A DNA stretch of 64,000 nucleotides from Candidatus Poribacteria bacterium (GTDB lineage Bacteria > Poribacteria > WGA-4E > JAJDTR01), in contig JAPPIK010000015.1 of NCBI GenBank assembly GCA_028820655.1, positions 1 through 64,000 of the forward strand, given 5' to 3'. The notes under the pieces were generated by a model that saw only the letters and a program-made list of their open reading frames with translations, made no database searches and had not been told where the DNA came from. Of the stretch, positions 1-64,000 are shown one piece after another. The translations under genes and the position numbers were made by a program. Positions within the stretch are counted from its first letter, which is position 1. Every line of letters begins with the position of its first letter.

Positions 1-404
1 TGAAAAATACAATTTGTAGGGTGCGCACTGCGCGCCAGCCTCCTCTAAAAGCCCCAGAGGGGATCAAGCGAACGGATAGTGAGTGCGATAGAGATCTTGA
101 AGGTGTATAGAAACACCGAACCCCCACGCATCTAAGCCCCAGAGGGGATCAAGCGAGTGGATAGCGAGTGCGATAGAGATCCCAAAGGTATATAGCGAGG
201 AATTACAAAAACATGAAAAAACTGTCTTCAAATGACGAAAGATGGCTTGGCTGCCGACTTTTCAAACACGTTCTATAGCTAATCTTCTGCCAATCATTTT
301 CTAGAGGAAATTTCTCACCAAATCGCTGATTCCCTCCTCTCTTTTCCTCTCCGTGCCAATATGCGGTCTACCTTCCTTCCAGCCCTTCCCGCTTCCATTC
401 AACG
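1..404. repeat. gene-free repeat-rich stretch
   Basis: No gene is visible. It opens with a copy of the family 'tgtagggtgcgcactgcgcg', followed by two copies of the GATC-bounded repeat family in reverse orientation (about 61-97 and 145-183; left half GATCAAGCGAGTGGATA, right half GCGAGTGCGATAGAGATC). The last ~70 bases before the first gene are strongly pyrimidine-rich on this strand. Confidence 0.7.
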
Positions 405-2024
405 CTACTTCAAGATCAGCATCCGCCGCGTGGCTTGAAACGCGCCAGCCCGAAGCGTATAGAAATAAACCCCGCTTGAAACCATCTCTCCGGTGATATC
501 TCTACCGTCCCAATATGCCGCTGTTTCCCTGTCGCGATAATCGCCGGCTTCTTGCGTCCCCAAATCCAACGCCCGCACCAGTTGCCCATGGATGTTATGG
601 ATGCGAAACGTGACCGGCGCGTCTCCCGCCAGTCGGTAAGGCAACCAGGTTTCCGGATTGAATGGATTGGGGAAGTTTTGATAGAGCGCCGTCCGTTTGA
701 GATGAGCCAAGGTCGTGATCTTCAAACCAAACGGCTCGACGGCGAAGGGCGGCGTGTTGAAGTGCTCTGCGCCGCTATAAACATACGCCACGATGCCGTT
801 ACCGACTCCGACGCCCTTTTCCGGTCCGTCGCAGCCGGTGACAATGACAGTGTCGCCGCTTATGGCGATCGCGGAGCCGTAAAAGAGGTTTGGATGTGCA
901 ACCTCGGGCAGCACCGTTGCGGTATTTTTCCAGACGCCGTCAGCATTCACGAAGGAATACGCGGCGCCCGCGCTGAATCCGCCCGCTTCGCTGAGCGGAG
1001 CGCCAACGATCGCGATATTTCTGCTGGTGGCGACGCCTGATCCAAAGTGATCGCCTTTTCGCTTCTTTGGCGCAGTCAGCTTTGCCGCCTGATTCCAGGT
1101 GTTTCCGTCGCGCTGAAAAATGTATGCAGCGCCTGCGTCTCTTATTCCGTCGGGATCGTTCTTTTTGGATCCTACGATGATAGTGTCGCCTTCCATGCCG
1201 ACCGAAACGCCGAACTGGTCACCGGCTCCCGCATCGTCAGCCGTGAGTTTGGCTTGTTCCCTCCACGTATCGCCATCGCGGACGAACACGAAAACCGCGC
1301 CGGCGAATCTTGTGCCGCCATGTGTGTGCCCGGTCGCCCCGACAATAAGCGTGTCAGCTTGGATCTTGACCGCATCACCGAACGCATCCAATTTCGCCGA
1401 ATCCTTGGGGACGAGCTTGGCGTGCTGTTTCCATCCGTTTGCATCGCGGACGAAGAGGTAAACCGCCCCGGAATTGTTGCCGGCATCATCGTCCCCGGGC
1501 GCGCCAACCACCGCGGTAGTGCCATCGATTGAGACCACATGCCCGAAAGCGTCTCTCTGCCCCGCGTCGGCCGCGGTAAGTTTCACCTCCTGTTGCCAGT
1601 GAGGTGAGTTGAAGGCGTAAATATAGGCTGCCCCGGCGTTTTCTGCGCCTTCGTCATCGCCCGGCGCTCCGATAATGGCATAATCCGCGTGTCTGCGCCC
1701 CGGCGGCGCGCTGATTGAGACATCGTACCCGAATCCCGCCTGCCCGGTATTCGGTTTTCGGTCGTGAGCGGTAAGTTCCGCGGTCAGTTCCCACTTGTTC
1801 CGGTTCAGTGTGTAGATTCTGCCGGCGCCGGGATGCCTGTCGTGGTCCACATTATGCCTACCGACAATTACGACATCTCCCACAATCTCGGCGGGCAGTC
1901 GGCCTCGATTGCGTATTCCCTCCTCGGCCCCGATGAGCTTGATTTCGCCTTCGGCGGCGTGGCTGTCGCTCCCGGACGCGATACCAAGTAAAAAACCGAT
2001 GGCAATTAACCGAATTAATTTCAT
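405..2024 (-). CDS. secreted FG-GAP beta-propeller protein with C-terminal sorting domain (paralog 1)
   Basis: Predicted secreted or surface protein of 539 residues. The first ~24 residues form a signal peptide (MKLIRLIAIGFLLGIASG, then a short polar stretch). The body consists of about seven repeats built around [TA].[AVI]VGAP.D......AGA.Y.[FY], the FG-GAP/integrin-type propeller repeat, each followed by W....KL.A.D. The last ~95 residues are a FlgD-like / type 9-style sorting domain starting at QNFPNPFNPETWLPYRL and ending SSGVYFYTLRAG. The start is placed at the second ATG because AAGGAG lies six bases before it, whereas the first ATG abuts the Shine-Dalgarno sequence. First of four tandem paralogs. 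The ligand is unknown; a role in adhesion or surface display is inference from family architecture. Confidence 0.85.
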   Translation of the reverse strand: MKLIRLIAIGFLLGIASGSDSHAAEGEIKLIGAEEGIRNRGRLPAEIVGDVVIVGRHNVDHDRHPGAGRIYTLNRNKWELTAELTAHDRKPNTGQAGFGYDVSISAPPGRRHADYAIIGAPGDDEGAENAGAAYIYAFNSPHWQQEVKLTAADAGQRDAFGHVVSIDGTTAVVGAPGDDDAGNNSGAVYLFVRDANGWKQHAKLVPKDSAKLDAFGDAVKIQADTLIVGATGHTHGGTRFAGAVFVFVRDGDTWREQAKLTADDAGAGDQFGVSVGMEGDTIIVGSKKNDPDGIRDAGAAYIFQRDGNTWNQAAKLTAPKKRKGDHFGSGVATSRNIAIVGAPLSEAGGFSAGAAYSFVNADGVWKNTATVLPEVAHPNLFYGSAIAISGDTVIVTGCDGPEKGVGVGNGIVAYVYSGAEHFNTPPFAVEPFGLKITTLAHLKRTALYQNFPNPFNPETWLPYRLAGDAPVTFRIHNIHGQLVRALDLGTQEAGDYRDRETAAYWDGRDITGEMVSSGVYFYTLRAGAFQATRRMLILK

Positions 2025-2361
2025 AAGCATCTCCTTACTGTGCTATTAGCTAGCCGTTAAGCGACATTAATCTGTTAAATCCGCGTAATCTGCGACTCAG
2101 ACAATCACTACCCTTCCCTCACTCTCTCCTCTCCCATCCTTCCATTCTTCCGCCTTCCCCGCCGACCATCGCACATCCCGTTTTCTCGCTTTCCCGTCCT
2201 CCCCTCCTTCCTACTCTTTGCTGCTTTTACCGGTCACTGACCACTGCTTCTCGACCCCGCCAACCCCAGTGGATAGCGAGTGATCAAGGGAGATCAACTG
2301 ACTAGATAAGGAAGGCGATAGAGATCCCATAGAGATCCACAGGTCACCCAGCCGCCGCTTC
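2025..2361. repeat. gene-free: pyrimidine-rich tract plus GATC-bounded repeats
   Basis: Bases about 2095-2265 are nearly all C/T on this strand and end in 'ggtcactgaccactg'; a reverse-oriented relative lies at 40676-40815. Bases 2271-2338 hold a composite of the GATC-bounded repeat in which one copy seems inserted within another. No gene seen. Confidence 0.6.
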
Positions 2362-3993
2362 CTACTTCACGATCACCATTCGCCGCGAATCACGGAACGA
2401 AGGTGTCGCCAATTCGTAGATATAAACACCGCTGGATACCGGCTCCCCTTCACCGTTTAAACCATCCCAATACGCCGCATTCCTACGATCGGTGTAATGG
2501 CCGGCACCCTGATGCCCCATCTCCAATCGACGTACCGGCGCCCCCGCAATATCATAAATTGTCAGCGAAACATTCGCGTCTGCCGCCAACTGATACGGCA
2601 ACCACGTCTCCGGGTTGAACGGATTGGGGAAGTTTTGATAAAGCGCGGTGCGCTTGACCTGTCCCAGCGTTTCAATCTTCAATCCAAACGGCTCGACCGC
2701 GAAGGGCGGCGTGCCAAAGTGTTCCTCTCCGCTATAAACGTATGCAGCCGTACCGTTACCGAAACCGGCAGCGACTTCCGGAGCGGCTCCCGAACCCACA
2801 ACAATCGTGTCACCGCTTATGGCAATCGTGGAGCCGAAAACGAGGTTGGGCGCGGCATCATCTGGTGCAACCGTTACCGCTTTCTCCCAAACTCCATTGA
2901 CATTAACGAAGGAATACGCGGCGCCTCCGCCGAGTCCGCCCTCTTTGCGGAGCGGTGCGCCCACGACGGCAATCTTGCCTGTAGTGGCAACTCCCGCTCC
3001 GAAGTGGTCGCCCTTTTTCTTCCCCGGCGCAGTCAGTTTTGCACCCTGTTTCCAGTTGTTTCCGTCACGGACAAAGATGTACGCGGCGCCGGCATCTTTT
3101 GTGCCGCCAGCATCGTTCAGCAGTGATCCGACAATGACGTTGTCCCCTTCAATGTCGACCGAAACGCCGAATCGGTCGCTGGGTGCAGCATCGTCGGCGG
3201 TGAGTTTAGCTCGTTCTCTCCACGCGTCCCCTTCGCGTACAAAAACGAAAACGGCGCCCGCGAATCTTACGCCGTCATGAGTGTGCCCGGGTGCGCCGAT
3301 AATAGCCGTGTCCTTTTGGATGTCGACAGCCTCGCCCAGCGCGTCTGATCTCGCCAAGTCCTTGGGTTTGAGCTTGGCATGTTGCTTCCATCCATTCGCA
3401 TCGCGCACGTAGACATAGGCCGCCCCTGCGTTTTTCGCGGCACCGATATCTGCCTTGGGCGCGCCAACGACCGCCGCGGTGCCATCAATCGAGACCACGA
3501 ATCCGAAAGCGTCTCCCGCCACAGCGTCCGCGGCGGTGATTTTCATCTCCTGTTTCCAGTTTTTCCCGCTGAACGCGTAGATGTAGGCTGCGCCGGCGTC
3601 TTTCGCGGCGCCATCGTCGCCCGGCGCTCCGATGATCGCATAGTCCGCGATTGTTCTCCCCGTGCGGCCGCTGAGGGAGACGGCGAACCCGAAACCCGAC
3701 TGCCCCGGTTTCGGTTGGTCGAGATTTCGGTCGTGGGCGACGAGTTCCGCGGTCTTTTCCCACTTTCTTCGATTGCGCGTGAATATTCTACCGGCGCCGG
3801 CAAGGTTGTTGACATCCACATCATGCACCCCGAGGATAATAACATCCCCGACTATATCGACGGGCATGCGCGTTCTGTTGCGGGCTCCCTCTTGGGCACC
3901 GATGAGCTTGATTTCGCCGTCGGCGGCGTAACTGGTGGTTACGGATGCGATTCCAAGTAAGATACTGGCGATGATGAACCGGAGCGTTTTCAT
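2362..3993 (-). CDS. secreted FG-GAP beta-propeller protein with C-terminal sorting domain (paralog 2)
   Basis: A 543-residue predicted secreted protein with the same plan as its neighbours: signal peptide ending near SYA-ADGE, about seven FG-GAP-type blades (for example AAVVGAPKADIGAAKNAGAAY), and a C-terminal domain starting at LYQNFPNPFNPETWLPYQL and ending SSGVYIYELATPSF. The start is the second ATG (AAGGA seven bases upstream). The body is very close to paralog 3, but its last ~70 residues (SLTIYDIAGAPVRRLEMG...) differ from paralogs 1, 3 and 4, which share a FRIYN.HGQL type. This suggests the sorting tail has been exchanged by recombination. It lies in a ~1.97 kb tandem duplication with paralog 3. 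Confidence 0.85.
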   Translation of the reverse strand: MKTLRFIIASILLGIASVTTSYAADGEIKLIGAQEGARNRTRMPVDIVGDVIILGVHDVDVNNLAGAGRIFTRNRRKWEKTAELVAHDRNLDQPKPGQSGFGFAVSLSGRTGRTIADYAIIGAPGDDGAAKDAGAAYIYAFSGKNWKQEMKITAADAVAGDAFGFVVSIDGTAAVVGAPKADIGAAKNAGAAYVYVRDANGWKQHAKLKPKDLARSDALGEAVDIQKDTAIIGAPGHTHDGVRFAGAVFVFVREGDAWRERAKLTADDAAPSDRFGVSVDIEGDNVIVGSLLNDAGGTKDAGAAYIFVRDGNNWKQGAKLTAPGKKKGDHFGAGVATTGKIAVVGAPLRKEGGLGGGAAYSFVNVNGVWEKAVTVAPDDAAPNLVFGSTIAISGDTIVVGSGAAPEVAAGFGNGTAAYVYSGEEHFGTPPFAVEPFGLKIETLGQVKRTALYQNFPNPFNPETWLPYQLAADANVSLTIYDIAGAPVRRLEMGHQGAGHYTDRRNAAYWDGLNGEGEPVSSGVYIYELATPSFRDSRRMVIVK

Positions 3994-4324
3994 AAGCATT
4001 TCCTTACCGTGCTCTAGAAGTCACTGCAACTAATGATTTCGCATGCTTGTGGATAGTGAAATTCCTCTGTACCACAATCTGTTAAGTTGTGGATTCCGGA
4101 AACTTACAGTGGGATGTTCTATCGCGCGCTCGCTATTCACTCGCTTGATTGGTACAAGGAAGTCGCGATGGGGAGAAGATTTCTATCGCACTCACTATCC
4201 GTTGGGTTGATTGCTACGACGAACTCCAGTTATTGTGACTTGTGGATTACCAATTGGCGCGAATTACGATAGCGCCATGATTATGATTTCTGTTTATTCT
4301 CCCCGATCGTGCCTACATTCTATG
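3994..4324. repeat. intergenic copy 1 of the duplicated spacer
   Basis: No gene. It holds a CACAATCTGTTAAGTTGTG palindrome-like motif near 4074 and two diverged GATC-family repeats (about 4123-4158 and 4188-4226). The whole spacer recurs at 5960-6289 with high identity, which marks the ends of the tandem duplication. Confidence 0.75.
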
Positions 4325-5959
4325 CTACTTCAGAATGAGCATCCGGCGGGTGGACTGGAATGCCCCTGCCTGTAGTGTGTAGAAGTAGATTCCGCTCGAA
4401 ACCATCTCGCCATGTTCATCTCTACCATCCCAATAGGCAGCCGTGTCTCTGGACAGATAATTCCCCGGTACTTGATTGCCCAGATCCAACTCCCGCATCA
4501 ATTGACCATGGGTGTTATAGATGCGAAATGTAACCGGTGTGTCTGTCGCTAGGCGGTAAGGCAACCAGGTTTCGGGGTTGAACGGATTGGGGAAGTTTTG
4601 TAAAAGTGCGGTACGCTTGACTTGCCCCAGCGTTTCGATCTTCAGTCCAAACGGCTCGACGGCGAAGGGCGGTGTGCCAAAGTGTTCCTCTCCGCTATAA
4701 ACGTATGCCGCCGTACCGTTACCATATCCGGCATGAGGAGTGGGAGCGGCTCCACCTCCGAGAACAATCGTGTCGCCGCTTATAGCAACCGTAGAGCCAA
4801 GTAGAAGGTTTGGTCCGGGCTCATCGGGCACAACCGTTGCCGCGTTCTTCCAAACGCCGTCAACATTAACGAAGGAATACGCGGCACCCGCGCCGAGTCC
4901 GTCCTCTTCGCGGAGCGGTGCGCCAACCACGGCGATCATGCCGGTAGTGGCAACCCCTGCCCCGAAGCGGTCCCCCTTTCGCTTCTCCGGCGCAATCAAT
5001 TTTGCTTGTTGCGTCCACGTAGTTTCGTTACGGACAAAGATGTACGCGGCGCCGGCATCTTTTGTGCCGCCAGCATCGTTCAGCAAAGATCCGACAATGA
5101 CGGTGTCACCTTCAATGTCGACCGAAATGCCGAATCGGTCGCTGGATGCAGCATCGTCGGCAGTGAGTTTCGCCTGTTCCCTCCACGCATCCCCGTCACG
5201 CACAAAAACGAAAACGGCGCCCGCGAACCTGACGCCGCCATGAGTGTGCCCGGGCGCGCCGATAATAACTGTGTCCTTTTGGATGTCCACAGCCTCGCCC
5301 AGCGCGTCTGATCTCGCCGAATCTTTCGGAATGAGTTTCGCGTGTTGTCTCCATCTGTTCGCATCACGCACGAAGACGTAAGCAGCCCCGGCGTTTTTCG
5401 CGGCGCCAATATCTGCCTTGGGCGCGCCAACCACCGCAGTGGTGCCATCGATCGAGACTACGAATCCGAAAGCATCTCCCGCCGCCGCGTCACCCGCTGC
5501 AAGTTTTATTTCCTGTCTCCAGTTTTTCCCGTTTGAGGCGTAGATGTAGGCTGCCCCGGCGTCTTTCGCGGCACCGTTGTCGCCCGGCGCTCCGATGAGG
5601 GCATAATCCGCTGTTGTTCTCCCCGTGCGGCCGCTGAGGGAGACGGCGAATCCGAAACCGGATTGCCCCGGTTTCGGTTGGTCGAGATGTCGGTCGTGGG
5701 CAAGGAGTTCCGCCGACTGTTCCCATTTGTTTTTTCGGATCCGCGTGTAGATTCTGCCAGAGCCGAGAATATTGTTGATATCCACATCGTGTACGCCGAC
5801 GATAATGACATCTCCGACAACATCGACCGGCATACGCGCTCGATTGAGTGCGCCGTCTCCGGCTCCGATGAGCTTGATTTCGCCGTCGGCGGCGTGGATG
5901 GTGCTGCCCGAGGCGATGCCAAGTATAAGGCCTACAACGATGAACAGTGTTGTTTTCAT
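4325..5959 (-). CDS. secreted FG-GAP beta-propeller protein with C-terminal sorting domain (paralog 3)
   Basis: A 544-residue predicted secreted protein with signal peptide MKTTLFIVVGLILGIASG, FG-GAP blades (for example TVIIGAPGHTHGGVRFAGAV) and C-terminal sorting domain LLQNFPNPFNPETWLPYRL ending in SSGIYFYTLQAGAFQSTRR. It is nearly identical to paralog 2 through most of the propeller. The leader differs: where paralog 2 has GTAAGGAAATGCTT before the ATG, this copy has GTAAAAAAATGCTT, so the Shine-Dalgarno core is lost. Translation may therefore be weak, although the reading frame is intact. The start is assigned by analogy with the paralogs. Confidence 0.82.
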   Translation of the reverse strand: MKTTLFIVVGLILGIASGSTIHAADGEIKLIGAGDGALNRARMPVDVVGDVIIVGVHDVDINNILGSGRIYTRIRKNKWEQSAELLAHDRHLDQPKPGQSGFGFAVSLSGRTGRTTADYALIGAPGDNGAAKDAGAAYIYASNGKNWRQEIKLAAGDAAAGDAFGFVVSIDGTTAVVGAPKADIGAAKNAGAAYVFVRDANRWRQHAKLIPKDSARSDALGEAVDIQKDTVIIGAPGHTHGGVRFAGAVFVFVRDGDAWREQAKLTADDAASSDRFGISVDIEGDTVIVGSLLNDAGGTKDAGAAYIFVRNETTWTQQAKLIAPEKRKGDRFGAGVATTGMIAVVGAPLREEDGLGAGAAYSFVNVDGVWKNAATVVPDEPGPNLLLGSTVAISGDTIVLGGGAAPTPHAGYGNGTAAYVYSGEEHFGTPPFAVEPFGLKIETLGQVKRTALLQNFPNPFNPETWLPYRLATDTPVTFRIYNTHGQLMRELDLGNQVPGNYLSRDTAAYWDGRDEHGEMVSSGIYFYTLQAGAFQSTRRMLILK

Positions 5960-6289
5960 AAGCATTTTTTTACCGTGTTCTCAAAGTCATTGCAACTAAT
6001 TATTTCGGATGCCTGTGGATAATGAAATTCCTCTGTACCACAATCCGTTAGATTGTGGATTCCGGAAACTTACAGTGGAATGTTCTATCCCGCTCGCTAT
6101 TCGCTCGCTTGATTGGTACAAGGAAGTCGCGATGGGGAGAAGATTTCTATCGCACTCACTATCCGTTCGGTTGATTGCTACTACGAACCTCCATTTATTG
6201 TGACTCATGGATTACCAATTAGCATGAATTACGATGGCGCCATGACTATGATGCTTGTTTATTCTGCCCGATCGGGCCTACATTCTATG
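5960..6289. repeat. intergenic copy 2 of the duplicated spacer
   Basis: Near copy of 3994-4324: palindrome-like CACAATCCGTTAGATTGTG near 6038, two diverged GATC-family repeats (about 6080-6114 and 6146-6180), and the same 'attaccaatt' sequence before the next stop codon. No gene seen. Confidence 0.75.
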
Positions 6290-7909
6290 CTACTTCAGAA
6301 TGAGCATACGTCGGGTGGATTGGAACGTCCCAGCCTGGAGCGTGTAGAAGTAGACTCCGCTCGAAACCATTTCGCCTGATTGATTCATGCCATCCCAATA
6401 GGCTGCCGCTTCTCGGGACAGATAATCACCGGCCGCTTGAACGCCCAGATTCAACTCTCGCACTAGCTGCCCGTGGACATTATAAATGCCGAAGATCACC
6501 GGTGCGCCGGTCGCCAACCGGTAAGGCAACCATGTCTCCGGGTTGAACGGATTGGGAAAGTTCTGATGCAGTGCGGTACGCTTCATCTGCCCCAGCGTCG
6601 TCACGGCCAAACCAAAAGGCTGCACCGCGAACGGGGGCGTTCCGAAATCCTCAATACTGCTATATACGTAGGCGGCCGTTCCGGTACTCCTTGCGGCGAC
6701 ATTGTGCGGCGCCGCCCCTGCGGAAACAACCACGGTATTTTCGCTCATGGCGACCCAGGTGCCGAATCGGGTGTTCAGTCCGGCGTCTTCGGGCACGACC
6801 CTTTCCCGCTCCTCCCAGACGCCGTCAACATTTACGAATGAATATGCCGCGCCCGACGCGAGCGCGTTTTCTTCGTGCACATTTGCGCCGATAATGGCAA
6901 TTTTTCCGGTGGTTGCAACACTCGTCCCAAAATGGTCGTTCTTGCGTGTGCCCTTGGCTGCAAGTTTTGCCCCATGTTTCCACGTGTCTCCGTCAAGCGA
7001 GAAAACGTAGACGACCCCCGCGTCCTTTCCCGCTTGCGTATCGCGCAACGGCGCCCCGACGAGGAGTGTCTTGCCGCTCAGAGCGAGGGAATTGCCGAAC
7101 CGATCACTGGCTGCGGCGTCGTTCGCGGTGAGCTTTGCTTTTTGCCGCCACGCATCGCCCTCGCGCGTGAAGATGTAAACGGCGCCCGCGAATCTTGTAT
7201 CGCCGTGCGTGTGTCCGGGCGCTCCCACAATAACGGTGTCGCCTACAATGAGGACGGCCTCCCCAAAGGCGGACGATTTTCCCAAATTTTGGGGGACGAG
7301 TTTCAAATGCTGATTCCAACTGTTTCCATCTCGCACGAAGACATAGGCTGATCCGGAGTTGCTGCCGTCATCATCGTCCTTCGGTGCCCCAACGACCGCG
7401 GTGGTTCCGTGAATGGAGACGGCGAAACCGAAGGCATCGCCAGCCGCTCCGTCACCGGCGATAAGTTTCCCCTGCTGTTTCCAATTCTTTCCACTGCGGG
7501 CAAAGATATATGCGGAGCCGGATTTCGCGCCGGCGGCATCGTCCTGCGGCGCTCCGACGGCGGCAGAGTCAGCGCTGCCCCGCTGACCGACACGGCTGAT
7601 GGAGACCGACCATGCAAAGTCGCCGGCGCCGGGATTCGCCGGGTCGCGGTCTCCGGGGTGAAGTTCGGCCGTGCGGTTCCACTTCTTTCCGTCCCACTCG
7701 AAGATTATGGCGATGCTGTCCTTTTTGTTGTGCGCCAATATAAATCCTCCGAGGATGAGGGAGTCTCCGATGATATCGACGCACACGTGGCTGTTTGTCG
7801 CTCCCTTGTCGACACCAATCAGCTTGACACCCTTTCCGGCAAAGGCAGTTGCCGTCATTAATCCAAGGATACAGCAGACGAGGATGCGCTTTGGTATCTT
7901 CATCATCAT
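6290..7909 (-). CDS. secreted FG-GAP beta-propeller protein with C-terminal sorting domain (paralog 4)
   Basis: A 539-residue predicted secreted protein, the most diverged of the four paralogs. It has signal peptide MKIPKRILVCCILGLMTATAFA, propeller blades such as TAVVGAPKDDDDGSNSGSAY, and the sorting domain LHQNFPNPFNPETWLPYRL to YFYTLQAGTFQSTRR. The open frame continues 73 codons further upstream, but that extension has no family similarity. Three ATGs in a row follow GGAG at 7901-7909, so translation starts at one of them (7909 used here; 7903 gives the best spacing). It was probably the first gene of the array to diverge. Confidence 0.83.
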   Translation of the reverse strand: MMMKIPKRILVCCILGLMTATAFAGKGVKLIGVDKGATNSHVCVDIIGDSLILGGFILAHNKKDSIAIIFEWDGKKWNRTAELHPGDRDPANPGAGDFAWSVSISRVGQRGSADSAAVGAPQDDAAGAKSGSAYIFARSGKNWKQQGKLIAGDGAAGDAFGFAVSIHGTTAVVGAPKDDDDGSNSGSAYVFVRDGNSWNQHLKLVPQNLGKSSAFGEAVLIVGDTVIVGAPGHTHGDTRFAGAVYIFTREGDAWRQKAKLTANDAAASDRFGNSLALSGKTLLVGAPLRDTQAGKDAGVVYVFSLDGDTWKHGAKLAAKGTRKNDHFGTSVATTGKIAIIGANVHEENALASGAAYSFVNVDGVWEERERVVPEDAGLNTRFGTWVAMSENTVVVSAGAAPHNVAARSTGTAAYVYSSIEDFGTPPFAVQPFGLAVTTLGQMKRTALHQNFPNPFNPETWLPYRLATGAPVIFGIYNVHGQLVRELNLGVQAAGDYLSREAAAYWDGMNQSGEMVSSGVYFYTLQAGTFQSTRRMLILK

Positions 7910-8539
7910 GAATCTCCATTCACTGTTGCTGGTCAGGATTGTGCAATTTATTTCGAGCGGCGACGGCTCGATTCCGCGTACATCCGTGTAGCCTGCAACG
8001 AATATTGGACGTGGTATTTTTTTGGTGCGACATCTTTCCAAAAATAACCTGGATTGTGATGGCATCGACCAACGATGTTTGCGGCCCACGGGGCTCTCTA
8101 TGGGATCTCTACCGCGTTCGCTATTCACTCACTTGCTGGATCTCTACCGCGTTCGCTATTCACTCACTTGCTGGATCTCTACCGCGCTTGATTTCCACTC
8201 GCTTGATCCTATAGGATTGTGCGTGAAAGAAATCAAGTTTTCAAGAAAAAACTTGATTTCGGTGGTTTCGGGAAAAAACTCGGCTTCTGCGCTTTCGAGA
8301 TGAGAGCGCACAACTTGGATTAACTCTGAAATTGCGCTTGAAGCCTTAACCGGAGAGGCTTGAAGCGCCACGGGAGTGCGCTAAAGTGCGCGCGTATTTT
8401 TCGGTCCACTTATTGAGGAACGCCCAGAAAGCGGGTTAGATAGTATTGATTCCGCTAGGAATATGCCTCGCTCAATCTGGTTCCCCATCCGGTCTTTACT
8501 AGTCTTAGTGAACGCTTGGATCCCTATCGCACTCGCTGT
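7910..8539. repeat. gene-free: tandem GATC-family repeats and an A/T hairpin
   Basis: Bases 8100-8209 carry three head-to-tail partial copies of the GATC-family repeat, joined as '..cacttgctggatctctaccgcg..'. Bases 8228-8262 form an AAATCAAGTTTT / AAAACTTGATTT hairpin that recurs at 33409-33443. Another family copy lies at 8518-8554. No convincing gene. Confidence 0.65.
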
Positions 8540-8766
8540 CCACTCGCTTGATCACCGCTTTTCTCTTGAAGCGATATAGTGAAATGAGATGCCAACGGAG
8601 CGTCGATTTAAGCGATGTGTTGACATTTCCTGAATTTGAGAATTCCTTTGCTGGAGCGGGTTCTCAGGATTCGTAGTGCCAACAAAATGCCAAAAAGAAA
8701 ATAATGTTACACCGCCATGGCGGATGGTACCGTATAATATACCACACAACTGTTAAGTTTTCAATG
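8540..8766 (-). repeat. conserved promoter-plus-leader element, copy A
   Basis: On the minus strand this begins with a sigma70-like promoter (TTGAAA, 17-base spacer, TATATT), then a ~200-base leader with GTTRGCAT-type motifs, including GTTGGCAC, inverted ATGTCAAC and GTTGGCATC. The same order of blocks occurs on the plus strand at 34937-35140 (for example ACCCGCTCC.GCAAAGG.ATTCTC, CGCTTAAATC and TCGCTTCAAG). Both copies run directly into a GATC-family repeat. The 65-codon frame across this copy is not kept in copy B, so the element is probably not coding. Confidence 0.6.
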
Positions 8767-9121
8767 TAAAAGTAACGAATTGCGGGCGGGAAGAAAAGTG
8801 GAAAATTTCAATCAAGGCACAGTTTTTCAAATCTAACCAAGGAGCGAAAAATGGGTGTCGTTCGATCATGCGCTATACAGATTGGGCTATGCTGGCGCTT
8901 GTAAAGGCTGGTGCGCGGGGAGTGGCCACATCACGATTCTATTGACATTGCACTCCGCTGGAGTGCAGGAATTAGGATCGTCGCCTTCTATAGACATTGG
9001 GGAATTCGATCGCAGTCACTTTTCGTTCCCTTGATCGCTCATTATTCATTCGCTTGATTGCAGTGCGCACCCTACAAGGAATGGTGGGCGGTGCCCACCC
9101 TACATATGTGCAAAGGGGAGC
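8767..9121. repeat. gene-free: hairpin and 'gtgcgc' repeat families
   Basis: Contains the GCACTCC-gct-GGAGTGC hairpin (8950-8966) with its usual lead-in ATTGACATT, a diverged GATC-family pair (8999-9059), and the 'tacaaggaatggtgggcggtg' family near 9075. No gene seen. Confidence 0.6.
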
Positions 9122-10147
9122 TTACATAATCGCGGCGAAGGTTTGGCGGACCAACTCCTGCGTATCGAATTTGGCGCGCGCAGTGACGACAAGCCGTTCG
9201 GCTAGTTCATCTTGGTCGACGCTGGTGAGTTGACGCGCTCTACCCGCCCAGTCCGATCGAATGCCATTGACGCCTCGATAAGCCCCAGCGATTGCTCCGC
9301 CCATGGTGGATATCGTGTCCGCATCGCGTCCAAAGTTGGCGCCGTAGGTCACCATTTTTTCCACATCCCCTTCGGCGAGACGGAAAAGCGCCAGCGTCAT
9401 GGGAACCGTCTCCCGCGAGTCACAGGCAAGCCGACGGAAGAAATGCTCCTCGTTGGCGTACACAGTCTGCCGGAACGTCCCGTAATCCTTCGTCTCATCC
9501 GCAGTCCCCAATGCCTTGTTAATGAGCTCCAACATCTCCGCGCCGCTCACCGGCACGATGGCGTCGAGCGCGGCGTTAAGAATGGAGTCAACACTCGCCT
9601 CGAGATGGAACGCCGCCGCGACCGATGCGGCAATAGCGGCTGCGCCGTCTTGGCAAAATGATACATCGTGGATATGGATGAGGCTTGCCAAGCTGTAGGC
9701 TTGCTCCGCCGCTTGCCGCGGGTTACAGGCATTGACAATCCCGACCGGCGCGATACACATGGCGGAACTTGAACTGGGCATGTTACCCAGCGCCGCCATT
9801 CGAGGGATACTGTGGCGGCGCAGTTTAACCGCCGTGTGGAGCACCGACTGGAAGAATTTGTTCACCTTGTCGCCGAAGATGTCGTCCCAACGGTCGAGCC
9901 ATACCCTAGCCCAATCGTCATAGGTGGCGTATCCCTCCGTGCGGATAAGCGCCTCCGCCAAGAGGTATTTCATTACCGTGTCATCGGTGCCGTCGCAATC
10001 AAAATCCGCCACCCAGCCGAACCGCTCTTCGATTTCGGTATAGCGCATGTTCTCGGTCGGCGTCCCGATGGCGTCTCCGATCAAACCGCCTAGCAACGAG
10101 CCGAGCGTTTTTTGGAAATAGAGGGTGGTACGTAAAGTCCCAGTCAT
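9122..10147 (-). CDS. ADP-ribosylglycohydrolase (DraG/ARH family)
   Basis: A 341-residue cytoplasmic hydrolase predicted to remove ADP-ribose from a modified protein or nucleic acid. Family signatures for binding the two catalytic metal ions are present: GLIGDAIGTPTE near residue 21, FDCDGTDDTVM near residue 48, and GRDADTISTMGGAIAGAYRG near residue 268. Length is normal for the family. The start follows GGGAG with a ten-base spacer. No DraT-like ADP-ribosyltransferase is visible in the window, so the modified target is unknown. The next gene on the same strand (S74 protein) ends 19 bases upstream, so the two may be co-transcribed. Confidence 0.85.
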   Translation of the reverse strand: MTGTLRTTLYFQKTLGSLLGGLIGDAIGTPTENMRYTEIEERFGWVADFDCDGTDDTVMKYLLAEALIRTEGYATYDDWARVWLDRWDDIFGDKVNKFFQSVLHTAVKLRRHSIPRMAALGNMPSSSSAMCIAPVGIVNACNPRQAAEQAYSLASLIHIHDVSFCQDGAAAIAASVAAAFHLEASVDSILNAALDAIVPVSGAEMLELINKALGTADETKDYGTFRQTVYANEEHFFRRLACDSRETVPMTLALFRLAEGDVEKMVTYGANFGRDADTISTMGGAIAGAYRGVNGIRSDWAGRARQLTSVDQDELAERLVVTARAKFDTQELVRQTFAAIM

Positions 10148-10166
10148 CTCACTTAATCTCCCGTCG

Positions 10167-11345
10167 TCAATTCGATTCGTGGGGAAGAAATCCGGAGAAC
10201 GGTCGCGCGGGCTGTTGTTCGACTTCCGGCAATGGCTCTATAATTCTCTGTTGATCCATCAACGCCGCCTCAACCTTAGCAATCCTGGCGCTGAGTTCGG
10301 TCAGCGCCGCGTCCTGCTTCCGGATGACCTCTTGCTGCTCCTTGATGGACTCGACCAACAGGGGAACCAGACGCGCATAGTCCACCGATTTGGCGTCGCG
10401 CCCGTTTTGCTCGTATGCCACTACCTCGGGCACCACCTCGCCCACCTCCTCGGCAATCAGCCCGATGTCGTGCTTTCCATCTTCCCGCCAGTCGAAAGAC
10501 ACGCCGCGCAGTTGCTCCACCTTGTGCAACGCCCCTTCAATGGGTGTGATGTGCGTTTTCCATCGTCTCGAGCTGTACGTCGTCCACCCATCAGCGATGG
10601 GGTCGGTCTCGGAGGAGCGCTTGACGGTGAGGATGTTCTCTGGGGGTCGGACGCCGATACCGATGTTGCCATTGGGGAATATGACGTGGGGGCGCGCGTT
10701 GTTCGGGACGATGCGCATCGCGTAGACAAGCTCGTTGATCTCCCCGTCGAGCGACATCAGGGACAGCGTACGAGGTTTCTGGGGCCGGCTGGGCTGCGCC
10801 CAGTTTGCACCGATGTTGAGATCGCGCACACCTTGCCCGTAAAAATCGTAATTCCATTGGATGATATGGTTCGCCAACGGCACGGTGGTCTGGGTTCGCT
10901 GGAACGACATGAACTCATCCTGAATATCGAACTCGTGCCCGGGCTTACCGTTCCCGTTCTCCCACACCTCGAAGAACAGGGCGTTGTGGTCGGCGATAAT
11001 CCGCCAGTAGCCGTAATCGGCTCGGTAGCTCTGTTGGTCGCTTTCCTTCAGCCACAGCGCCGGACCGCCGCTCTCCACCTGCAGCACGTTGCCGTAGATG
11101 TGCACCTTGTTTTCCGGCTCCGTCGTCCCGATGCCGAAATTGTCGTTCACTTCGACAATCCCGGTTGCGCTGATGGTGCCGGGGGTCGTGAATTTCGTTA
11201 CATGATTGACGGAGGCTTTACCCACGGCCTCGACATTCTGCGGGTGGGCTTTTGAGTCATTATTCGGAAACAGGAGGCCCGACAAAATGGCAAACGCCAA
11301 AAGCGTCCGAAATGTGATTCGGTGAATTTTAGTTTTTGTGTGCAT
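10167..11345 (-). CDS. secreted protein with C-terminal S74 intramolecular chaperone domain
   Basis: A 392-residue predicted secreted fibre-like protein. Residues 1-32 form a signal peptide (ITFRTLLAFAILSGLLF). The middle has 'NFGIGTTEPENKVHI'- and 'GNIGIGVRPPENILTVK'-type segments typical of fibre/adhesin proteins. The C-terminal ~120 residues are an S74 (endosialidase-type) chaperone: SSRRWKTHITPI gives the Ser and Lys expected for self-cleavage, followed by L.GVSFDWRED, IGLIAEEVGEVVPEVV and a coiled coil (ESIKEQQEVIRKQDAALTEL). The start is set at 11345, because the longer frame reads through a GCACTCC hairpin repeat that is clearly intergenic DNA. Function as a trimeric surface fibre is inferred from the domain. 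Confidence 0.8.
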   Translation of the reverse strand: MHTKTKIHRITFRTLLAFAILSGLLFPNNDSKAHPQNVEAVGKASVNHVTKFTTPGTISATGIVEVNDNFGIGTTEPENKVHIYGNVLQVESGGPALWLKESDQQSYRADYGYWRIIADHNALFFEVWENGNGKPGHEFDIQDEFMSFQRTQTTVPLANHIIQWNYDFYGQGVRDLNIGANWAQPSRPQKPRTLSLMSLDGEINELVYAMRIVPNNARPHVIFPNGNIGIGVRPPENILTVKRSSETDPIADGWTTYSSRRWKTHITPIEGALHKVEQLRGVSFDWREDGKHDIGLIAEEVGEVVPEVVAYEQNGRDAKSVDYARLVPLLVESIKEQQEVIRKQDAALTELSARIAKVEAALMDQQRIIEPLPEVEQQPARPFSGFLPHESN

Positions 11346-12097
11346 TTTTCTTCTTTTGCCTTTCCGTTCAAGTAACATTCGACATTGCACTCCGCTGGAG
11401 TGCAGACGCGGGGTGGAATCGTGTTCTATTGACATTGCACTCCGCTGGAGTGCAGGAATTAGGTTCGTCGCCATCTACAGACAATGGGGATCTCTATCGC
11501 GGAATTTGGTATCGTGCGCGCTATTCGCTTGCTTTATCGCCGGTGCCGCCCTCAAAGGCTGGTGCGCAGTGCGCACCCTACATATGTACAAAGTCGAGCT
11601 TACCGCTGGATTTGCCAATCCAGCAGGAGCGGGGAGTGGGTGCATCACGATTCTATTGACATTGCACTCCGCCGGAGTGCAGGAATTAGGTTCGTCGCCA
11701 TCTACAAACATTGGGGATATCTATGAGATCTCTATGGGAATTCTATCGCGGTCGTAATTCGCTCCCTTGATTCCATCCTACAACTATTCGCTCGCTTAAT
11801 CCTACGGAATTGTGCGAGATAGAAACCAAGTTTTCAAGAAATAGTATAAGAAACGTGTCTCCATGGCTGTTCTCCTTTCTTTCTCAATAGTGCTTTCCAA
11901 CTTGCCCCATTAATTATACTATCCGCAAAGCGCTTAGGGGCAATATGCAAGTAGAACATGCTGCCAGCTTGTTCCAATGCGCTCAATTGAGTCTTTGAAC
12001 GAGCTAGCGGCACGTTCTACGAGATTAACTGAAAAACTCTTATTTGCAACTGATTAACAGCATCAATCGACATACATGCTGAAAGTCTGCTAATTCT
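11346..12097. repeat. gene-free: clustered hairpin and GATC-family repeats
   Basis: Three GCACTCC/GGAGTGC hairpins (11387-11403, 11437-11453, 11664-11680), each inside the longer unit 'attgacattgcactccgctg', plus 'caggaattaggttcgtcgcc' after two of them. Diverged GATC-family copies lie at 11486-11540 and 11713-11800, and a 'gcagtgcgcaccctacatat' copy lies at about 11567. Bases 11800-12097 show nothing recognisable. Confidence 0.6.
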
Positions 12098-13003
12098 TTA
12101 GTATAATATACCATATTCCGCACCAACCACATTCCCTTTGACATAGGCATCGCGAAAGAGCGTCTGGCGTTTAGGCGGCATGGATTCGAGCAATTTCGCG
12201 TGGGGTTTTGACCGTGTCCACCGTCTGTCAACCGAATTGTACGCATTAAAGACGCAAACACGGTCATATTCTTTGTTCGTCCACGGTTGACCGCTGTGGG
12301 TGATTCCCTCCGTAAAAATGATGACCGAACCCGCTGGACATGAATAGGTGTCCCAAAGTGCAGAGTTCGGATCGTGCAGGGATTCTGGCGCACTGAACGC
12401 GGACTTATGGCTTCCACTCACAAACAGCGTCCCCCCGTCTCCCTTTTCAACCGGGTTGAATTCCCAGACGACGCGGGTGAGCCCCAAATACGCCTTACCC
12501 GGAATGCAGTGGTATTCCATGCAGTCACCCGGCAAACGAAACATACCATTGCCGTTGTGCGGCATGAATGAAAACGGCTTCTTATCTTTGGCTGAACGCA
12601 ACGCAGGGAAGCTCATCTCCATGCGGAAGCCGTAGCATTCCTCACTCTGTAGATGCGGGCTCGCTAAAAACTCGTTCGCAAAGCCGACAACGACCGGATG
12701 ATCAGTGAGGGTTTGCAAAGGACCGCCATACGTCGATCTTTCGTGCTCGGGGATCGATTCTCGATCATCACGCAGACGATAACAGAACTCGCGCATCTCC
12801 TCAATCTCCGATTCCGTCAGGACACCGGGGATCAGAACCCAGCCGTCCTTATCAAGAATGTATTTCTGTTCTTGTGTAGGTGGAATGATAGGTCTGCCAT
12901 CGGCGTTGGTTTGGCTGAAATCCTCTGCCGTGAAATCGAAGGGCTTGCCCAAATCCATGTTGAAGATTAACGGATTGCCGTAGTTGCTTTCTTTGCTTCC
13001 CAT
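12098..13003 (-). CDS. PhyH-family dioxygenase with H-x-G at the presumed iron site
   Basis: A 301-residue enzyme of the phytanoyl-CoA dioxygenase superfamily (Fe(II)/2-oxoglutarate-dependent fold). N-terminal helix motif KDGWVLIPGVLTESEIEEM (near 52-70), core strand WEFNPVEKGDGGTLFVSGSHK (around 180-200), distal histidine in GITHSGQPW (H236) and the 2-oxoglutarate arginine candidate R248. Where most PhyH enzymes have H-x-D, this protein has H149-N150-G151, so a carboxylate ligand is not obvious. Family members hydroxylate diverse substrates; the substrate here is unknown. The start is well supported by AAGGAG six bases upstream. Stands alone on the minus strand. Confidence 0.75.
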   Translation of the reverse strand: MGSKESNYGNPLIFNMDLGKPFDFTAEDFSQTNADGRPIIPPTQEQKYILDKDGWVLIPGVLTESEIEEMREFCYRLRDDRESIPEHERSTYGGPLQTLTDHPVVVGFANEFLASPHLQSEECYGFRMEMSFPALRSAKDKKPFSFMPHNGNGMFRLPGDCMEYHCIPGKAYLGLTRVVWEFNPVEKGDGGTLFVSGSHKSAFSAPESLHDPNSALWDTYSCPAGSVIIFTEGITHSGQPWTNKEYDRVCVFNAYNSVDRRWTRSKPHAKLLESMPPKRQTLFRDAYVKGNVVGAEYGILY

Positions 13004-13427
13004 GATTAGCTCCTTCTATAACGCCGTTAGTTCTCTGTTTTCTGAATTGACGATTGTAGTGACGATAAAGTGGTTAAAAGCGAATAAATCTCCAACCACT
13101 GTTGAAGATTCACAATTTATTCGCGCACCTGCGACACTTGATGGGTTGTTCGTTTGTCGTAAGCCACGAAGCGCGGTCCAATTGCAGGAATCGGCACTCT
13201 ACTTCTTTGGCGGGATTGGGGGAGTTGTTTAGCCCATGACTTAAAGCGAGGTGGCGTTGCTTGGTCTCAATACGTTGCGCAGTTTATCCCGATCTCATCG
13301 GGGCTCCTACTCGACCGCCGCCGGTTGCGGAGCTTTGTTGTGATGGAAGAAGGGAGACTATATTCGCTTTTCTGCTTAAGCCAGCCCCATGTTGTTCTGA
13401 GCTTGCCAGCAGGGGAGACAGGATACT
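13004..13427. other. gene-free stretch
   Basis: No convincing gene. The only structure noted is a ten-base inverted repeat GCGAATAAAT / ATTTATTCGC around 13080-13125. Confidence 0.5.
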
Positions 13428-13680
13428 TATACCATTTCTCTAAAATGCGAGTGCATTAATTACGCGGATCAAGTAAAGATTCTTGAGTGGAGGAAAGTAA
13501 GAAGCCTCGTCTCGGCGCAAAGCCAGCAGGGCAAGGGGATTTGCTATCGCCATCGCTATTCACTCCGTTGATGGATCTCTATCGCACTCCTTGTTCAGTC
13601 GCTTGATTCCCGCCTACGATGAACGAGAACGATATGGTTAAGACATCTTATGCACTATTATTCAAGCGAAATGGTATTAG
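13428..13680. mobile_element. MITE-like element, copy 1
   Basis: About 253 bases bounded by imperfect terminal inverted repeats: left 'tataccatttctctaaaatg' with 'gcgagtgcattaat' just after, right '..atgcactattattcaagcga' running into 'aatggtatta'. A second copy with the same ends lies at 16436-16610. Two GATC-family repeats are nested inside (13537-13613). The right end truncates the TolB-like gene at a TA dinucleotide, consistent with a TA-targeting MITE mobilised by a Tc1/IS630-type transposase (inference). Confidence 0.6.
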
Positions 13681-13984
13681 CAGTACCAAACCAGGCAGGA
13701 GTCCTGCCAAAAACGGGGTTGTTCGTTAGTCTGCGTTGATTGTTCCCATCGGCATCCATAACGTAGATTTCGCTGCGCACCGGTGGATTCCCTGGATGAC
13801 GTCCACCGGACCCGAAGGCGATCATTGATTCTTCGGGCGCTTGTGCGTTTATAAATAGCACAACTACGCTCAACAGTAGCACGCAACTTAGCGCGATAAA
13901 CGCAAGTTTCTTTTTCGTCGTAAAACCCCTTTTAAAGTTTTGGAAGCAGGATGATGAAGTATCACTATATTCGTGAGAATTCAC
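13658..13984 (-). pseudogene. truncated TolB/PD40-like secreted protein
   Basis: A 108-codon remnant. It keeps an N-terminal membrane/signal segment (KLAFIALSCVLLLSVVVLFI) and one WD40-like PD40 motif, SEIYVMDADGNNQRRLTNNP, that in complete TolB-like proteins is followed by P.WSPDG. Here the sequence breaks at RTPAWFG and runs into the end of the MITE at 13428-13680. At least one full propeller is missing, so the product is unlikely to work. The natural role was probably periplasmic or extracellular. Confidence 0.65.
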
Positions 13985-14196
13985 ACCGGAACTGGATCCG
14001 TACCTGAAGCGTGAAGCGTAACACGTAATAAAGTTAGTTACGCATCACGCATTAAGCATTACACATGGTTGATACTCCCCAGTGGCTGGATTTTCTCAAG
14101 CATTTAGTGATACTTCAGAAAAACGAACTATCCCTCGATATTGTAGGACTTCTGCCAAGAACATCGGATTTATCCTTCTTAGGGTGCACCCCGCCC

Positions 14197-15228
14197 TCAC
14201 CCGGCCAGATAATCGGCGATTTGTTTGGGGTGTCCATCAAGTGTGGTTTCCATTGCAGCGATGACCATAGCAAAACTCTTAATATTATCTTCAATCCTTG
14301 TGGCAGAAGGGGTTCGACCATCAAGCCAGTTGAGAAATTCATCAAACAGATACTCATGACCGGAGCGGGAAATGGCCGGCGCTTCGTATACCTCCGTTTG
14401 CTTGCCGACTCGGTGGATGGTCATTTGATTGCCACCGGCGATCTCAACACTTCCGTCTTCAAACTCGGCGCGATAGTATTCCTTGTACCAGCAGTTGGTA
14501 ATTCCCGCGGCTGAGCTATTCCCCTCGTAACAGGTGTGAATTCCGTTGTCCATACGCATCAAATAGAATCCGCTTGAATGATGTTTAAAACTTGACCATT
14601 CTGGGTTCCAACCCAAGCCCATCAACGTTTCACAGTCACCACCGGAGAGAAATCGCATCATGTCGAAATGGTGTACCGATCCTTCAAAGAGCAATGCGAA
14701 GTCCATATCATGGCGCCACGATTTACCCCATGATTCGTAGCGTCGATAATCACAGGCATACCGCCCGACGATATGCTGTAGACGTCCCAGACGCTCTTCC
14801 TCTCTGATGCGTACCAGCTCCCGCTTGTTGGCCGCATAACGATAGTTTTGGATAATAGCACAGGGGAGAGCCGCCTTTTTTACTGCTTCCATCATCGTTT
14901 TCGCCGCTTCCAGTGTGTCGGCAATGGGCTTTTCACAGATGACCGGCATTCCATTCTCCATAGCTGCCACGGCGGCCGGTGAGTGGAATTGCGGGGGCGT
15001 TGCAATCGCACAGAAATCTGCCTTGACTGTGGCACATGCCTCGTTAAAGTCGGTGAACAGGCTGTTTTTTCCAAGACCGAGTGCTTTCCCCTGATGTTCA
15101 AGCACATCCTGTTTCACATCCACTACGCCAACAATCTTCATTCGGTTATTAAATTTTTCCTTGAGCATATCGATCATGCCCCCTCCCCTGCCGCTCCCGC
15201 CAATCACCAAACACGTTTTTATTGCCAT
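14197..15228 (-). CDS. Gfo/Idh/MocA-family NAD(P)-dependent oxidoreductase
   Basis: A 343-residue oxidoreductase, normal for the family. N-terminal Rossmann fold with CLVIGGSGRGGGMIDML (a G-rich nucleotide loop near residue 8), the family's catalytic-lysine motif ICEKPIADT near residue 95, and the C-terminal alpha/beta dimerisation half containing the histidine-rich FEGSVHHFDMMRFLSGG. Such enzymes oxidise or reduce sugars, inositols or their derivatives. The substrate is not evident from sequence. The start is placed at the sixth codon of the open frame, because GGAGG precedes that ATG by eight bases and the first ATG overlaps the ribosome site. It lies alone on the minus strand. Confidence 0.85.
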   Translation of the reverse strand: MAIKTCLVIGGSGRGGGMIDMLKEKFNNRMKIVGVVDVKQDVLEHQGKALGLGKNSLFTDFNEACATVKADFCAIATPPQFHSPAAVAAMENGMPVICEKPIADTLEAAKTMMEAVKKAALPCAIIQNYRYAANKRELVRIREEERLGRLQHIVGRYACDYRRYESWGKSWRHDMDFALLFEGSVHHFDMMRFLSGGDCETLMGLGWNPEWSSFKHHSSGFYLMRMDNGIHTCYEGNSSAAGITNCWYKEYYRAEFEDGSVEIAGGNQMTIHRVGKQTEVYEAPAISRSGHEYLFDEFLNWLDGRTPSATRIEDNIKSFAMVIAAMETTLDGHPKQIADYLAG

Positions 15229-15309
15229 AAGTAACACCTCCATAGAGAAATGCCTGAAGTTTGGGCGCGGCTGTAAGCCAACGCGTGCCTGCTACTTTTC
15301 AAACAGGCG

Positions 15310-15390
15310 CTAATGCGCGGATGAGGGTCACCTCCGCAGGGGGTGTCCGTTCCGTTGCTTGTTAGTCCGCGCGCCAGCGCCGACGATGGA
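15310..15390 (-). repeat. attC-like site, copy 1 (3' side of DUF2071 gene)
   Basis: On the minus strand 57 bases run from CTAACAAGCAACGGAACGG to GCGCATTAG. The ends CTAAC and ATTAG are nearly complementary, and an internal GGACACC / GGTGACC pair can form a second arm, as expected of a folded integron attC. Together with the adjoining ~24 bases (CCAGCGCCGACGATGGA on the plus strand) it is repeated in the same orientation at 16165-16247. The DUF2071 stop codon lies inside it, as is common for gene cassettes. The R box does not match the consensus exactly. Confidence 0.4.
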
Positions 15391-16149
15391 GTGGACGTGC
15401 TGCCGCGGCTGTTGTATTGCCAGCCGATCATCGATACGTTGTCCTTTCCTCACAATTACTGGCGAGCCGCTGGCCACGAAGGCTGAACTGGGCGGGGACG
15501 CAAGAACGAGAGCCAATTCAGAACCGCAGAATCCCGTCAAATCACCGATAAGCGTCGTTTCTGATGCGGTCCATACTTTCCATTGCGGGTATTCAACTTG
15601 ATATTCAACTGTTCCGCCGTCTCTCTGGGCTGAATAGCCCCAGTAGTGCTCCGTAATGAACTCTTCTTGCGAGCCTTTTCTCGGAAGACTCGCATCCCCA
15701 GAGAATCGAGCACCGATCGACAGCCAAGCCCCATCATGCCTCCAATGGTACTCTGCGCGCCCAACGGTCTCGAGTGAGGGGTCGGTCACGGTCGAGCGCG
15801 TCGGACAGGCTACGTAGTTCTCGTTGTAGAGCCATCGCGCGATCGAAGCAATCGCCTGCCTCGGCACGACCTCACGGATGAACACCACACCTCGACGCCA
15901 GCCCTCTGGTGCACGAGAACGCACATAGAAACGTAGATTAATCTCCTCGAAATCTCGGTGGAAAGGTATCGCCAGCCCCCGAACTCTTGTATTCAGAAAG
16001 CGAAATGCCACCAAGCTGATGAAGGTCGTACCCTCCCACGCATCGATCTCCGTTCCTCGCGGCGCATATCTCTGTAATGCCCTTGGCTCAATCGGGAAGT
16101 TGAGCATCACCAATCGTTGCCACTCGGCTGTAAGAAAAACCGTACTCAT
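15328..16149 (-). CDS. DUF2071 (YqjF-like) protein
   Basis: A 273-residue protein of the DUF2071 family, whose biochemical role is not established. The typical opening FLTAEWQRLVMLNFPIEP is present, followed by FISLVAFRFLNTRVRGLAIP, NLRFYVR and VVFIREVVPR; the later strands are also as expected. The frame continues 21 codons upstream but only through the repeat at 16165-16247, so the ATG at 16149 is chosen. It begins 16 bases after one attC-like repeat and ends inside another, so it may be a single integron-type cassette. No integrase is visible in the window. Confidence 0.7.
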   Translation of the reverse strand: MSTVFLTAEWQRLVMLNFPIEPRALQRYAPRGTEIDAWEGTTFISLVAFRFLNTRVRGLAIPFHRDFEEINLRFYVRSRAPEGWRRGVVFIREVVPRQAIASIARWLYNENYVACPTRSTVTDPSLETVGRAEYHWRHDGAWLSIGARFSGDASLPRKGSQEEFITEHYWGYSAQRDGGTVEYQVEYPQWKVWTASETTLIGDLTGFCGSELALVLASPPSSAFVASGSPVIVRKGQRIDDRLAIQQPRQHVHSIVGAGARTNKQRNGHPLRR

Positions 16150-16164
16150 CGCGTATTCTTGTCC

Positions 16165-16247
16165 GTATAATCCTCGGGTGAGCGTCATCTCCACAGGGCG
16201 TGTTCGTTCCATCGCTTGTTAAGCCGCGCGCCAGCGCCGACGATGGA
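16165..16247 (-). repeat. attC-like site, copy 2 (5' side of DUF2071 gene)
   Basis: Direct repeat of 15310-15390, with the 57-base core at 16165-16221. Read on the minus strand it contains GCTTAAC, matching the RYYYAAC consensus, then AAGCGATGGAACGAACACG. Its distal end (GGATTATACGG) has diverged from the GTTRRRY consensus. A plus-strand stem CGTTCCATCG / CGATGGAACG is kept in both copies with G-U substitutions. About 855 bases separate the two copies, which is the length of one cassette. Confidence 0.4.
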
Positions 16248-16397
16248 ACGGAAGCACATCCGCGCATGTGTTAGCGCCTGCGCGAAATCTATACTTCAGT
16301 AGCATATAATCTATCATACGCCAAGTCATGTGCCTATACATACGCTTTCAGGGGAAACGCATCTAATTGCAGAAGAGATCTCATGGTGGTAGAACGT

Positions 16398-16777
16398 GTT
16401 GGGTTTCACTCAAATTTTGGCGCGTTCAAGCGAAATAATACCATTTCTCTACATTCGCAGTACATTAATAGCGTCAATCAAGTTCTACCAAGGCGGGGCA
16501 AGGGGATCTCTATCGCACTCCTTGTTCAGTCGCTTGATTCCCGCCTGCGGAATAGGGAAACGATATGGTTAAGGCGTCAAATGCACCTTTATTCAAGCGA
16601 AACGGTATAAGCACTCGCTTGAGGGATTTCTATCGCAGGATTTTCTATCGCACTCGCTATTCACTCGTTTGATCTCATTATCCATTCGCTTGAGGGATTT
16701 CTATCGCGCTCATTATCCATTCGCTTGATCCTACAAGATTAGCGATTATTAACAGATTTCCGTTCAACCCAACCTAC
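16398..16777. mobile_element. nested repeat element with GTTGGGTTTC / AACCCAACC ends
   Basis: Bounded by GTTGGGTTTCACT at 16398-16410 and CAACCCAACCTAC at 16765-16777, the ends of a small element also present at 61388-61498 and 63724-63824. In this copy a MITE (16436-16610) and several GATC-family repeats (16611-16735) appear inserted inside it, so insertion order can be read: outer element first, then the MITE, then or with it the GATC repeats. Confidence 0.5.
16436..16610. mobile_element. MITE-like element, copy 2
   Basis: Same termini as 13428-13680 (left 'ataccatttctct..gtacattaat', right 'ttattcaagcgaaacggtat') but shorter. It carries one GATC-family repeat at 16500-16545 with the same variant text as copy 1 (CACTCCTTGTTCAGTCGC), so that repeat travelled with the MITE. 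Confidence 0.6.
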
Positions 16778-17009
16778 GACTGGCCGATTGTCTTGCCTCG
16801 TTGTCTTCTCGCTCGTTCTGATTACTGGCATGTTGCTTCCTCCAGTGCAGGTGTATTGAACTTCTATTTATTTTGGGGGCGTCAAATCGATTGTCTATTT
16901 TAGCGATTGGCACATTCCGGTTCACCACGTGTTGTTGGGGATTCTAGGTGTTGCCATCATCGTTTCGCTGATTTACCGCATTCCGCAAAGACAGTGGCTG
17001 CGAACGAGC

Positions 17010-17078
17010 ATGGAACAACTGCTCAGGTTTCGAGCGCCGCCCTGGCGCCAAACCGTATCGCAACACCTAGCCGTTTAG
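17010..17078 (+). pseudogene. 3' tail of a transposase-like gene, copy 1
   Basis: Twenty-two codons reading [18 protein letters not shown] to a TAG stop. The same text with minor changes ends the frame at 31806-31922, where it follows [15 protein letters not shown], a typical C-terminus of IS1-type DDE transposases in this kind of genome. Homology continues ~45 bases past the stop in both copies. Only the last fragment remains here. Confidence 0.45.
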
Positions 17079-17308
17079 ATAGCAAACTTCTGACCGGCGT
17101 CTGTCAGCAAACGGGGGAAAGCGCCCATGACGCCGACGCAAACGGCCGGTTGACGCCCACAGTGCGCTTGAATGCGCGGCAGCGATCGTAAATTCAACCA
17201 GGTGCCTAACATCAGGTCAGTTTCAGCATGCTCTCGAATTGCCTGCAGTTAAGGGACACAGCACCAGCAAAAGGACTCACGACTAATTTCCGTAAGTCCT
17301 TGTTTTTA

Positions 17309-17345
17309 TGGTGCACCCAAAAGGATTCGAACCCTCAACCTACAC
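17309..17345 (-). other. 3' fragment of a tRNA gene (possible attachment-site scar)
   Basis: Read on the minus strand: variable-loop-like AGGTT, then GAGGGTTCGAATCCTTT (a T-arm with the invariant GTTCGAATC loop), then TGGGTGC-A-CCA (acceptor 3' strand, discriminator and CCA). No D-arm or anticodon arm precedes it, so this is only the 3' ~37 bases of a tRNA. Such duplicated 3' ends are left by elements that integrate into tRNA genes. It overlaps the stop codon of the PhyH gene. Confidence 0.5.
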
Positions 17346-18369
17346 CGGTACTCAGCAGCGTCCTCGTCTCGTCCGTCAGCCGGATGAGCGGCGGGGACAT
17401 GCCCGGCAGCAACACAGAAGGGTCGCTCTCCACATGCGCCAGTGGATGGAGCTTTGTGAGCGCCGGGTTCGCAGAGTAGTCACGGCGTACACCTTTGTCC
17501 TCCCGGGGCTCGTTAAACCAGCACGGTGAAAACTCCACAATGCGTTTCTGCCGCTCAGTGAGTTCGGCGTCGTTGGTGTCGTACCCGACGTCGTGGTGGT
17601 GCATGCCAAAAGGAACATACTTGCAGAAGAGCGTGCGACGCTCGCCGCTCCCCGCCCACGGAATAGTTCCATGTTTGAGCTTCTCAGTGAACAAAATGCA
17701 GTCCCCAGCCTTGGCCTCGACGCGGTGCACCGGCACATCTTCATCCCAATTTGGCAGTTGCGACGTCCACTCCGTGTCGCACCAGTTCCGCCTCCAGTCG
17801 CCGTCAATGTCCAGCAGTTTCCGCTCATTGGCCGGCTTGTGTGTCCCCGCAACACACCCAAAGCCCCCGTCATCTGGTCCGACGGTCCTCAGTTCATACA
17901 CACAGGTGATATGAAAGCTGCCCGTGCCTCCGTGGAGCGCCCCGCCTTTGTCCGGGCCGTCTGTCGGTTTCCGGCCAGGCTTGTAGTGTATATTGTCGTG
18001 ATCTAGCCGGAACAAGGGGCGAAGCTCTGCCGGCATGTGTGCAGGGGCATGGCCCCACGACGGGTCTCCGAGAATCTCTTCCAAGATGGGCAGCATGGTC
18101 TCGTTGTCGATCAGGTCCCTGTAGGCTTTGCTCCAGAACCTTCTTCCCACGTAGGTGTTGCCATGCCGATCCGTTGTCTGGTGAGTGTCGCGCCTCGGGA
18201 TGGAGAAGCGGAGCTTTTTATCGGTGTCGCCCTTAGACAGCATCTCCTCCAGCTCTTCGATGTGCTGATCGTATACTTCATTGAGCTTGTCGAGTTGCTG
18301 TTGATTGAGCACGTCGGGCACGACGACATAGCCTTGTCGTGCGAATGTGTCGCGCATTGCGTCGTCCAT
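17335..18369 (-). CDS. PhyH-family dioxygenase (long form)
   Basis: A 344-residue member of the phytanoyl-CoA dioxygenase superfamily, longer than the usual ~280. N-terminal motif RQGYVVVPDVLNQQQLDKL, core strand CVYELRTVGPDDGGFGCVAGTHK (about 156-178), distal H233 in EKLKHGTIPW, and ERRTLF with the likely 2-oxoglutarate arginine near 244. The metal-site candidates are H146-G-G148 in GALHGGTG or H124-D-N126 in RLDHDNIH; neither is a standard H-x-D. The start follows GAGGAG with an eight-base spacer. A ~100-base copy of its C-terminal region lies at 28446-28548 as a pseudogene. The substrate is unknown. Confidence 0.75.
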   Translation of the reverse strand: MDDAMRDTFARQGYVVVPDVLNQQQLDKLNEVYDQHIEELEEMLSKGDTDKKLRFSIPRRDTHQTTDRHGNTYVGRRFWSKAYRDLIDNETMLPILEEILGDPSWGHAPAHMPAELRPLFRLDHDNIHYKPGRKPTDGPDKGGALHGGTGSFHITCVYELRTVGPDDGGFGCVAGTHKPANERKLLDIDGDWRRNWCDTEWTSQLPNWDEDVPVHRVEAKAGDCILFTEKLKHGTIPWAGSGERRTLFCKYVPFGMHHHDVGYDTNDAELTERQKRIVEFSPCWFNEPREDKGVRRDYSANPALTKLHPLAHVESDPSVLLPGMSPPLIRLTDETRTLLSTGVG

Positions 18370-18532
18370 CTTCTAATCTCCTCTACGTGTAAGAACCAAG
18401 TACGTGTTCATAAGTTTGGGTTGATTGAAACTGTTTAGTCCTTTGATTTCTTGCAGAAAATGCAGAACAATCACTTTGTTCCTCAGTCGAACGTAAGTCC
18501 GCCCATGTACCCAATTATGAGGGACACACCCA

Positions 18533-18656
18533 GTGGGAGGGGCATCTTGCCCCGATGTGGGAGGGATGTCCTGACGTAATCGGTTTCCGTTGCGTAATTA
18601 TTAAATGCGTTGATTTATTGTGAACGCGGGAAATCGGGGCAAGATGCCCCTCCCAC
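18533..18656. mobile_element. small inverted-repeat element (MITE-like)
   Basis: Perfect 24-base arms at 18533-18556 (GTGGGAGGGGCATCTTGCCC plus CGAT) and 18633-18656 (the reverse complement), enclosing 76 bases without coding potential. The size and perfect arms suggest a recent non-autonomous element or a long hairpin. The rest of 18370-18748 shows nothing recognisable. Confidence 0.55.
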
Positions 18657-18748
18657 ATATAGGATGCCTCCTGCCGATAGTCGGGAGTAATACATGTCAA
18701 ATCAACTCTGCCACTATTCGTGGCTGAACTAAACAGTTACGGTTAATT

Positions 18749-18934
18749 TTAAGTGATTTGAAAATCGATGCGATAGTGCTGACCGTAATGTCTGAGGATG
18801 TGCTGTATCGAATCGAGTAAGGCTTTGAAATCCGTGTACGCCGCAATAGGCAACCACTGATACTTTATCCGCCGCCACAGAATCTCAATCTTGTTCAGAT
18901 GCGGACAATACGGTGGAAGATACTTGACAATCAA
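18749..18934 (-). pseudogene. 3' fragment of an IS630-family transposase
   Basis: About 60 codons reading YLPPYCPHLNKIEILWRRIK and then YQWLPIAAYTDF, the conserved end of the IS630/DDE_3 catalytic domain, which includes the final Glu region (LN.IE..W). The first ~250 residues of a transposase are absent; the upstream sequence abruptly becomes a peptidase fragment at about 18935. A dead remnant. Confidence 0.75.
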
Positions 18935-19281
18935 TCCGCGTTTGATACTGGAAAATCATCGATTGTCCCGTCTCTCTTAATTCGACAGATCTTCTCAACG
19001 TTTCTGATAATTTTCGGACCAATCAATTCTCCGCCACGACGCTCTTCAAAAAGGTAGAATCCGGAGAATTCCCAATCCTCATGGAATTCAATGAACAGTT
19101 CGAAACGCCTCCCGTGAAGGATCCCTTTGACAATAACCGCTTCGGGCGTATTGTCGCTTTCAAACGAACGGTTGATATCGACGTCTTCGCTGTTTTCTCT
19201 GGTGTTATGAACATAGCCATACGGGTTGATGCACGGCAAGATGAGGAAGTCAAAAACCTGCAAGAGATCGGTGTTAAGCAA
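18935..19281 (-). pseudogene. internal fragment of an M14 zinc carboxypeptidase-like gene
   Basis: About 110 codons containing LPCINPYGYVHNTRENSED followed by VDINRSF, the substrate-binding N-R motif of M14 metallocarboxypeptidases, and ELFIEFHEDWEFSGFYLFEE, which resembles the region carrying the third zinc ligand. The frame opens at a TTG just after a stop and lacks the first zinc motif; its 3' end is replaced by the IS630 fragment. Broken at both ends. Confidence 0.55.
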
Positions 19282-19936
19282 GAGTCGGGACTGTCATTTC
19301 ACTTTTCTGACGCGAACGAACGCGCAATGGGCGGTTATCCCACTGCAAAAGTTGAAGAACTAAATTGACACCTTGTTTTCGCCCAAATAGCACATGAATC
19401 TCGATGTTTATAAATCCCGTTGAATCCGGTTGGCATAAGGGTTTGAACTGTTTGGAATGGTACCCTTGTCTGTATATGGACCCTTGGAACCCTTATCACA
19501 TCTACAAACTGTGAATTATGACGCTCAGATTATGGGTGATTCGAGCAAAAATGGGGTAAAAGTGCCGTTTATGGGGCGAAAGGTGTCTCAGTCGTTAGCG
19601 GTACCATTTGAGCTCTGTCAAGTTCAATAGCCACAAGGGTTTGACCAACTTTTAAAAAGAAGCAAATTCGCAGCCATTCGGGCGAAATTGAGGTGCAAAA
19701 CTCGAGCAACTTCAACACGAGGGCTATTGTGTCCCGGAAAACGTGGCATCTGATGCTCTTCTCGAGCGCGAGCCTGTTGGGAGAAGCAAGCAGGTAAGAA
19801 GAATCTATTCTCGATCTATCGGGTTGAGATTTTTCCCACTCTTCCACTTTCTCTTTGCTGCTACTGAGTGTATCGCCGGACCCAACTGAGATTTGTCAGT
19901 CAATCGGGATCTGCCCCTTCGGTTGATCTACTCTAT
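19282..19936. other. gene-free stretch
   Basis: A 92-codon minus-strand frame at 19569-19847 has no recognisable motif and no clear ribosome site. The text 'cattcgggcgaaattgaggt' near 19677 resembles 22959, hinting at a shared decayed element. No gene called. Confidence 0.4.
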
Positions 19937-21856
19937 CTACGGATAAAACTGATACATCGTTCTGTCCAATATCACATTCAAGAGACTCCAAATGCTGCCC
20001 ATCAAGAAGTCACCAAGGACAAGCCCCAAGAAAAAGGGAATTGCGCGTCGGTAGCTCCGGATCCCGCCGTGTTTGAGGATGGCCCATTTCAGAAAAAGGC
20101 AAATCAGCATGGGTATCCAGAAGTCCGATATCTGCTGATTTGAAGCCATCACGTAGCCCAGTGGGTGCAGTGGGAGCCAGAAAAATCTGACGCGCAAATA
20201 TGTCAACACCCCCATAACACCGAAGCCGACTCCCATAAACAGAACGCCAATCCAATCGGTAGTGGTCGGGTAGTGAAGCAAATTGGTCAACCGCTCGAAG
20301 AATTCTCGGCCATACCGCAAGGCCCATCCGCCGAAGTAGGCGGACTCGGCTCCTTTCTCATAATATAGGTGGAGTTGAACCCAAAAGTAACTGATGATGC
20401 CGATTCCGGCCGCAATGAGAATGCCCGCAAGCATTCGCCGCGGGCTAATATTGGCTTGTTCAGCAATCTTAAACGCTTCCAATTGATGAGGCATCTGCTG
20501 AGGTCGGTAACCCCTGTTGAAAAAGCAAATTGATAACGTCGTTAAGTTTTGTGGCCCCAGGCCTCTGGTGCCGAGGATCGTATTCAACACATAACGAGGC
20601 GCTTGCCAGGGGTAGCGATGAACGAAGATACCGGCTTCGGTGCGAATACGGGTCGTAATAATCGGCGTGATGAGAAAAAGCAAACTGAATATCGAAGCTA
20701 TCCAGAGCGACATGCCAGCTCTGTGGAGAGCCAGGGTAAAAAGGGAGAGCCCACCAACCAGCCCCCAAACTGCCGTGCGATAGCGCATCGGCTCATCCGC
20801 ATCATCGCTTGTTGTCTCTCGTCTGAAAGCATTTTTCAATATGCTTCTGAAATGGTGCCTTCCCACCCAAAGGAAGAAGATGCAGAGGCCTAAAAATGCG
20901 CCGAACGCCTGCTCGTCCTGATAAGGGTAATTCGGAAGTTTGCCAAAACCATAGACGTTCGCAAGCGCAAGCTGGTTGCGGTAAAGAAAATAGAAGAGGG
21001 CGGTTGAAAAGAGTAGGTCAAGCGGCATTAAAAACATAATCCCGATGGCGAATGGATAGAAAGCAAGCCATACACCGTTATACAGGTTGAACGGCGGATC
21101 AAGGAACGAATAATAATCGCGTGTGACCGGGATATGTGGGATGACGGGATAAAGTGTACTGAGTCCGTTGAACAGACTGATGCCCCCGGCGATGGCAAAG
21201 CCAAGCCACATTCCTTTATTACGAAAGAAACCTGAGGTGGGATGAGTCATCTGTAGGGGAAGTTGGATAATCGGGAAGGTTAATCGCTCGCGGTCTGCCC
21301 ATTGTCGCCGCAGAATGGTATTCAGACAAAGAAAAATAAAAGCCAGAAGAAGAAACAGCGCCAACCAGGCGAGTATAACCGGCACCCACACTTTGAGATG
21401 ATGCTCCAGGTAGAAACTCGACTCGCCTAGATAGTATCCTTTCAGTGCCTTCTGATCATCGACAGTCAGCCAACCGGGGATATAAGACCAGAATAGCGTT
21501 TTCCATTCATTCTCTTCGGTAGCGAACCAAAAGCCGTGTCCTGAGACAGACAGAACTGCTTGTAGGACGTCGCCGCCCGCAAGCGTTGTGGCCAAAGAAA
21601 GCATCACGTAAAGCAGCAACAATTCATCCCGTCGAAGTGCCATACTTGGCGCAAAGAGATGGATGAGTCTGCTTATGACAAGAATCCCCATCAGGATGAA
21701 AATGACGTTTGACAGCGGCACAACCCAAGTCGGAAAGGTGTAGCGCACCAATTCCATCTCGATGAGCATGAAACAGTTAATTGGTGCAACGAGCAGGACG
21801 ATAAGCAAAACGCGCCAGGTCAGTCCGCGTTGCTTATCCGTTAATTGAGATTCCAT
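19937..21856 (-). CDS. polytopic membrane protein, OPT-transporter-like (DUF6785/DUF6784 type)
   Basis: A 639-residue integral membrane protein with many hydrophobic helices across its length (for example WRVLLIVLLVAPINCFMLI at the N-terminus and VWVPVILAWLALFLLLAFIF near 175). Sequence features such as RRDELLLLYVMLS, LTFPIIQLPLQMT and a charged RYR.A.WG.VGG segment fit the OPT-like families seen in Planctomycetes and Poribacteria, where function is not established. Transport of peptides or metal chelates is a family-level guess. The start has AAGGA three bases upstream. No operon partner. Confidence 0.65.
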   Translation of the reverse strand: MESQLTDKQRGLTWRVLLIVLLVAPINCFMLIEMELVRYTFPTWVVPLSNVIFILMGILVISRLIHLFAPSMALRRDELLLLYVMLSLATTLAGGDVLQAVLSVSGHGFWFATEENEWKTLFWSYIPGWLTVDDQKALKGYYLGESSFYLEHHLKVWVPVILAWLALFLLLAFIFLCLNTILRRQWADRERLTFPIIQLPLQMTHPTSGFFRNKGMWLGFAIAGGISLFNGLSTLYPVIPHIPVTRDYYSFLDPPFNLYNGVWLAFYPFAIGIMFLMPLDLLFSTALFYFLYRNQLALANVYGFGKLPNYPYQDEQAFGAFLGLCIFFLWVGRHHFRSILKNAFRRETTSDDADEPMRYRTAVWGLVGGLSLFTLALHRAGMSLWIASIFSLLFLITPIITTRIRTEAGIFVHRYPWQAPRYVLNTILGTRGLGPQNLTTLSICFFNRGYRPQQMPHQLEAFKIAEQANISPRRMLAGILIAAGIGIISYFWVQLHLYYEKGAESAYFGGWALRYGREFFERLTNLLHYPTTTDWIGVLFMGVGFGVMGVLTYLRVRFFWLPLHPLGYVMASNQQISDFWIPMLICLFLKWAILKHGGIRSYRRAIPFFLGLVLGDFLMGSIWSLLNVILDRTMYQFYP

Positions 21857-22027
21857 TTATCCTTTTTTTTATGCTACGATGAATGCTTGATATCGCGATA
21901 GTGCGACTTCTCCTCCAGCTTCAGCGGTTTTTTTGCTAGAAAAAAAGGGGGCATGGTTAGGTGTTCTTGCGCCCTATCGAATGCGAATCCACGAAGGTAG
22001 TGTTTGTCGTGGGCTAGATTTCTAAAA

Positions 22028-22170
22028 TGAAATCCACTGGCAGGTCGTCGGGTGGCGTGTTTATATATCGGTCGGCAGCTTCTTGAACTCGCTGCAGCTC
22101 CTCAGAACTGAGGGCGTTTTTCAAAAACCACGCGCTGTGGCTGGGATACCAGTTGCTGGTGAAGATGTTT
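22028..22170 (-). pseudogene. N-terminal fragment of a PhyH-type gene
   Basis: On the minus strand one frame reads AWFLKNALSSEELQRVQEAA then DRYINTPPDDLPVDFI before a TAG. This resembles the N-terminal helix of PhyH enzymes (G....KNALS.EEL..V). There is no core domain, and a transposase remnant lies beside it. Weakly supported. Confidence 0.35.
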
Positions 22171-22260
22171 TCTGGCAATCGGGCAAAGGTCTTGGCTCAA
22201 TCCGTTGAGCAGTGGGACGATGTTACGCCTGATGGACTAGCGCCAAGACAAGCCGGTTGA

Positions 22261-22870
22261 GTGCAAATGCCCCATTGCTATGGACGAACAACCCGCCGGT
22301 TGGCGATACGCAAACCCAACAAGAAAGGTGGCTGCCGTTATGTGGTTCTGGTCATCACCGATATGCAAGCCGACCTTTTGACACTGCTAGGGCGTTACGA
22401 TGCGCGTAGTAGGGTTCCAGAAAGTATGTTCTGCCAGGATAACCAAGGCTTAGCCAAACGAAAACTGCGAAAACAGAAGTTCGAGGCACAGCAAATGCTT
22501 TGTCTGCTTTCCCAACTAGCGCACAATTTGATTCGATGGGTGCAGCGGTGGATACTCGATGTATTGGAGACCAATCGGCAGATAGAAGCGCATGCCCGGC
22601 AAATGCTCAGTCAGCCATTGCCCGACCAAAGTCCAGCTTTGCCAGACATCATCGCACAGACAAAAAATCCATCAAGCAACGCGGTATTAAGCGATGGGTC
22701 AGACAGATGTTTGCCCTAAGCGGACGGGTCGTCATTAAACGGGGTTCGGTCACCCGTCTGATACTCAACGCTGCTTACCCATTGATTGACCGCTTTGTCA
22801 TAGCATTTGAGACTTTGTCAGGTCCTTATGGTGTCCATGTTTGCATCGGCAAAACCTGGCAGCTTATCAA
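22261..22870 (+). pseudogene. frameshifted DDE transposase (IS1380/IS4-like) remnant
   Basis: The first frame reads RYDARSRVPESMFCQDNQGL then KFEAQQMLCLLSQLAHNLIR and WVQRWI, the C-terminal DDE region of IS1380-type transposases (Y..R...E..F..DKQGL). It stops at about 22719. A second frame continues with IKRWVRQMFALSGRVVIKRG then LILNAAYP, the expected C-terminus. The DDE core upstream of 22261 is missing and at least one frameshift exists. Confidence 0.65.
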
Positions 22871-23118
22871 CCGAGTTGGAACCATTGGAGGGCAATCAAA
22901 CACAATCATAGCAAAGGCTTAGACGTGTTCAAGCACATGCAAGAATTCGCCGTATTCGGGCGAAAGTGAGGCCCTAAACTTTAGGCATTTTTGTAATGGT
23001 CAACCATATGTTGCGCACCTGCCGATAAATCGTCGGGCTACAATACGGCGCCCGATGAATCGGACTTCAAGCCCCAAGGGTGCTGTTCCGCAGCTCGATG
23101 GCTTCATCACCGATCTGT

Positions 23119-23353
23119 TTATTCGACTGTGCTATGACTCGAAACAAACTGCAGCGCAGCTTGTGCGAGGAAGCCTGAGCTGGTTTCACCATAGATGTTC
23201 CGCAATGTGCCTTTCGGCAGGTCTTTCTTCGGGTGATGAACAGTCACTCTGCTCGGTTTGTCGGGATGTTTGTATCGATGATGACTTCCACGAATGTGAA
23301 CCCATATCCAACCTTACTCTCTTTACCCTTGCGATCACTTGGCGACTTGACAT
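23119..23353 (-). pseudogene. hicA: frameshifted hicA toxin gene
   Basis: HicA toxins are small double-stranded-RNA-binding-fold mRNA interferases. The minus strand opens MSSRQVIARVKR, shifts frame near 23310, then reads GWIWVHIRGSHHRYKHPDK followed by RVTVHHPKKDLPKGTLRNI. This covers the whole family signature including the catalytic GSH histidine. The frame then runs on ~25 codons past the usual end. A strong promoter (TTGACA, 18 bases, TATTAT) sits immediately upstream. No HicB antitoxin gene is seen. The single indel suggests recent inactivation. Confidence 0.65.
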
Positions 23354-23359
23354 ATTCCG

Positions 23360-23389
23360 ATAATACACACTGTACACATAGCATGTCAA
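23360..23389 (-). promoter_or_regulatory. sigma70-type promoter of the hicA remnant
   Basis: Minus strand: TTGACA (-35), 18-base spacer containing TGTACAGTGTG, TATTAT (-10). The ATG of the hicA remnant lies only about seven bases beyond, so the transcript would be leaderless or nearly so. Confidence 0.5.
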
Positions 23390-23482
23390 GTGAGATTTCT
23401 TTGGCGTTCAAGGTGTTTGACAATCCGCTCAATCCGAGCTTATCGTTTCGCCAACCCAATTCGGAGAAGACTCGGAACAACT

Positions 23483-23765
23483 GTTGAATTGGCCTCCCAT
23501 CTCGCACGAGCGTCACAGGACCATTGGTTTGATACTATGTTTGCGGGTCGATGCCGATGTACCGGAAGAAGGAGGCCGCCAGGTCATCCGGCGTGACGCC
23601 TTCGTCGACAGGTGCCGAGGCGATGTCATCGGTTTCTCCGTTTGCTTGGCCGACTTGAACATCTCCGCCTGCCATCAGTGGAAGGTACTTGACTAAATGA
23701 CTTGGCTCTGCTATACTCATAAAAGTATTTCGATCTTTGACGAGGTACGAGGTTGCCATGTGCAA
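23483..23765 (-). pseudogene. C-terminal fragment of a DUF1501 gene, copy 1
   Basis: Reads LMAGGDVQVGQANGETDDIA then TPDDLAASFFRYIGIDPQT, the end of DUF1501 (sulfatase-like fold) proteins, in which GG.V.GG..YGE.D and P.DLAAT....GIDP are typical. A TAG interrupts the frame after DPQT, where the second copy (24895-25254) has AAG. No N-terminal domain is present. The fragment forms the left part of a ~1.46 kb tandem duplication with the LamG gene. Confidence 0.6.
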
Positions 23766-24122
23766 TGCCTGTATGGCGTAAATCCTTGTGCGTAATCAGA
23801 AAACTAAAATTTCTGTCTAAAGGATGGGGGTAGGTACACTCTGATTGGCTGTTCCGTTAGAGTATATCTCCGCAAGGAGAAATTACGTTATAATCTCGAT
23901 GACTGTCCCGAAAACTTTCGAGATCTGACTTGTTATCCATATGGAGCAAGGACATCGGGAGCTATGCGTAAGGAATCGCATGGATTGTGCATTTATATTT
24001 CCATATAAATTGCATCTTTTCCATGTAGAAAGGAATGGTCAATATTTACCGTTGTTACCTAGTTCATAATGCTCTACACAATTAAAAACCATCACGTAGT
24101 CATATTAAAGGAGGGTTTCGTG
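23766..24122 (+). promoter_or_regulatory. structured 5' region of LamG gene 1 (copy 1)
   Basis: No gene. The region is repeated almost unchanged before the second LamG gene (25255-25608). It contains TCTCC-gcaa-GGAGA, an ATCTCgatg..CGAGAT pair and a clear ATTTATAT-ttcc-ATATAAAT hairpin near 23993-24012, ending in AAAGGAGG eight bases before the start. It probably holds promoter and leader; conservation may merely reflect recent duplication. Confidence 0.4.
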
Positions 24123-24908
24123 ATGAAGAGATTAGCTTTTCTTCTTGCAGCCGCATTGCTTTTAGCGGTTGTTCCCGTTGTTGGGTTCTCACTAGAGACA
24201 GATAACCATACGGTATTGCTCTTTTTGTTAGACGAACGCCATGTCGATGCTGATGGGGTTTGCTGCAATACTGTCAAAGACCTTTCAGGGTTAGGCAACG
24301 ATGGAACGATTGAGGGCGAGATCAAAGTGGTTCCGGGGAAGATGAATAACGGTTACGAATTCGATGGGAATTCATATATCCAGGTTCCAAAATCCAGGGC
24401 GCTGGATATCACGCAACACATCACCGTTGAGGCATGGGCGAAACCGGAGCAGTTGGCCGGTGAGAATTTTATCCTCGATAAGAGGGCGGGTAATCCGCGG
24501 TTGGGATATGAGCTTTTCCAGGTTGACAACGTTTTTGGATTCATGATGGCGACCCCCGGAAAGAAAGCTGTTCTTAACCAAGACGAGCCCGCGCCTATTG
24601 GTACGTGGCAATACCATGCCGCTACCTATGACGGTAAGACGATGAAATATTATCGGGATGGTGAGTTCCTTAAGGAAACGGATCAGATTGGGGACCTTGG
24701 CGTTGAAAGTGACCTTTTCATCGGTATTGAAGGTTTCCCGGCTGGGACTAGACACCCCTATAAGGGTGTTTTGGACAATATCCGTATTTCGAAGATCGCA
24801 CGGACAGCAGACGAGATAAAGGAGACGTACAATAAAGTATCACGAATCGCCGCCGTGAATCCCGATTGGAAGCTCGCCCAAACTTGGGGCTTAATCAAAA
24901 CCCAATAA
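24123..24908 (+). CDS. secreted LamG-domain protein 1
   Basis: A 261-residue predicted secreted protein. Signal peptide MKRLAFLLAAALLLAVVPVVGF, then a LamG / concanavalin A-like jelly roll: VKDLSGLGNDGTIEGEIK, NGYEFDGNSYIQVPKS, ITVEAWAKP, GTWQYHAATYDGKTMKYYRD and GVLDNIRISKIARTADEI are all family landmarks. The end LAQTWGLIKTQ is typical of this lineage. LamG domains bind glycans or proteins; no catalytic site is expected. The start at the internal ATG is fixed by AAAGGAGG at eight bases. It has a tandem duplicate at 25609-26346. Confidence 0.85.
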   Translation: MKRLAFLLAAALLLAVVPVVGFSLETDNHTVLLFLLDERHVDADGVCCNTVKDLSGLGNDGTIEGEIKVVPGKMNNGYEFDGNSYIQVPKSRALDITQHITVEAWAKPEQLAGENFILDKRAGNPRLGYELFQVDNVFGFMMATPGKKAVLNQDEPAPIGTWQYHAATYDGKTMKYYRDGEFLKETDQIGDLGVESDLFIGIEGFPAGTRHPYKGVLDNIRISKIARTADEIKETYNKVSRIAAVNPDWKLAQTWGLIKTQ

Positions 24909-25254
24909 AGAATCCGGGGTAGTCCTTAAGATGTAAGGATGGGTAGTGCGCGGAGAAGACTCGGAACAACTGTTGAATTGGCCTCCCATCTCGCACGAGC
25001 GTCTCAGGACCATTGGTTTGATACTTTGTTTGCGGGTCGATGCCGGTGTTCCGGAAGAAGGACGCCGCCAGGTCATCCGGCGTGAAGCCTTCGCCGACAG
25101 GTGCCGAGGCGATGTCATCGGTTTCTCCGATTGCTTGGCAGGCTTGAACATCTCCGCCTGCCATCAGTGGAAAATACTTGACTAAATGACTTGGCTCTGC
25201 TATACTCATAAAAGTTTTTCGATCTCTGACAAGGTACGAGGTTGCCATGTGCAA
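24895..25254 (-). pseudogene. C-terminal fragment of a DUF1501 gene, copy 2
   Basis: Duplicate of 23483-23765 without the internal stop: GGDVQACQAIGETDDIASAP, TPDDLAASFFRNTGIDPQTK, then TLVRDGRPIQQLFRVFS, the usual end of DUF1501 proteins. Beyond that the frame runs into the tail of LamG gene 1, marking the duplication joint near 24945-24955. The N-terminal four-fifths of the gene are missing. Confidence 0.6.
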
Positions 25255-25608
25255 TACCTGTATGGCGTAAAACCTTGTGCGTAATCGGAAAACTAAAATT
25301 TCTGTCTATATGGCGGAAATTATCTCTGATTGGCTGTTCCGTTAGAGTATATCTCCGCAAGGAGAAATTACGTTATGATCTCGATGGCTGTCCCGAAAAC
25401 TTTCGAGATGAGACTTGATATCCATATGGAGCAAGAACATCGGGAACTATGCGTAAGGAATCGCATGGATTGTGCATTTATATTTCCATATAAATTGCAT
25501 CTATTTCCATGTAGAAAGGAACGGTCAATAATTACCGTTGTTACCTAGTTCATGATGCACTACACAATTAAAAACCATCGCGTAGTTATATTAAAGGAGG
25601 GTTTCGTG
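25255..25608 (+). promoter_or_regulatory. structured 5' region of LamG gene 2 (copy 2)
   Basis: Near-identical repeat of 23766-24122 including the three small hairpins and the AAAGGAGG ribosome site. A ~20-base stretch present in copy 1 near 23820 (ggatgggggtaggtac) is replaced by shorter text here. No gene. Confidence 0.4.
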
Positions 25609-26346
25609 ATGAAGAGATTAGCTTTTCTTCTTGCAGTCGCATTGCTTTTAGGGGTTACTCCCGTTGTTGGATTCTCAGAGACAGTATTGTACTTTCCGTG
25701 TGATGACATCCAAGGCGATACTGTCCAAGACCATTCAGGGGCAGGCAACGATGGAACGATTAACGGCCAGATCAATCTGGTCGCAGGGAAGTTCGGTAAC
25801 GGTTACGAATTCGATGGGGCATCGATGATCCAGGTTCCAAAATCCGGGACGCTGGATATCACGCAAAACATCACCATTGAGGCATGGACGCTGAAACACG
25901 AGGCGGGGGCCGAGGAGCAATTTGTCTTCGATAAGAGGGCGGGTGGTCCGCGGTTGGGATATGAGTTTGTCCAGATTAACGACGCTTTTGGACCCCATTT
26001 TGTCACCCCGCCCGAAGTGAAAGCTATTATTTTGCAAGACGAGCCCGCGCCTCTTGGTACGTGGCAATACCATGCCGCTACCTATGACGGTAATAAGCTA
26101 GTATATTATCTGGATGGTCAGTTCCTTAAGGAAACGGATCAGAGTGGGGACCTTGGCGTTGAAAGTGACCTTTTCATCGGTGCGGAGAATGGGACCAAAG
26201 GGTTCTATGTGGGTGTTTTGGACAATCTCCGTATTTCGAATGTCGTACTGACAGAAGACGAGATAGCGCAGGCGTTCAATCAAGCTACCGCCGTGAATCC
26301 CCAATATAAGCTCGCCCAAACTTGGGGCTCAATCAAAACCCAATAA
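25609..26346 (+). CDS. secreted LamG-domain protein 2
   Basis: A 245-residue paralog of the preceding LamG protein: signal peptide MKRLAFLLAVALLLGVTPVV, jelly-roll landmarks VQDHSGAGNDGTINGQIN, NITIEAWTLK, GTWQYHAATYDGNKLVYYLD and GVLDNLRISNVVLTEDEI, and the end KLAQTWGSIKTQ. The two genes differ mainly in short insertions in surface loops (after the signal peptide, and in TLKHEAGAEEQF), suggesting diversification of the binding face after duplication. The start is supported by the same AAAGGAGG site. Confidence 0.85.
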   Translation: MKRLAFLLAVALLLGVTPVVGFSETVLYFPCDDIQGDTVQDHSGAGNDGTINGQINLVAGKFGNGYEFDGASMIQVPKSGTLDITQNITIEAWTLKHEAGAEEQFVFDKRAGGPRLGYEFVQINDAFGPHFVTPPEVKAIILQDEPAPLGTWQYHAATYDGNKLVYYLDGQFLKETDQSGDLGVESDLFIGAENGTKGFYVGVLDNLRISNVVLTEDEIAQAFNQATAVNPQYKLAQTWGSIKTQ

Positions 26347-26353
26347 AGAATCC

Positions 26354-26396
26354 GGTAGTGCACTACATTTCCCATCATTACATGTAGTGCACTACC
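26354..26396. terminator. perfect 15-bp hairpin after LamG gene 2
   Basis: Arms GGTAGTGCACTACAT (26354-26368) and ATGTAGTGCACTACC (26382-26396) with a 13-base loop. It lies between the LamG stop and the next start. There is no T-run, so it is either a weak or factor-assisted terminator, an RNA-stabilising hairpin, or a small palindromic repeat. Confidence 0.4.
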
Positions 26397-26415
26397 CCAT
26401 CAGAAAGGGGGCGAA

Positions 26416-28425
26416 GTGGCCCAAGACAGCAAGTCAAATGTGGTACTGGCAGAGATCGATCTGTCTGAATGCGCGGCAGGCAAAATCCTGGACTATCGCG
26501 AGCCGGATAAACGCGTGGAGGAGAAGGTTTTCAAGGGCTGGAACAATGCCCTGGAATGGGGCCCCAAGCAGGGGAAACGGCCAAGTTCCTATCGGGTGGT
26601 TCGGGATGGGGAGGTGCCGGTGCTGGAACATCACAACAAAACCGGGCGCTGCCTTACAACAGGGGAGCCGCTGTGGGCGGATTACACAGTGGAGGCCTTT
26701 GTTCGGCAACTGAACGCGTTTACCCAGCCGAACAATGACGAACCACACGCCATTGTGGGCCTCTCAGGCCTGATGGTGCGATATCAGGATCTGCGGCGGT
26801 ATTATATCTTCGCCATAGAGGGATATGAGCGCTTTGTGCTGTATCGCCGTGAGGATGAGGCATGGACCATGCTCGCCGATTACCGGGATGGGGTGGACCG
26901 AAGTCGGTATTACCACCTGAGGGCGGTGTGCGAAGAAGAGCGGTTGGCGTGCTACGTGGATGGAAAGCAAATATTTGTCGCCTATGACGAGAAGTTTCAG
27001 ACGGGCAAGGTTGGCATCCGGACCAACACGCGCAGCCGGATGTATGGGGTACGGGTTACCGCGTCGGAGCCCGCCCGGGCGGCATACGCAAGCCGTCAGA
27101 GTGCCTATGACCGGGAGGTAGCGGAGGCAGCGGAAAAATACCCGAAGCCGGTGCTGTGGAAGCGGATCGACGTAAGCGAATACTGGCCTTGCGAGGTGCG
27201 GTTGGGAGATTTCCGTGGGGCCGGGAAGAAGGAGATCGTGCTGCAGCAGGAGACGGAATCGGGCATTCGGGTGGTGTGCCTGGATGCGGAGGGAGAAAAG
27301 CAGTGGGATCAGGTGTATGCCGCGGCGGCGGGTTTAGATAAAAAACACAAGGTAGTACACGATCTGGATGGGGACGGTGTGGAGGACTTTATTGGGGTCG
27401 AAGGGGATCTGCTGCGGATGGTCAGTGGACGGACAGGCGAGGTAACGGCCGAGACAGAACTGCCAAAGACAGGGCCGTATCGCGGGTATCGGGGAAAGAG
27501 CGTGAGGACGTGTTTGCACAAGCTAGGAGCCTTGTGGCCGTGCCGAATTCGCAAGACTGAGAAGGCGCAGGATCTGATCTTGAGGGATGGCGACGGCGAG
27601 GGAACCGGGTACTCCATCTGGGCCTACGATGAGGCCTTGAATCTGCGGTGGCGTCAGGATGCGCACGAGTCGTGGTATGGGATGTACATGTGGTTCTATG
27701 ACGTGGACGGGGATGGCCGCGATGAGATCCTGCCGGGGTATCAGCTTTACGATGGGGACGGGAACCTCCTGTGGCTGATGGAAGGCGCGGAATACATCGA
27801 AGATTCAGGGGGGGCCGGGCATATCGATCACGCCGCGTTTGGGGAATTGGACGGCGATGAAAGCAATGGTCCCGAGATCGGGATTGCCGGCAGCGATCCG
27901 GGATTTTTCTTAGTGGATGCGCGCACCGGGGCGCTGTTGAGGCATCACCGGTTTGGACATGTGCAGGGTATCTATGCGGGGAATTTCCGGCCGGATCTGC
28001 CGGGTTTGGAAATGTGGATGGGGAATCGCTGGGAAAACTACGGGATCTTGAATCTGGTGAGCGGCAAGGGAGATCCGCTGACGCGGTTCGAGCCCGACAC
28101 AATCAGCCAGGGGGGGCCGCCAGTGAACTGGACTGGCGACGGCGAAGAGCTGCTGTTCCTCTATTCTTCCAGGGAGGCGTTCGGCTTCTATGACGCGAAG
28201 GGCAGAAAGGTGGTGCGCCCGGTATGTGAAGGGCTGCCATTCGAGTGGGCATATGGGTTGACCGAGGATGTGGTGGGCGACGTTCGAGATGAAATTGTCT
28301 ATGCTCACGAGGGGGCCGTTTATATCGTAACGCAAGATCGTCCCTACCCTCCCGGCGAACGAATTTATGCGCCGGAGCGCAGGTTTGATATTTCGTTGCC
28401 GGGCTGGAAGTTGAATGAGGGTTAG
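26416..28425 (+). CDS. large jelly-roll plus beta-propeller protein (rhamnogalacturonan-lyase-like propeller)
   Basis: A 669-residue protein. Residues ~20-215 look like a concanavalin A-type fold (WADYTVEAFVRQL, IVGLSGLMVRYQDLRRYYIF, LACYVDGKQIFVAYD, GKVGIRTNTRSRMYGV). From ~240 on there are repeats of the form GD..G.GK.EIVL and YDVDGDGRDEI (calcium-binding VCBS/FG-GAP loops), as in the propeller of family 11 rhamnogalacturonan lyases, although catalytic identity is not shown. It starts with GTG after AAGGGGGCGAA. No clear signal peptide is visible. Base composition is richer in G than its neighbours, which may indicate transfer. Polysaccharide binding or cleavage is plausible. Confidence 0.65.
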   Translation: MAQDSKSNVVLAEIDLSECAAGKILDYREPDKRVEEKVFKGWNNALEWGPKQGKRPSSYRVVRDGEVPVLEHHNKTGRCLTTGEPLWADYTVEAFVRQLNAFTQPNNDEPHAIVGLSGLMVRYQDLRRYYIFAIEGYERFVLYRREDEAWTMLADYRDGVDRSRYYHLRAVCEEERLACYVDGKQIFVAYDEKFQTGKVGIRTNTRSRMYGVRVTASEPARAAYASRQSAYDREVAEAAEKYPKPVLWKRIDVSEYWPCEVRLGDFRGAGKKEIVLQQETESGIRVVCLDAEGEKQWDQVYAAAAGLDKKHKVVHDLDGDGVEDFIGVEGDLLRMVSGRTGEVTAETELPKTGPYRGYRGKSVRTCLHKLGALWPCRIRKTEKAQDLILRDGDGEGTGYSIWAYDEALNLRWRQDAHESWYGMYMWFYDVDGDGRDEILPGYQLYDGDGNLLWLMEGAEYIEDSGGAGHIDHAAFGELDGDESNGPEIGIAGSDPGFFLVDARTGALLRHHRFGHVQGIYAGNFRPDLPGLEMWMGNRWENYGILNLVSGKGDPLTRFEPDTISQGGPPVNWTGDGEELLFLYSSREAFGFYDAKGRKVVRPVCEGLPFEWAYGLTEDVVGDVRDEIVYAHEGAVYIVTQDRPYPPGERIYAPERRFDISLPGWKLNEG

Positions 28426-28445
28426 GGTAATCTGGATGATTTCTG

Positions 28446-28548
28446 TTGACATTTTGTTCACTGAGAAGCTCAAACATGGTACAATTCCGTGGGCGGGGAG
28501 CGTCGCACGCTCTTCTACAAGTATGTTCCTTTTGGCATGCACGTAGCG
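28446..28548 (+). pseudogene. fragment of a PhyH gene copied from the 17.3-18.4 kb paralog
   Basis: Reads DILFTEKLKHGTIPWAGS and then, after a small deletion that shifts the frame, YKYVPFGMH. This matches residues ~223-256 of the PhyH protein at 17335-18369 almost base for base. The rest of the gene is absent. The downstream ~90 bases are unassigned. Confidence 0.75.
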
Positions 28549-28666
28549 CCGTCGCCGGATTTGATCTTCCGAGCCACTGTAAGATCGAGCCAGAGATGAT
28601 TTTCCAGATCGATCCGGATCTGGCGCTCAGAATTATCCGCTAACGCGGGCCGCAAATCTAACACCA

Positions 28667-28716
28667 ACGCCCTTTGAGAAGCGAACCGATCCGCTTTTCA
28701 AAGGGCGTCTTTATTT
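28667..28716 (+). terminator. rho-independent terminator-like hairpin
   Basis: Arms ACGCCCTTTGAGAAGCG and CGCTTTTCAAAGGGCGT (one mismatch) around an eight-base loop, followed by CTTTATTT. It is well placed to end transcripts arriving from upstream and to insulate the metallophosphoesterase gene that starts ten bases later. Confidence 0.7.
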
Positions 28717-28725
28717 GAAGCAGCT

Positions 28726-29619
28726 ATGTCCGTTCGTTTTGTTTTTTTGACAGACAGTCATCACTACCCCGGTGCGCCGAAAGACTACGGGGCGCCGAAG
28801 ATGCTGACGCAAAGTAGAACCGTTCTGGATGCAATCGTGCCGGCGGTCAATCCTCTCAAACCCGACTTCATCGTTCACGGCGGGGACTTTCTATGCGGCG
28901 GCAGCTCCTTTGAGTTGCCGCGGACGACTTATCTGCAATCGATTGAGGAGGTCGCAGAGGTATTTTCCGGGTTCGAGGCGCCAACATATTACGTTCCGGG
29001 CAATCACGACTCAGATGCACAAAGCGGATCTTTTGAACCGTTCGCGGAAAGATTCCCCATCCCGGAAACAATCGATGTCGTTGATGCGGGGCCTCGTCTT
29101 CGACTCGCTCTCGCAAACATCTACCATCAGTGCGACCCTATCGAGGAAGGCAACGGCGTTTGGACCGACGCGCTTGACAACGGACTCCGTGAAGCAGCGG
29201 AACAAGCCTATGCCGATCGATGCGCGATATTGCTGGTACTCCATACATGGGTGCTGCGAGGCTACGAAGACCAGCCCGGCGTCCTCAGCGGCGCAGACCG
29301 TCTGCTGGAAACCGTGAAGGAGAGTCCCGCCATTGTCGCATTGTTCACGGGGCATAAGCACACAAACCGTATCCGGATGTACCGTGATTTCCTGGTCGTT
29401 GACACGGCATGCCTAATCGGTTTCCCGATGGGATTTCGGGAGATTCGACTCCAGGACGACGGATATTTTGTCACGCGGTTCCACCAACTGGATCTGCCAG
29501 AGCTTATCCAGGAATCGTACGACCGTTCCAGCGTAGAAACGAACGACGCCTGGCAGGGCGAGATTCATGATCGGGATACGGAAATCTTCTTGCCAAGACT
29601 CAGAGAAATTTGGCGCTAG
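28726..29619 (+). CDS. calcineurin-like metallophosphoesterase
   Basis: A 297-residue predicted phosphoesterase with the full dimetal motif series: FLTDSHHYPG (D-x-H, near residue 9), FIVHGGDFLCGG (G-D, near 53), YVPGNHDSDAQ (G-N-H-D, near 96), LLVLHTWVLRG (H, near 176) and LFTGHKHTNR (G-H-x-H, near 210). It is expected to cleave phosphomono- or diesters, but the substrate is not predictable. No signal peptide, so cytoplasmic. It is followed after 14 bases by the SDR gene on the same strand, so the two are probably co-transcribed. The ribosome site is weak. Confidence 0.85.
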   Translation: MSVRFVFLTDSHHYPGAPKDYGAPKMLTQSRTVLDAIVPAVNPLKPDFIVHGGDFLCGGSSFELPRTTYLQSIEEVAEVFSGFEAPTYYVPGNHDSDAQSGSFEPFAERFPIPETIDVVDAGPRLRLALANIYHQCDPIEEGNGVWTDALDNGLREAAEQAYADRCAILLVLHTWVLRGYEDQPGVLSGADRLLETVKESPAIVALFTGHKHTNRIRMYRDFLVVDTACLIGFPMGFREIRLQDDGYFVTRFHQLDLPELIQESYDRSSVETNDAWQGEIHDRDTEIFLPRLREIWR

Positions 29620-29633
29620 AAAAGGAGCAGCGA

Positions 29634-30326
29634 ATGAAAATTCTGGTCACCGGCGCCGCCGGTCGGGTGGGCTCGGCCGTTGTAAAAGGTTTGAAAGACA
29701 GGTATTCTCTGCGGGGTTTTGACCGCGTCCCGACGCCCGAACTCGAAGACGCAGTCGTTGGGGATATCACTGACTTCGATGGCGTCCTTATAGCCACGCG
29801 GGACATGGAGGCAGTGATTCACCTCGCGGGCAATCCGTCGAGCGGGGCGCCCTGGGAGGAGATACTCCCGAACAATTTCATCGGCACATACAATGTCTTT
29901 GAAGCGGCGCGGCAAAACGGCGTGCGACGAATCGCTTTCGCCAGTCGGGCCGGGCTGCTTGCGCCCTATCCCCAAGACGTCATGCGGACGGTTGATATGA
30001 CGCCGCGACCGGAGACCTACTATTCGATCAGCAAGGTGTTTGGGGAAAGTCTGGGGTATATGTACTCCGCGCGATTCGACATGGAATTTGTGGCGGTTCG
30101 GATTGGCAGTTTCAACCACGACGGTGACCTTCCCACACACCCGCATCAACTCAGTCACGGTGACGCGGCTCGTGTGTTCGAGCATGCTCTCACGCATCCC
30201 GGCGTGAAGTTCGAGGTTGTGTTTGGGGTTTCAGACAGTACCTGGCCGCTTTACGATTTAGAACACGGACGGCGCGTTATCAACTATCACCCGCAGGATA
30301 AGTCGGAGGCGGAGCCCGAGATTTGA
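29634..30326 (+). CDS. NAD-dependent epimerase/dehydratase, uronate-dehydrogenase-like SDR
   Basis: A 230-residue extended-SDR protein. N-terminal nucleotide loop VTGAAGRVGSAV (G-x-x-G-x-x-G), VIHLAGNPSSGAPWEEILPN, NVFEAARQNGVRRIAFASRA and the catalytic Y-x-x-x-K in ETYYSISKVFGES. The arrangement resembles bacterial uronate dehydrogenases (Udh), which oxidise glucuronate or galacturonate to aldarate lactones. It is slightly shorter than the usual ~265. The start at ATG 29634 has AGGAG seven bases upstream, preferred over the in-frame TTG. Uronate oxidation fits the sugar-acid dehydratases elsewhere in the window. Confidence 0.75.
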   Translation: MKILVTGAAGRVGSAVVKGLKDRYSLRGFDRVPTPELEDAVVGDITDFDGVLIATRDMEAVIHLAGNPSSGAPWEEILPNNFIGTYNVFEAARQNGVRRIAFASRAGLLAPYPQDVMRTVDMTPRPETYYSISKVFGESLGYMYSARFDMEFVAVRIGSFNHDGDLPTHPHQLSHGDAARVFEHALTHPGVKFEVVFGVSDSTWPLYDLEHGRRVINYHPQDKSEAEPEI

Positions 30327-30365
30327 CACCAGGCATCATCGGCGCGTTGGGGAAAAGGAGTTGCT

Positions 30366-30440
30366 ATGGACATTCTGATCATCGGCGCACACGATACATG
30401 GGCCGGATTGTCGTGCAGAGGCTGTTGGCTGACCTTTAAG
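30366..30440 (+). pseudogene. 5' stub of an NAD-binding (SDR-type) gene
   Basis: After GGAG, an ATG begins MDILIIGAH; with a one-base shift it continues YMGRIVVQRLLADL before a stop. This is the first ~22 residues of a Rossmann-fold protein, frameshifted and truncated. Confidence 0.4.
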
Positions 30441-30483
30441 TCGTTTCTGTTGATATAGAGACTATCGTGGAGGAATTAGAGCC

Positions 30484-31491
30484 GTGACTGAACCCATTAT
30501 AAAGACCACCGTGGTTGGCAGCTATCCTATACCGGCATGGCTGGCGGCCATGCCGTCAACGCCTAATCTTCATGACGCTATTCTGGTGGTGCTCAAGACG
30601 CAGGAATTAGCCGGTCTTGATCTACTGGCCGATGGCGAACTATCGCGCTTTAATATTATGCACCCCGAAACCAATGGTATGATTGACTATTTCATCGGTC
30701 CTATGGCCGGCATCAGCACACATTTGAGCCGAGAGGAATTGAGTACGTTTCGAACTCAGTCCGGCATGGCTTTTCGAGCACAACCGGCCGGCGTGGTACG
30801 AGACAGGATTGGGGAAGGGTTACTCAATTTGCCGGCCGCGTGGCAACTCGTTAAACCGTTAACCGGCCATCCCCTCAAGTTTACGCTGACCTCACCGTAT
30901 ATGCTGGCCAAGACTCTGCTCGACCAGCATTACCACGACCTGCCAACCCTAACAAACGAGATTGCTGAGGTGCTGCGCCGGCAAGTAGCCGAAATTGACG
31001 CTACGGTGATACAGATTGACGAAGCCAATTTAACTGGGCATCCCGAAGATGCAAGCTGGGCCTATAAACCTATCAATCATGTCCTCAATGCCGTCCAAGG
31101 CCAAAAGGGATTGCATTTATGCTTTGGAAACTACGGTGGACAAACCATTCAGCAAGGCTTCTGGCGTAATCTGCTGCCATTTCTCAATAATCTCGACGTC
31201 GATCACCTGATTCTTGAGTTTGCCCGTCGAGGCTTCGACGAGTTAGAGCTTTTCTGCGACTTACGCCAGGACATTGGCCTGGGAGTCGGCGTTATAGACA
31301 TCAAGGATAATGAAGTCGAGACCGTTGACGAAGTGGCTAAGAGCATTGAAAAGGCCGTCAAGGTGCTTGGTGCAGAGCGGGTGCGTTGGGTTCACCCAGA
31401 CTGCGGCTTCTGGATGTTACCGCGTAGCGTTGCCGACAAAAAAATGGAGAGCTTAGTTCGAGGCCGAGATCAATTTTTGGGGCGCATATGA
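30484..31491 (+). CDS. MetE C-terminal-domain-like (cobalamin-independent methionine synthase family) protein
   Basis: A 335-residue single-domain member of the MetE / UROD-fold methyltransferase group. [10 protein letters not shown] and [13 protein letters not shown] at the N-terminus, then the zinc-site series: [10 protein letters not shown] (H-x-C), [10 protein letters not shown] (Glu), and [13 protein letters not shown] (Cys). Complete MetE has an extra N-terminal folate domain (~750 residues in total), so this is a core-type enzyme of unknown methyl donor and acceptor. It starts with GTG; GGAGG lies ten bases upstream. The stop overlaps the start of the next (truncated) enolase-superfamily gene by four bases, indicating they formed an operon. 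Confidence 0.75.
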
Positions 31492-31808
31492 CTATTTCAC
31501 TTCTGGTTCTTGATCCGTACATTCTTAATATGAAAACGCGGATGCCGTTTCGCTACGGAATTGCCGTGATGACAGCGCTGCCCTGTCTATTTGTCCGTTT
31601 GACCGTGGAGATCGATGGTCAACCTGTTTATGGATTTTCATCTGATGGCTTAGCCCCTAAGTGGTTCACCAAGGATCCGGAGAGTCATTATCGTGATGAT
31701 ATTGCCGATATGCTGCGCGTTGTGCAACAAGCCTTCCGGCACGGACAGGAGATGGGAGGCACTGATACAATATTTGCCTTGTGGCGAGGTATTTATGACC
31801 GGCAACAG
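31488..31808 (+). pseudogene. truncated enolase-superfamily gene (N-terminal domain only)
   Basis: About 105 codons overlapping the MetE-like stop (ATGA). [40 protein letters not shown] and APKWFTKDP are typical of the N-terminal capping domain of a mandelate racemase/muconate lactonising-type group. The barrel that carries the metal ligands and catalytic residues is missing: the frame passes directly into a transposase tail at RTPAMAAG. Not functional as it stands. Confidence 0.65.
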
Positions 31809-31922
31809 CGTACCCCAGCAATGGCCGCTGGCATCACCGACTATCTGTGGACCATAGAACAACTGCTCAGGTTTCGCGCGCCACCTTGGCGGAAAACTAT
31901 ATCCCAAAACCTAGCAGTCTAG
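31806..31922 (+). pseudogene. 3' tail of a transposase-like gene, copy 2
   Basis: Reads [20 protein letters not shown] then [17 protein letters not shown] and stop. [11 protein letters not shown]...ELL is a recurrent C-terminus of IS1-type DDE transposases. The last 22 codons and ~45 bases beyond match 17010-17078. It replaced the 3' end of the enolase-superfamily gene, and the rest of the IS is gone. Confidence 0.5.
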
Positions 31923-32669
31923 ATGCAAAGCTCACTGATGGGAGTCTGTCCCAAAACGGGGAAAGTGCGCGTGGTAGAGAAGCCCAGTCACCTGAGCTTC
32001 TCCCCAGTTCGAACCCATCGTGCCCGATTCAGGCAATGGGCTCAAGACAGAATGGTTCGCCTCGAAAGGCTATCCTTCTCACGTTTGTCGCCGTTATTCA
32101 TTGAGGTTCTGATGACCTCATAACGTGTCGATGAAAAGGGGCATTCTGCCCAGCGTCCTTCCCTCTGCGAGCATTACTTCGCTTCTCCGGTACTATGACC
32201 CATCCGACAACCTGACAATCATCTTGGCTTCCTCGCTTTTACACTTGTTAGCCAATACTCAAAATTCGGAGAATTGTCAGGTTCTCCCACGTTTACCTAA
32301 GCTCGACTTTGTACAAAAGTACAAAGGCTGGGTTGTAGCGAGAACCGTACAACACCAAGCCCGTAGACGGGAATCAAGCGAGCGGATAGCGAGTGATCAA
32401 GTGACCGAATAGGGAACGCGATAGAACTCCCATAGAGATCCCCTTGCCCCGTCGTGATGGTACCGGAAGCCACTACCGACTTTTTCACAGATTAACCAAA
32501 AGAGCCAGATGGTTAAAATCTCACCCGCTTTTCTTCAACGCTTAATTGACATCGATTGTTATCCCACTTAAATGTACAAAGTCGAGCTTAGCGCTTCCGA
32601 CGGGAGTATGACAATCGAGTAGCTGAGGGCAAAATCGACTTTACGGGAGTCATACACCACCACATTTTC
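31923..32669. repeat. gene-free: IS scar and GATC-family repeats
   Basis: The first ~60 bases match the sequence after the 17 kb transposase tail. Bases 32369-32445 hold a composite GATC-family array in reverse orientation. 'tgtacaaagtcgagctta' sequences occur near 32300 (inverted) and 32574. No convincing gene. Confidence 0.5.
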
Positions 32670-33186
32670 CACTTGACGCCATCACGAATTTCGGGCACAT
32701 TAGGGGCAAAAACATCACCTTCGGCGCTTGGGTAGCGAAGACAGGCGACAATGTCGTTGTCTTGGCGCATGCGCTCCCCTCAATCTCGGATTCGGATCGG
32801 GGGCATGTGTCAATGATATTGCAGGCGATTTCGACGCGTTGCCATTCCTCGTGAAACCGATCGGATTGAGCGTGACAAAGTTCGGGCAGGTTAAACGCAC
32901 TGCGGTGCTCCAAAACTTCCCAAACCCGTTTTACCCGGAGACCTGTTTACCGTATCGATTGGCGGTCGATGCACCCGTGACCTTTCGCATCAAAAACCTG
33001 CGGGGGCAACTTGTCGGTGAGTGGAATGTCGGGGTCCAAAAAGCGGGGCGCTATCTGACGCGAGAAACCGCCGCCTATCGGAACGGCAAAGACGGAGTCG
33101 GAGAGACGGTTTCCAGCGGCGTCTATTACCACATGCTCTAATCCGGCTCGTTCCAAGCCACACCCAGAATGCTCCTTGTGGAATAG
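32670..33186 (+). pseudogene. decayed C-terminal part of an FG-GAP/sorting-domain protein
   Basis: A fifth, dispersed member of the family found at 0.4-8 kb, on the opposite strand. One frame reads NITFGAWVAKTGDNVVVLAH (last blade); after a frameshift near 32830 it continues FLVKPIGLSVTKFGQVKRTA then VLQNFPNPFYPETCLPYRL. A TAA interrupts at 33139-33141 before SGSFQATPRMLLVE. Key sorting residues are altered (NP to YP, TW to TC). Clearly dead; closest to paralog 4. Confidence 0.8.
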
Positions 33187-33508
33187 GACGGAGAAGATTT
33201 GCGATTTTGCCCCAAGCGGAGGTAGTTATTGGTTTATTTTCCGAAAAAATATGGTTAGTGTTGGGTGCCGGTGCGGTTGGAAGGGATCTCTATGGGATCT
33301 CTATCGCGGTCACTAACCGTTCCCTTGATCACTCGCTATCCACTCGCTTGATCACCTACGGGGTTGCAGGAATACCAATGCTCGGTTTCGGGGCGCGGTG
33401 CGAGAGAAAGAAATCAAGTTTTCAAGAAAAAACTTGATTTCGACGGTTTCGGCGTTCTAAAGACATTCGGATTTTCTGAACAATCTCCATCAAGTATGGA
33501 GGAGGGTA
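33187..33508. repeat. gene-free: GATC-family repeats and A/T hairpin
   Basis: A GATC-family composite at 33284-33356 (one copy partly duplicated: gggatctctatgggatctct) and the AAATCAAGTTTT / AAAACTTGATTT hairpin at 33409-33443, also seen at 8228-8262. The PhyH ribosome site GGAGGAGGG lies at the end. Confidence 0.6.
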
Positions 33509-34354
33509 ATGCTTGATAAACGCCATCTTCAACATTTGATAACCGGCGAACAGCTTCAACACTTCGATGAACAGGGTTATCTCATCCTGGAGGACGTTCT
33601 TCCGCAGGCCCTCGTGAAGGAACTCGAAGTACCCGTCGATCAGATTCATCAGGAATATCTGGATGAAAAAGGTCCGACGGCGCGGCATAGCAATTTCTTC
33701 TATCGCGATTTTCTCGGCAGGGATCCGCTGTTCGTCGACCTGCTGGATTGGTACAAGACCTTCCCGAAAGTTTGGGGAATTCTCGGATGGAACATCTACT
33801 CGTATCATTCCCACTTAATCGTGACGCCGCCGGGAAGCCCGGCGGAAGTCGATGATGTCGGGCTGCTTCGCTGGCATCAGGACAGTGGGCGCCTCACCAA
33901 AGACATGAAGATTCATCCCCCGCCGCGAATGGCATTTAAAATAGTGTACTGGCTGTCCGATTGCTCGGAACCGGGACGAGGAAATTTCTATATTGTTCCC
34001 GGAAGCCACCTTCGTGACACGATCAATAAACCCACCGACGGCTCTCTTCCCGAAGGCGCGATGCCGGTCTGTTGCAAGCCGGGCGATGCGGTCTTCTTTG
34101 ACGGACGGTTATGGCATTGTCGTAACAGCAACGAATCGGATATTACGCGGAAAGGGCTATTCATCGGATACGCTTTTCGGTGGATGCGCGCTATGGATCA
34201 CATTACGATTCCTCCAGAGATTTTCGACAGATGCGACCCAATCCGTCAACAACTGCTGGGCTATGCGGCGAGACCGGGAGGCCGCTTTTCAGGGCAGGAC
34301 AAGGATTCTCCGCTCAAAGTTTGGCTCGAAGAACACGGGGTTTTCATAGAGTAG
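33509..34354 (+). CDS. PhyH-family Fe(II)/2-oxoglutarate dioxygenase
   Basis: A 281-residue phytanoyl-CoA dioxygenase-superfamily enzyme with a canonical metal site: H123-Q-D125 in LLRWHQDSGR, distal H203 in GRLWHCRNSN, and 2-oxoglutarate arginine candidate R214. N-terminal DEQGYLILEDVLPQALVKEL and core VYWLSDCSEPGRGNFYIVPGSH are as expected. Substrate unknown. The ribosome site GGAGGAGGG directly precedes the ATG region, so the start is secure. It stands alone, flanked on both sides by repeat-rich DNA. Confidence 0.85.
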   Translation: MLDKRHLQHLITGEQLQHFDEQGYLILEDVLPQALVKELEVPVDQIHQEYLDEKGPTARHSNFFYRDFLGRDPLFVDLLDWYKTFPKVWGILGWNIYSYHSHLIVTPPGSPAEVDDVGLLRWHQDSGRLTKDMKIHPPPRMAFKIVYWLSDCSEPGRGNFYIVPGSHLRDTINKPTDGSLPEGAMPVCCKPGDAVFFDGRLWHCRNSNESDITRKGLFIGYAFRWMRAMDHITIPPEIFDRCDPIRQQLLGYAARPGGRFSGQDKDSPLKVWLEEHGVFIE

Positions 34355-34936
34355 ACAAGTGATGACAAACCACACATTTCATTGTGCCATCCATTTAGAT
34401 AGACAACTTTCCGACATCGCTCTTTGCAGGTACGGTGACATTGCTGATTAGATGTGCGCAAGTTGCGACCCATTCCCGTAAATTGGGCTTCTAACCCGAC
34501 ACTCCTTTAGAATGCATCGCAAACCGGGGCGGCGTACATTAATTCGACGAAATCTGCTCGCAGTGGATTGACAAATTCACGGCACACATGCGCATACGGC
34601 TTGGATCTTCCTAGCCAAACCGAGCAGGACCACAATTTACACTCGGAAAATCTCAAATCCTACTGTTAACAAAAGGTAGCAACGTGGGTAGAATAACTAT
34701 ACTTTTTGATGCCTTCGCGAGGGACGCCTTTGGTGATGTGGCAAACCTGGCGCCGTCTGACAATATGCTCACGGTAACTATCTTGTGGCGTCAACTGTCG
34801 ATTGAATATCTCATTCCCTGAATCAAGCACTGGCTCCGATGTTCCTTGATGGGCCTGGGACACATAGTTTGGCTGTACCCTGATAACCGCTGTCAAGTTG
34901 ACTCTTCTTCCCTTCCGCAACTTGGAACTTTTAGAT
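34355..34936. other. gene-free stretch
   Basis: A 119-codon minus-strand frame (34666-35025) crosses the promoter-leader element and has no family motif, so it is not called. No other structure was recognised here. Confidence 0.4.
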
Positions 34937-35140
34937 TGACAACTTAACATGTATGTGGTATATTTTAACATAGTCACCCCATGGCGACCGAACTTTTTTT
35001 TCTGTTGGCATCTTGTTAGCATCACGATTGCTGAAAACCCGCTCCTGCAAAGGGATTCTCCATCTTAAAGAATGCTAACACGCCGCTTAAATCAGCGTTC
35101 CGTTAGCATCTCTTAACCACTAAGTCGCTTCAAGGAGAAA
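34937..35140 (+). repeat. conserved promoter-plus-leader element, copy B
   Basis: Starts with a near-ideal promoter (TTGACA, 17-base spacer, TATATT) whose spacer contains ACATGTATGT. It is followed by a leader carrying GTTGGCATC, GTTAGCATC, the inverted AATGCTAAC and GTTAGCATC. Block order and spacing match copy A (8540-8766, minus strand). No open frame follows: the ATGGCGACC frame stops after 12 codons. The right end runs into a GATC-family repeat exactly as in copy A. Confidence 0.6.
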
Positions 35141-35145
35141 ATTCG

Positions 35146-35459
35146 GGGATCAAGCGAGTGGATAGATCAAGTGACTGAATAAGGAACGCGATAGAAATCC
35201 AGCAAGTGAGTGAATAGCGAACGATCAAGAGAATGAATAATGACTGTGGGAGCGATTTCCGAATCGCGATAGCCCTCTGTAGGAGCGATCTCCAGGTCGC
35301 GATTCAGCAGTCGTAGGGTGGGCACCGCCCACCAGCCTCTAAAAGCCCCGGAGGGGATCAAACGAGCGGATAGCGAGTGATCAAGTGACCGGATAGGATC
35401 AAACGAGTGAATAACGAGTGCGATAGAAATCTTCGTGCGATAGAAATCCCATAGAGATC
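35146..35459 (-). repeat. dense array of nested GATC-family repeats
   Basis: At least five overlapping partial copies in one orientation, e.g. GATCAAGCGAGTGGATA followed at once by GATCAAGTGACTGAATA, and again near 35354-35459. A 'ggagcgatctccaggtcgcg' hairpin-like repeat (35282-35301) and 'gtagggtgggcaccgcccac' (35312-35331) are interposed. The clearest example of self-nesting in the window. Confidence 0.6.
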
Positions 35460-36252
35460 TTGAAGGTGTATGGAAACGCCAAGACCCCGTGTTCCAAAGC
35501 CCCAGCGGGGCGAAAGGTACGTAGTAGATTGCAATTAACACCTGAACTAACGCCGTATAAGTGACCAAAAATGGCTTTGCTGCAATTTTTCAAACAGGCT
35601 CTTAACGGCAGACAAAATGCCTGTTTCATTGCGAAAACGAGAAATCGAATGGTTTCCAGAAAACGTTCACAGGCTTCGAGATATTCTGGCCAGATTAAGT
35701 TTGTAGCCCGCCCTCACCGGTGAAAAGCGGACTGATTTAACTGAAATAGTGAAATAGTTGGTGAAAAAAGTGAAAAAACTATAGACAACCTTAGTTGCCG
35801 CCTGTGTCCGACAGGGCGCAGAAAACGAGTTTTTTCCCACGTGGACGCATGAGATTGACGAAAATGATCTCAATTTACACATAATTCACCCACGTGGAAA
35901 AAAATCGGATTCTTTCTTATAGGTAGCAACTTGCGTTAGACATCTTTCCTGATTGTCCCGAACTGCTGCCGATTGAAAATCTATCGACTGTGCATTGCGC
36001 CCTTGGTCCCTCAACACCGTGAACAATTTCTGATACGATTGACATTATTTTGGAAAGATTTTTAATCGATTCACGTGTGTTTCGGACGAATGGTATAGGT
36101 CCAATTCTCTAATTTGACAATGGGTTTCTGGCGGATGGTATGAGTCGAAATGGCGATTCGGAGATCGCTCCTACCGGGTAATGCATCGCACAACCGTGTA
36201 CGTCCCAACAGATCTGCTGAAACCACGAATGATCGACAACTAAAGACTTATC
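35460..36252. other. gene-free stretch with a nested palindrome
   Basis: Bases 35737-35780 contain short direct repeats (tgaaatag twice, tgaaaaa twice). Bases 35830-35909 form a nested palindrome: outer TTTTTTCCCACGTGG / CCACGTGGAAAAAAA and inner TGAGAT / ATCTCA. The remaining sequence shows no gene. Confidence 0.5.
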
Positions 36253-37419
36253 ATGAAGATAAAAGAGATAAAAGCTGTTAAGTTGAATGTGCCTCCCCGA
36301 ACAGGGAATCTGACACCCCAAAGGCGACCATCTTGGGCGGAGCACTCCGAGGTCGCCAACCCGATGTCAAAATATCCCAAATACAAACGCCGCCGCTCCA
36401 GTTGGATGCCGAAATGGGGCAGCGTCTTCGTGAAAGTCACCGCCGAGGACGGTACATGGGGACTTGGACAAACTACGTTCGGCAGACCCGTGGCTGCGAT
36501 CATCGATGACCACTTTGCCCCGAAGCTGGCGAGCGAAGACTGCTTCGCGGTCGAAAAGATCTGGGATATGATGTTCCGAATGTCTAAGCCCTACGGCTCA
36601 CAGGGGTTAACCAGTTGCGCGATGAGCGGTATCGACCTCGCCCTGTGGGATCTCATCGGCAGAATAAAGAACCAACCGGTTTACCAACTATTGGGCGGTC
36701 CCGTCCGCGACAGTCTCTTTGCATACGCAACGGGCAACGACACGGATTGGCAGATCGAACTCGGTTTCAAAGCGGTGAAGTTAGCGTGTCCCTATGGGCC
36801 GGTGGATGGGCTTTGGGGATTGAAGGAGAATGAAAAGCTGGTCGCCAAAACACGGGAGTTGGTCGGCGACGATGTCGAAATTATGTTGGATTGCTACATG
36901 GCGTTTGACGTCGACTACACCATCCGCTTGGCACAGCGGCTCAAACCGTACCGGTTGAAGTGGATCGAGGAATTTCTAATCCCGGAAGATATCGATGGAC
37001 ACGCCAAGGTTCGGGACGCCGTGAATTGGGTTTCTCTCGCAGGAGGGGAGCACCTCTATACCCGTTGGCCCTTCAAACAGATTATCGAGAAGGGGTGTCT
37101 GGATATCCTTCAGCCCGATATTTTCTGGGTTGGGGGCATCACGGAATGCGTCAAGATTTGTCACATGGCGGATGCCGCCGGACTCACCGTCATCTTTCAC
37201 GGCGGCGGCGGAAACCAATACGGACTCCATCTCTCGGCGGCCATGCCTAACACCCCTTGGGTGGAATACTTTCTCGGCTCCGCCCCGGGCGTGCCTATGG
37301 AAGAATCAAAATCTATTGACGGAGAATCCATTCCTGAAGATAGTTACATTGCGCCGAATGACGGGCCCGGCTTCGGATTAGAGATTAAGGAGGAGTGGAT
37401 TGTGCCGTTTTGGGATTAA
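36253..37419 (+). CDS. enolase-superfamily sugar-acid dehydratase, L-rhamnonate dehydratase-like
   Basis: A 388-residue mandelate racemase/enolase-superfamily enzyme. The N-terminal cap has NPMSKYPKYK, a signature of rhamnonate dehydratases. The barrel shows ALWDLIGRIKNQPVYQLLGG, metal ligands in EIMLDCYMAFDVDY (Asp), LKWIEEFLIPEDIDGH (Glu) and LAGGEHLYT (Glu), and the general-base region VIFHGGGGNQYGLH (His). These enzymes remove water from a sugar acid to give a 2-keto-3-deoxy acid. Specificity for L-rhamnonate is by resemblance only. First gene of a same-strand run with a second dehydratase and two PhyH genes. Confidence 0.8.
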   Translation: MKIKEIKAVKLNVPPRTGNLTPQRRPSWAEHSEVANPMSKYPKYKRRRSSWMPKWGSVFVKVTAEDGTWGLGQTTFGRPVAAIIDDHFAPKLASEDCFAVEKIWDMMFRMSKPYGSQGLTSCAMSGIDLALWDLIGRIKNQPVYQLLGGPVRDSLFAYATGNDTDWQIELGFKAVKLACPYGPVDGLWGLKENEKLVAKTRELVGDDVEIMLDCYMAFDVDYTIRLAQRLKPYRLKWIEEFLIPEDIDGHAKVRDAVNWVSLAGGEHLYTRWPFKQIIEKGCLDILQPDIFWVGGITECVKICHMADAAGLTVIFHGGGGNQYGLHLSAAMPNTPWVEYFLGSAPGVPMEESKSIDGESIPEDSYIAPNDGPGFGLEIKEEWIVPFWD

Positions 37420-37645
37420 CGCGGCAATCTTACGGTGCGGCTCTCCACTTTGTAAAATCGTCGGAAGCGCCAAATAAACTGTCATTGAGGACTGCTACAT
37501 TCTTAGTTCGACTTTGTATATCTGCAGCATGAGGACGATTGAGTGGACAAATCAAGAATTCAAGCAACTGGCACTTCATCTCGTTTTAACGGTTCCTGAT
37601 AGAGAGTCGTTACCGCAACGTTCTGCGGCCGAGGAGTCTTGTCAA

Positions 37646-38812
37646 ATGAAAATCACAAACGTTGAAGCGATCCCCAGCGCCTCGCCCGCGACGAATCTTC
37701 GCGGCGCGCGAAGCAACTACGTCTACGTCAAGGTTTCGACAGACGAGGGTATTACCGGATGGGGGGAGTCAACATGCGGACCGTTGTCTGTCGCGAATGT
37801 GGTTGAGGAAATCGGAGCGACGCTCGTCGGGGAGGAGGCGTTCCGCATCGAGCAAAATTGGCAGCGTCTCTACCACCTCTACCACAACGTGCGCGGCGGC
37901 GTGATTCAGATGGCGGCGATCAGCGGGATAGAGATCGCCCTTTGGGACATCAAAGGCAAGGCGCTCGGCGTTCCCGTGTGGGAACTGTTGGGCGGTCAGA
38001 TGCGCGATCGAATCTGGACATATGGGCGCTTTGACGGGGATACGCCCGAGTTGGCGGTGGAGAGGGCGCTGCGGGAGGTTGAAACGGGCTTGACCGCGCT
38101 GAAGGGCGACCCCTTCGGTCACCAGGGGCTGTTCATCACGCCGGAGGCGGAACGGGACGCCATCGCAAAGGTGAAGGCTGTTCGGGAGGCGGTCGGAGAT
38201 GATGTCGAGTTGCTGGTCGAAGTTCACGGCCGGCTTACACCAGCTTCGGCAATCCGCATCGGCAATCTCCTTGAAGAGTTCCGCCCGTTCGTGTATGAAG
38301 AACCGGTTCCGCCCCAAAATGTGGATGCGATGGCGAAAGTCGCCGAAGCCGTGAATATTCCGCTCGCAACCGGAGAGCGGCTTTATACGAAATGGGGGTT
38401 CGTCGAGCTCCTTGAAAAGCAGGTCGTGGCGATGATCCAGCCGGACGTTTGCCACGCCGGCGGAATCTCCGAGTTGAAGAAAATCGCTGCGATGGCCGAG
38501 GCGTATTACGTCGGCATTCAACCCCACAACCCCTACGGTCCTATCAACACGATGGCGGCGCTGCAGGTCGATGTGTGCACGCCGAATTTCATGATTCAAG
38601 AGGGTGGTCACGCGCCTTGGTTTGAGCAAGTCGTCGTCGGGGGGTTCCCACGCCAGAGGGAGGGCTATTTCGATGTCCCCACCGCGCCCGGGATCGGGGT
38701 TGAAATGGACGAGAAAGTGCTGCGCGCAAATCCGCCGGTAGAGACGCGCACGCCCGAGGGCTATCTCCGCGGGGCGCCGTGGCAGTCTAAGCAGGGGAAC
38801 CGTTGGATTTGA
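37646..38812 (+). CDS. enolase-superfamily sugar-acid dehydratase, galactonate dehydratase-like
   Basis: A 388-residue MR/MLE-family enzyme. The cap domain (VYVKVSTDEGITGWGESTCG) is followed by IEIALWDIKGKALGVPVWEL. Metal ligands lie in ELLVEVHGRLTP, FVYEEPVPPQN (Glu) and LATGERLYTKWGF (Glu); the H of VEVHGR and the H of GIQPHNPYGP match the acid/base pair of D-galactonate/mannonate dehydratases. It differs from the upstream enzyme, so the operon may handle two sugar acids. The ATG at 37646 is chosen (GAGGAG ~10 bases upstream); the frame extends 44 codons further but without family similarity. Confidence 0.82.
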   Translation: MKITNVEAIPSASPATNLRGARSNYVYVKVSTDEGITGWGESTCGPLSVANVVEEIGATLVGEEAFRIEQNWQRLYHLYHNVRGGVIQMAAISGIEIALWDIKGKALGVPVWELLGGQMRDRIWTYGRFDGDTPELAVERALREVETGLTALKGDPFGHQGLFITPEAERDAIAKVKAVREAVGDDVELLVEVHGRLTPASAIRIGNLLEEFRPFVYEEPVPPQNVDAMAKVAEAVNIPLATGERLYTKWGFVELLEKQVVAMIQPDVCHAGGISELKKIAAMAEAYYVGIQPHNPYGPINTMAALQVDVCTPNFMIQEGGHAPWFEQVVVGGFPRQREGYFDVPTAPGIGVEMDEKVLRANPPVETRTPEGYLRGAPWQSKQGNRWI

Positions 38813-38914
38813 ATCATCAAGTACCGTGGGTTTCTATCTAAGGAACACCTGTAATTTTGAGACGCCGGTTCTTTATCAATCTCGCGAAAAGAAAGGACGA
38901 GATACAGCGACGTT

Positions 38915-39775
38915 ATGGTAAAGCTCACGCCCGACGACATTCGATTCTTTAGAGATGAGGGTTATGTCATCAAACGCAAGGTCATGGACGAGGATTTGAT
39001 GACGCAGGCACGCGATAGACTGTGGGACAAACCGCCTCCCGGCATCGACCGAAACGACCCGAACACGTGGCGCGGCCCGATTCAAGCGCCGGAAGACAGG
39101 AAAAAACTGCCACGATCTGCCGAGATAGACTACACGTTTGACGGTTGGGCTTTGCCCAATCCGCCGTCGCACAACGATGAATATTCCACCGTGGATGGCA
39201 CTTCCTGGAAATACCGGACGATCGGCACCGAGGACTTCTTGGTGCGAATGATTCTCACGGATGTATCCATCTGGGGGATGGCTGAACAGTTGCTCGGCAA
39301 TGGAAGTCTTGCCGTTCCGGCACGCACCCGCGGCATCTATTGCCGCTTTCCCCAACCTGACATTCCCGTGGAACCTCTCAAACCGCATATCGACGGCCAT
39401 GAATTCCATTTGGGCGTGCTTGGGTTCATCGATGACGTGCCGGCAAACGGCGGCGGGTTCACCATTTGGCCAAAGAGCCACCGCGTTTTCTATTATCAGC
39501 ATCTCACGCAGTATGGAGGGGACAAGGCTGACACGTACGATGAACACTACGACTTACTCAAGGGACAAACAGTCATCGAGTGCTGCGGGGAAGCGGGGGA
39601 CATTGTTTTCTTTCATCACAGACTGGCACACGCGGGAAACCCGCCGAACTATTCTCTCAAGATTCGCAAAGCTATCATTGGCGACCTGATTAAAAAGGAT
39701 CTCAAAGAGAAGCTGGATGAGCCTCCCTGCGATGACATGTGGCGAGATTGGCCCGGGATAGCGACAGACGGATAG
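38915..39775 (+). CDS. PhyH-family dioxygenase, tandem copy 1
   Basis: A 286-residue PhyH-superfamily enzyme with a canonical site: H158-I-D160 in LKPHIDGHEFH, distal H239 in HHRLAHAGNPP, R251. N-terminal FFRDEGYVIKRKVMDEDL and core GFIDDVPANGGGFTIWPKSH. Followed after 31 bases by a paralog of identical length, clearly a tandem duplication; even the leader 'gatacagcgacgttatg' is shared. Being downstream of two sugar-acid dehydratases suggests a shared substrate class, which is inference. Confidence 0.85.
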   Translation: MVKLTPDDIRFFRDEGYVIKRKVMDEDLMTQARDRLWDKPPPGIDRNDPNTWRGPIQAPEDRKKLPRSAEIDYTFDGWALPNPPSHNDEYSTVDGTSWKYRTIGTEDFLVRMILTDVSIWGMAEQLLGNGSLAVPARTRGIYCRFPQPDIPVEPLKPHIDGHEFHLGVLGFIDDVPANGGGFTIWPKSHRVFYYQHLTQYGGDKADTYDEHYDLLKGQTVIECCGEAGDIVFFHHRLAHAGNPPNYSLKIRKAIIGDLIKKDLKEKLDEPPCDDMWRDWPGIATDG

Positions 39776-39806
39776 TCCAGAATAAAGGATAGGATACAGC
39801 GACGTT

Positions 39807-40667
39807 ATGGGTAAACTCACGCCCGATGAAATCCGGTTCTTTCGAGACGAAGGTTATGTCATCAAACGCAAGGTCATGGACGAGAGTTTGATGGCGCGGG
39901 CGCGCGAAAGACTGTGGGACAACCCTCCGCCCGGCATTGAGCGAAACGACCCGAGTACGTGGCGCGGCCCGATTCAAGCGCCTGAAAATAGCCAGAAACT
40001 CCCACGATCACCCGAGACGGACTATTTGTTTGACGGTTGGACCATACCCAATCCTCCGTCGCATAACGATCAATATGGCGCCGTGGACGGCATTTGCTGG
40101 AGATATCGGACACTCGGCACGGAAAAATTCTTGGTGCAGATGCTTCTCACGGATGCATCTATCTGGGGGATGGCTGAACAGTTGCTAGGAACGGGATGGC
40201 TTGCGGCGCCAAGCCGCACGCGTGGTATCTATTGCCGGTTTCCGCAGGGGGGTATTCCGGTTGAACCCCTCAAACCGCATACCGACGGCCACGAATTCCA
40301 TTTGGGCGTGGTCGGGTTTATAGATGACGTGCCTCCGAACGGCGGCGGATTTACCATCTATCCAAGGAGCCACCGCGACTTCTATTATCAGCATATAACG
40401 CACTATGGACGGGAAAAGACCGATACTTACGATGAGTACTATGATCTGCTCAAGGAACAGAGAGCCACCGAGTGCTATGGGGAAGCGGGGGATATTGTAC
40501 TTTTTCATCACAGACTGGCACATGCGGGAAATCCGCCCAACCATTCTCTCCAAATTCGCAAAGCCGCGTTAGGGGATCTGGTGAGAAAGGACCTCAGGGA
40601 TAAGCTGGATGAACCGCCCTGCGAGAACATGTGGCGAGACTGGCCCGGGATACCGGCAGATGGATAG
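39807..40667 (+). CDS. PhyH-family dioxygenase, tandem copy 2
   Basis: A 286-residue paralog of the preceding gene, same length and no indels. Ligands are kept: H158-T-D160 in LKPHTDGHEFH, H239, R251. Differences concentrate at 85-150 (for example QYGAVDGICWRYRTLGTEKF), around a likely substrate pocket, and in the 195-225 loop. This suggests divergence in specificity after duplication. Last gene of the run; a purine-rich tract begins eight bases after its stop. Confidence 0.85.
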   Translation: MGKLTPDEIRFFRDEGYVIKRKVMDESLMARARERLWDNPPPGIERNDPSTWRGPIQAPENSQKLPRSPETDYLFDGWTIPNPPSHNDQYGAVDGICWRYRTLGTEKFLVQMLLTDASIWGMAEQLLGTGWLAAPSRTRGIYCRFPQGGIPVEPLKPHTDGHEFHLGVVGFIDDVPPNGGGFTIYPRSHRDFYYQHITHYGREKTDTYDEYYDLLKEQRATECYGEAGDIVLFHHRLAHAGNPPNHSLQIRKAALGDLVRKDLRDKLDEPPCENMWRDWPGIPADG

Positions 40668-40675
40668 TGGAGATT

Positions 40676-40815
40676 GGAAGGGGGGAAAGTAGTGGCCAGT
40701 GACCAGTGGGGAAGGGAAGAAGACAGGAAGAATGGAAGGGGGAAATGCAGTGACCAGTGCCTAGTGGCCAGTGGGAACGAGGGAAAACGGGGAGACCGGT
40801 AACGGGACAGGAGGA
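40676..40815 (+). repeat. purine-rich strand-asymmetric tract
   Basis: About 140 bases dominated by G and A on this strand, with repeated 'agtggccagtgaccagtg' motifs. A pyrimidine-rich relative lies at 2095-2265 in the opposite sense. No coding potential. Confidence 0.55.
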
Positions 40816-41553
40816 GGGATTGTCTGAATGACGGATTACGGGGATCTCTACCGCGCTCGCTATTCACTCGCTTGCTGGATTACACGGATTGGGAAGGATC
40901 GGCGGCGGCGAGGGGTGGAACCGAGGATTTGATGGCGGTTTGTCCTGCAGATTAGCCGGACACACGGCACTCCGCTGGAGTGAAAACCTTCTACGACGGA
41001 ACACCTTCTCAAAGCCTGTCATATATCAAAAGACGAGTGTAACTTGCTGAATGAGTTATACCGACAGGGATAATGGCGTGCTATCAAGTAACACTTATTC
41101 AGAGCTAGCCATAGAACGAAATATGAGTGACTCTTGATGATGCACTATACACATTGGGGATCTCTATCGCATTCACTACTCGCTCATTTGATCTATCCGC
41201 TCAGTTGATCCCATGCCGGGGCTTAAGTGAGCGGGCAACGACGTTGCTATATACCTTTCGCGCCACTGGTGCTTCCGAAGGCTGGTGCGCAAGAGGTTCT
41301 CAATCACCCTTTTATTCAATCGGTCAGTCGCACGCTATAAAGTAGGCAGAATAACCCAACTCAACAATGACCTCCAACTCAACCTAAACCGCTTGCGGTA
41401 TTAATCAATTTTGTTCAAACTAATATGGTTGCATTTTTTTCTCGAGTCCAACCTCTCCAAGTTTTCTCAAGAAAGTCTCATTGTTCATAGCAAAAAAGAT
41501 AAGACTGGATCATAAGAGTTACCAATCGAGTTTCAAGACTACTCATCTACAAT
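40816..41553. repeat. gene-free: mixed repeat field
   Basis: GATC-family copies at 40840-40881 and 41157-41213; a CAAGTAACAC-ended mini-element at 41038-41094; a half hairpin 'gcactccgctggagtg' near 40967. Bases 41340-41553 show nothing recognisable. Confidence 0.55.
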
Positions 41554-41853
41554 CTAGTCATATGGATTTGACATTATGACATTGTAGATTATAGCATTCT
41601 TGTAAACACAAGTGGAGAAATCATCAACTACCCACCCCAACTTTGCCCACTTGTTTATCTTGGTTCTGAGTCTTTCAGGAAAATGCCTATTGGCATTTGG
41701 TACAATTATGTCATTGCTAGATATTATCTCTATGTGCCCCACAACCCTGTATTCCTCTGTATTGCTTTCCGATTGTGAGAAAATCTCTTGGTTGAAAAGA
41801 AAACAGGCTATCAGTACCAAAGCCACCGTGATTGCTAACGCAACTCTCTTCAT
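41554..41853 (-). CDS. small secreted or membrane-anchored protein, DUF4177-like
   Basis: A 99-residue protein with an N-terminal hydrophobic segment (RVALAITVALVLIACFLF). LIAC could be a lipobox, but the residues after the cysteine stay hydrophobic, so a signal anchor is as likely. The mature part EYRVVGHIEIISSNDIIVP and LRTKINKWAKLGWVVDDFST then YNVIMS loosely resembles DUF4177 (L..LG.EGW.L), a small domain of unknown function. The start has GGAGG six bases upstream, so this looks like a genuine gene despite repeat-rich surroundings. Its A/T content is higher than that of neighbours. Confidence 0.6.
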   Translation of the reverse strand: MKRVALAITVALVLIACFLFNQEIFSQSESNTEEYRVVGHIEIISSNDIIVPNANRHFPERLRTKINKWAKLGWVVDDFSTCVYKNAIIYNVIMSNPYD

Positions 41854-42533
41854 GATCTGCCTCCATTTTAGGTCAATGGTTTATTGAGAAGTTTTCAATT
41901 CCTCCCCAACCCTTAAAGGTATGGTGAGCGACGGCCACCCTAACATATGTACAAAGTCGAACTCAGTTAACTAAACCTACCCTCTGACATTGCACTCCTC
42001 TGGAGTGAAAACCCTTCTACGAAGGAACACCTTCTCAAAGCCTGTCATAGATTCAAAGACGTAGTGTTACTTGCTGAAAGAATCATTCCGAGAGGGATAA
42101 TGGGGTGCTACGAAGTAACACTCGACATTGCCGGGATCTCTATCGCGGTCGTAATCCACTCCCTTGATCCGCTGGAGTGCAGGAATTGGGTTCGTCGCCT
42201 TTTTCGGAAATTTGGGATCTCTATCGCAGAATTTGCTATCGCGCGCACAATTCGCTTGCTTGATCTCTATATTTAGTCGCTTGATTGCGCCTTACAAGGA
42301 ATGGTGGGCAGGGGATTCGCTATCGCGCTCGCTAATCACTCGTTTGATTTCACCCTACAACTTATCAGTCGCTTGATCCGCCGGAGTGCATGAGATGGAA
42401 AATCTCTGCCAAAGTTGACCAAGGCGCTAAAAACAAGAGTTACTTGCCTGAAAGAATCATTCCAAAAGAATTGTTGGAGTGCTCTCAAACGTAGGGGAAC
42501 GCGCTTTTGCGGGGTTTGTCGAAGCGACCGCGG
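41854..42533. repeat. gene-free: mixed repeat field
   Basis: A GCACTCC-type hairpin (41992-42006), a CAAGTAACAC mini-element (42064-42121), a second degenerate one (about 42437-42490), and GATC-family copies at 42132-42171, 42213-42291 and 42312-42384. No gene. Confidence 0.55.
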
Positions 42534-43592
42534 TCATTGTTTTTGGTCGGGGAACGGCTTGCGAATATCGTAACGCCCCTCCTCGAGAATCGGAAGTGTG
42601 CCGTCTGCCACCATTAACTCCAGCGGCGATTCTCTTGTTTCGAGCGGCATGGTGACCACGTTCTTGATGCGCAGCGACTCGTATATCGCCATCAGGATTT
42701 CCATGGTGTACCGCGCCTGGCGACCGCTGCTCCGGTGCTCGGGAACCTTGCCCTCCATCCAATCCGTCAACTCTTGGTACTGGTTGGTCTCCTCAGGGGG
42801 CGGCTGAATCGTTTGCCATCCGTTCGCCTTCTCGTTCCAGAGCAGAATCTGGCCGTCTTCGCCCTCCGTGATTCTGCCTTCGGTGCCGGATATGTGGGGT
42901 ATAGGCGCGCTCGGTTCGGGAAGGTCGCTCTCGTAAAGACCCCGAGTGCCGCCCTCAAAGCAGATCAAGCCCATGCACAGATCCTCGCAGCGGCTCCGGC
43001 GCTCCTACCGGTCGGTAGTGCGCGAGGTTTGCCCAATCACCCAAAGCGTCTCCGGGTCGGACAGAATGTAGCGCCACCTATCAACGGCATGAGTGCCTAT
43101 GTTGAGCAATCCCGCCTTCGGCTTTGACCGACTATAGACCAGCGTCGGTTGGCCGATGGCGCCGTCAGCCACAAGCCGCCGGATTTCGGTGCGCGGCGGG
43201 GTGAACCGTGATTGATGCCCGATTGCGAGTTTCGCGCCTTTGCGTTCGCACGCTTCAATCATGTCATCGGCTTCGCCCAGCGAGGCCGCCATCGGTTTCT
43301 CACCGATGATGCCTTTGATTCCCGCGTTCGCCGCCGCGATGGTAATCTCCGCCCGAACCCCCTGCCATGTCGGTATGCTGACAATGTCGAGATCCTCGTT
43401 TCTAAACATCTCGTTATAGTCGGTATAGACGGCGGGAATGGAAAACTCTTCGGCAACCTTCCGTGCCACCTCTTCGTTGACATCCGCCGCCGCGACAAGC
43501 TCAGCTCCCGGATGATCTGTCCAAGCGAGTGAATGGTGGCGTCCCATGCCTCCGCAGCCCACCACTCCGACGCGGTACGTTTTTCCCATCAC
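42534..43592 (-). pseudogene. Gfo/Idh/MocA oxidoreductase interrupted by one in-frame amber codon
   Basis: The full gene would encode ~352 residues. The N-terminal 195 codons carry the Rossmann loop VGVVGCGGMGRHHSLAW and the catalytic EKPMAASLGEADDM, followed by GTHAVDRWRYIL. A single TAG (43010-43012) follows IGQTSRTTDR; the same frame then continues ERRSRCEDLCMGLICFEGG and the C-terminal half without any other lesion. The ribosome site GGAGG is intact. It is either a very recent nonsense mutation, a sequence error (TAT or TAC to TAG), or amber suppression. Residues on both sides fit the family, so no domain is missing. Confidence 0.75.
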
Positions 43593-44104
43593 TATGTTCC
43601 TCCTTCGTTAAACGCCTTAGAGCATGTTTGAATAATCAGTAGCAAAGCCATTTTTTTCACTTATAGGAAGTTTTTTCATGTATTTATTGTTGTCTGTCAC
43701 CTACCTGTGGGATCTCTACCGCGCTCGCTATCCACTCGCTTGCTGGATCTCTATCGCACTCGTTATCCACTCGCTTGATCCCCGCTGGGGCTTGGTGCAC
43801 GGGGCTTTGGGCGTTTCTATACACCTTCAAGATCTCTATCGCACTCACTATCCGTTCGCTTGATCCCCTCTGGGGCTTTTAGGGGCCGGTGCGCAGTGCG
43901 CACCCTACAAAATGTACTTTTCAAACAGGCTCTTAATTTGGCTAGTACTCATGTTTCCCGTTGACACGTTAATTCACGATTCTCTAGAGACAGCGGAATT
44001 TGGCGTAATCCGGTCAGGTGTTACAATAGAGGCTGCCCGTTGTTCATCCTCTCTGTTCTGAAGACAAAATCGGGGTTAAGCGGGATCGGGCGGGTTGTGT
44101 CGTC
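43593..44104. repeat. gene-free: GATC-family repeats
   Basis: Well-preserved copies at 43708-43788 (two joined as '..cgcttgctggatctctatcg..') and 43829-43868, then the 'gtgcgcagtgcgcaccctac' family near 43889. No gene. Confidence 0.65.
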
Positions 44105-44776
44105 TTATTCGGGTAGAATGCACTCGGCCGAATCGTTTTTCGGCTGATTGACCCGACGTGAAACCGCGTATGCCGTCATCTCCTCCGCAGGATACGGCGC
44201 AAGAAGGTGATTCAGTTCGGCAGGTGTCTGTTCGGTGGGATTCAACCACTGTGCATAATTTTCTTCATCCAGAATGACGGGCATCCGGTGGTGAATCCGC
44301 TCCAACATCTCGTTGGGCGGGCAGGTGATGATTGTGCAAGACAGCAGGCTAGTATCTTCTCCCGCTTGCCGCCAGGATTCCCAAAGCCCGGCGAACGCGA
44401 AGGGTTTCTCGGATGCCATCCGGATATAGTAGGGCGTTTTCGGTCCCCGATCCGTCTCCCGCCGCCACTCATAATAGCCGTCCGCCAAGACGAGACAACG
44501 CCGGCGTTTGTATGCTGTTCGGAAGGACGGTTTCTCGGCGAGAGTCTCAGATCTCGCATTGATCATTCGAGAACCGATCTTCGGGTCTTTAGCCCAAGAA
44601 GGGATCAAACCCCACCGAAAAAAATCTATTCTGTTCTCGCCGTTGTTCGGGGCTACCGCGACGCCTTGGGTCGGCGCGATATTGTAGCGCGGCGAAAAGT
44701 CGTCGGGAATTTCGAATCCGGGCAGAGTTTCTGCCAAGCTGGCAGGCGTCGCTGCGAGCGTGTAGCGGCCGCACAT
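44105..44776 (-). CDS. SOS response-associated peptidase, YedK/HMCES-like (abasic-site DNA-protein crosslink)
   Basis: A 223-residue protein of the SRAP family. After Met removal the catalytic Cys2 is N-terminal (MCGRYTL). SPRYNIAPTQ, FFRWGLIPSWAKDP, MINARSETLAEKPSFR, ADGYYEWRRE (catalytic Glu) and IHHRMPVIL (catalytic His) are all present. The family crosslinks covalently to abasic sites in single-stranded DNA and protects them. The start is the second ATG, required by Cys2 and supported by GGAG six bases upstream. It is divergent from the ImuB/DnaE2 operon across a ~200-base promoter region, making a DNA-damage module. Confidence 0.9.
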   Translation of the reverse strand: MCGRYTLAATPASLAETLPGFEIPDDFSPRYNIAPTQGVAVAPNNGENRIDFFRWGLIPSWAKDPKIGSRMINARSETLAEKPSFRTAYKRRRCLVLADGYYEWRRETDRGPKTPYYIRMASEKPFAFAGLWESWRQAGEDTSLLSCTIITCPPNEMLERIHHRMPVILDEENYAQWLNPTEQTPAELNHLLAPYPAEEMTAYAVSRRVNQPKNDSAECILPE

Positions 44777-44876
44777 AAGCATCTCCGTTACGGTTGGATT
44801 ATTTTCTGTTTTTTTGGCTCATCTATCGCCGGAGGATTTCATTATAGCACATCCAAAAATTCATGCCGATTTTTTT

Positions 44877-44912
44877 TCTTGACTAACTTAACATATGTGT
44901 GGTATTGTGTCT
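44877..44912 (+). promoter_or_regulatory. promoter with LexA-like palindrome before the ImuB-DnaE2 operon
   Basis: TTGACT at 44880, then AACTTAACATATGTGTGG (18 bases), then TATTGT. The spacer core AACATATGT resembles the Gram-positive-type LexA box GAACATATGTTC. A matching promoter spacer (ACA, four bases, TGT, then GG-TAT) occurs in the repeat elements at 8540-8766 and 34937-35140. An operator lying between -35 and -10 would repress when bound; LexA as the binder is inference. Confidence 0.5.
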
Positions 44913-44974
44913 TATTATTGGTTGGGGTGGAGGAAAACAACCCTATTTACACATGCTTAAAGCGGAGATTGGTT

Positions 44975-45760
44975 ATGTTCGCGTGCCTGCTCGTCGACAA
45001 TTGTGACGAGTTCTCTATTCAAGTCGGCGAGTTGCTGGCTTTCTATTCATCAAAATGGGAACTTGGGGATGGCGGCGTCATTTATACCGATTTCGACAGT
45101 ATCGGTGATCGAATCAAAGTCTTGATTTATGAACTGGAACTTCGAGAGATACAGGTCCGTATAGGCGTTGCTCCGACGCGCTTCACCAGCTTCGTCGCCG
45201 CCCACGCCGCCGCCCTTGAAACGCCTCTCTTCATATCACCGGCGCAGCTCGAAGCCTTCTTGGTGGACCAAAGCGTTTCATATCTCCCAATCTCCGGCGA
45301 GAACCGAGAACGGTTGGAGATGTTAGGGCTGCGGACATTAGGTCAGGTTGCACGCATTGATGTCCGCGAACTTGTCAATCAGTTCGGACGGGAGGGCCAA
45401 TTCATGTCGGAATTGGCGCGGGGAATAGATTCGACGCCGCTGCCATCCCAACGGCCATCCATTGGCGCAGACAGAGCGGCTTGGCAGTTGGGCGTCTGGG
45501 ACGATCCGGAACATGTCAAACCTCACAGACGACCTGTCCCGATAGCCGTCATCCTTGACGACAGGGGATATCCACAGGCGCGTCTTATCGATGGCATGGA
45601 ACTCTTCATTACGGATATTGTCGACCTCTGGACAATCGAGAATCAGTGGTGGACGGAGCAGAAAACAAGCTGTGAATACTTCGAGGTGGTTGAATTGGGG
45701 GCAGAATCAACTTCCATACTCTGCCACGATCTTGACCATGGCGAATGGTACATGCACTAA
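44975..45760 (+). CDS. compact ImuB-like Y-family polymerase homolog with DUF6504-type C-terminus
   Basis: A 261-residue protein, half the length of usual ImuB (~500). It holds a partial palm (RIGVAPTRFTSFVAAHAA), a thumb with helix-hairpin-helix (LEMLGLRTLGQVARIDVREL, then QFGREGQFMSELARGID), and a C-terminal DUF6504-like segment (DRGYPQARLIDGMELF, WTIENQWWTEQ, EYFEVVEL, GEWYMH). The acidic catalytic residues of active Y-family polymerases are not in their expected places (LLVDNCDEF at the N-terminus), and no little finger is seen. It probably acts as a non-catalytic adaptor for DnaE2 in translesion synthesis. The ATG at 44975 follows GGAG; the upstream open frame is antisense to YedK. Confidence 0.7.
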   Translation: MFACLLVDNCDEFSIQVGELLAFYSSKWELGDGGVIYTDFDSIGDRIKVLIYELELREIQVRIGVAPTRFTSFVAAHAAALETPLFISPAQLEAFLVDQSVSYLPISGENRERLEMLGLRTLGQVARIDVRELVNQFGREGQFMSELARGIDSTPLPSQRPSIGADRAAWQLGVWDDPEHVKPHRRPVPIAVILDDRGYPQARLIDGMELFITDIVDLWTIENQWWTEQKTSCEYFEVVELGAESTSILCHDLDHGEWYMH

Positions 45761-45771
45761 GATGGGACTTT

Positions 45772-48700
45772 ATGGAATACGCAGAACTTCACTGTCACAG
45801 TCATTACTCTTTCCTGAATGGGGCATCCGGTCCCGACGAGCTCGTGGAACAAGCGGTTAAGCTGGGGTTGAAGGGCCTGGCACTGACGGATGACGACGGG
45901 CTTTACGGCGTTATACCCTTCGTAAGAATATGCGAAGAACTCGGGTTGCCATATTGCGTCGGAGCATCAATTACAGTAGGACAGGATGACACGGAATTGG
46001 AGCCGCAGACGGGGCAACACGATGACGATCACATTGTTCTGCTGTGTCAGAACCTGACCGGCTATCACAATCTGTCGCAACTGATTACCCGCGCCCGGCA
46101 CGCTCGTCCAAAGGGCGAAGCCAGAACGACGCTTGATGCAATCAACGAACTGTCGGAGGGATTGATATGCCTCGTGGGCGGGCGGGATGGCAACATCCCG
46201 AAGCTGGTGCAAGATGATCAGGTTGGAAGAGCAAGCGCCGAAATCGAACCTTACCGCGAAATCTTCGGCACGAATAGGCTCTATGTCGAACTCGTCAATC
46301 ACCGTGAACCCGGCGATTTTGCCCGGTGTCGAAAATTGTATAAATTGGCATCCGAATCGGGCTTGGAATGTGTTGCCACAAACGGCGTTCGCTACGCCAG
46401 CCGGGATAAAGCCACGCTATACGACGTGTTGCGGTGCATCGCCCACAAAGTGACGCTGGACAAATCCGACGCCATCCGTCCGCAAAACCACCAGCGCTAT
46501 CTCAAAAATGCTGACGCCATGGGAATACTGTTTGCCGAAATACCGAACGCGATAAAGAACACGTCCCTTATTCTCGATCAGTGTCAGCTCGACTTGGATT
46601 TTACCGAGTACCGATTTCCCGATTTCTCGACGCCGGAAGGGCATACCGATGAATCCTATCTGATAACCCTCTGCGACGAACAACTCACCAAAAAGTACGA
46701 AGTAGTAACCGTAGAAGTCAAGGAGAGACTCAAGGAGGAGTTAAATCTCATCCTGCGATTGGACCTGGCGGGTTACTTCCTCGTGGTCTGGGATATTGTG
46801 GCGTTCGCACGGTCACGGCGGATCCCCGTTCAGGGCAGGGGTTCCGCAGCGAATTCGTTGGTGGCGTATCTGCTTGATATTACGCCTGTTGACCCGATTG
46901 CGCACAATCTGTTTTTCGGGCGATTTCTGAATGACGAGAAAAGCACCATCCCGGACATCGATCTTGACTTCGCCGCCTCGCGGAACGCGCACCTCGCCGA
47001 CAGGGAAGATGTCATCCAGTATGTCTACGAGAAGTACGGCTTCGATTATGTTGCATTGGCATGCACCTTCATTACTTATCGAGTGCGGGGGGCGATCCGG
47101 GAAGTGGGAAAAGTATTCGGCGTTCCCAATCGTATTTTAGACAGGATGTCGCGCTTGGCAGAGAGCCGGAACGTGTCCTCCGCTTTTGATAAGATCGATG
47201 AAGTGGAAGAATTTGCGTCCTACGCCAGCCGCCCGATCTGGAAACACTTTCGCGAGCATGTCGAAGCGATTATCGGAACGCCTCGCCACCTATCGATGCA
47301 TCCCGGCGGTATGGTGGTTACTTCCTGCAACCTCTCAACGCTCGTGCCGCTCGAACCTGCGCGTATGGAAGGCCGGCGCGTCTGCCAGTGGGATAAGGAT
47401 ATGATTGAGGACGCAGGCCTCATCAAAGTGGATCTCCTCGGTTTGGGGATGCTTGCCGTGGTGCGGGAAACCGTTGACTTGATTGCCGATGCCCACGGCG
47501 TTGACATTGACCTCGCCGCCCTCCCGTCCGGCGACCCAAACGTCTATGATATGCTGGCGGTTTCTGATGTTATCGGCGTGTTCCAAGTCGAATCTCGCGT
47601 ACAAATGTCCACTTTGCCGCGCATCAAGCCGCGATCGATCGCCGAACTGGCGATCCAAATAGCGCTTATCCGACCGGGCCCGATCCAGGGAAACATGGTG
47701 TCGCCCTACCTCCTACGGAGAGCGAACAGAGAGGCGGTTCGATATCCGCACCCGCAACTTGAGAGTATTCTCAAGGAGACCTTGGGAGTCATCCTCTTTC
47801 AGGAACAAGTGCTCCAAGTCGTCTGTTGCATCGCCGGATATTCGCCAGGTCAAGCGGAGAACCTCAGACGCAATTTGAACAAGACTCCGTCTAAGAAAGC
47901 GGTTGCCGAAATGCAAAGCGCATTTGTCGCATCAGCCATGCAGAACGGCGTGTCACGCCCCGACGCCACGAAGATCTTCGGCTATGTCGCAGGATTTGCG
48001 GGATACGGGTTTTGCAAGTCTCACGCACTCTCGTTTGCACATCTCGTTTATCAAGCCGCTTGGCTGAAATGTTATTATCCCGACGCTTTTCTTGCGGCGC
48101 TCCTGAACAATCAACCGCTCGGCTTTTATCCGACCGATGTGCTCATTAACGATGCAAAACGCCGATCCATTCGAATCTTGCCTGTAGACGTGAACCAAAG
48201 CGAGGCGCGTTGTACTGTCGAAAGCAAGGGAGCGGTGCGTTTGAGCCTTACTTGCGTTAAAGGACTCAGTTTAGCCAAAGCTCAACGGGTGGAAGCCGCT
48301 CGCCGCACGGGGGAATTTGTCTCCATAGAGGATTTCGTTCGGCGCACGGAACTCGATTGTGCGACGATTGAACGGTTGGTTGCCGCCGGCGCCTGCGACG
48401 GTTACAACCTGCCCCGACGAAAGCTTCTCTGGCAGCTCTGGATACTTGATCGATGGCGCGAACACAACCTCGCCATCGAACCGGAACTTGCGTGTCCGGA
48501 TCTTCCGGAACTGAACGCGTGGGAGGAACTTAATTGGGAATACGCCGCACAGGATTGTTCGGCACGCGCTCATCCCATGCAACTCATGCGGGCGAGGCTC
48601 AAAAGCTACGTATGTCCGAGTGATAAATTGAAGGGGCTGAGGGATGGGGTCAGGGTAACCGTGGCCGGGCTTGTGGTGTGCCTGCAACGGCCGCCCACCG

Positions 48701-48894
48701 CGAAGGGGTTCGCCTTTCTAGTGGTAGAGGACGAGGACAGCTTAATTAACGTGGTTATTACTCCACAAATCTATGAGCGTTTTCGTTCGATCTTCAGACT
48801 TTCGCGCTTTGTGTATGTGCGCGGTTTTGTGCAGCGGAAAGACGGAATAATTCATGTGAAAGCCCAATCGTTTGAACGGTTGGATTGGGACTAA
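45772..48894 (+). CDS. dnaE2: error-prone DNA polymerase III alpha subunit (DnaE2)
   Basis: A 1040-residue C-family polymerase. N-terminal PHP domain (ELHCHSHYSFLNGASGPDEL), catalytic palm IPVQGRGSAANSLVAYLLDI and IPDIDLDFA (aspartates), fingers region VFQVESRVQMSTLPRIKPRS then LIRPGPIQGNMVSPYL, which is the DnaE2 variant of the DnaE core, FAGYGFCKSHALSFAHLVYQ, tandem HhH near 850, and an OB fold (VTVAGLVVCLQRPPTAKG, FLVVEDEDSLINVV). It lacks the long C-terminal tau-binding region of DnaE1. It performs SOS-induced translesion synthesis with an ImuB-type partner. The ATG at 45772 lies 11 bases after the ImuB-like stop; an in-frame ATG at 45745 overlaps that gene. Confidence 0.9.
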   Translation: MEYAELHCHSHYSFLNGASGPDELVEQAVKLGLKGLALTDDDGLYGVIPFVRICEELGLPYCVGASITVGQDDTELEPQTGQHDDDHIVLLCQNLTGYHNLSQLITRARHARPKGEARTTLDAINELSEGLICLVGGRDGNIPKLVQDDQVGRASAEIEPYREIFGTNRLYVELVNHREPGDFARCRKLYKLASESGLECVATNGVRYASRDKATLYDVLRCIAHKVTLDKSDAIRPQNHQRYLKNADAMGILFAEIPNAIKNTSLILDQCQLDLDFTEYRFPDFSTPEGHTDESYLITLCDEQLTKKYEVVTVEVKERLKEELNLILRLDLAGYFLVVWDIVAFARSRRIPVQGRGSAANSLVAYLLDITPVDPIAHNLFFGRFLNDEKSTIPDIDLDFAASRNAHLADREDVIQYVYEKYGFDYVALACTFITYRVRGAIREVGKVFGVPNRILDRMSRLAESRNVSSAFDKIDEVEEFASYASRPIWKHFREHVEAIIGTPRHLSMHPGGMVVTSCNLSTLVPLEPARMEGRRVCQWDKDMIEDAGLIKVDLLGLGMLAVVRETVDLIADAHGVDIDLAALPSGDPNVYDMLAVSDVIGVFQVESRVQMSTLPRIKPRSIAELAIQIALIRPGPIQGNMVSPYLLRRANREAVRYPHPQLESILKETLGVILFQEQVLQVVCCIAGYSPGQAENLRRNLNKTPSKKAVAEMQSAFVASAMQNGVSRPDATKIFGYVAGFAGYGFCKSHALSFAHLVYQAAWLKCYYPDAFLAALLNNQPLGFYPTDVLINDAKRRSIRILPVDVNQSEARCTVESKGAVRLSLTCVKGLSLAKAQRVEAARRTGEFVSIEDFVRRTELDCATIERLVAAGACDGYNLPRRKLLWQLWILDRWREHNLAIEPELACPDLPELNAWEELNWEYAAQDCSARAHPMQLMRARLKSYVCPSDKLKGLRDGVRVTVAGLVVCLQRPPTAKGFAFLVVEDEDSLINVVITPQIYERFRSIFRLSRFVYVRGFVQRKDGIIHVKAQSFERLDWD

Positions 48895-49043
48895 TGCCGC
48901 CTTATCGGCACGAAAATAGAATCGACACTTTGTGAAAATGTCACTTTGAATGTGAGCAACCAGCGAGAGTGTTTCACCGTCTCGCGACTTATGTGCATTA
49001 AGCTTGCTATGAAAACCACTTGGGCTCTCCGGTGTGACGCGCT

Positions 49044-49838
49044 TCACCTTCCGCGCATAACGCCGAAAATGCCTAAAGCGCCGAGCAATGAAAGATTCGG
49101 AAATAGCAGGGGTGCAAACGCGGGGGCGCCGTAGAGAAAACTATCCTTAACGCTTGGCGCGGAAACTTGCAGATTAGCCGAAACGTGCCAACAAAAACCG
49201 ACAATCCCCGTTACGCAGTTCAGAGCCAAAATCGCCAAGCAGAGCTTAAGAAACGACACGTTGTGCGGTTGCACAATCGCGGTTACTAGGAAGCCGACAG
49301 CCATTGCGCTAGTGTATACGGGAATCCACTCTCCCCAATTGAAAAAACCGTTCTGTGCGTGGTCGCAAAGTGAAAGGAGAAAGTTGCCGAGAAATCCGAC
49401 GAACGCCATGACCAGTATCCACCTGCCCCATTCCGCCGAGTCCGCTTCAACCGTATGATGCATGATTAACAGCAAGCCAATCCCTGCATAGGAAAGCGGC
49501 GCGATGAACGGTGCGGTATAAACAAGACTCTTGACGGTGAGATCGGAGAAAAACTGGCTTTCGAGATGAAACAGCATGCCGCCGATGCCGATGAATACGG
49601 AGACCCAGCCAACACCGCGACCGACGCAACGTTTCATCCGATCCTGTCCGCGAAATAGTGTCAACAATAACAATAGTGGGGCGGCAAGCGAAAATATCAG
49701 TGGTATCCATTCCGCACGATGCGCAAAACTGTTGACTGAATGTGCTATGAAAACGTCAAGTGCGAGAAATGATAGGTTGATGATGACGAAAAGTTCAAGC
49801 AGCACCGCTCGGTTGTATAGCCAATTACGGTTTTGCAT
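49044..49838 (-). CDS. polytopic membrane protein coupled to the octaheme cytochrome
   Basis: A 264-residue integral membrane protein with about seven to eight hydrophobic helices (for example LFVIINLSFLALDVFIA, WIPLIFSLAAPLLLLLTLF, GWVSVFIGIGGMLFHL, FIAPLSYAGIGLLLIMHH, LCLAILALNCVTGIVGFCWH). Several histidines lie in or near helices (LFHLESQF, IMHHTVEAD, CDHAQNGF, CWHVS), which could bind heme or quinone, but no known family is recognised. The start ATG overlaps the 3' end of the cytochrome gene by 14 bases, so the two are translationally coupled and probably form a membrane complex. Confidence 0.6.
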   Translation of the reverse strand: MQNRNWLYNRAVLLELFVIINLSFLALDVFIAHSVNSFAHRAEWIPLIFSLAAPLLLLLTLFRGQDRMKRCVGRGVGWVSVFIGIGGMLFHLESQFFSDLTVKSLVYTAPFIAPLSYAGIGLLLIMHHTVEADSAEWGRWILVMAFVGFLGNFLLSLCDHAQNGFFNWGEWIPVYTSAMAVGFLVTAIVQPHNVSFLKLCLAILALNCVTGIVGFCWHVSANLQVSAPSVKDSFLYGAPAFAPLLFPNLSLLGALGIFGVMRGR

Positions 49839-51060
49839 GGTTTTTCCGTAGTTGCGCCGCAATCTCCCTCATTTCAGTGATTTTTACCAGCAGTTCGTAA
49901 TTCCCGTGCCACTGCACGAAGTCTGCGCCGCCCATGAATGCTCCGTGTTTCGCGGTCCGTCCATAGTAGTGCCACAAGTCAAAATAGAGAAACTCGATTG
50001 ATTCATCGAATGCTTCCTCGGTAAGCAATCCCTCTTCTCGGAGCGCAGACATCAACGCTTTTGCTTCGGCAATCTTCGCGTTGGTGTCCACAATCACCCC
50101 TTCAGCCTCTTGATAGAATCGATCGACGTGTGATTGCGCGTGACACTTCAGACAAACCTCTTTCATGGCTGTCTGTCCCTGGTGATAGCTCGGCCGCTTC
50201 TCCGAGACCGGGGCGAACAACCAATAAGATAACCGTTCCGTGGTGTCGTGGGTCACCTTCAAGCCTTCCAGCCCGCTAAGGTGGCAGGTCGCACAGGTCG
50301 GGACGGACATGTCTGCGGTGGTTAGCCGCTTGGGGTCGGCTCCAAGATTCATCTCGCGTTTCTGCGCATTGTATAGCGCACCGTGCTTCGATTCGTGGAA
50401 AATCTCAATTTGGGAGTGGTCCGGTCCCATGTGGCACTGTCCGCAGGTCTCAGGTTCTCGTGCGAGCGCCACGGACGCGCTGTGCCGCGCGTGGCAATGT
50501 GTGCATGTTCCTATAGATTCGTCAGCGTTCGGCTTGCCGATGTCATGACACCCAAGACAACCGACATTGATGGCGCTTTCCCCCTCTTTCCGTCCGAGTC
50601 GATTCTCGGGACGATCCACCGCTCCGGCGTGGTACGTCTCGGCAAATTCAATTTGCTCCACGGTAAAATCCTGTACCCCTCGAACCGCCGCCCACGCTGG
50701 CGCGCCATGGCGGCTTCTGATGAACTGGTTATATTCCGTTGCGTGGCACTGACTACAATTCTTCGCGGTCAGATCTTTGGTGATAGTGAATCCGTTATGC
50801 ACGCGCTGTTCCTGCCCCTCCAACGCTTGGTGGCAATCAAGGCAGTTGATACCTTTTTCCGCATGAAGGCTCCTCTCGAATTGATGCACCACTGCGGACG
50901 TTTCCCGGCGGTGGCAGGTCGCACATTTGCCGGTTGCTCTCACAAATTCCGGGCTCGGCTGTTCCGTTTCGTGACCGGGGCGATTCGCGTTAAAAATCAA
51001 TGCGGCGACAATCAGGGCGGTACCCAAGAATACAGAGATAAAGATAGATTTGAATGACAT
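49825..51060 (-). CDS. octaheme cytochrome c, hydroxylamine oxidoreductase (HAO)-like
   Basis: A 411-residue protein with an N-terminal membrane anchor (residues 7-23) and exactly eight CXXCH motifs at 46, 73, 102, 168, 186, 206, 256 and 303. MGPDHSQIEIFHESKHGALY after heme 6 and GAFMGGADFVQWHGNYEL near the C-terminus are hallmarks of the HAO/octaheme family. Oxidative HAOs crosslink a C-terminal tyrosine to heme 4; reductive relatives do not. Which applies here cannot be decided by eye (Y359, Y365 and Y366 are nearby). Expected to face the periplasm and handle hydroxylamine, nitrite or a similar substrate. The FAD-oxidoreductase gene ends 23 bases upstream. Confidence 0.78.
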   Translation of the reverse strand: MSFKSIFISVFLGTALIVAALIFNANRPGHETEQPSPEFVRATGKCATCHRRETSAVVHQFERSLHAEKGINCLDCHQALEGQEQRVHNGFTITKDLTAKNCSQCHATEYNQFIRSRHGAPAWAAVRGVQDFTVEQIEFAETYHAGAVDRPENRLGRKEGESAINVGCLGCHDIGKPNADESIGTCTHCHARHSASVALAREPETCGQCHMGPDHSQIEIFHESKHGALYNAQKREMNLGADPKRLTTADMSVPTCATCHLSGLEGLKVTHDTTERLSYWLFAPVSEKRPSYHQGQTAMKEVCLKCHAQSHVDRFYQEAEGVIVDTNAKIAEAKALMSALREEGLLTEEAFDESIEFLYFDLWHYYGRTAKHGAFMGGADFVQWHGNYELLVKITEMREIAAQLRKNHAKP

Positions 51061-51083
51061 TTTGATTTTGTCCCGTTTCTTTT

Positions 51084-53036
51084 TCAGTCCCCACGCTTCA
51101 ACGCCGAATAGATTAAATTGCAAGCATCACCTCGGGTCAGATCCTGACTCATGCCGACACCCAATGATCGGCAAAGTTGCTCTCCCGCCTGCCGGTTGGG
51201 GGACAAACCGCAGTCGACAAGCTGGCTGCAAAAGTCGCCCGCTTCAACAGAGCCTTCGGTATCAACCTGTTTCTGCAGCGCGGCGGCTAGCGAACGAGCA
51301 TCAAGATTACCGCTGAGCAACTCGCCTGCCCCTTTTGCCCAAGTGCGTGCCGTTGCGGCATCCAAATCATCCTCGGGATTCGCGTCGTAGGAAGGGAAAA
51401 ACCCCTTGGTTCCCAAGTATTGTATCGCCGGAATCCACGCCTCGGGACCGGCAATATCAATATCGTTAAAGAAGGACAGCGAGATCCGGCTATCAGCCAA
51501 CTCCATCTGCAACCGATTTACATCGATGGCGGCGGGCGGAACGTTTTGTTGCTTTGCCATGACTATGGCGTGAGCGGCAGATTCGCCGATATTCATCCAG
51601 GTAGGTTCTAGGCGAACCGTGCCCCAGGCAACATGGGTGGAAGATACGCAGCCGGGGATGAGCAGATTATCGATATCTTTTGGGAGCAGGGCTCGGTAAG
51701 AAAGCTGGCCGGGGAAAGTGTGCCAATTGAGCACAAGTTTTCCCTCTTCGATGGCGCCTTTGGCTTTCTCGTTGGTGCAGCCGTGGGTATCCATGTACCA
51801 CTCGGTAAACGCGATGCTGTCGCCAAAGAACGGCGCCCGGTCGTAGCCGGCGCAGAGGCTGGCGTCGTGCTGAGTGAACATGTAGCGGCCCTCCAGTCTC
51901 CGTGACTCCCGAACGTAAATCTCATGGGGAACGTGCCCGTTCTCCGGGAACTCATCCTTCGCGAATCCCAAGCCCCGCCAACGCTCCCGCACCTTTTCGT
52001 CCACGGATGGATCGTTCCGAAGGAAATGAAAGATTTGGAAAGTAGCCTTCAGGTGCTCGTCCATTACCTTCCGCCGCACACTCCAATCCCCCTCCGGGTA
52101 GGCGCTTTGCGAGCCCAAAATTTGGGGCCGATTCCAGCCCCATTTCCTATTCGGAAGCGGACCGTTCACCGAGCTCCAGCCGAAGGTTTTCAAATACTCC
52201 GGATCGTAACCCTCCGGACATTCCGGGATATACTGATTCTCGGGATCCTCGGAGAGCACCATACGATAGTTATACGCCTGCACGACGCCGTCGCCCGCTC
52301 CGGTACTTTGATCCAAAACCCTGAGGATGCGGTATCCCAATTGCCGTAGATTGAGATTCTCCCTTATTCGCCTGGCGCGGGGATCCACGTAATCTGCGTC
52401 GTCATCGGCGCCGCCCAATTTCTCCATGAAAATGTGACCTGCATGGGGTTCGTCAAACTCATCCCTCGATTCTCGCCCAACCCGATAGGAGGTTCCGGAT
52501 ACAGCCATCAAATCCCCTTCGTAACTACAATCGGCGAACGCGTCGGCAGCGACTTTGTACCTCTTGCCGCCATCCATCTCGGCAAGGGTAACCGACTTGA
52601 CCGCCCGCCCGCCACGGATGGCTTCCACCGGATATACATTGAAGATTACCCGGATGTTCGATTCCGCCTCCACCATCCCCGTAACCATCGATTGGAATAC
52701 GCTTGCCTCATACCTCCCGTTGCTATGATACGTGGCCGGCGTGTCCGGAGGAGCCGGAAGAGAATTGCGATAATCCCGCGAATCTTCGCCGTATTTCTCC
52801 TTGTAGTAGTCGAACAGCCCCCAGCGAAGCTCGTCATAGACAGGACTACGCCTGCCCTCATAAAGCGTATCCCAGAGGCTGAGACCGTTTGCAGGCAGTC
52901 CGCCCAGCACCGGCGTGTGATTGGAGAGAATAACCTCCAGTCCTTCCCGAGCAGCCGTGATGGCGCAGGCAATCCCGCCCGGATTGCCGCCAACCACGAG
53001 AAGGTCACAATTCAGGCGCACATTAGCATCAGGCAT
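51084..53036 (-). CDS. FAD-dependent oxidoreductase (FAD_oxidored family)
   Basis: A 650-residue flavoprotein. The N-terminal dinucleotide motif DLLVVGGNPGGIACAITAAR is near residue 11, LGGLPANGLSLWDTLY follows, and ADAFADCSYEGDLMAVSG near 170 is typical of the PF12831-type FAD oxidoreductases, with DIDNLLIPGCVSSTHVAWG and RLEPTWMNIGESAAHAIVMA near 470-500. No signal peptide, so cytoplasmic. Family members in Planctomycetes and Poribacteria have unknown, often sugar-related, substrates. It is the upstream member of an apparent operon with the HAO-like cytochrome (23-base gap), but the flavoenzyme may be functionally unrelated. Confidence 0.82.
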   Translation of the reverse strand: MPDANVRLNCDLLVVGGNPGGIACAITAAREGLEVILSNHTPVLGGLPANGLSLWDTLYEGRRSPVYDELRWGLFDYYKEKYGEDSRDYRNSLPAPPDTPATYHSNGRYEASVFQSMVTGMVEAESNIRVIFNVYPVEAIRGGRAVKSVTLAEMDGGKRYKVAADAFADCSYEGDLMAVSGTSYRVGRESRDEFDEPHAGHIFMEKLGGADDDADYVDPRARRIRENLNLRQLGYRILRVLDQSTGAGDGVVQAYNYRMVLSEDPENQYIPECPEGYDPEYLKTFGWSSVNGPLPNRKWGWNRPQILGSQSAYPEGDWSVRRKVMDEHLKATFQIFHFLRNDPSVDEKVRERWRGLGFAKDEFPENGHVPHEIYVRESRRLEGRYMFTQHDASLCAGYDRAPFFGDSIAFTEWYMDTHGCTNEKAKGAIEEGKLVLNWHTFPGQLSYRALLPKDIDNLLIPGCVSSTHVAWGTVRLEPTWMNIGESAAHAIVMAKQQNVPPAAIDVNRLQMELADSRISLSFFNDIDIAGPEAWIPAIQYLGTKGFFPSYDANPEDDLDAATARTWAKGAGELLSGNLDARSLAAALQKQVDTEGSVEAGDFCSQLVDCGLSPNRQAGEQLCRSLGVGMSQDLTRGDACNLIYSALKRGD

Positions 53037-53215
53037 AGTATTCTCCGTAATGGGTCCGAGGACAGCCGACCTACATTGGCGTTTTGAGGCGGTAGTCCAG
53101 CCGCGGCGGGAGTGTCCGGTGCGATGTCAATCGCGCCGATTCTATCAACTAAAGCCACCTGCGTCAATATCATCCAGCATCAGGTTTCCGGGGCGACACA
53201 AGAAAACGATCAACA

Positions 53216-53248
53216 AAAAAGGCACCTAGAAAAAACTAGGTGCCTTTG
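53216..53248 (-). terminator. terminator of the tRNA-Gln/tRNA-Glu transcript
   Basis: Arms AAAGGCACCTAG and CTAGGTGCCTTT around a six-base loop. On the minus strand it is followed by T-rich sequence (TTTTTTGTTG overlapping the arm), so it ends leftward transcription from the two tRNA genes. Confidence 0.8.
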
Positions 53249-53315
53249 GTCTGTGTCCGCCAGGTTCAGGGGGTTCAATTTTTAGGTGTCGAGTATCAAA
53301 CTACACAAGAGACAA

Positions 53316-53387
53316 TAGCGCTACGGGGAATCGAACCCCGGTTTGATGGCTGAGAACCACCCGTCCTAACCCCTAGACGATAGCGCC
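53316..53387 (-). tRNA. tRNA-Glu (anticodon CTC)
   Basis: Full cloverleaf on the minus strand: acceptor GGCGCTA / TAGCGCT, D-arm CGTCTAGGGGTTAGGACG, anticodon stem GGTGG / CCATC with loop TTCTCAG (anticodon CTC), T-arm CCGGGGTTCGATTCCCCG. CCA is not encoded. Four bases separate it from the tRNA-Gln gene, so they share a transcript. Confidence 0.93.
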
Positions 53388-53391
53388 CAAT

Positions 53392-53465
53392 TGGCTGCCC
53401 GGGAAGGACTCGAACCTTCGCAACATGGTCCAGAGCCATGCGTCCTGCCATTAGACGACCGGGCA
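53392..53465 (-). tRNA. tRNA-Gln (anticodon CTG)
   Basis: Full cloverleaf on the minus strand: acceptor TGCCCGG / CCGGGCA, D-arm CGTCTAATGGCAGGACG, anticodon stem CATGG / CCATG with loop CTCTGGA (anticodon CTG), T-arm GAAGGTTCGAGTCCTTC, discriminator G and encoded CCA. First of the two-tRNA transcript. Confidence 0.93.
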
Positions 53466-53966
53466 ACACTAGATATGTTTATTATATTATAGCAAAATAC
53501 ACGCTCTCTGTCAAGTGTTTGAATCGCACAATCGACAACGACTCCGGAATACTTGAAAGTCTTGAATCATCAAAGCCCCGAATTCCCTTCTAATTCAGCC
53601 GATGTGTCCGAGACAGAGCAGACCTTTCGCCCCGCTTGGGCTTGGTAATGAAAGCGTCCATTGATTCTATACACCTTCAGGATCTCTATCGCGCTCACTA
53701 TCCGTTCACTTGATCCCCGCTGGGACTATAGAGCGTAAAACTAATGAAGCAAGAAACAGCCGCCGTGGTTATTGTTATCGTGAAGGCGACTGAAAGATTT
53801 CAGATGCGTTTCCCCCGAGGATTCCACACTTGACGATGGGGACAGAACTCGGCTATAGTGTCTATCAGATTGCGTCCCTGCCCCAAACAACATCATGGTC
53901 CTCTCCCTGCTGCAACTTATCGCCATCCGCTGATGACTCTGCGAATCATAACGGTAGGAATAGACA
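53466..53966. repeat. gene-free with one GATC-family repeat
   Basis: A well-preserved copy at 53678-53720 with the 'ttctatacaccttcag' lead-in seen also near 43810 and 105. No gene. The sulfatase ribosome site (AGGA) lies at the end. Confidence 0.6.
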
Positions 53967-55268
53967 GTGAGCGGCAATCCGAAACCGAACATCATCTTTA
54001 TACTCGCGGACGATCACGGCTACGGCGACATCTCCGCCCACAACGGACCGGGAATTCAAACTCCCCACCTCGATGGCATCCGCTCACGCGGAATGCGGCT
54101 CAACCGGTTCTACGCGAATTCGACGGTATGTTCCCCGAGCCGCGCATCGTTGCTGACCGGCCGCTACCCGGACCGCGTCGGCGTGCCGGGCGTGATTCGC
54201 CAGACGGTAGAGGATAGCTGGGGCTATTTCGACCCCAATGCCGTTACGCTGCCCGACATGCTTCGCCGAGCAGGATATGAAACGCTCCACATCGGCAAGT
54301 GGCACCTCGGGCTGGAAGATGAAAACCACCCGTGCGAACGCGGGTTCGACGAGTACCACGGCTTCATTGACGACATGATGGACGACTACTGGACGCATCG
54401 CCGCATGGGAAAGAACGGTATGCACCACAACCGGGAGGTCATTGACCCGATAGGACATGCCACCGATCTGTTCACCGACTGGGCGATTGACCGCATTCGG
54501 GATCGAGAAGGCGCCGAAACGCCGTTCTTTATGTATCTTGCCTACAATGCGCCTCACGGACCTATTCAACCGCCGGAGGAATGGGTGAGAACCGTCCGCG
54601 AGCGGGAACCGGAGCTTGACGAGAAGCGCATCCGCTACAATGCGCTGGTCGAACATCTGGATGACGGGGTGGGGCGCGTGATGGGGGCGCTGGACGAAAC
54701 TGGACTGGCGGAGAACACCATCGTGATCTACACGTCGGACAACGGGGGCTTGTTGGCAGACGGCGCCTATAACGGTCCATTACGAGGCGGCAAGACCGAC
54801 ATGTACGAGGGAGGCATCCGCGTCCCCTGCTTCGTTCAATGGTCGAACCGTATCGAACCTAACTGCGAGTCGGATCAAATTGTCATGCTCATGGACTTCT
54901 TCCCGACGTTATGCGAGATTGCCGGCGTTGAAGTGGCTCACACGATCGAAGGGCGTTCCATTCTTCCTTTGCTGATCGGGGGTGAGGTGGACTTCTCGGA
55001 CCGCGTTTACTACTGGGTGCGGCGCGAAGGATTTTTTTCGCAGCGCCGCTATGTCGGGAACGACTATCATGCGATTCGCAGGGGTGATGTGAAACTGCTG
55101 CACAACGATGCCTTCTCCCCGCTTGAGCTGTTTGACCTGGCTGAAGACGAGCGGGAAACGACAGACCTGTCAGGTACAAACGATACGGACATGAACGATC
55201 TCTGCCGCCTCATACAAGCGCACATTCGACAAGCGGGAGCCGTCCCTTGGCAGAAGAAAAGCGAATAA
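53967..55268 (+). CDS. formylglycine-dependent sulfatase
   Basis: A 433-residue type I sulfatase. PNIIFILADDHGYGD supplies the metal-binding Asp pair, STVCSPSRASLLTGRYP carries the C-x-P-x-R site where Cys becomes formylglycine (near residue 54), then HIGKWHLGL (Lys/His), NAPHGPI (His), and IVIYTSDNGGLL with LRGGKTDMYEGGIRVP (Asp-Asn, Lys). It starts at GTG with AGGA seven bases upstream and has no obvious signal peptide, unusual for polysaccharide sulfatases, so it may act on cytoplasmic oligosaccharides. It requires a formylglycine-generating enzyme not in this window. The next gene on the strand is a PhyH enzyme. Confidence 0.88.
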   Translation: MSGNPKPNIIFILADDHGYGDISAHNGPGIQTPHLDGIRSRGMRLNRFYANSTVCSPSRASLLTGRYPDRVGVPGVIRQTVEDSWGYFDPNAVTLPDMLRRAGYETLHIGKWHLGLEDENHPCERGFDEYHGFIDDMMDDYWTHRRMGKNGMHHNREVIDPIGHATDLFTDWAIDRIRDREGAETPFFMYLAYNAPHGPIQPPEEWVRTVREREPELDEKRIRYNALVEHLDDGVGRVMGALDETGLAENTIVIYTSDNGGLLADGAYNGPLRGGKTDMYEGGIRVPCFVQWSNRIEPNCESDQIVMLMDFFPTLCEIAGVEVAHTIEGRSILPLLIGGEVDFSDRVYYWVRREGFFSQRRYVGNDYHAIRRGDVKLLHNDAFSPLELFDLAEDERETTDLSGTNDTDMNDLCRLIQAHIRQAGAVPWQKKSE

Positions 55269-55493
55269 GCGGCATCGGCGTGACGGAAAATCCTATGAGA
55301 TGGTGATTTTCCTTCGCCCGACGGGTTAGGGGACCCAACCCCTACGGAAGTGGTGCATGGCACGATTTGATTGGGCGCAACGTTTTGCTCAATCGTAAGG
55401 GCGGAATTGCCCGCCCTGAAGAGTTTAATTGGCTCCATTTATGTGCCGCGAATAGAGAAACTTGGGAAAAGCATCCATCAAGAGAGGCGGAGC

Positions 55494-56345
55494 ATGAACA
55501 CCAGTCCAATCATATCCGGCGAACCATTCGGGGTGGAAAAATCACGGGCGATTGTCCAACAATTGCACCGTGACGGTTTCGCCCATATCCGCGGTGTGCT
55601 GACCTCGGAAGAAGTCAGCGCCTTACGCGCAAAAACCGACGAACTTTTTGCCGACCCTGCCCTCTTCGACAGAACCAATCCGGAACTCGCCGACCCGAGA
55701 TATATCCAGTTGGGAAGGCACCAAGAATCGGGGGAGGAACTCCCGTTTATTTTGAGAAATACCATTGAGCTCGCCCCAATCTTTCGAGACATGCTCCTTC
55801 GGGAGCCGATTCTCAGCATAGCGGAAGCGGTGGTAGGGGGAGACCCCAAGTTCTGCGGGCAGAATGTCCTGCGGAATCTTCCCGGAGTGGCAATTGAACG
55901 ATGGCATGTTGACGGGCAGGTTCATTTTCCGCTGCCTGAGAACGTCTCTCGCCACGACCCGCGGATTCGGATGCCGGTCATGTGGTTTACCGTCCAGATG
56001 GCGCTGACCGACATCACCTCAATCGAGCAGGGACCAACGCAATACGTTCCCGGCAGCCACTATTCCGGCCGCAATCCTAATGACCAAGACCACCCGGAGT
56101 TTGAAGGCAGGGGTCCGGTGTCGATTTTCTGCAAAGCCGGCGACATCTACCTGCAAGACCCCCAATGCTGGCACCGAGGAGCGCCCAATCTATCCAATGA
56201 TACTCGCTATATATTGCAATCACAGTACGCCGCCGATTGGGCATATTGGCGTTTTAGTTTATGCAATCGCGTCCCTGTTCCCGAGGATGCACTGCACACC
56301 GCCAGCGATCGGCTGCTGAGCCTTTTGGGCAGAAGCCGTCCATAA
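55494..56345 (+). CDS. PhyH-family Fe(II)/2-oxoglutarate dioxygenase
   Basis: A 283-residue enzyme with the standard site: H138-V-D140 in AIERWHVDGQVH, distal H227 in DPQCWHRGAPN and R238 in NDTRYILQSQY. N-terminal LHRDGFAHIRGVLTSEEV and core ALTDITSIEQGPTQYVPGSH match the family. The open frame begins 41 codons earlier, but that part spans a small hairpin repeat (GGGCGG-aattg-CCCGCCC, 55398-55416), so the ATG at 55494 preceded by GGCGGAG is preferred. It is 225 bases downstream of the sulfatase. Substrate unknown. Confidence 0.83.
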   Translation: MNTSPIISGEPFGVEKSRAIVQQLHRDGFAHIRGVLTSEEVSALRAKTDELFADPALFDRTNPELADPRYIQLGRHQESGEELPFILRNTIELAPIFRDMLLREPILSIAEAVVGGDPKFCGQNVLRNLPGVAIERWHVDGQVHFPLPENVSRHDPRIRMPVMWFTVQMALTDITSIEQGPTQYVPGSHYSGRNPNDQDHPEFEGRGPVSIFCKAGDIYLQDPQCWHRGAPNLSNDTRYILQSQYAADWAYWRFSLCNRVPVPEDALHTASDRLLSLLGRSRP

Positions 56346-56730
56346 CCTCGTAAAACGCAAGAAAATTACGACAGCGAATGACGCAGTGATAGAAAGTCGC
56401 CTCTCCCTTACTGTGTTCCTCACTGAACGCCCTGCAAATCGGGGCAATCCATTGGATAAAACGAGTGAAAAATGAGTACGATAGTAGATCCTACGCGATA
56501 GCTTGTCCTGATTTACACGCTCTATCGGCTTCGGCATTTCGTTGCGTGGATTTTTACTGAACATCAAGCGAACGAATAATGAGCCGGATTTGCTATCGCC
56601 TTCGCTTTTCGCTCAGTTGAGCGATAGAGGTCCCCTGGTCACTTTATTTCTCTCGCTACAAAAACCGAATCAAATACGGTGACCGCCCCACCTCCAAGCC
56701 TTCTGGTGCTGTCTTCCCCGGAACGCACTC
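56346..56730. repeat. gene-free with diverged GATC-family repeats
   Basis: Diverged copies at 56453-56491 and 56562-56635; in the latter two copies face each other. No gene. Confidence 0.5.
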
Positions 56731-57957
56731 CTACCCGCCACCGGGAATCGGAAACCACAGTCCTCCCGTTTTAACCGCCAATGCTTTATCCAGCGTCCTA
56801 TTCACGCCGATGACGTCCAATTTAATACCCGCGCCTCGGCATTGGCGCAACACCTCCGTAATAGGATACGAGCCCTTCGTGGATTCGTCAGTGACGAGAA
56901 CAAACCTCCGGTCGGCGTTGGATCGGAATTTAACGCGTTGGATAGACTTTACAATCGCGTCATACGCTCGCTCATCGCCGCCGCGTTGAATGACATGCGA
57001 CTCTAACAGGTATTCATACTTGGCATAATCCTTCGTCTGGGGAAACACGATGGTGTCGCGATCAAGGTACTTGAAGGTAATAATCCCCAAGGTGAAGTTG
57101 ACCTCTTTCTCTTGAAAAACATCCACCATACGTCTAAGCTGCCCTCCCACCGCACGGATGTTGTCCTCCATGCTGCCGCTGGCATCCAACAGAAAAACAA
57201 TATCCACGGGTGAAGATCTCGTCCCGCCCGCGACGCTTTCCGCTATTCCCTCCAGCGCCGCCCCGATCTGTTCTTCGCGGCTTGCGGGAGGCGTGTGTTC
57301 AGCCGCTGTCTCGGACTCTTTTTCCGTCGGTTGAGATGAATCGCGTTTTAGCCCAACCTCTCGCGCCTGCGGCGAATGAACCACTATTCCGGCGGGCGAC
57401 CCACTCGATTCCTCTAGCAACGGTTCCATCCTCGAATGGTTTGATAACAGGGCATCGGACAGATCAAGTTTCGCGTCCGTGCTCAGTGTTTGAGAGGTGA
57501 GCGGGGTTAGCTGCGCGATGTGCTTTACGCGGTCGGCTGCGGGCCGCGATTGGGCTGTGGGCCGGATTAGGGTAGGGTCGGGCGGCTTGCGGTGTTGCGG
57601 CGTGGACGCGCTAACCATTTTCCTTGCGCTCGAGATGTGGAAATGGGGGAGGTCCACAAGCTCAATCGGCGCCATCATAATCGGCTCCGGGATCGGAGGA
57701 GGGCGGTACCACTCCGGGAGACGAACATTCATGGCGGCAAGAACCAGGATGTGCAAAAGCAGCGAGACGATGAATGAAACGCGCGTACGCCGTTGACGCT
57801 TAGGTCGTGTGTCGAGCACATTGGTTTTGGCGTTGATTTCAGCCCATTGAGCGTATTGGTGCCGGAGCAGTGTCTTTCCGGTGACACACATTACAGGGGT
57901 TCCACCTTGCACAGCCTGAATTTTTCTAGTGTTCTTTATTGTTCTGCGCGTAACCAT
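56731..57957 (-). CDS. membrane-anchored protein with TonB-like N-terminus and von Willebrand A domain
   Basis: A 408-residue protein. One transmembrane helix (VSFIVSLLLHILVLAAMNV, near 60-77) followed by a proline-rich stretch (PEWYRPPPIPEPI), as in TonB-type proteins, then a low-complexity linker and a VWA domain: PVDIVFLLDASGSMEDNIRA (MIDAS D-x-S-x-S near 258), TFKYLDRDTIVFPQ, RGGDERAYDAIVKSI and RRFVLVTDESTKGSY (MIDAS Asp). It probably binds a metal-dependent protein partner outside the membrane. The start is uncertain: ATG 57957 is used; ATG 57891 has a better GGTGG upstream. Confidence 0.75.
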   Translation of the reverse strand: MVTRRTIKNTRKIQAVQGGTPVMCVTGKTLLRHQYAQWAEINAKTNVLDTRPKRQRRTRVSFIVSLLLHILVLAAMNVRLPEWYRPPPIPEPIMMAPIELVDLPHFHISSARKMVSASTPQHRKPPDPTLIRPTAQSRPAADRVKHIAQLTPLTSQTLSTDAKLDLSDALLSNHSRMEPLLEESSGSPAGIVVHSPQAREVGLKRDSSQPTEKESETAAEHTPPASREEQIGAALEGIAESVAGGTRSSPVDIVFLLDASGSMEDNIRAVGGQLRRMVDVFQEKEVNFTLGIITFKYLDRDTIVFPQTKDYAKYEYLLESHVIQRGGDERAYDAIVKSIQRVKFRSNADRRFVLVTDESTKGSYPITEVLRQCRGAGIKLDVIGVNRTLDKALAVKTGGLWFPIPGGG

Positions 57958-58173
57958 AGGACAGCCCAAGTTGCTACTTACAGGATTTCAGACAGGCATC
58001 ATCGTTATTTCTTTTGAAATGAGTCCATTAATCGCGGAGATTTTGTGAGGCAAGGGATTTGATATGGGAACCCTATCGCGCACGTTAGCCATTCGCTTGT
58101 TCTGTCGGTAGTCTGCGCATCACATGCACAATCTAACAGATTGTGCTACAATGGTGGCAACGTAGGTTAGATT

Positions 58174-60198
58174 TCACTGCAAATGCTTATCCATCCATTC
58201 GACAATACGGTTCAGCCGGTGTATACGCAAGTCCGGAGGACCGCTGCGGGACAAATCGTGGCTCGCCTCCGGCGGATAACGAACGAACTCAACCTCGCGT
58301 TTGAGCCGTTTCAGGGCGATAAACAACTGTTCAGCCTGCTCAATCGGGCATCGCAGATCGCCCTCGCTGTGGAGAATTAGCAGGGGCGTACTTATATTTT
58401 GAACGTGGCTCAACGGTGACAGTTTCCAGTAGAACGTCGGATCTTCCCACACCTCCGACGAGAAGTAGGTGCGGTCGCCCATCAGTTGCACATCGCACGT
58501 TCCCGCCATGCTTATCATGTTTGTGACGCTGCGCTGTGTCACGGCGGCTTTGAACCGGTCGGTATGGCTGACAATCCAATTCGTCATGAATCCGCCGTAG
58601 CTGCCTCCGGTTACGCCCAACCGTTCGGAATCGACGTAGCCTTGGTCGATGACATAATCAACCGCCGCCATGAGATCGTCGAAGTCCGGACCGCCCCAAT
58701 CCCCTCGAATTGCAGCCGCATACGTCTCTCCGTAACCTTTACTGCCGCGCGGGTTGGTGTAAATTACGACATAGCCTCGGGCTGCAAGGAACTGGAATTC
58801 ATGAAAAAAGGCGTTGCCGTATTGTGTGTGGGGACCTCCATGGATCTCAAGAATCAACGGATATTTCTGTTGGGGGTCGAAATCGGGAGGTTTGACAATC
58901 CAGCCATGAATCTTTCCCCCATCGTACGTGTCAAACCAAATCTCCTCGGCGTCGGACAGAGCCAATTCGGCATTCCACTCACGATTCACGTCAGTCAGCC
59001 GCACCGGTGTGTTCCCCTCGGCATCCCCAATAGGGAGCAGATAAACATCCCCGGGTTCAGTGAAACTCCCGATTTGTAGCACAAGCCTGGTCGTCTCGCT
59101 ATCCGCGGAGAATGCGCACACATCGATTGCGCCTTGCGTCAACTGTCGAGGCTCGCCGCCGTTGCGATTCACGGCGTAGAGATGGCAACTTCCTTGATCG
59201 CTAACGAGGAAAAACAGACGGGCGCCGTCCGCACTCCAAATTAGGGATACCGCACCGACGTCGGATTCGGACGTATCGCCAAGCGTGTGGTGCCCGACGG
59301 GCCGGTCAATGCCGACGGTCAGGTCTTGCGCCTCCCCACTTTCCACCGATACGACCCGTAGATGCGGATCGGACACACCCCAGATTTCGTCCGGACGGTC
59401 GTGTCCGATGCAAGCAATTTCCGCGCCATCGGGGGACCAAACAGGGTTTTGCATGTGCCCGGACTGTTTCGTCACTCGCCGCGCTGCCCCGCCATCGGAA
59501 GGAATCAGCCACAGATCCTGATAACCTGGCGTCAGGTCCCCATCCTCGGTGCGATTTGAAACGAAAGCGATGGTTCGTCCATCGGGGGACCATGCGGGGG
59601 AGCGGTCGTCGTAATCCTCGGAGGTGAGTTGATTCACGTGCCCCGTTTCTACGCATACGGTCTGTAAATGCCACCGTTCGCCGCCGTTGTATCCGGCGCC
59701 GTCCTCCCGGTAGCCGGCTCGGCGGATGACGCGGGGTGGGTAAGACCCGTGTTCCTCTTCGCGGGCGTCGCGCTCCTCTTTCCGATCCGCGGGAGGAATT
59801 GCGCGGAACGCGAAGGCAATCTTCGTCCCGTCGGGCGACCACGCCAGCGAAGCTAGGCTCCCTTCCTCCAGTTGCCCCAACTGTTCCGCTTCTCCGCCAT
59901 CCACGGGAATGAGCCAAATCTGGGAAGAATCGCTCCGGTCGGAGATAAAGGCGATACGCCGTCCGTCGGGTGACCAACGCGGCGAGATGTCGCCGTAATC
60001 GCCCACGGTGAAACGACGAGGTTCGCCGCCGTCTGTGGGCACAAGCCAGAGATTGGAGAAATATCTGTTCTTTTCCGGGTTTATCCACCGCAAGACAAAT
60101 GCCACGAGTGTCCCGTCAGGCGATAGTTGGGGTCCGGAAACAAAGCGCATAGTGAGAAGATCTTCAGCGCTTATCTTGCGGGGTTTTGTTGCCATCAT
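58174..60198 (-). CDS. prolyl oligopeptidase family (S9) serine peptidase
   Basis: A 674-residue S9C-type (acylaminoacyl-peptidase/DPP-like) enzyme. The N-terminal two-thirds are a seven-blade propeller with repeated WSPDG motifs (ISPRWSPDGRRIAFISDRSD and others). The C-terminal alpha/beta hydrolase has HGGPHTQYGNAF (oxyanion), nucleophile GVTGGSYGGFMTNW, Asp in LILHSEGDLRCPIEQ and His in EASHDLSRSG. It releases peptides from oligopeptide N-termini in the cytoplasm. The start is set at 60198 (twin ATG after GAGAGGG) because the family begins at KISAEDLLTMRFVSGPQ; the open frame extends 38 codons further. Confidence 0.9.
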   Translation of the reverse strand: MMATKPRKISAEDLLTMRFVSGPQLSPDGTLVAFVLRWINPEKNRYFSNLWLVPTDGGEPRRFTVGDYGDISPRWSPDGRRIAFISDRSDSSQIWLIPVDGGEAEQLGQLEEGSLASLAWSPDGTKIAFAFRAIPPADRKEERDAREEEHGSYPPRVIRRAGYREDGAGYNGGERWHLQTVCVETGHVNQLTSEDYDDRSPAWSPDGRTIAFVSNRTEDGDLTPGYQDLWLIPSDGGAARRVTKQSGHMQNPVWSPDGAEIACIGHDRPDEIWGVSDPHLRVVSVESGEAQDLTVGIDRPVGHHTLGDTSESDVGAVSLIWSADGARLFFLVSDQGSCHLYAVNRNGGEPRQLTQGAIDVCAFSADSETTRLVLQIGSFTEPGDVYLLPIGDAEGNTPVRLTDVNREWNAELALSDAEEIWFDTYDGGKIHGWIVKPPDFDPQQKYPLILEIHGGPHTQYGNAFFHEFQFLAARGYVVIYTNPRGSKGYGETYAAAIRGDWGGPDFDDLMAAVDYVIDQGYVDSERLGVTGGSYGGFMTNWIVSHTDRFKAAVTQRSVTNMISMAGTCDVQLMGDRTYFSSEVWEDPTFYWKLSPLSHVQNISTPLLILHSEGDLRCPIEQAEQLFIALKRLKREVEFVRYPPEASHDLSRSGPPDLRIHRLNRIVEWMDKHLQ

Positions 60199-60547
60199 GA
60201 CCCTCTCTTCTGTGTGTTTGCTCTCTGACATTCCATCGCCGAGAGTTTCATATGTCCTTCGTGTGTATGGATGATAACATATGCGAGGGTACAAATAAAG
60301 CATGGCTAACACGTTGGTTGGGTTGAACGTCGCCGGTGAATACTACCGAGCTTTCCAGGTAGCTATCGAGGGTTAAACTCGCCTGGCGTCTCCCGAATCT
60401 AGTGGAACCCATCTTGATACTCATCTTCCGCATAATAGTCTCGTGTAATCTCGAATTTTCACATCCTAGATTTTAGGGCATATCTCCACGAACGGGCAAA
60501 AATCACCTAGATACTTCCGCGAGTCCGATCGATTAACCGATTTTCCC
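60199..60547. other. gene-free stretch
   Basis: Upstream region of the S9 peptidase; nothing recognisable except the 5' part of its long open frame. Confidence 0.4.
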
Positions 60548-61300
60548 TATCAAGTAACACTTTTTCAAAACCAATCTTAGAGAAGGAAATCTGAACCACA
60601 ATCTGTTAGATTGTGATCCGCAAGCTAACAGTTTGCGGTACAAGAGTGTTGCTTGCTGAATGAATTATTCCGACAGGGATAATGGGGCGCGCTCAAGTAA
60701 CACTCGACATTGCACTCCTCTATCAAGTAACACTTTTTCAAAACCAATCTTAGAGAAGGAAATCTGTACCACAATCTGTTAGATTGTGATCCGCAAACTA
60801 ACAGTTTACGGTACAAGCGTGTTGGTTGCTGAATGAATTATTCCGACAGGGTTGATGGCGTGCTATCAAGTAACACTCGACATTGCACTCCGCTGGAGTG
60901 CAGACGCGAGGAGTAATCGTGTACTATTGACATTTCACTCCGCTGGAGTGAAAACCAGACCACGAAGGAACACTTTTACGGCCAGTCATAGAGCGAAAAA
61001 TTAATGTGACCCGCTGATGGATTGTGATCGCAAACTAACAGTTTGCGGTACAAGAGTGTTGGTTGCTGAATGAATTATTCCGACAGGGATAATGGGGCGC
61101 GCTCAAGTAACACTCGACATTGCACTCCTCTGGAGTGCAGACGCGAGGAGGAATCGTGTTCTATTGACATCTCGCTCCGCCGGAGTGAAAAACATGCCGG
61201 TAAGGAACGTTATTGCAGAGCCTGTCACGGAGCGAAGAAGGCGTGTTACTTGCTGAAAGAATTATACCGACAGGGATAATGGCACGCTGTCAATCATGAT
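60548..61300. repeat. tandem 173-bp duplication and CAAGTAACAC mini-elements
   Basis: Bases 60548-60720 are repeated at 60721-60893, and a third partial copy starts near 61012. Each unit holds a CACAATCTGTTAGATTGTG palindrome, a CAAACTAACAGTTTGCG-type palindrome and a mini-element with ends GTGTTGCTTG/CAAGTAACAC (60646-60702, 60819-60876, 61056-61113, degenerate 61242-61300). GCACTCC/GGAGTGC hairpins follow (60885-60901, 61122-61138). No gene. Confidence 0.65.
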
Positions 61301-61387
61301 GCGGGATAGATCGCCTGAGAAATTAAACTTTTGGGTGCTCAATAATGCGGAAGATAAGTAACGATTGACGCATGGTTTAATTCGGAT

Positions 61388-61498
61388 GTTGGGTTTCACT
61401 AAGTCTTTTTATTCAATAGCATGGTTTAGAAACAGAACGATGATTAGCATTGGGAAGCGATCATGTTTAAACGTCCAACCCAACCTACACTGCTGTGG
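61388..61498. mobile_element. small element with GTTGGGTTTC / AACCCAACC ends
   Basis: GTTGGGTTTCACT at 61388-61400 and CCAACCCAACCTAC at 61485-61498 enclose 84 bases without coding potential. The same ends occur at 16398-16777 and 63724-63824, so this is a dispersed non-autonomous inverted-repeat family. Confidence 0.55.
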
Positions 61499-61622
61499 AT
61501 TCTCTTGTTCCACACCCCGCAATCTGTTATACTACGCGAGTTGCAATTTACAAGCACAATCTAACAGATTGTGCTACAAAGGCGGCAACATAACTTATAC
61601 AAATTCAAAGCGGAGAAGAGTA

Positions 61623-62234
61623 TTGGCAGATAGAAAATCAACAAATATTACGTGGTATGAGGCGACAATTACGCGGGAAGACAGAGAACAGCTTCTCGAT
61701 CAAAAAGGCTGTGTGCTCTGGTTCACCGGGCTGTCCGCTTCCGGCAAATCCACCCTGGCGCACGAGGTGGAAAACGCACTGCACGGACGCGGTCGGCTGA
61801 CCTACGTGCTCGACGGCGATAACGTCCGCCACGGACTGAACAATAACCTCGGATTCTCGCCGGAGGATCGGGAGGAGAATATTCGCCGCATCGGAGAGGT
61901 ATCGAAACTGTTCGCGGATTCCGGCGTCATCGTGATAACGGCGTTCATCTCGCCCTATCGCGGCGACCGGGACAAAGCGCGGGAATTGGTTGAAGACGGT
62001 CGTTTTTTTGAGGTTTTTGTCGACTGTCCGTTGGAGGTGTGTGAGGAACGGGATCCGAAGGGTTTGTACAAGAAAGCGCGGGCGGGCGAAATCCCGGAGT
62101 TTACGGGAATCAGCGCGCCCTACGAAGAACCGGACAGCCCCGAACTCACGGTGAACACGGCAGAGCTAACACTTGAACAGTGCGGTGAGAGGGTTGTCAA
62201 GATTCTTGAAGACAGGGGATTGATTCCCGGATAA
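61623..62234 (+). CDS. cysC: adenylylsulfate (APS) kinase
   Basis: A 203-residue APS kinase, full length for the family. It phosphorylates adenylylsulfate to PAPS, the sulfate donor or assimilation intermediate. Walker [17 protein letters not shown] (near 38), substrate loop [20 protein letters not shown] and [16 protein letters not shown], lid [14 protein letters not shown], then [20 protein letters not shown] and [11 protein letters not shown]. The start is the TTG at 61623, supported by GGAG seven bases upstream and the conserved N.TWYEATI.R; an 86-codon longer frame runs through repeat DNA. No sulfurylase gene is adjacent. PAPS could serve sulfotransferases as the counterpart of the sulfatase. 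Confidence 0.92.
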
Positions 62235-62279
62235 TCAACGCCTCAAACTCTACGGAAACAGGGGCGGCAATCGTAGCCC

Positions 62280-62909
62280 CTACCATTTCTGAAATAGCGT
62301 CACATTCTTTCGCGGAAACTCCACCTTCCATCCATACCGTCCTGCGATCCATACCATGGTTTCACGCGTATAGAAACACACATGCGTCGGTTCACGGTGG
62401 TACCACCAACCCGCGAAATTCACTTCCGGCTCCAACATCTCGGTCATGATCCCTAGCCAACCGCCGCTTCGCAGCAGTGCGTCCAGTCGTTGAAACTCCT
62501 TTCCCGGTCGATAGAAATGTTCGACCGTCTCCGTGCACGTGATGAAATCGAATTCGCGTTCAAGCGGATCGGGGCAGGGCGCGAAGAAGGGGTCGTAGAG
62601 GCTCATCCGGAATCCCTGCTCCTCAAGCATCACGGAGAGCGTCGGTCCCGGTCCCGAGCCGAAGTCGAGTCCTTCGGCGTCGGGGGCCAACTTGGGAATA
62701 AGGTGGGCGCTCAAACGGCTGAGGAACTCACGGTAGCGTGCGTCGTCAGGACTGTTCTCGTGGAGTTTATAGCGGGCAAGTTCGGCATCCCCGTCCAAAT
62801 AATGTTCCGATGACAGGAAGGTTAGTTGGCAGGCACGGCAGCGCCAGTAGTGCTTTTCGTCAACGGTTGCGAAATCTCGGACGTGCTCCGAGAGGCAGAG
62901 CGGGCACAT
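62280..62909 (-). CDS. class I SAM-dependent methyltransferase with N-terminal zinc ribbon
   Basis: A 209-residue methyltransferase. The N-terminus has two CXXC pairs (MCPLCLSEH and CRACQLTFL), a zinc ribbon common in Methyltransf_23-type sugar or antibiotic methyltransferases. The SAM-binding glycine loop is GLDFGSGPGPTLSVM, followed by DFITCTETVEHFYRPG and LLRSGGWLGIMTEM. The substrate is unknown. The ATG at 62909 lies two bases after the stop of the upstream hydrolase gene, so they are co-translated; a TTG at 62945 is an alternative start. Confidence 0.8.
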   Translation of the reverse strand: MCPLCLSEHVRDFATVDEKHYWRCRACQLTFLSSEHYLDGDAELARYKLHENSPDDARYREFLSRLSAHLIPKLAPDAEGLDFGSGPGPTLSVMLEEQGFRMSLYDPFFAPCPDPLEREFDFITCTETVEHFYRPGKEFQRLDALLRSGGWLGIMTEMLEPEVNFAGWWYHREPTHVCFYTRETMVWIAGRYGWKVEFPRKNVTLFQKW

Positions 62910-62911
62910 GT

Positions 62912-63646
62912 CTAACCGAGGTTGCCGATTTGCGTTTGAACCCAAAGCGCGACTTTGGTCACCATAACGCTGGTTGCCTCGTCGCTAAAAACATGGTCAG
63001 CACCCGCAAGTTCAATCAACTCTTTTGGCTGGTTGGCGATCTCTAATATCTCGCGCGATTCAGCTATCGGCACAACGTCATCCTCGGTACCGTGAACGAG
63101 CAGCCAAGGAACCGTAATCCGCGAGGCGCGATTCACCACGCTGTCGATCTGTGCCATGTCATCCATATAGGCACTTGAAAGCGGACATTCCGGTTTGTCC
63201 CACATTAAACCTTCATCGGGCGTTTCGCCGCCGAATTCGGTTTGAGCGAAGGTCTTGGTGTGAACCATGCCGGCTAGTGAAACCAGCAACTTAATCCGAC
63301 TGTCACGACTCGCGCGCAGAACGCCTACGGCGCCGCCCATGCTGTGACCGGCGTAGCAGACCGAGTAGCCGCTCAAAGCATCGAGTACGGACCCGAGATC
63401 CTCAACTTCCTTCGAGATTGTCGAGTCAACAAATCTCCCTTCGGAGTCTCCGTTTCCCGAGAAGGAGAAGCGCAGCACGGGGATACCGGAAGCGGCCAAC
63501 CCGTTCGCCAGTGCAACGACAAAAGGACGGTCCTTGTTGCCGGTGACGCCGTGCCCCAGCACCACAATGTGCTTGGAATCTCCTTCCCCTTGATGAAAAC
63601 TGTAATCAAGTCGTTCGCCATGTGAATTTCTTATATCACCGAACAT
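62912..63646 (-). CDS. alpha/beta hydrolase (serine esterase/acyl-hydrolase type)
   Basis: A 244-residue alpha/beta hydrolase. Oxyanion region VVLGHGVTGNKDRPFVVAL, FSFSGNGDSEGRF, nucleophile elbow CYAGHSMGGAVGVL, acid in LLVHGTEDDVVPIAES and catalytic His in LAGADHVFSDE. The layout matches Hydrolase_4/BAAT-like esterases; the substrate is not evident. The start ATG at 63646 has GAGG seven bases upstream, and the 13-codon extension is not needed. First gene of a two-gene operon with the methyltransferase. Confidence 0.85.
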   Translation of the reverse strand: MFGDIRNSHGERLDYSFHQGEGDSKHIVVLGHGVTGNKDRPFVVALANGLAASGIPVLRFSFSGNGDSEGRFVDSTISKEVEDLGSVLDALSGYSVCYAGHSMGGAVGVLRASRDSRIKLLVSLAGMVHTKTFAQTEFGGETPDEGLMWDKPECPLSSAYMDDMAQIDSVVNRASRITVPWLLVHGTEDDVVPIAESREILEIANQPKELIELAGADHVFSDEATSVMVTKVALWVQTQIGNLG

Positions 63647-63723
63647 AGATTTCCTCGAATCGAAAATTATTGCAGATAGAAACAACCGACGCTTTGGCTA
63701 TCGCCGGTTACGTGTGATTAGAT

Positions 63724-63824
63724 GTTGGGTTTCGCTAGACATGTGAGGTTTCTCGCAAAACCGAACACCGAAAACGAAAGGAATTGCCCGGTGTGCTTCA
63801 CGGTTGCCGTTCAACCCAACCTAC
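63724..63824. mobile_element. small element with GTTGGGTTTC / AACCCAACC ends
   Basis: GTTGGGTTTCGCT at 63724-63736 and CAACCCAACCTAC at 63812-63824 around 75 bases without coding potential; third member of the family at 16398-16777 and 61388-61498. The remaining bases to 64000 hold one GATC-family copy (63912-63962). Confidence 0.55.
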
Positions 63825-64000
63825 GTACCTGAGTATACGCTAGGGTATGTTGACATTTATGTAAGGTGTGTCCATAATTCGCCCATAAGTCTCTATTTTA
63901 GAGGAGAGGTAAGATCTCTACCGGTCTTCTATCGCGCTCGCGTTCCACTCGCTTGATCCCAACCTCTACGGAAATTGACCCAATGTAGGGGCGGTCATTG

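What the first reader, a model, noticed from the sequence alone, without database searches (positions are those of the whole stretch)
8540..8766. Promoter-plus-leader element in two inverted copies 26 kb apart
The minus strand of 8540-8766 and the plus strand of 34937-35140 share the same ordered blocks: a strong promoter (TTGA.A, 17 bases, TATATT), a start-like ATGGCG, two direct GTTRGCAT-type motifs, the block ACCCGCTCC.GCAAAGG, an inverted copy of the motif, CGCTTAAATC, another direct copy and TCGCTTCAAG. Both end against a GATC-family repeat, and neither leads into a conserved open frame. A strong promoter with a structured, motif-rich non-coding leader suggests a small RNA, a recombinase-bound end, or the regulated start of a lost mobile gene.
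Basis: seen in the sequence. Interest (0 to 1): 0.66.

Follow-up and report, generated by a model that had tools for sequence, protein, structure and literature searches.

The report
Transposon-borne promoter-leader cassettes in Poribacteria
The two look-alike stretches are copies of a widely scattered, gene-free DNA cassette (a strong promoter plus a conserved leader) that rides on small transposons and sits in front of unrelated genes, pointing into them, so it is probably a movable control region for gene expression.

Summary
In detail: the two stretches are homologous (about 75-76% identical), non-coding, and begin with a near-consensus sigma-70-type promoter. They are not a pair. The genome, a relative of Candidatus Poribacteria, holds about 42 copies of a 118-nt core and a congener holds 15; among the 72 genomes of the order searched only one other has a copy (1). 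At both window loci the congener has the orthologous flanking genes but no element, so these are insertions or losses; copy 2 lies in a 1665-bp segment bounded by inverted repeats. In the congener the same core sits in MITEs of a different transposon type, with 10-bp target duplications. The core is therefore cargo, not a transposase-bound end. The next downstream gene is on the same strand in 28 of 28 window-family copies and 23 of 25 further matches, while upstream genes point either way; downstream genes are unrelated. Best reading: a mobile promoter-leader cassette. Inside the core, motifs 2, 3 and 4 switch together within each copy, so two mutually exclusive stems (2:3, 3:4) are conserved, suggesting an attenuator-like leader; wobble statistics do not support RNA over DNA. 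Transcription and function are untested. New variant of promoter-bearing MITEs.

The parts
8736..8764 (-). copy 1 promoter-like sequence, -35 TTGAAA (8764-8759), 17-bp spacer, -10 TATATT (8741-8736)
8584..8701 (-). copy 1 118-nt conserved core
8687..8694 (-). copy 1 motif 1 (direct)
8676..8683 (-). copy 1 motif 2 (direct)
8619..8626 (-). copy 1 motif 3 (inverted)
8589..8596 (-). copy 1 motif 4 (direct)
8027..8039 (-). copy 1 right terminal-repeat-like end (GGAAAGATGTCGC); left end not recognised
34400..36064 (+). copy 2 whole inserted element, bounded by inverted repeats TAGACAACTTTCC and GGAAAGATTTTTA
   Evidence: absent from the orthologous G001 interval
34936..34964 (+). copy 2 promoter-like sequence, -35 TTGACA (34936-34941), 17-bp spacer, -10 TATATT (34959-34964)
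34997..35114 (+). copy 2 118-nt conserved core
35004..35011 (+). copy 2 motif 1 (direct)
35015..35022 (+). copy 2 motif 2 (direct)
35072..35079 (+). copy 2 motif 3 (inverted)
35102..35109 (+). copy 2 motif 4 (direct)
6290..8128 (-). next gene downstream of copy 1, FG-GAP repeat protein (similarity to the G001 orthologue begins at 7921)
36253..37419 (+). next gene of 150 aa or more downstream of copy 2, MR_MLE/enolase-superfamily protein

Best explanation
Both stretches are members of one family of transposon-borne, gene-free promoter-leader cassettes. A cassette carries a near-consensus sigma-70 promoter, then a 118-nt almost indel-free core, then variable non-coding sequence up to a right inverted repeat on the side of the host gene. 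Shown: repeats bounding several copies, presence/absence between two species at both window loci, homologous cores inside two unrelated transposon types, and same-strand position upstream of unrelated genes. Inferred: the cassettes supply or retune transcription of the gene behind them, and copies in sense orientation are kept. Inferred, weaker (about 0.4): the core acts in the nascent transcript, where motif 3 pairs either with motif 2 (closing a loop with conserved GAACCCGCnC...CAAAGG) or with motif 4, an attenuator-like choice that conditions read-through into the gene.
For: About 42 cores in G000, 15 in G001, 1 in G014. Presence/absence: flanking genes 86-91% identical at the DNA level in G001, but the intergenic interval is 331 bp against 1899 bp in the window (copy 2) and 282 against 1200 bp (copy 1), with no core match in G001 there. 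Copy 2 is bounded by inverted repeats. G001 relatives lie in elements with repeats CAGGGGAAACGCATCTGA and 10-bp duplications, exact in G001k and G001i, near-exact in G001m and G001g (G001i left flank); a complete 1252-bp element with the same repeats and a 10-bp duplication encodes a 381-aa DDE transposase. Next downstream ORF of at least 150 aa on the same strand: 28 of 28 window-family copies with data (30 examined) and 23 of 25 with data among 27 further matches; upstream genes 33 plus, 24 minus. Downstream proteins are unrelated, e.g. S6, thymidylate kinase, EngA-type GTPase, SDF symporter. Motifs 2:3 and 3:4 covary, with three Watson-Crick pair types in one column pair of each stem; 1:3 does not at its key column. 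Motif type changes several times on a tree built without motif columns, 10 changes in all.
Against: No transcription data. Gaps to the gene are long (47 to 2530 nt after the core in the window family) and hold repeats and terminator-like hairpins. L023, L025, L028 and L029 lack the adjacent promoter; L025 and L028 have one about 330 and 900 nt upstream. Single departures in the stems are not enriched for wobble-compatible changes (3:4: 9 kept, 28 broken; 2:3: 12 kept, 21 broken). Folding of single cores is only moderately better than shuffles: z -0.55, -2.17, -2.02, -0.21, -2.03 for five. Both repeats with 3 or fewer mismatches were found for only 6 of 30 window-family copies (left 10, right 14), before the looser fit for copy 2.
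Confidence: 0.68

Rival explanations
1. The core is an operator array: motifs 1 to 4 are DNA sites of a repressor or activator that controls the cassette promoter, and the fixed spacing reflects cooperative binding.
For: 26 of 28 cores align over 118 columns without internal gaps; motifs 1 and 2 are 11 bp apart, one helical turn; no excess of wobble-compatible changes.
Against: In one genome (G000) three motif types coexist and motifs 2, 3 and 4 match within each copy, which a single protein would not require; motif 1 does not follow. Several paralogous proteins would be needed.
Confidence: 0.3
2. Neutral promoter-bearing MITEs: the transposon spreads, the promoter is incidental, and sense orientation arises because antisense or convergent insertions are purged.
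For: Repeats and target duplications; promoter-bearing MITEs are known (passages of PMC10969869); short 236-bp MITEs with the same repeats are common in G001 and lie mainly between divergent genes (12 of 19 with both neighbours called).
Against: The core stays nearly gap-free while flanks diverge; the same core rides on two transposon types; two element sites are retained at orthologous places in both species (C4b/G001j, C56a/G001a).
Confidence: 0.25
3. A multicopy stand-alone small RNA gene family.
For: Strong promoter, pairable motifs and hairpins.
Against: Strict same-strand placement upstream of genes; no Rfam match for copy 2 up to E 5 nor for the window at gathering level apart from two tRNAs.
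Confidence: 0.12

Closest known systems
Putative mobile promoters (Matus-Garcia, Nijveen and van Passel 2012 and later; concept recalled, titles seen only in the reference list of PMC9208149; papers not held)
   Same: homologous promoter regions upstream of non-homologous genes in one genome
   Different: here the unit is long, has inverted repeats, carries a conserved leader with coordinated motif switching, and uses two transposon types
Correia elements and other promoter-bearing bacterial MITEs (passages of PMC10969869)
   Same: small non-autonomous elements with sigma-70-type promoters near genes
   Different: no shared sequence was tested; here one promoter points through a conserved leader to the downstream gene in nearly all copies
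ISAs1-type insertion sequences and their MITEs (family name recalled)
   Same: G001 elements share the repeats and 10-bp target duplication of a transposase-bearing copy with DDE_Tnp_1 and DDE_Tnp_1_assoc domains
   Different: window copies have other repeats, linked to an HTH_Tnp_4 transposase fragment
Transcription attenuators and riboswitch leaders (recalled)
   Same: mutually exclusive stems shared by one strand, conserved loop, 5' position
   Different: no Rfam match, no gene-function theme, and no shown termination or ligand

Membership tests
Mobile promoter | homologous promoter region upstream of unrelated genes, several copies in a genome | tested here: met
Mobile promoter | promoter is active for the downstream gene | not testable with these tools
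   no transcript data available
MITE (window family) | terminal inverted repeats shared with a transposase-bearing element | tested here: inconclusive
   repeats in a minority of copies and at copy 2; transposase fragment next to one such repeat in G001 (L172), no complete autonomous copy assembled
MITE (window family) | target-site duplication | tested here: inconclusive
   TA at both ends of most well-preserved pairs; too short to prove
MITE, ISAs1-type (G001 family) | repeats plus 10-bp target duplication and an autonomous relative | tested here: met
   duplication clear or near-exact in 4 of the G001 elements inspected, absent or unclear in others
Riboswitch or attenuator leader | alternative base-paired stems supported by covariation | tested here: inconclusive
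   for; wobble counts and weak folding z-scores against
Riboswitch or attenuator leader | terminator-type hairpin followed by a T-run | tested here: not met
   hairpin before the T-run at the start of the core no better than shuffles, mean z -0.22, n=44; other positions not tested
Known Rfam RNA family | match to a covariance model | tested here: not met

The most novel reading that the evidence does not exclude
A mobile cis-regulatory RNA device: a leader that switches between two mutually exclusive stems, whose pairing motifs have been rewritten in step several times, has been carried by at least two unrelated transposon types and placed in sense in front of dozens of unrelated, partly essential genes, so that transposition builds a regulon. 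It could even be a processive antitermination element that lets polymerase cross the long repeat-filled leaders.
Probability: 0.2. Interest if true: 0.82.

Novelty: new variant of a known kind. Interest (0 to 1): 0.56.

Why it matters
If the cassettes drive the genes behind them, this is a case where a bacterium has wired many unrelated genes, including ribosomal protein S6, thymidylate kinase and an EngA-type GTPase, to one transposable control region with a conserved leader. It makes the origin of regulons by transposition testable with natural presence/absence pairs between two related species, in an uncultivated lineage.

Tried and rejected
Protein-coding fragment: rejected. Terminator hairpin in front of the T-run: folded in 44 copies, not above shuffles. 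Transposase-bound end: rejected because the core is internal and shared by two transposon types. Empty site at der: the named relative L204 (der 90% identical) has no core match, but its upstream region is not collinear, so no clean empty site. Same-gene case L028/G001e: both lie upstream of the orthologous SDF gene, but the elements are not collinear and belong to different motif types. Exact core pattern in genome contigs: none. Viral contigs: four exact hits to a short core pattern, only 27-38-nt partial model matches in three of them, taken as chance. G012 and G004 model hits with R1 (E about 0.006-0.008) were not kept by R2 at E 0.001; the G012 hit lies inside an ORF. Rows dropped before counts: L006 (same core as L005) and L027 (partial) from alignments A2-A4; C18, C56c, C22c, G001n, G012 and G004 were not put into A4; L018 and L030 were left out of the periodicity test; L007, L010, G014 and C21 have no downstream ORF in hand. 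The two same-strand exceptions are G001n (core match only 84 nt) and G012. A first guess that the host was a planctomycete (used in one search) was wrong.

Full report
1. Observation. Each begins with a near-consensus promoter of 17-bp spacing. They share no coding frame.

2. Copy number. BLAST of copy 1 against its own genome (G000, 5.88 Mb in 61 contigs) returned 42 matches, 30 of them substantial and spread over many contigs; most of the weakest are only the adjoining GATC repeat. A sequence-only model from 28 cores (R1) found 40 matches in G000, 15 in the congener G001 and one full match in G014 among 58 genomes at E 0.01, plus one weak match each in G012 and G004; a model from 49 cores (R2) found 42, 15 and 1 among 72 genomes of the order at E 0.001, nothing elsewhere. 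Both models include copies they re-find. The organism is related to Candidatus Poribacteria MAGs: the EngA-type GTPase behind one copy is 90% identical to one in JAJDTR010000063.1.

3. Anatomy. The conserved core is 118 nt and 26 of 28 copies fit without internal gaps, although flanks diverge. It holds motif 1 and motif 2 (direct), a block GAACCCGCnC...CAAAGG, motif 3 (inverted), and motif 4 (direct). Promoter and core are neighbours in 24 of 28 aligned copies. In L004, L015, L018 and L019 the sequence after the core runs straight into a second conserved stretch, so the GATC repeat seen at both window copies is a later insertion. In the second subfamily (mostly G001) the promoter is further upstream, in most copies about 150-200 nt before the core, and motifs 2, 3 and 4 read GTTCACAT, ATGTGAAC, GTTCACAT.

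4. Mobility. The G001 elements have inverted repeats CAGGGGAAACGCATCTGA. Ten-base duplications are exact in G001k and G001i and near-exact in G001m and G001g; G001b shows none. A complete 1252-bp element with these repeats and duplication tgtgtgatgg encodes a 381-aa transposase with DDE_Tnp_1_assoc and DDE_Tnp_1 domains, an ISAs1-type element by recall. Window-family copies have other repeats, TAGACATCTTTCCRAA (left 10 of 30, right 14 of 30, both 6 of 30, up to 3 mismatches; the opposite orientation 1 of 30 upstream and 6 of 30 downstream); a G001 contig with this repeat carries a 132-aa fragment with an HTH_Tnp_4 domain. Copy 2 lies in window 34400-36064 between TAGACAACTTTCC and GGAAAGATTTTTA. 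In G001 the genes on both sides of each window copy are conserved (86-91% DNA identity) but the interval is 331 instead of 1899 bp (copy 2) and 282 instead of 1200 bp (copy 1), with no core match. Gain or loss cannot be told apart from two species, and other repeats share these intervals.

5. Direction. The next downstream ORF of at least 150 aa is on the same strand in 28 of 28 window-family copies with data and in 23 of 25 of the other matches with data; the upstream neighbour is plus in 33 and minus in 24. ORFs were chosen mechanically (longest non-overlapping), not by a gene finder. Between divergent genes either orientation would count as same-strand; that covers 9 of the 28, and the other 19 lie between genes that both point the same way as the cassette, none against it. 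Of 27 downstream proteins scanned, not all of them the nearest gene, 24 have Pfam matches, of unrelated families. As a control, 20 promoter-free 236-bp MITEs of the G001 repeat type lie mainly between divergent genes (12 of 19 with both neighbours called), so placement near gene starts is shared by the transposon type, but the one-sided bias is seen for the cassettes.

6. The core. In 49 cores motif 3 is the exact complement of motif 2 in 32 and of motif 4 in 29, of motif 1 in 1. In each of the two stems at least two column pairs vary on both sides, one of them among three Watson-Crick pair types; the 1:3 control fails at its key column. On a tree built without motif columns the motif type needs 10 changes (no shuffle as low, 200 tried), though well-supported branches force fewer. 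Because three motif types coexist in one genome and match within copies, base pairing inside a copy is the simplest reason. Against it: single departures are not biased to wobble pairs, single-sequence folding is weak to moderate, the first alignment of 28 gave little covariation beyond one column, and the inner hairpins are not kept in the GTTCACAT subfamily (inspection).

7. Comparison. Mobile promoters and promoter-bearing MITEs are known kinds (passages of PMC10969869 and PMC9208149; search listings). What I did not see in print in searches (open-access full texts only; listings read, not the papers) is a conserved leader of this kind shared by two transposon types. I therefore file it as a new variant of a known kind.

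Noticed in passing
G000 and G001 genomes; e.g. L128, L130-L133, L141 and L129, L134-L138, L142, L143, L148: The promoter TTGACAACTTNACANNTNTNTNGTATNATA (up to 2 mismatches) occurs 47 times in G000 and 12 in G001, reversed control 0. It also heads at least two other non-coding multicopy families, with GTTAGCCC/GGGCTAAC motifs in one, and some protein genes; the next ORF is on the same strand in 25 of 27 (31 sites examined).
   Followed up: partly
promoter spacer, e.g. L136, L137 and L143: In some copies the promoter spacer is a perfect palindrome ACTATACA-CA-TGTATAGT, operator-like.
   Followed up: no
window 405-8128, minus strand: Copy 1 heads a row of four large ORFs (541, 545, 546 and 612 aa); the nearest is an FG-GAP protein and part of a second (5611-4325) matches the same G001 gene, so at least these two look like paralogues.
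   Followed up: partly
L058:2795-3513 and G000 C4:291068-291784: Elements of about 717-719 bp with the TAGACATCTTTCC repeats carry the same kind of promoter and, in L058, yet another non-coding leader.
   Followed up: partly
L028 and G001e: Orthologous SDF symporter genes (89.8% aa identity) in the two species have different core types upstream, in non-collinear elements.
   Followed up: partly
window 60547-60891: A 173-bp unit in two tandem copies, 93% alike.
   Followed up: no

What the first reader, a model, noticed from the sequence alone, without database searches (positions are those of the whole stretch)
35146..35459. A self-nesting GATC-bounded repeat family confined to intergenic DNA
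About 30 or more copies occur across the window (e.g. 61-97, 145-183, 8100-8209, 8518-8554, 13537-13613, 16611-16735, 32369-32445, 33284-33356, 35146-35459, 41157-41213, 42132-42384, 43708-43868, 53678-53720, 63912-63962). The unit reads GATCAAGCGAGTGGATA followed by GCGAGTGCGATAGAGATC; it starts and ends in GATC and has two internal near-repeats of GCGAGTG.GATA. I saw none inside an intact gene. Many copies are interrupted exactly at a GATC or GTG by another copy, as if the unit inserts into itself. The unit is not palindromic, so it is not a classic REP hairpin, and spacing is irregular, so it is not CRISPR. It may be a minimal mobile sequence or a protein-binding array.
Basis: seen in the sequence. 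Interest (0 to 1): 0.68.

Follow-up and report, generated by a model that had tools for sequence, protein, structure and literature searches.

The report
Self-nesting 36-base hairpin jumping element
A bacterium of the Poribacteria carries about a thousand copies of a 36-base DNA hairpin that appears to jump: it lands at fixed points inside other small repeats and inside its own copies, like nested brackets, making it one of the smallest mobile sequences seen, with the enzyme that moves it still unknown.

Summary
The repeat is real: 362 matches to an 18-nt core in the genome, 0 for the reversed control, and 744 matches to the structural motif.

The unit is ATCAA-hairpin-G-CG-ATAGARATCYY, about 36 nt. 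It replaces 2-5 nt of its target, most often exactly CG in GCGR. Targets are GTAG-headed REP-like hairpins, a GCCCC..GGGGCG repeat, and two points inside itself, so nesting is bracket-like. Comparing with a congeneric genome gives occupied/empty orthologous sites in both directions. GTAG hosts are widespread in the order; the unit is abundant in only three genomes.

Best reading: a non-autonomous mobile hairpin acting as one DNA strand; the enzyme is unidentified. RAYT-type transposases are present but not specific; reverse transcriptases are absent or sub-threshold in the three carriers. Closest known kind: cyanobacterial SDR elements and REP/REPIN. New variant of a known kind.

The parts
35149..35165 (+). 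5' half of a unit (ATCAAGCGAGTGGATAG), interrupted at its loop-side G|CG|A point
   Evidence: sequence; loop-nest rule
35166..35200 (+). complete unit, head 35166-35188 plus tail
35201..35246 (+). two further heads (AGCAA- and ATCAA-type), the second followed by a TGTGGGAGCGATTTCC.. repeat instead of its tail
   Evidence: sequence
35279..35301 (+). empty GTAG-headed host repeat H4, GTAGGAGCGATCTCCAGGTCGCG
   Evidence: sequence; empty class
35313..35333 (+). empty GTAG-headed host hairpin H2, GTAGGGTGGGCACCGCCCACC
   Evidence: sequence; empty class
35345..35356 (+). host repeat H1, GCCCCGGAGGGG, whose CG has been replaced by the nested units that follow
35357..35459 (+). triple nest: head, interrupted head, head, then three tails
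63..98 (+). single unit in host H1 (GAGGGG-unit-GAAGGTGTATAG)
148..183 (+). single unit in host H1, consensus sequence
2293..2338 (+). unit with an extra residual tail (nested)
4116..4211 (-). two units beside a GTAG site; duplicated together with the flanking paralogous genes (compare 6080-6175)
6080..6175 (-). two units, paralogous to 4116-4211
8102..8207 (-). three units in tandem, period 35
8517..8552 (-). single unit
9013..9058 (-). nested pair of heads with degraded tail
11736..11771 (-). unit followed by further residual tails
13537..13607 (-). two units in a GTAGGCGGG host (H3)
16503..16538 (-). single unit in a GCAGGCGGG..GCCCCGCC host (H3-like)
16611..16729 (-). nested array, three heads and three tails; the region is 50 nt in the related genome against 292 nt here
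32373..32441 (+). nested pair (two heads, two tails) in a GTAGACGGG host
33283..33352 (-). nested pair (two heads, two tails)
40841..40876 (-). AGCAA-type single unit
41157..41209 (-). half unit followed by complete unit
42133..42364 (-). cluster of several units, some in GTAGGGTG hosts
43709..43779 (-). two units in tandem in host H1
43829..43864 (-). single unit in host H1
53679..53714 (-). single unit in host H1
56563..56633 (+). unit interrupted at the hairpin foot by an inverted unit
63922..63957 (-). unit with an extra residual tail

Best explanation
The repeat is a non-autonomous mobile element of about 36 nt, ATCAA-[NN GA NN G RATA NN GA NN]-G-CG-ATAGARATCYY. Its bracketed part folds, on this strand only, into a hairpin: 2 bp, tandem G.A/A.G, 2 bp, loop GRATA closed by G.A. 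Shown: the hairpin by covariation; the exact junctions; insertion by replacing 2-5 nt of the target (usually the CG of GCGR); target preference for GTAG-headed REP-like hairpins, a GCCCC..GGGGCG repeat and two GCGA points in its own sequence; fixed orientation within GTAG hosts; polymorphism between two species. Because each copy brings a fresh GCGA, insertion can recurse, giving bracket-like nests (n heads, then n tails). Inferred: it moves as single-stranded DNA, the folded strand being recognised by a transposase acting in trans (a Y1/HUH enzyme of the RAYT type is the best candidate) or joined to hairpin-bearing strands during replication. The enzyme, and why 2 nt are lost, are not shown.
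For: Copy number: 362 (core) and 744 (structural motif), controls 0. Covariation: the 4 predicted pairs are the top 4 of 406 column pairs by mutual information; 94.5% paired against 61.6%, 100 cells changed on both sides against 19.9, 0/500 shuffles, all slid controls far lower; repeated in the other family, G004, 88.5% against a shuffle maximum of 74.0%. One-strand structure: 73 G.T against 20 A.C, p=3e-8. Junctions: H1 GGGG-CG-RAAGG empty in 10 of 11, occupied in nine simple sites by a 36-nt ATCAA..ATCYY or close variant; H4 GTAGGAG-CGAY-CTCC, about 70 empty, same junction when occupied across several downstream variants; self, exactly CG replaced in 28 of 38 distinct foot nests. Orthologous sites: G000 C22:93109 occupied against G001 C30:46253 empty, single-hit flanks 91%/419 bp and 92%/409 bp; G001 C30:12415 occupied against G000 C22:285266 empty; C4:286488. 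Hosts are older: H4 repeats in 33 of 40 genomes of the order against three unit-rich genomes. Orientation in GTAG hosts 31 direct, 0 inverted; not linked to gene direction, 93 against 72. RVT_1 absent in G000 and G004, one sub-threshold match in G001.
Against: No enzyme is linked to it: RAYT-family genes are in 23 of 25 relatives, including those without the unit, and proximity is not significant. Loss of 2-5 target nt is not how IS200/IS605-type insertion is known to work. Some spread between copies of one host repeat could be gene conversion rather than fresh insertion. Nearest-neighbour folding does not see the hairpin (DNA parameters), so its stability rests on covariation. The host repeat in a complete relative shows no chromosome-scale strand split by eye, so a replication link is unproven. 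A few self-insertions are inverted (C4:301143, window 56563, G001 C123:52178).
Confidence: 0.62

Rival explanations
1. RNA-mediated mobility, as proposed for the Nostoc SDR elements: the unit is transcribed, the RNA hairpin inserts into RNA hairpins or primes at them, and reverse transcription returns it to the chromosome.
For: Structure is on one strand and tolerates G.U-type wobbles; targets are themselves hairpins.
Against: No RVT_1 match in G000 or G004 and only one below cut-off in G001, while 11 of 25 genomes, none of them one of these three, have one above cut-off. Orientation is independent of flanking genes.
Confidence: 0.15
2. Spread mainly by ectopic gene conversion among host repeats: a few ancient insertions were copied between homologous host repeats and hosts with copies in them.
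For: Hosts are themselves repeats; larger composite blocks recur in the related genome.
Against: The same GCGR replacement occurs in unrelated contexts (H1, self foot, self loop) and analogous small replacements in H2-H4; occupied H4 copies keep different downstream variants; the unit also nests inside itself.
Confidence: 0.15
3. Template switching at replication forks: hairpins in single-stranded DNA stall synthesis and the polymerase copies in another hairpin unit, without a dedicated transposase.
For: Strand orientation is coherent along contigs (chi2 p=5e-8; adjacent clusters 10-30 kb apart agree in 72%); nests are nearly always in the same orientation.
Against: Junctions are too precise (28 of 38 foot nests replace exactly CG) for microhomology-driven events; no consistent homology at the ends.
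Confidence: 0.2
4. A functional RNA or protein-binding motif (terminator, mRNA-stability or regulatory element) kept by selection on genes.
For: Intergenic confinement; modest excess between convergent genes (49 of 256 clusters against 12.6% of intergenic DNA).
Against: No Rfam match, no orientation relative to genes, presence/absence differences between species, nesting inside other repeats.
Confidence: 0.05

Closest known systems
SDR (small dispersed repeat) elements of Nostoc (Elhai et al. 2008, doi 10.1101/gr.074336.107; paper not held here, abstract recalled from memory; secondary mentions in PMC4390886 and PMC3116915)
   Same: Very small dispersed repeats, compensatory changes in a hairpin, nested copies, insertion at a precise point in other repeats (SDR5 in HIP1, per PMC4390886).
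   Different: Cyanobacteria, 21-27 nt (from memory); here 36 nt, Poribacteria, tandem G.A hairpin, 2-5 target nt replaced, GTAG hairpins as main hosts, little sign of a reverse transcriptase.
GTAG REP sequences / REPIN / BIME mobilised by RAYT (TnpA_REP)
   Same: Short extragenic hairpins in hundreds of copies; strand-specific; the host repeats here carry GTAG and a stem and lie beside several Y1_Tnp genes.
   Different: The unit itself has no GTAG head and no Watson-Crick palindrome; it inserts into GTAG repeats rather than being one.
IS200/IS605-derived small elements (Y1 HUH transposase, single-stranded DNA)
   Same: Strand-specific hairpin recognition, fixed orientation in the target.
   Different: No target loss is known there; no autonomous parent element was found here.
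Insertion sequences that target REPs (IS1397 and others; cited in PMC3116915)
   Same: Use REP hairpins as landing sites.
   Different: Those are full insertion sequences with a transposase gene; this unit is 36 nt and codes for nothing.

Membership tests
SDR-type very small mobile elements (Elhai 2008) | Dispersed in high copy, intergenic | tested here: met
SDR-type very small mobile elements (Elhai 2008) | Hairpin supported by compensatory changes | tested here: met
SDR-type very small mobile elements (Elhai 2008) | Nested copies and precise insertion into other repeats | tested here: met
SDR-type very small mobile elements (Elhai 2008) | Length 21-27 nt, cyanobacterial families SDR1-8 (from memory) | tested here: not met
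   unit 36 nt; named records are Candidatus Poribacteria. The SDR sequences themselves were not available for comparison
SDR-type very small mobile elements (Elhai 2008) | RNA intermediate (proposed) | tested here: inconclusive
   no RVT_1 above cut-off in the three unit-rich genomes; genomes 92-96% complete
GTAG REP / REPIN | GTAG tetranucleotide at the foot of the hairpin | tested here: not met
   unit begins ATCAA; GTAG near it belongs to the host repeat, 62 of 153 first heads against 2.7% expected
GTAG REP / REPIN | Imperfect palindrome with Watson-Crick stem | tested here: not met
   2+2 bp around tandem G.A; no stable fold by energy
GTAG REP / REPIN | Association with a RAYT gene | tested here: inconclusive
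   7 of 14 Y1_Tnp genes have a unit within 700 bp, background 27%, p=0.05
CRISPR array | Regular spacing with unique spacers | tested here: not met
   irregular spacing, nests, scattered single copies
IS200/IS605-derived element | Insertion without loss of target bases next to a fixed short target | tested here: not met
   2-5 nt replaced
Known structured RNA (Rfam 15) | Match to a family at gathering score | tested here: not met
   only two tRNAs in the window

The most novel reading that the evidence does not exclude
A distinct class of minimal DNA transposon: a 36-nt single-strand hairpin held together by tandem G.A pairs that replaces a GCGR dinucleotide in other hairpin repeats without an RNA intermediate, and that regenerates one or two target sites in every copy, so that it multiplies recursively inside itself as a parasite of REP repeats.
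Probability: 0.35. Interest if true: 0.82.

Novelty: new variant of a known kind. Interest (0 to 1): 0.62.

Why it matters
It would be one of the smallest mobile DNA sequences with exact insertion rules known from natural experiments: structure, target and product are all defined to the base, and occupied/empty pairs exist in two species of one genus. That makes the open question of how elements too small to encode anything move in bacteria directly testable, and it adds a layer to REP biology: REP hairpins as landing sites for a second, even smaller hairpin. It also warns that hairpins built on tandem G.A pairs are missed by eye and by standard folding and are seen only through covariation.

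Tried and rejected
CRISPR: irregular spacing and nests. Known RNA family: no Rfam match. RAYT as specific partner: Y1_Tnp is general in the order and proximity is not significant. G004 C9:92.5-99 kb at first looked like an element-flanked RAYT, but the units sit in H1-type host repeats that flank the gene. Reverse transcriptase: none above cut-off in the three unit-rich genomes. Orientation by gene direction: none. Orientation by GC skew: weak and inconsistent between contigs (skew is small in this genome); the host repeat in a complete relative shows no obvious chromosome-scale split. GATC-GATC terminal stem: the head ATC is nearly invariant while the tail varies, without compensation, so no covariation support. 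Serine-recombinase-like exchange at the CG core: it would leave two CGs flanking the insert, which is not seen. Viral contigs: 0 matches. The G014 copies are probably mis-binned, as G014 and G001 are bins of one assembly and at least 8 of its 19 matches sit on one 15.5-kb contig.

Full report
1. Observation. The window (64 kb of a 5.88 Mb, 61-contig genome, G000) holds the repeat at all listed places. Thirty-two 35-mers match the consensus with up to 9 mismatches and none do in a shuffled window. In the whole genome the 18-nt core has 362 matches with up to 2 mismatches and the reversed control 0. A structural motif that leaves the arm bases free (ATCAANNGANNGRATANNGANNGCGATAG, up to 1 mismatch) has 744 matches in G000, 664 in a genome of the same genus (G001), 203 in a genome of another family of the order (G004), 19 in G014, and 0-2 in each of the other genomes among 85 of the phylum; all controls are 0. 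G014 and G001 are bins of one assembly and at least 8 of G014's 19 matches lie on one 15.5-kb contig, so these are probably mis-binned. The figure of about a thousand copies is an extrapolation: 333 heads in the 1.61 Mb of G000 scanned, from contigs partly chosen for having copies, against 744 strict matches in the whole genome.

2. It is a hairpin. The unit looks like a direct repeat, GCGAGTG GATA GCGAGTG, but GCGAGT pairs antiparallel with GCGAGT: G.T, C.G, G.A, A.G, G.C, T.G. Among 143 distinct copies picked by conserved positions only, the four predicted Watson-Crick/wobble positions are exactly the four column pairs with the highest mutual information out of 406. On 64 aligned copies 94.5% of cells form standard pairs against 61.6% (sd 2.2) when shuffled, with 100 cells changed on both sides against 19.9, 0 of 500 shuffles as high, and slid controls at 21-58%. 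The G.A, A.G and loop-closing G.A positions are 93-96% constant. In the distant genome G004 24 distinct copies give 88.5% against a shuffle maximum of 74.0%. G.T wobbles outnumber A.C mismatches 73 to 20 (p=3e-8), so selection acts on the ATCAA strand. Energy-based folding as DNA does not show the hairpin, because the stems are 2 bp each side of tandem G.A; this explains why it was taken for non-palindromic.

3. Ends and insertion. In the host repeat H1 the empty form is GGGG-CG-RAAGG (10 of 11); nine simple occupied forms read GGGG-[ATCAA...ATCYY, 36 nt]-RAAGG or a close variant. In GTAG-headed hosts: H4 GTAGGAG-CGAY-CTCC (about 70 empty) becomes GTAGGAG-[ATCAA...GATCTT]-CTCC with the same junction before several downstream variants (CTCCAGG, CTCCGAA, CTCCCGG, CTCCGGG); H3 GTAGGCGGG-G(C/G)ATCTT-GCCCCGC becomes GTAGGCGGG-AATCAA...ATCCCCTT-GCCCCGC; H2 GTAGGGTG(C/G)-GCA.. 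becomes GTAGGGTG(C/G)-RATCAA...ATCYY... In all, 31 counted insertions in GTAG hosts are in the same orientation and none inverted. Of 153 outermost heads 62 have GTAG within 14 nt upstream, against 2.7% per 14-mer expected. The leading G of 'GATC' is host sequence.

4. Self-nesting. In 1.79 Mb of G000, 40 heads are directly followed by another head; truncated upstream heads stop mainly at nt 17-18 (18 cases) or 23 (31 cases). Both points fit G|CG|A of the consensus unit. After the inner tail the outer tail resumes; in 28 of 38 distinct foot nests exactly CG has been replaced, leaving ATC-CC-ATAG. Nests therefore read like brackets, for example three heads followed by their tails at C15:177010. 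Three inverted self-insertions were seen, at C4:301143, window 56563 and G001 C123:52178.

5. Presence and absence between species. With single-hit flanks, G000 C22:93109-93167 carries a nested pair (71 nt) where G001 C30:46253 has GTAGGGTGC-GCAA-TGCGCACC (flanks 91% over 419 bp and 92% over 409 bp). G001 C30:12415 carries a unit where G000 C22:285266 has GGGAGGGG-CATCT-TGCCCCG. G000 C4:286488 carries one where G001 C20:201861 has the empty hairpin. A nearby unit, C22:93735, is shared by both. So insertions arose, or were lost, after the two species split, and both directions occur. The host repeat H4 is in 33 of 40 genomes of the order, up to 321 copies, including many without the unit, so the hosts are older and the unit is the newcomer.

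6. Context. Of 523 heads 11 lie in ORFs of 200 aa or more, which cover 72% of the DNA (ORFs called mechanically). Orientation relative to co-directional neighbouring genes is near even (93 same, 72 opposite). Orientation is coherent along contigs (C13 16:2, C24 0:12, C9 9:0; chi2 p=5e-8), as a replication-linked process would give, but GC skew is too weak to assign a strand and the host repeat in the complete relative G015 shows no chromosome-scale split by eye. I leave this unexplained.

7. Machinery. Y1_Tnp (RAYT/IS200-type) genes: 7 in G000, 4 in G001, 3 in G004, and in 23 of 25 relatives overall. Several lie among GTAG repeats, as in REPtrons, but units are not significantly nearer to them than to other short ORFs (7 of 14 against 27%, p=0.05). 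RVT_1: none in G000 and G004, one sub-threshold in G001, while 11 of 25 genomes, none of these three, pass the cut-off. This weighs against an RNA intermediate, within the limits of draft genomes. TnpA_REP and IS200/IS605 enzymes act on one strand and recognise hairpins (PMC8266576), which fits the one-strand structure and fixed orientation; loss of target bases does not fit what is known of them.

8. Verdict. Shown: real, genome-wide, a covarying one-strand hairpin, inserted at defined points with small target loss, nested in itself, polymorphic between species. Inferred: movement through single-stranded DNA by an enzyme acting in trans. Not shown: the enzyme, the intermediate, the fate of the lost bases, and whether some copies spread by gene conversion. 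The closest known kind is the cyanobacterial SDR (Elhai et al. 2008, recalled from memory; cited in PMC3116915 and PMC4390886), together with REP/REPIN. It shares how SDRs behave but not their length or lineage, and it fails the defining features of a GTAG REP. I file it as a new variant of a known kind.

Noticed in passing
window 35279-35333 and genome-wide: Several families of GTAG-headed hairpin repeats (GTAGGAGCGAYCTCC.., GTAGGGTGSGCACY.., GTAGGCGGGGCATCTTGCCCCGC) and an AAGCCCCAGMGGGGCGAAAGGTGTATAG repeat are abundant; the first is widespread in the order. They serve as hosts of the unit.
   Followed up: partly
G000 C13, C24, C9; G001 C33, C99: Strand orientation of units is coherent over 40-150 kb while independent of gene direction; GC skew does not explain it.
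   Followed up: partly
window 405-8128: Four tandem paralogous genes; the three tested carry FG-GAP_2 repeats and a FlgD_ig domain. Unit pairs between them (4116-4211, 6080-6175) are duplicated along with the genes.
   Followed up: partly
window 60547-60891: A 173-bp sequence in two tandem copies, 93% alike.
   Followed up: no
window 53316-53465: Two adjacent tRNA genes on the minus strand.
   Followed up: no
L215 (JAAXGF010000400.1): A unit nest in a GTAGGGTGG host on a contig labelled Alphaproteobacteria (Plut_88856); perhaps a mis-binned Poribacteria contig.
   Followed up: partly
L224 (G004:C9:85001-105000), around record position 92932: A Y1_Tnp gene flanked on both sides by the GCCCCAGCGGGGC repeat, a REPtron-like arrangement for host H1; units lie in some of these repeats.
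   Followed up: partly
window 8102-8207, 43709-43779: Tandem units of the AGCAA type have tail CGGTAG instead of CGATAG: a linked change at two positions (T to G in the head, A to G in the tail) that is not a standard base pair.
   Followed up: no
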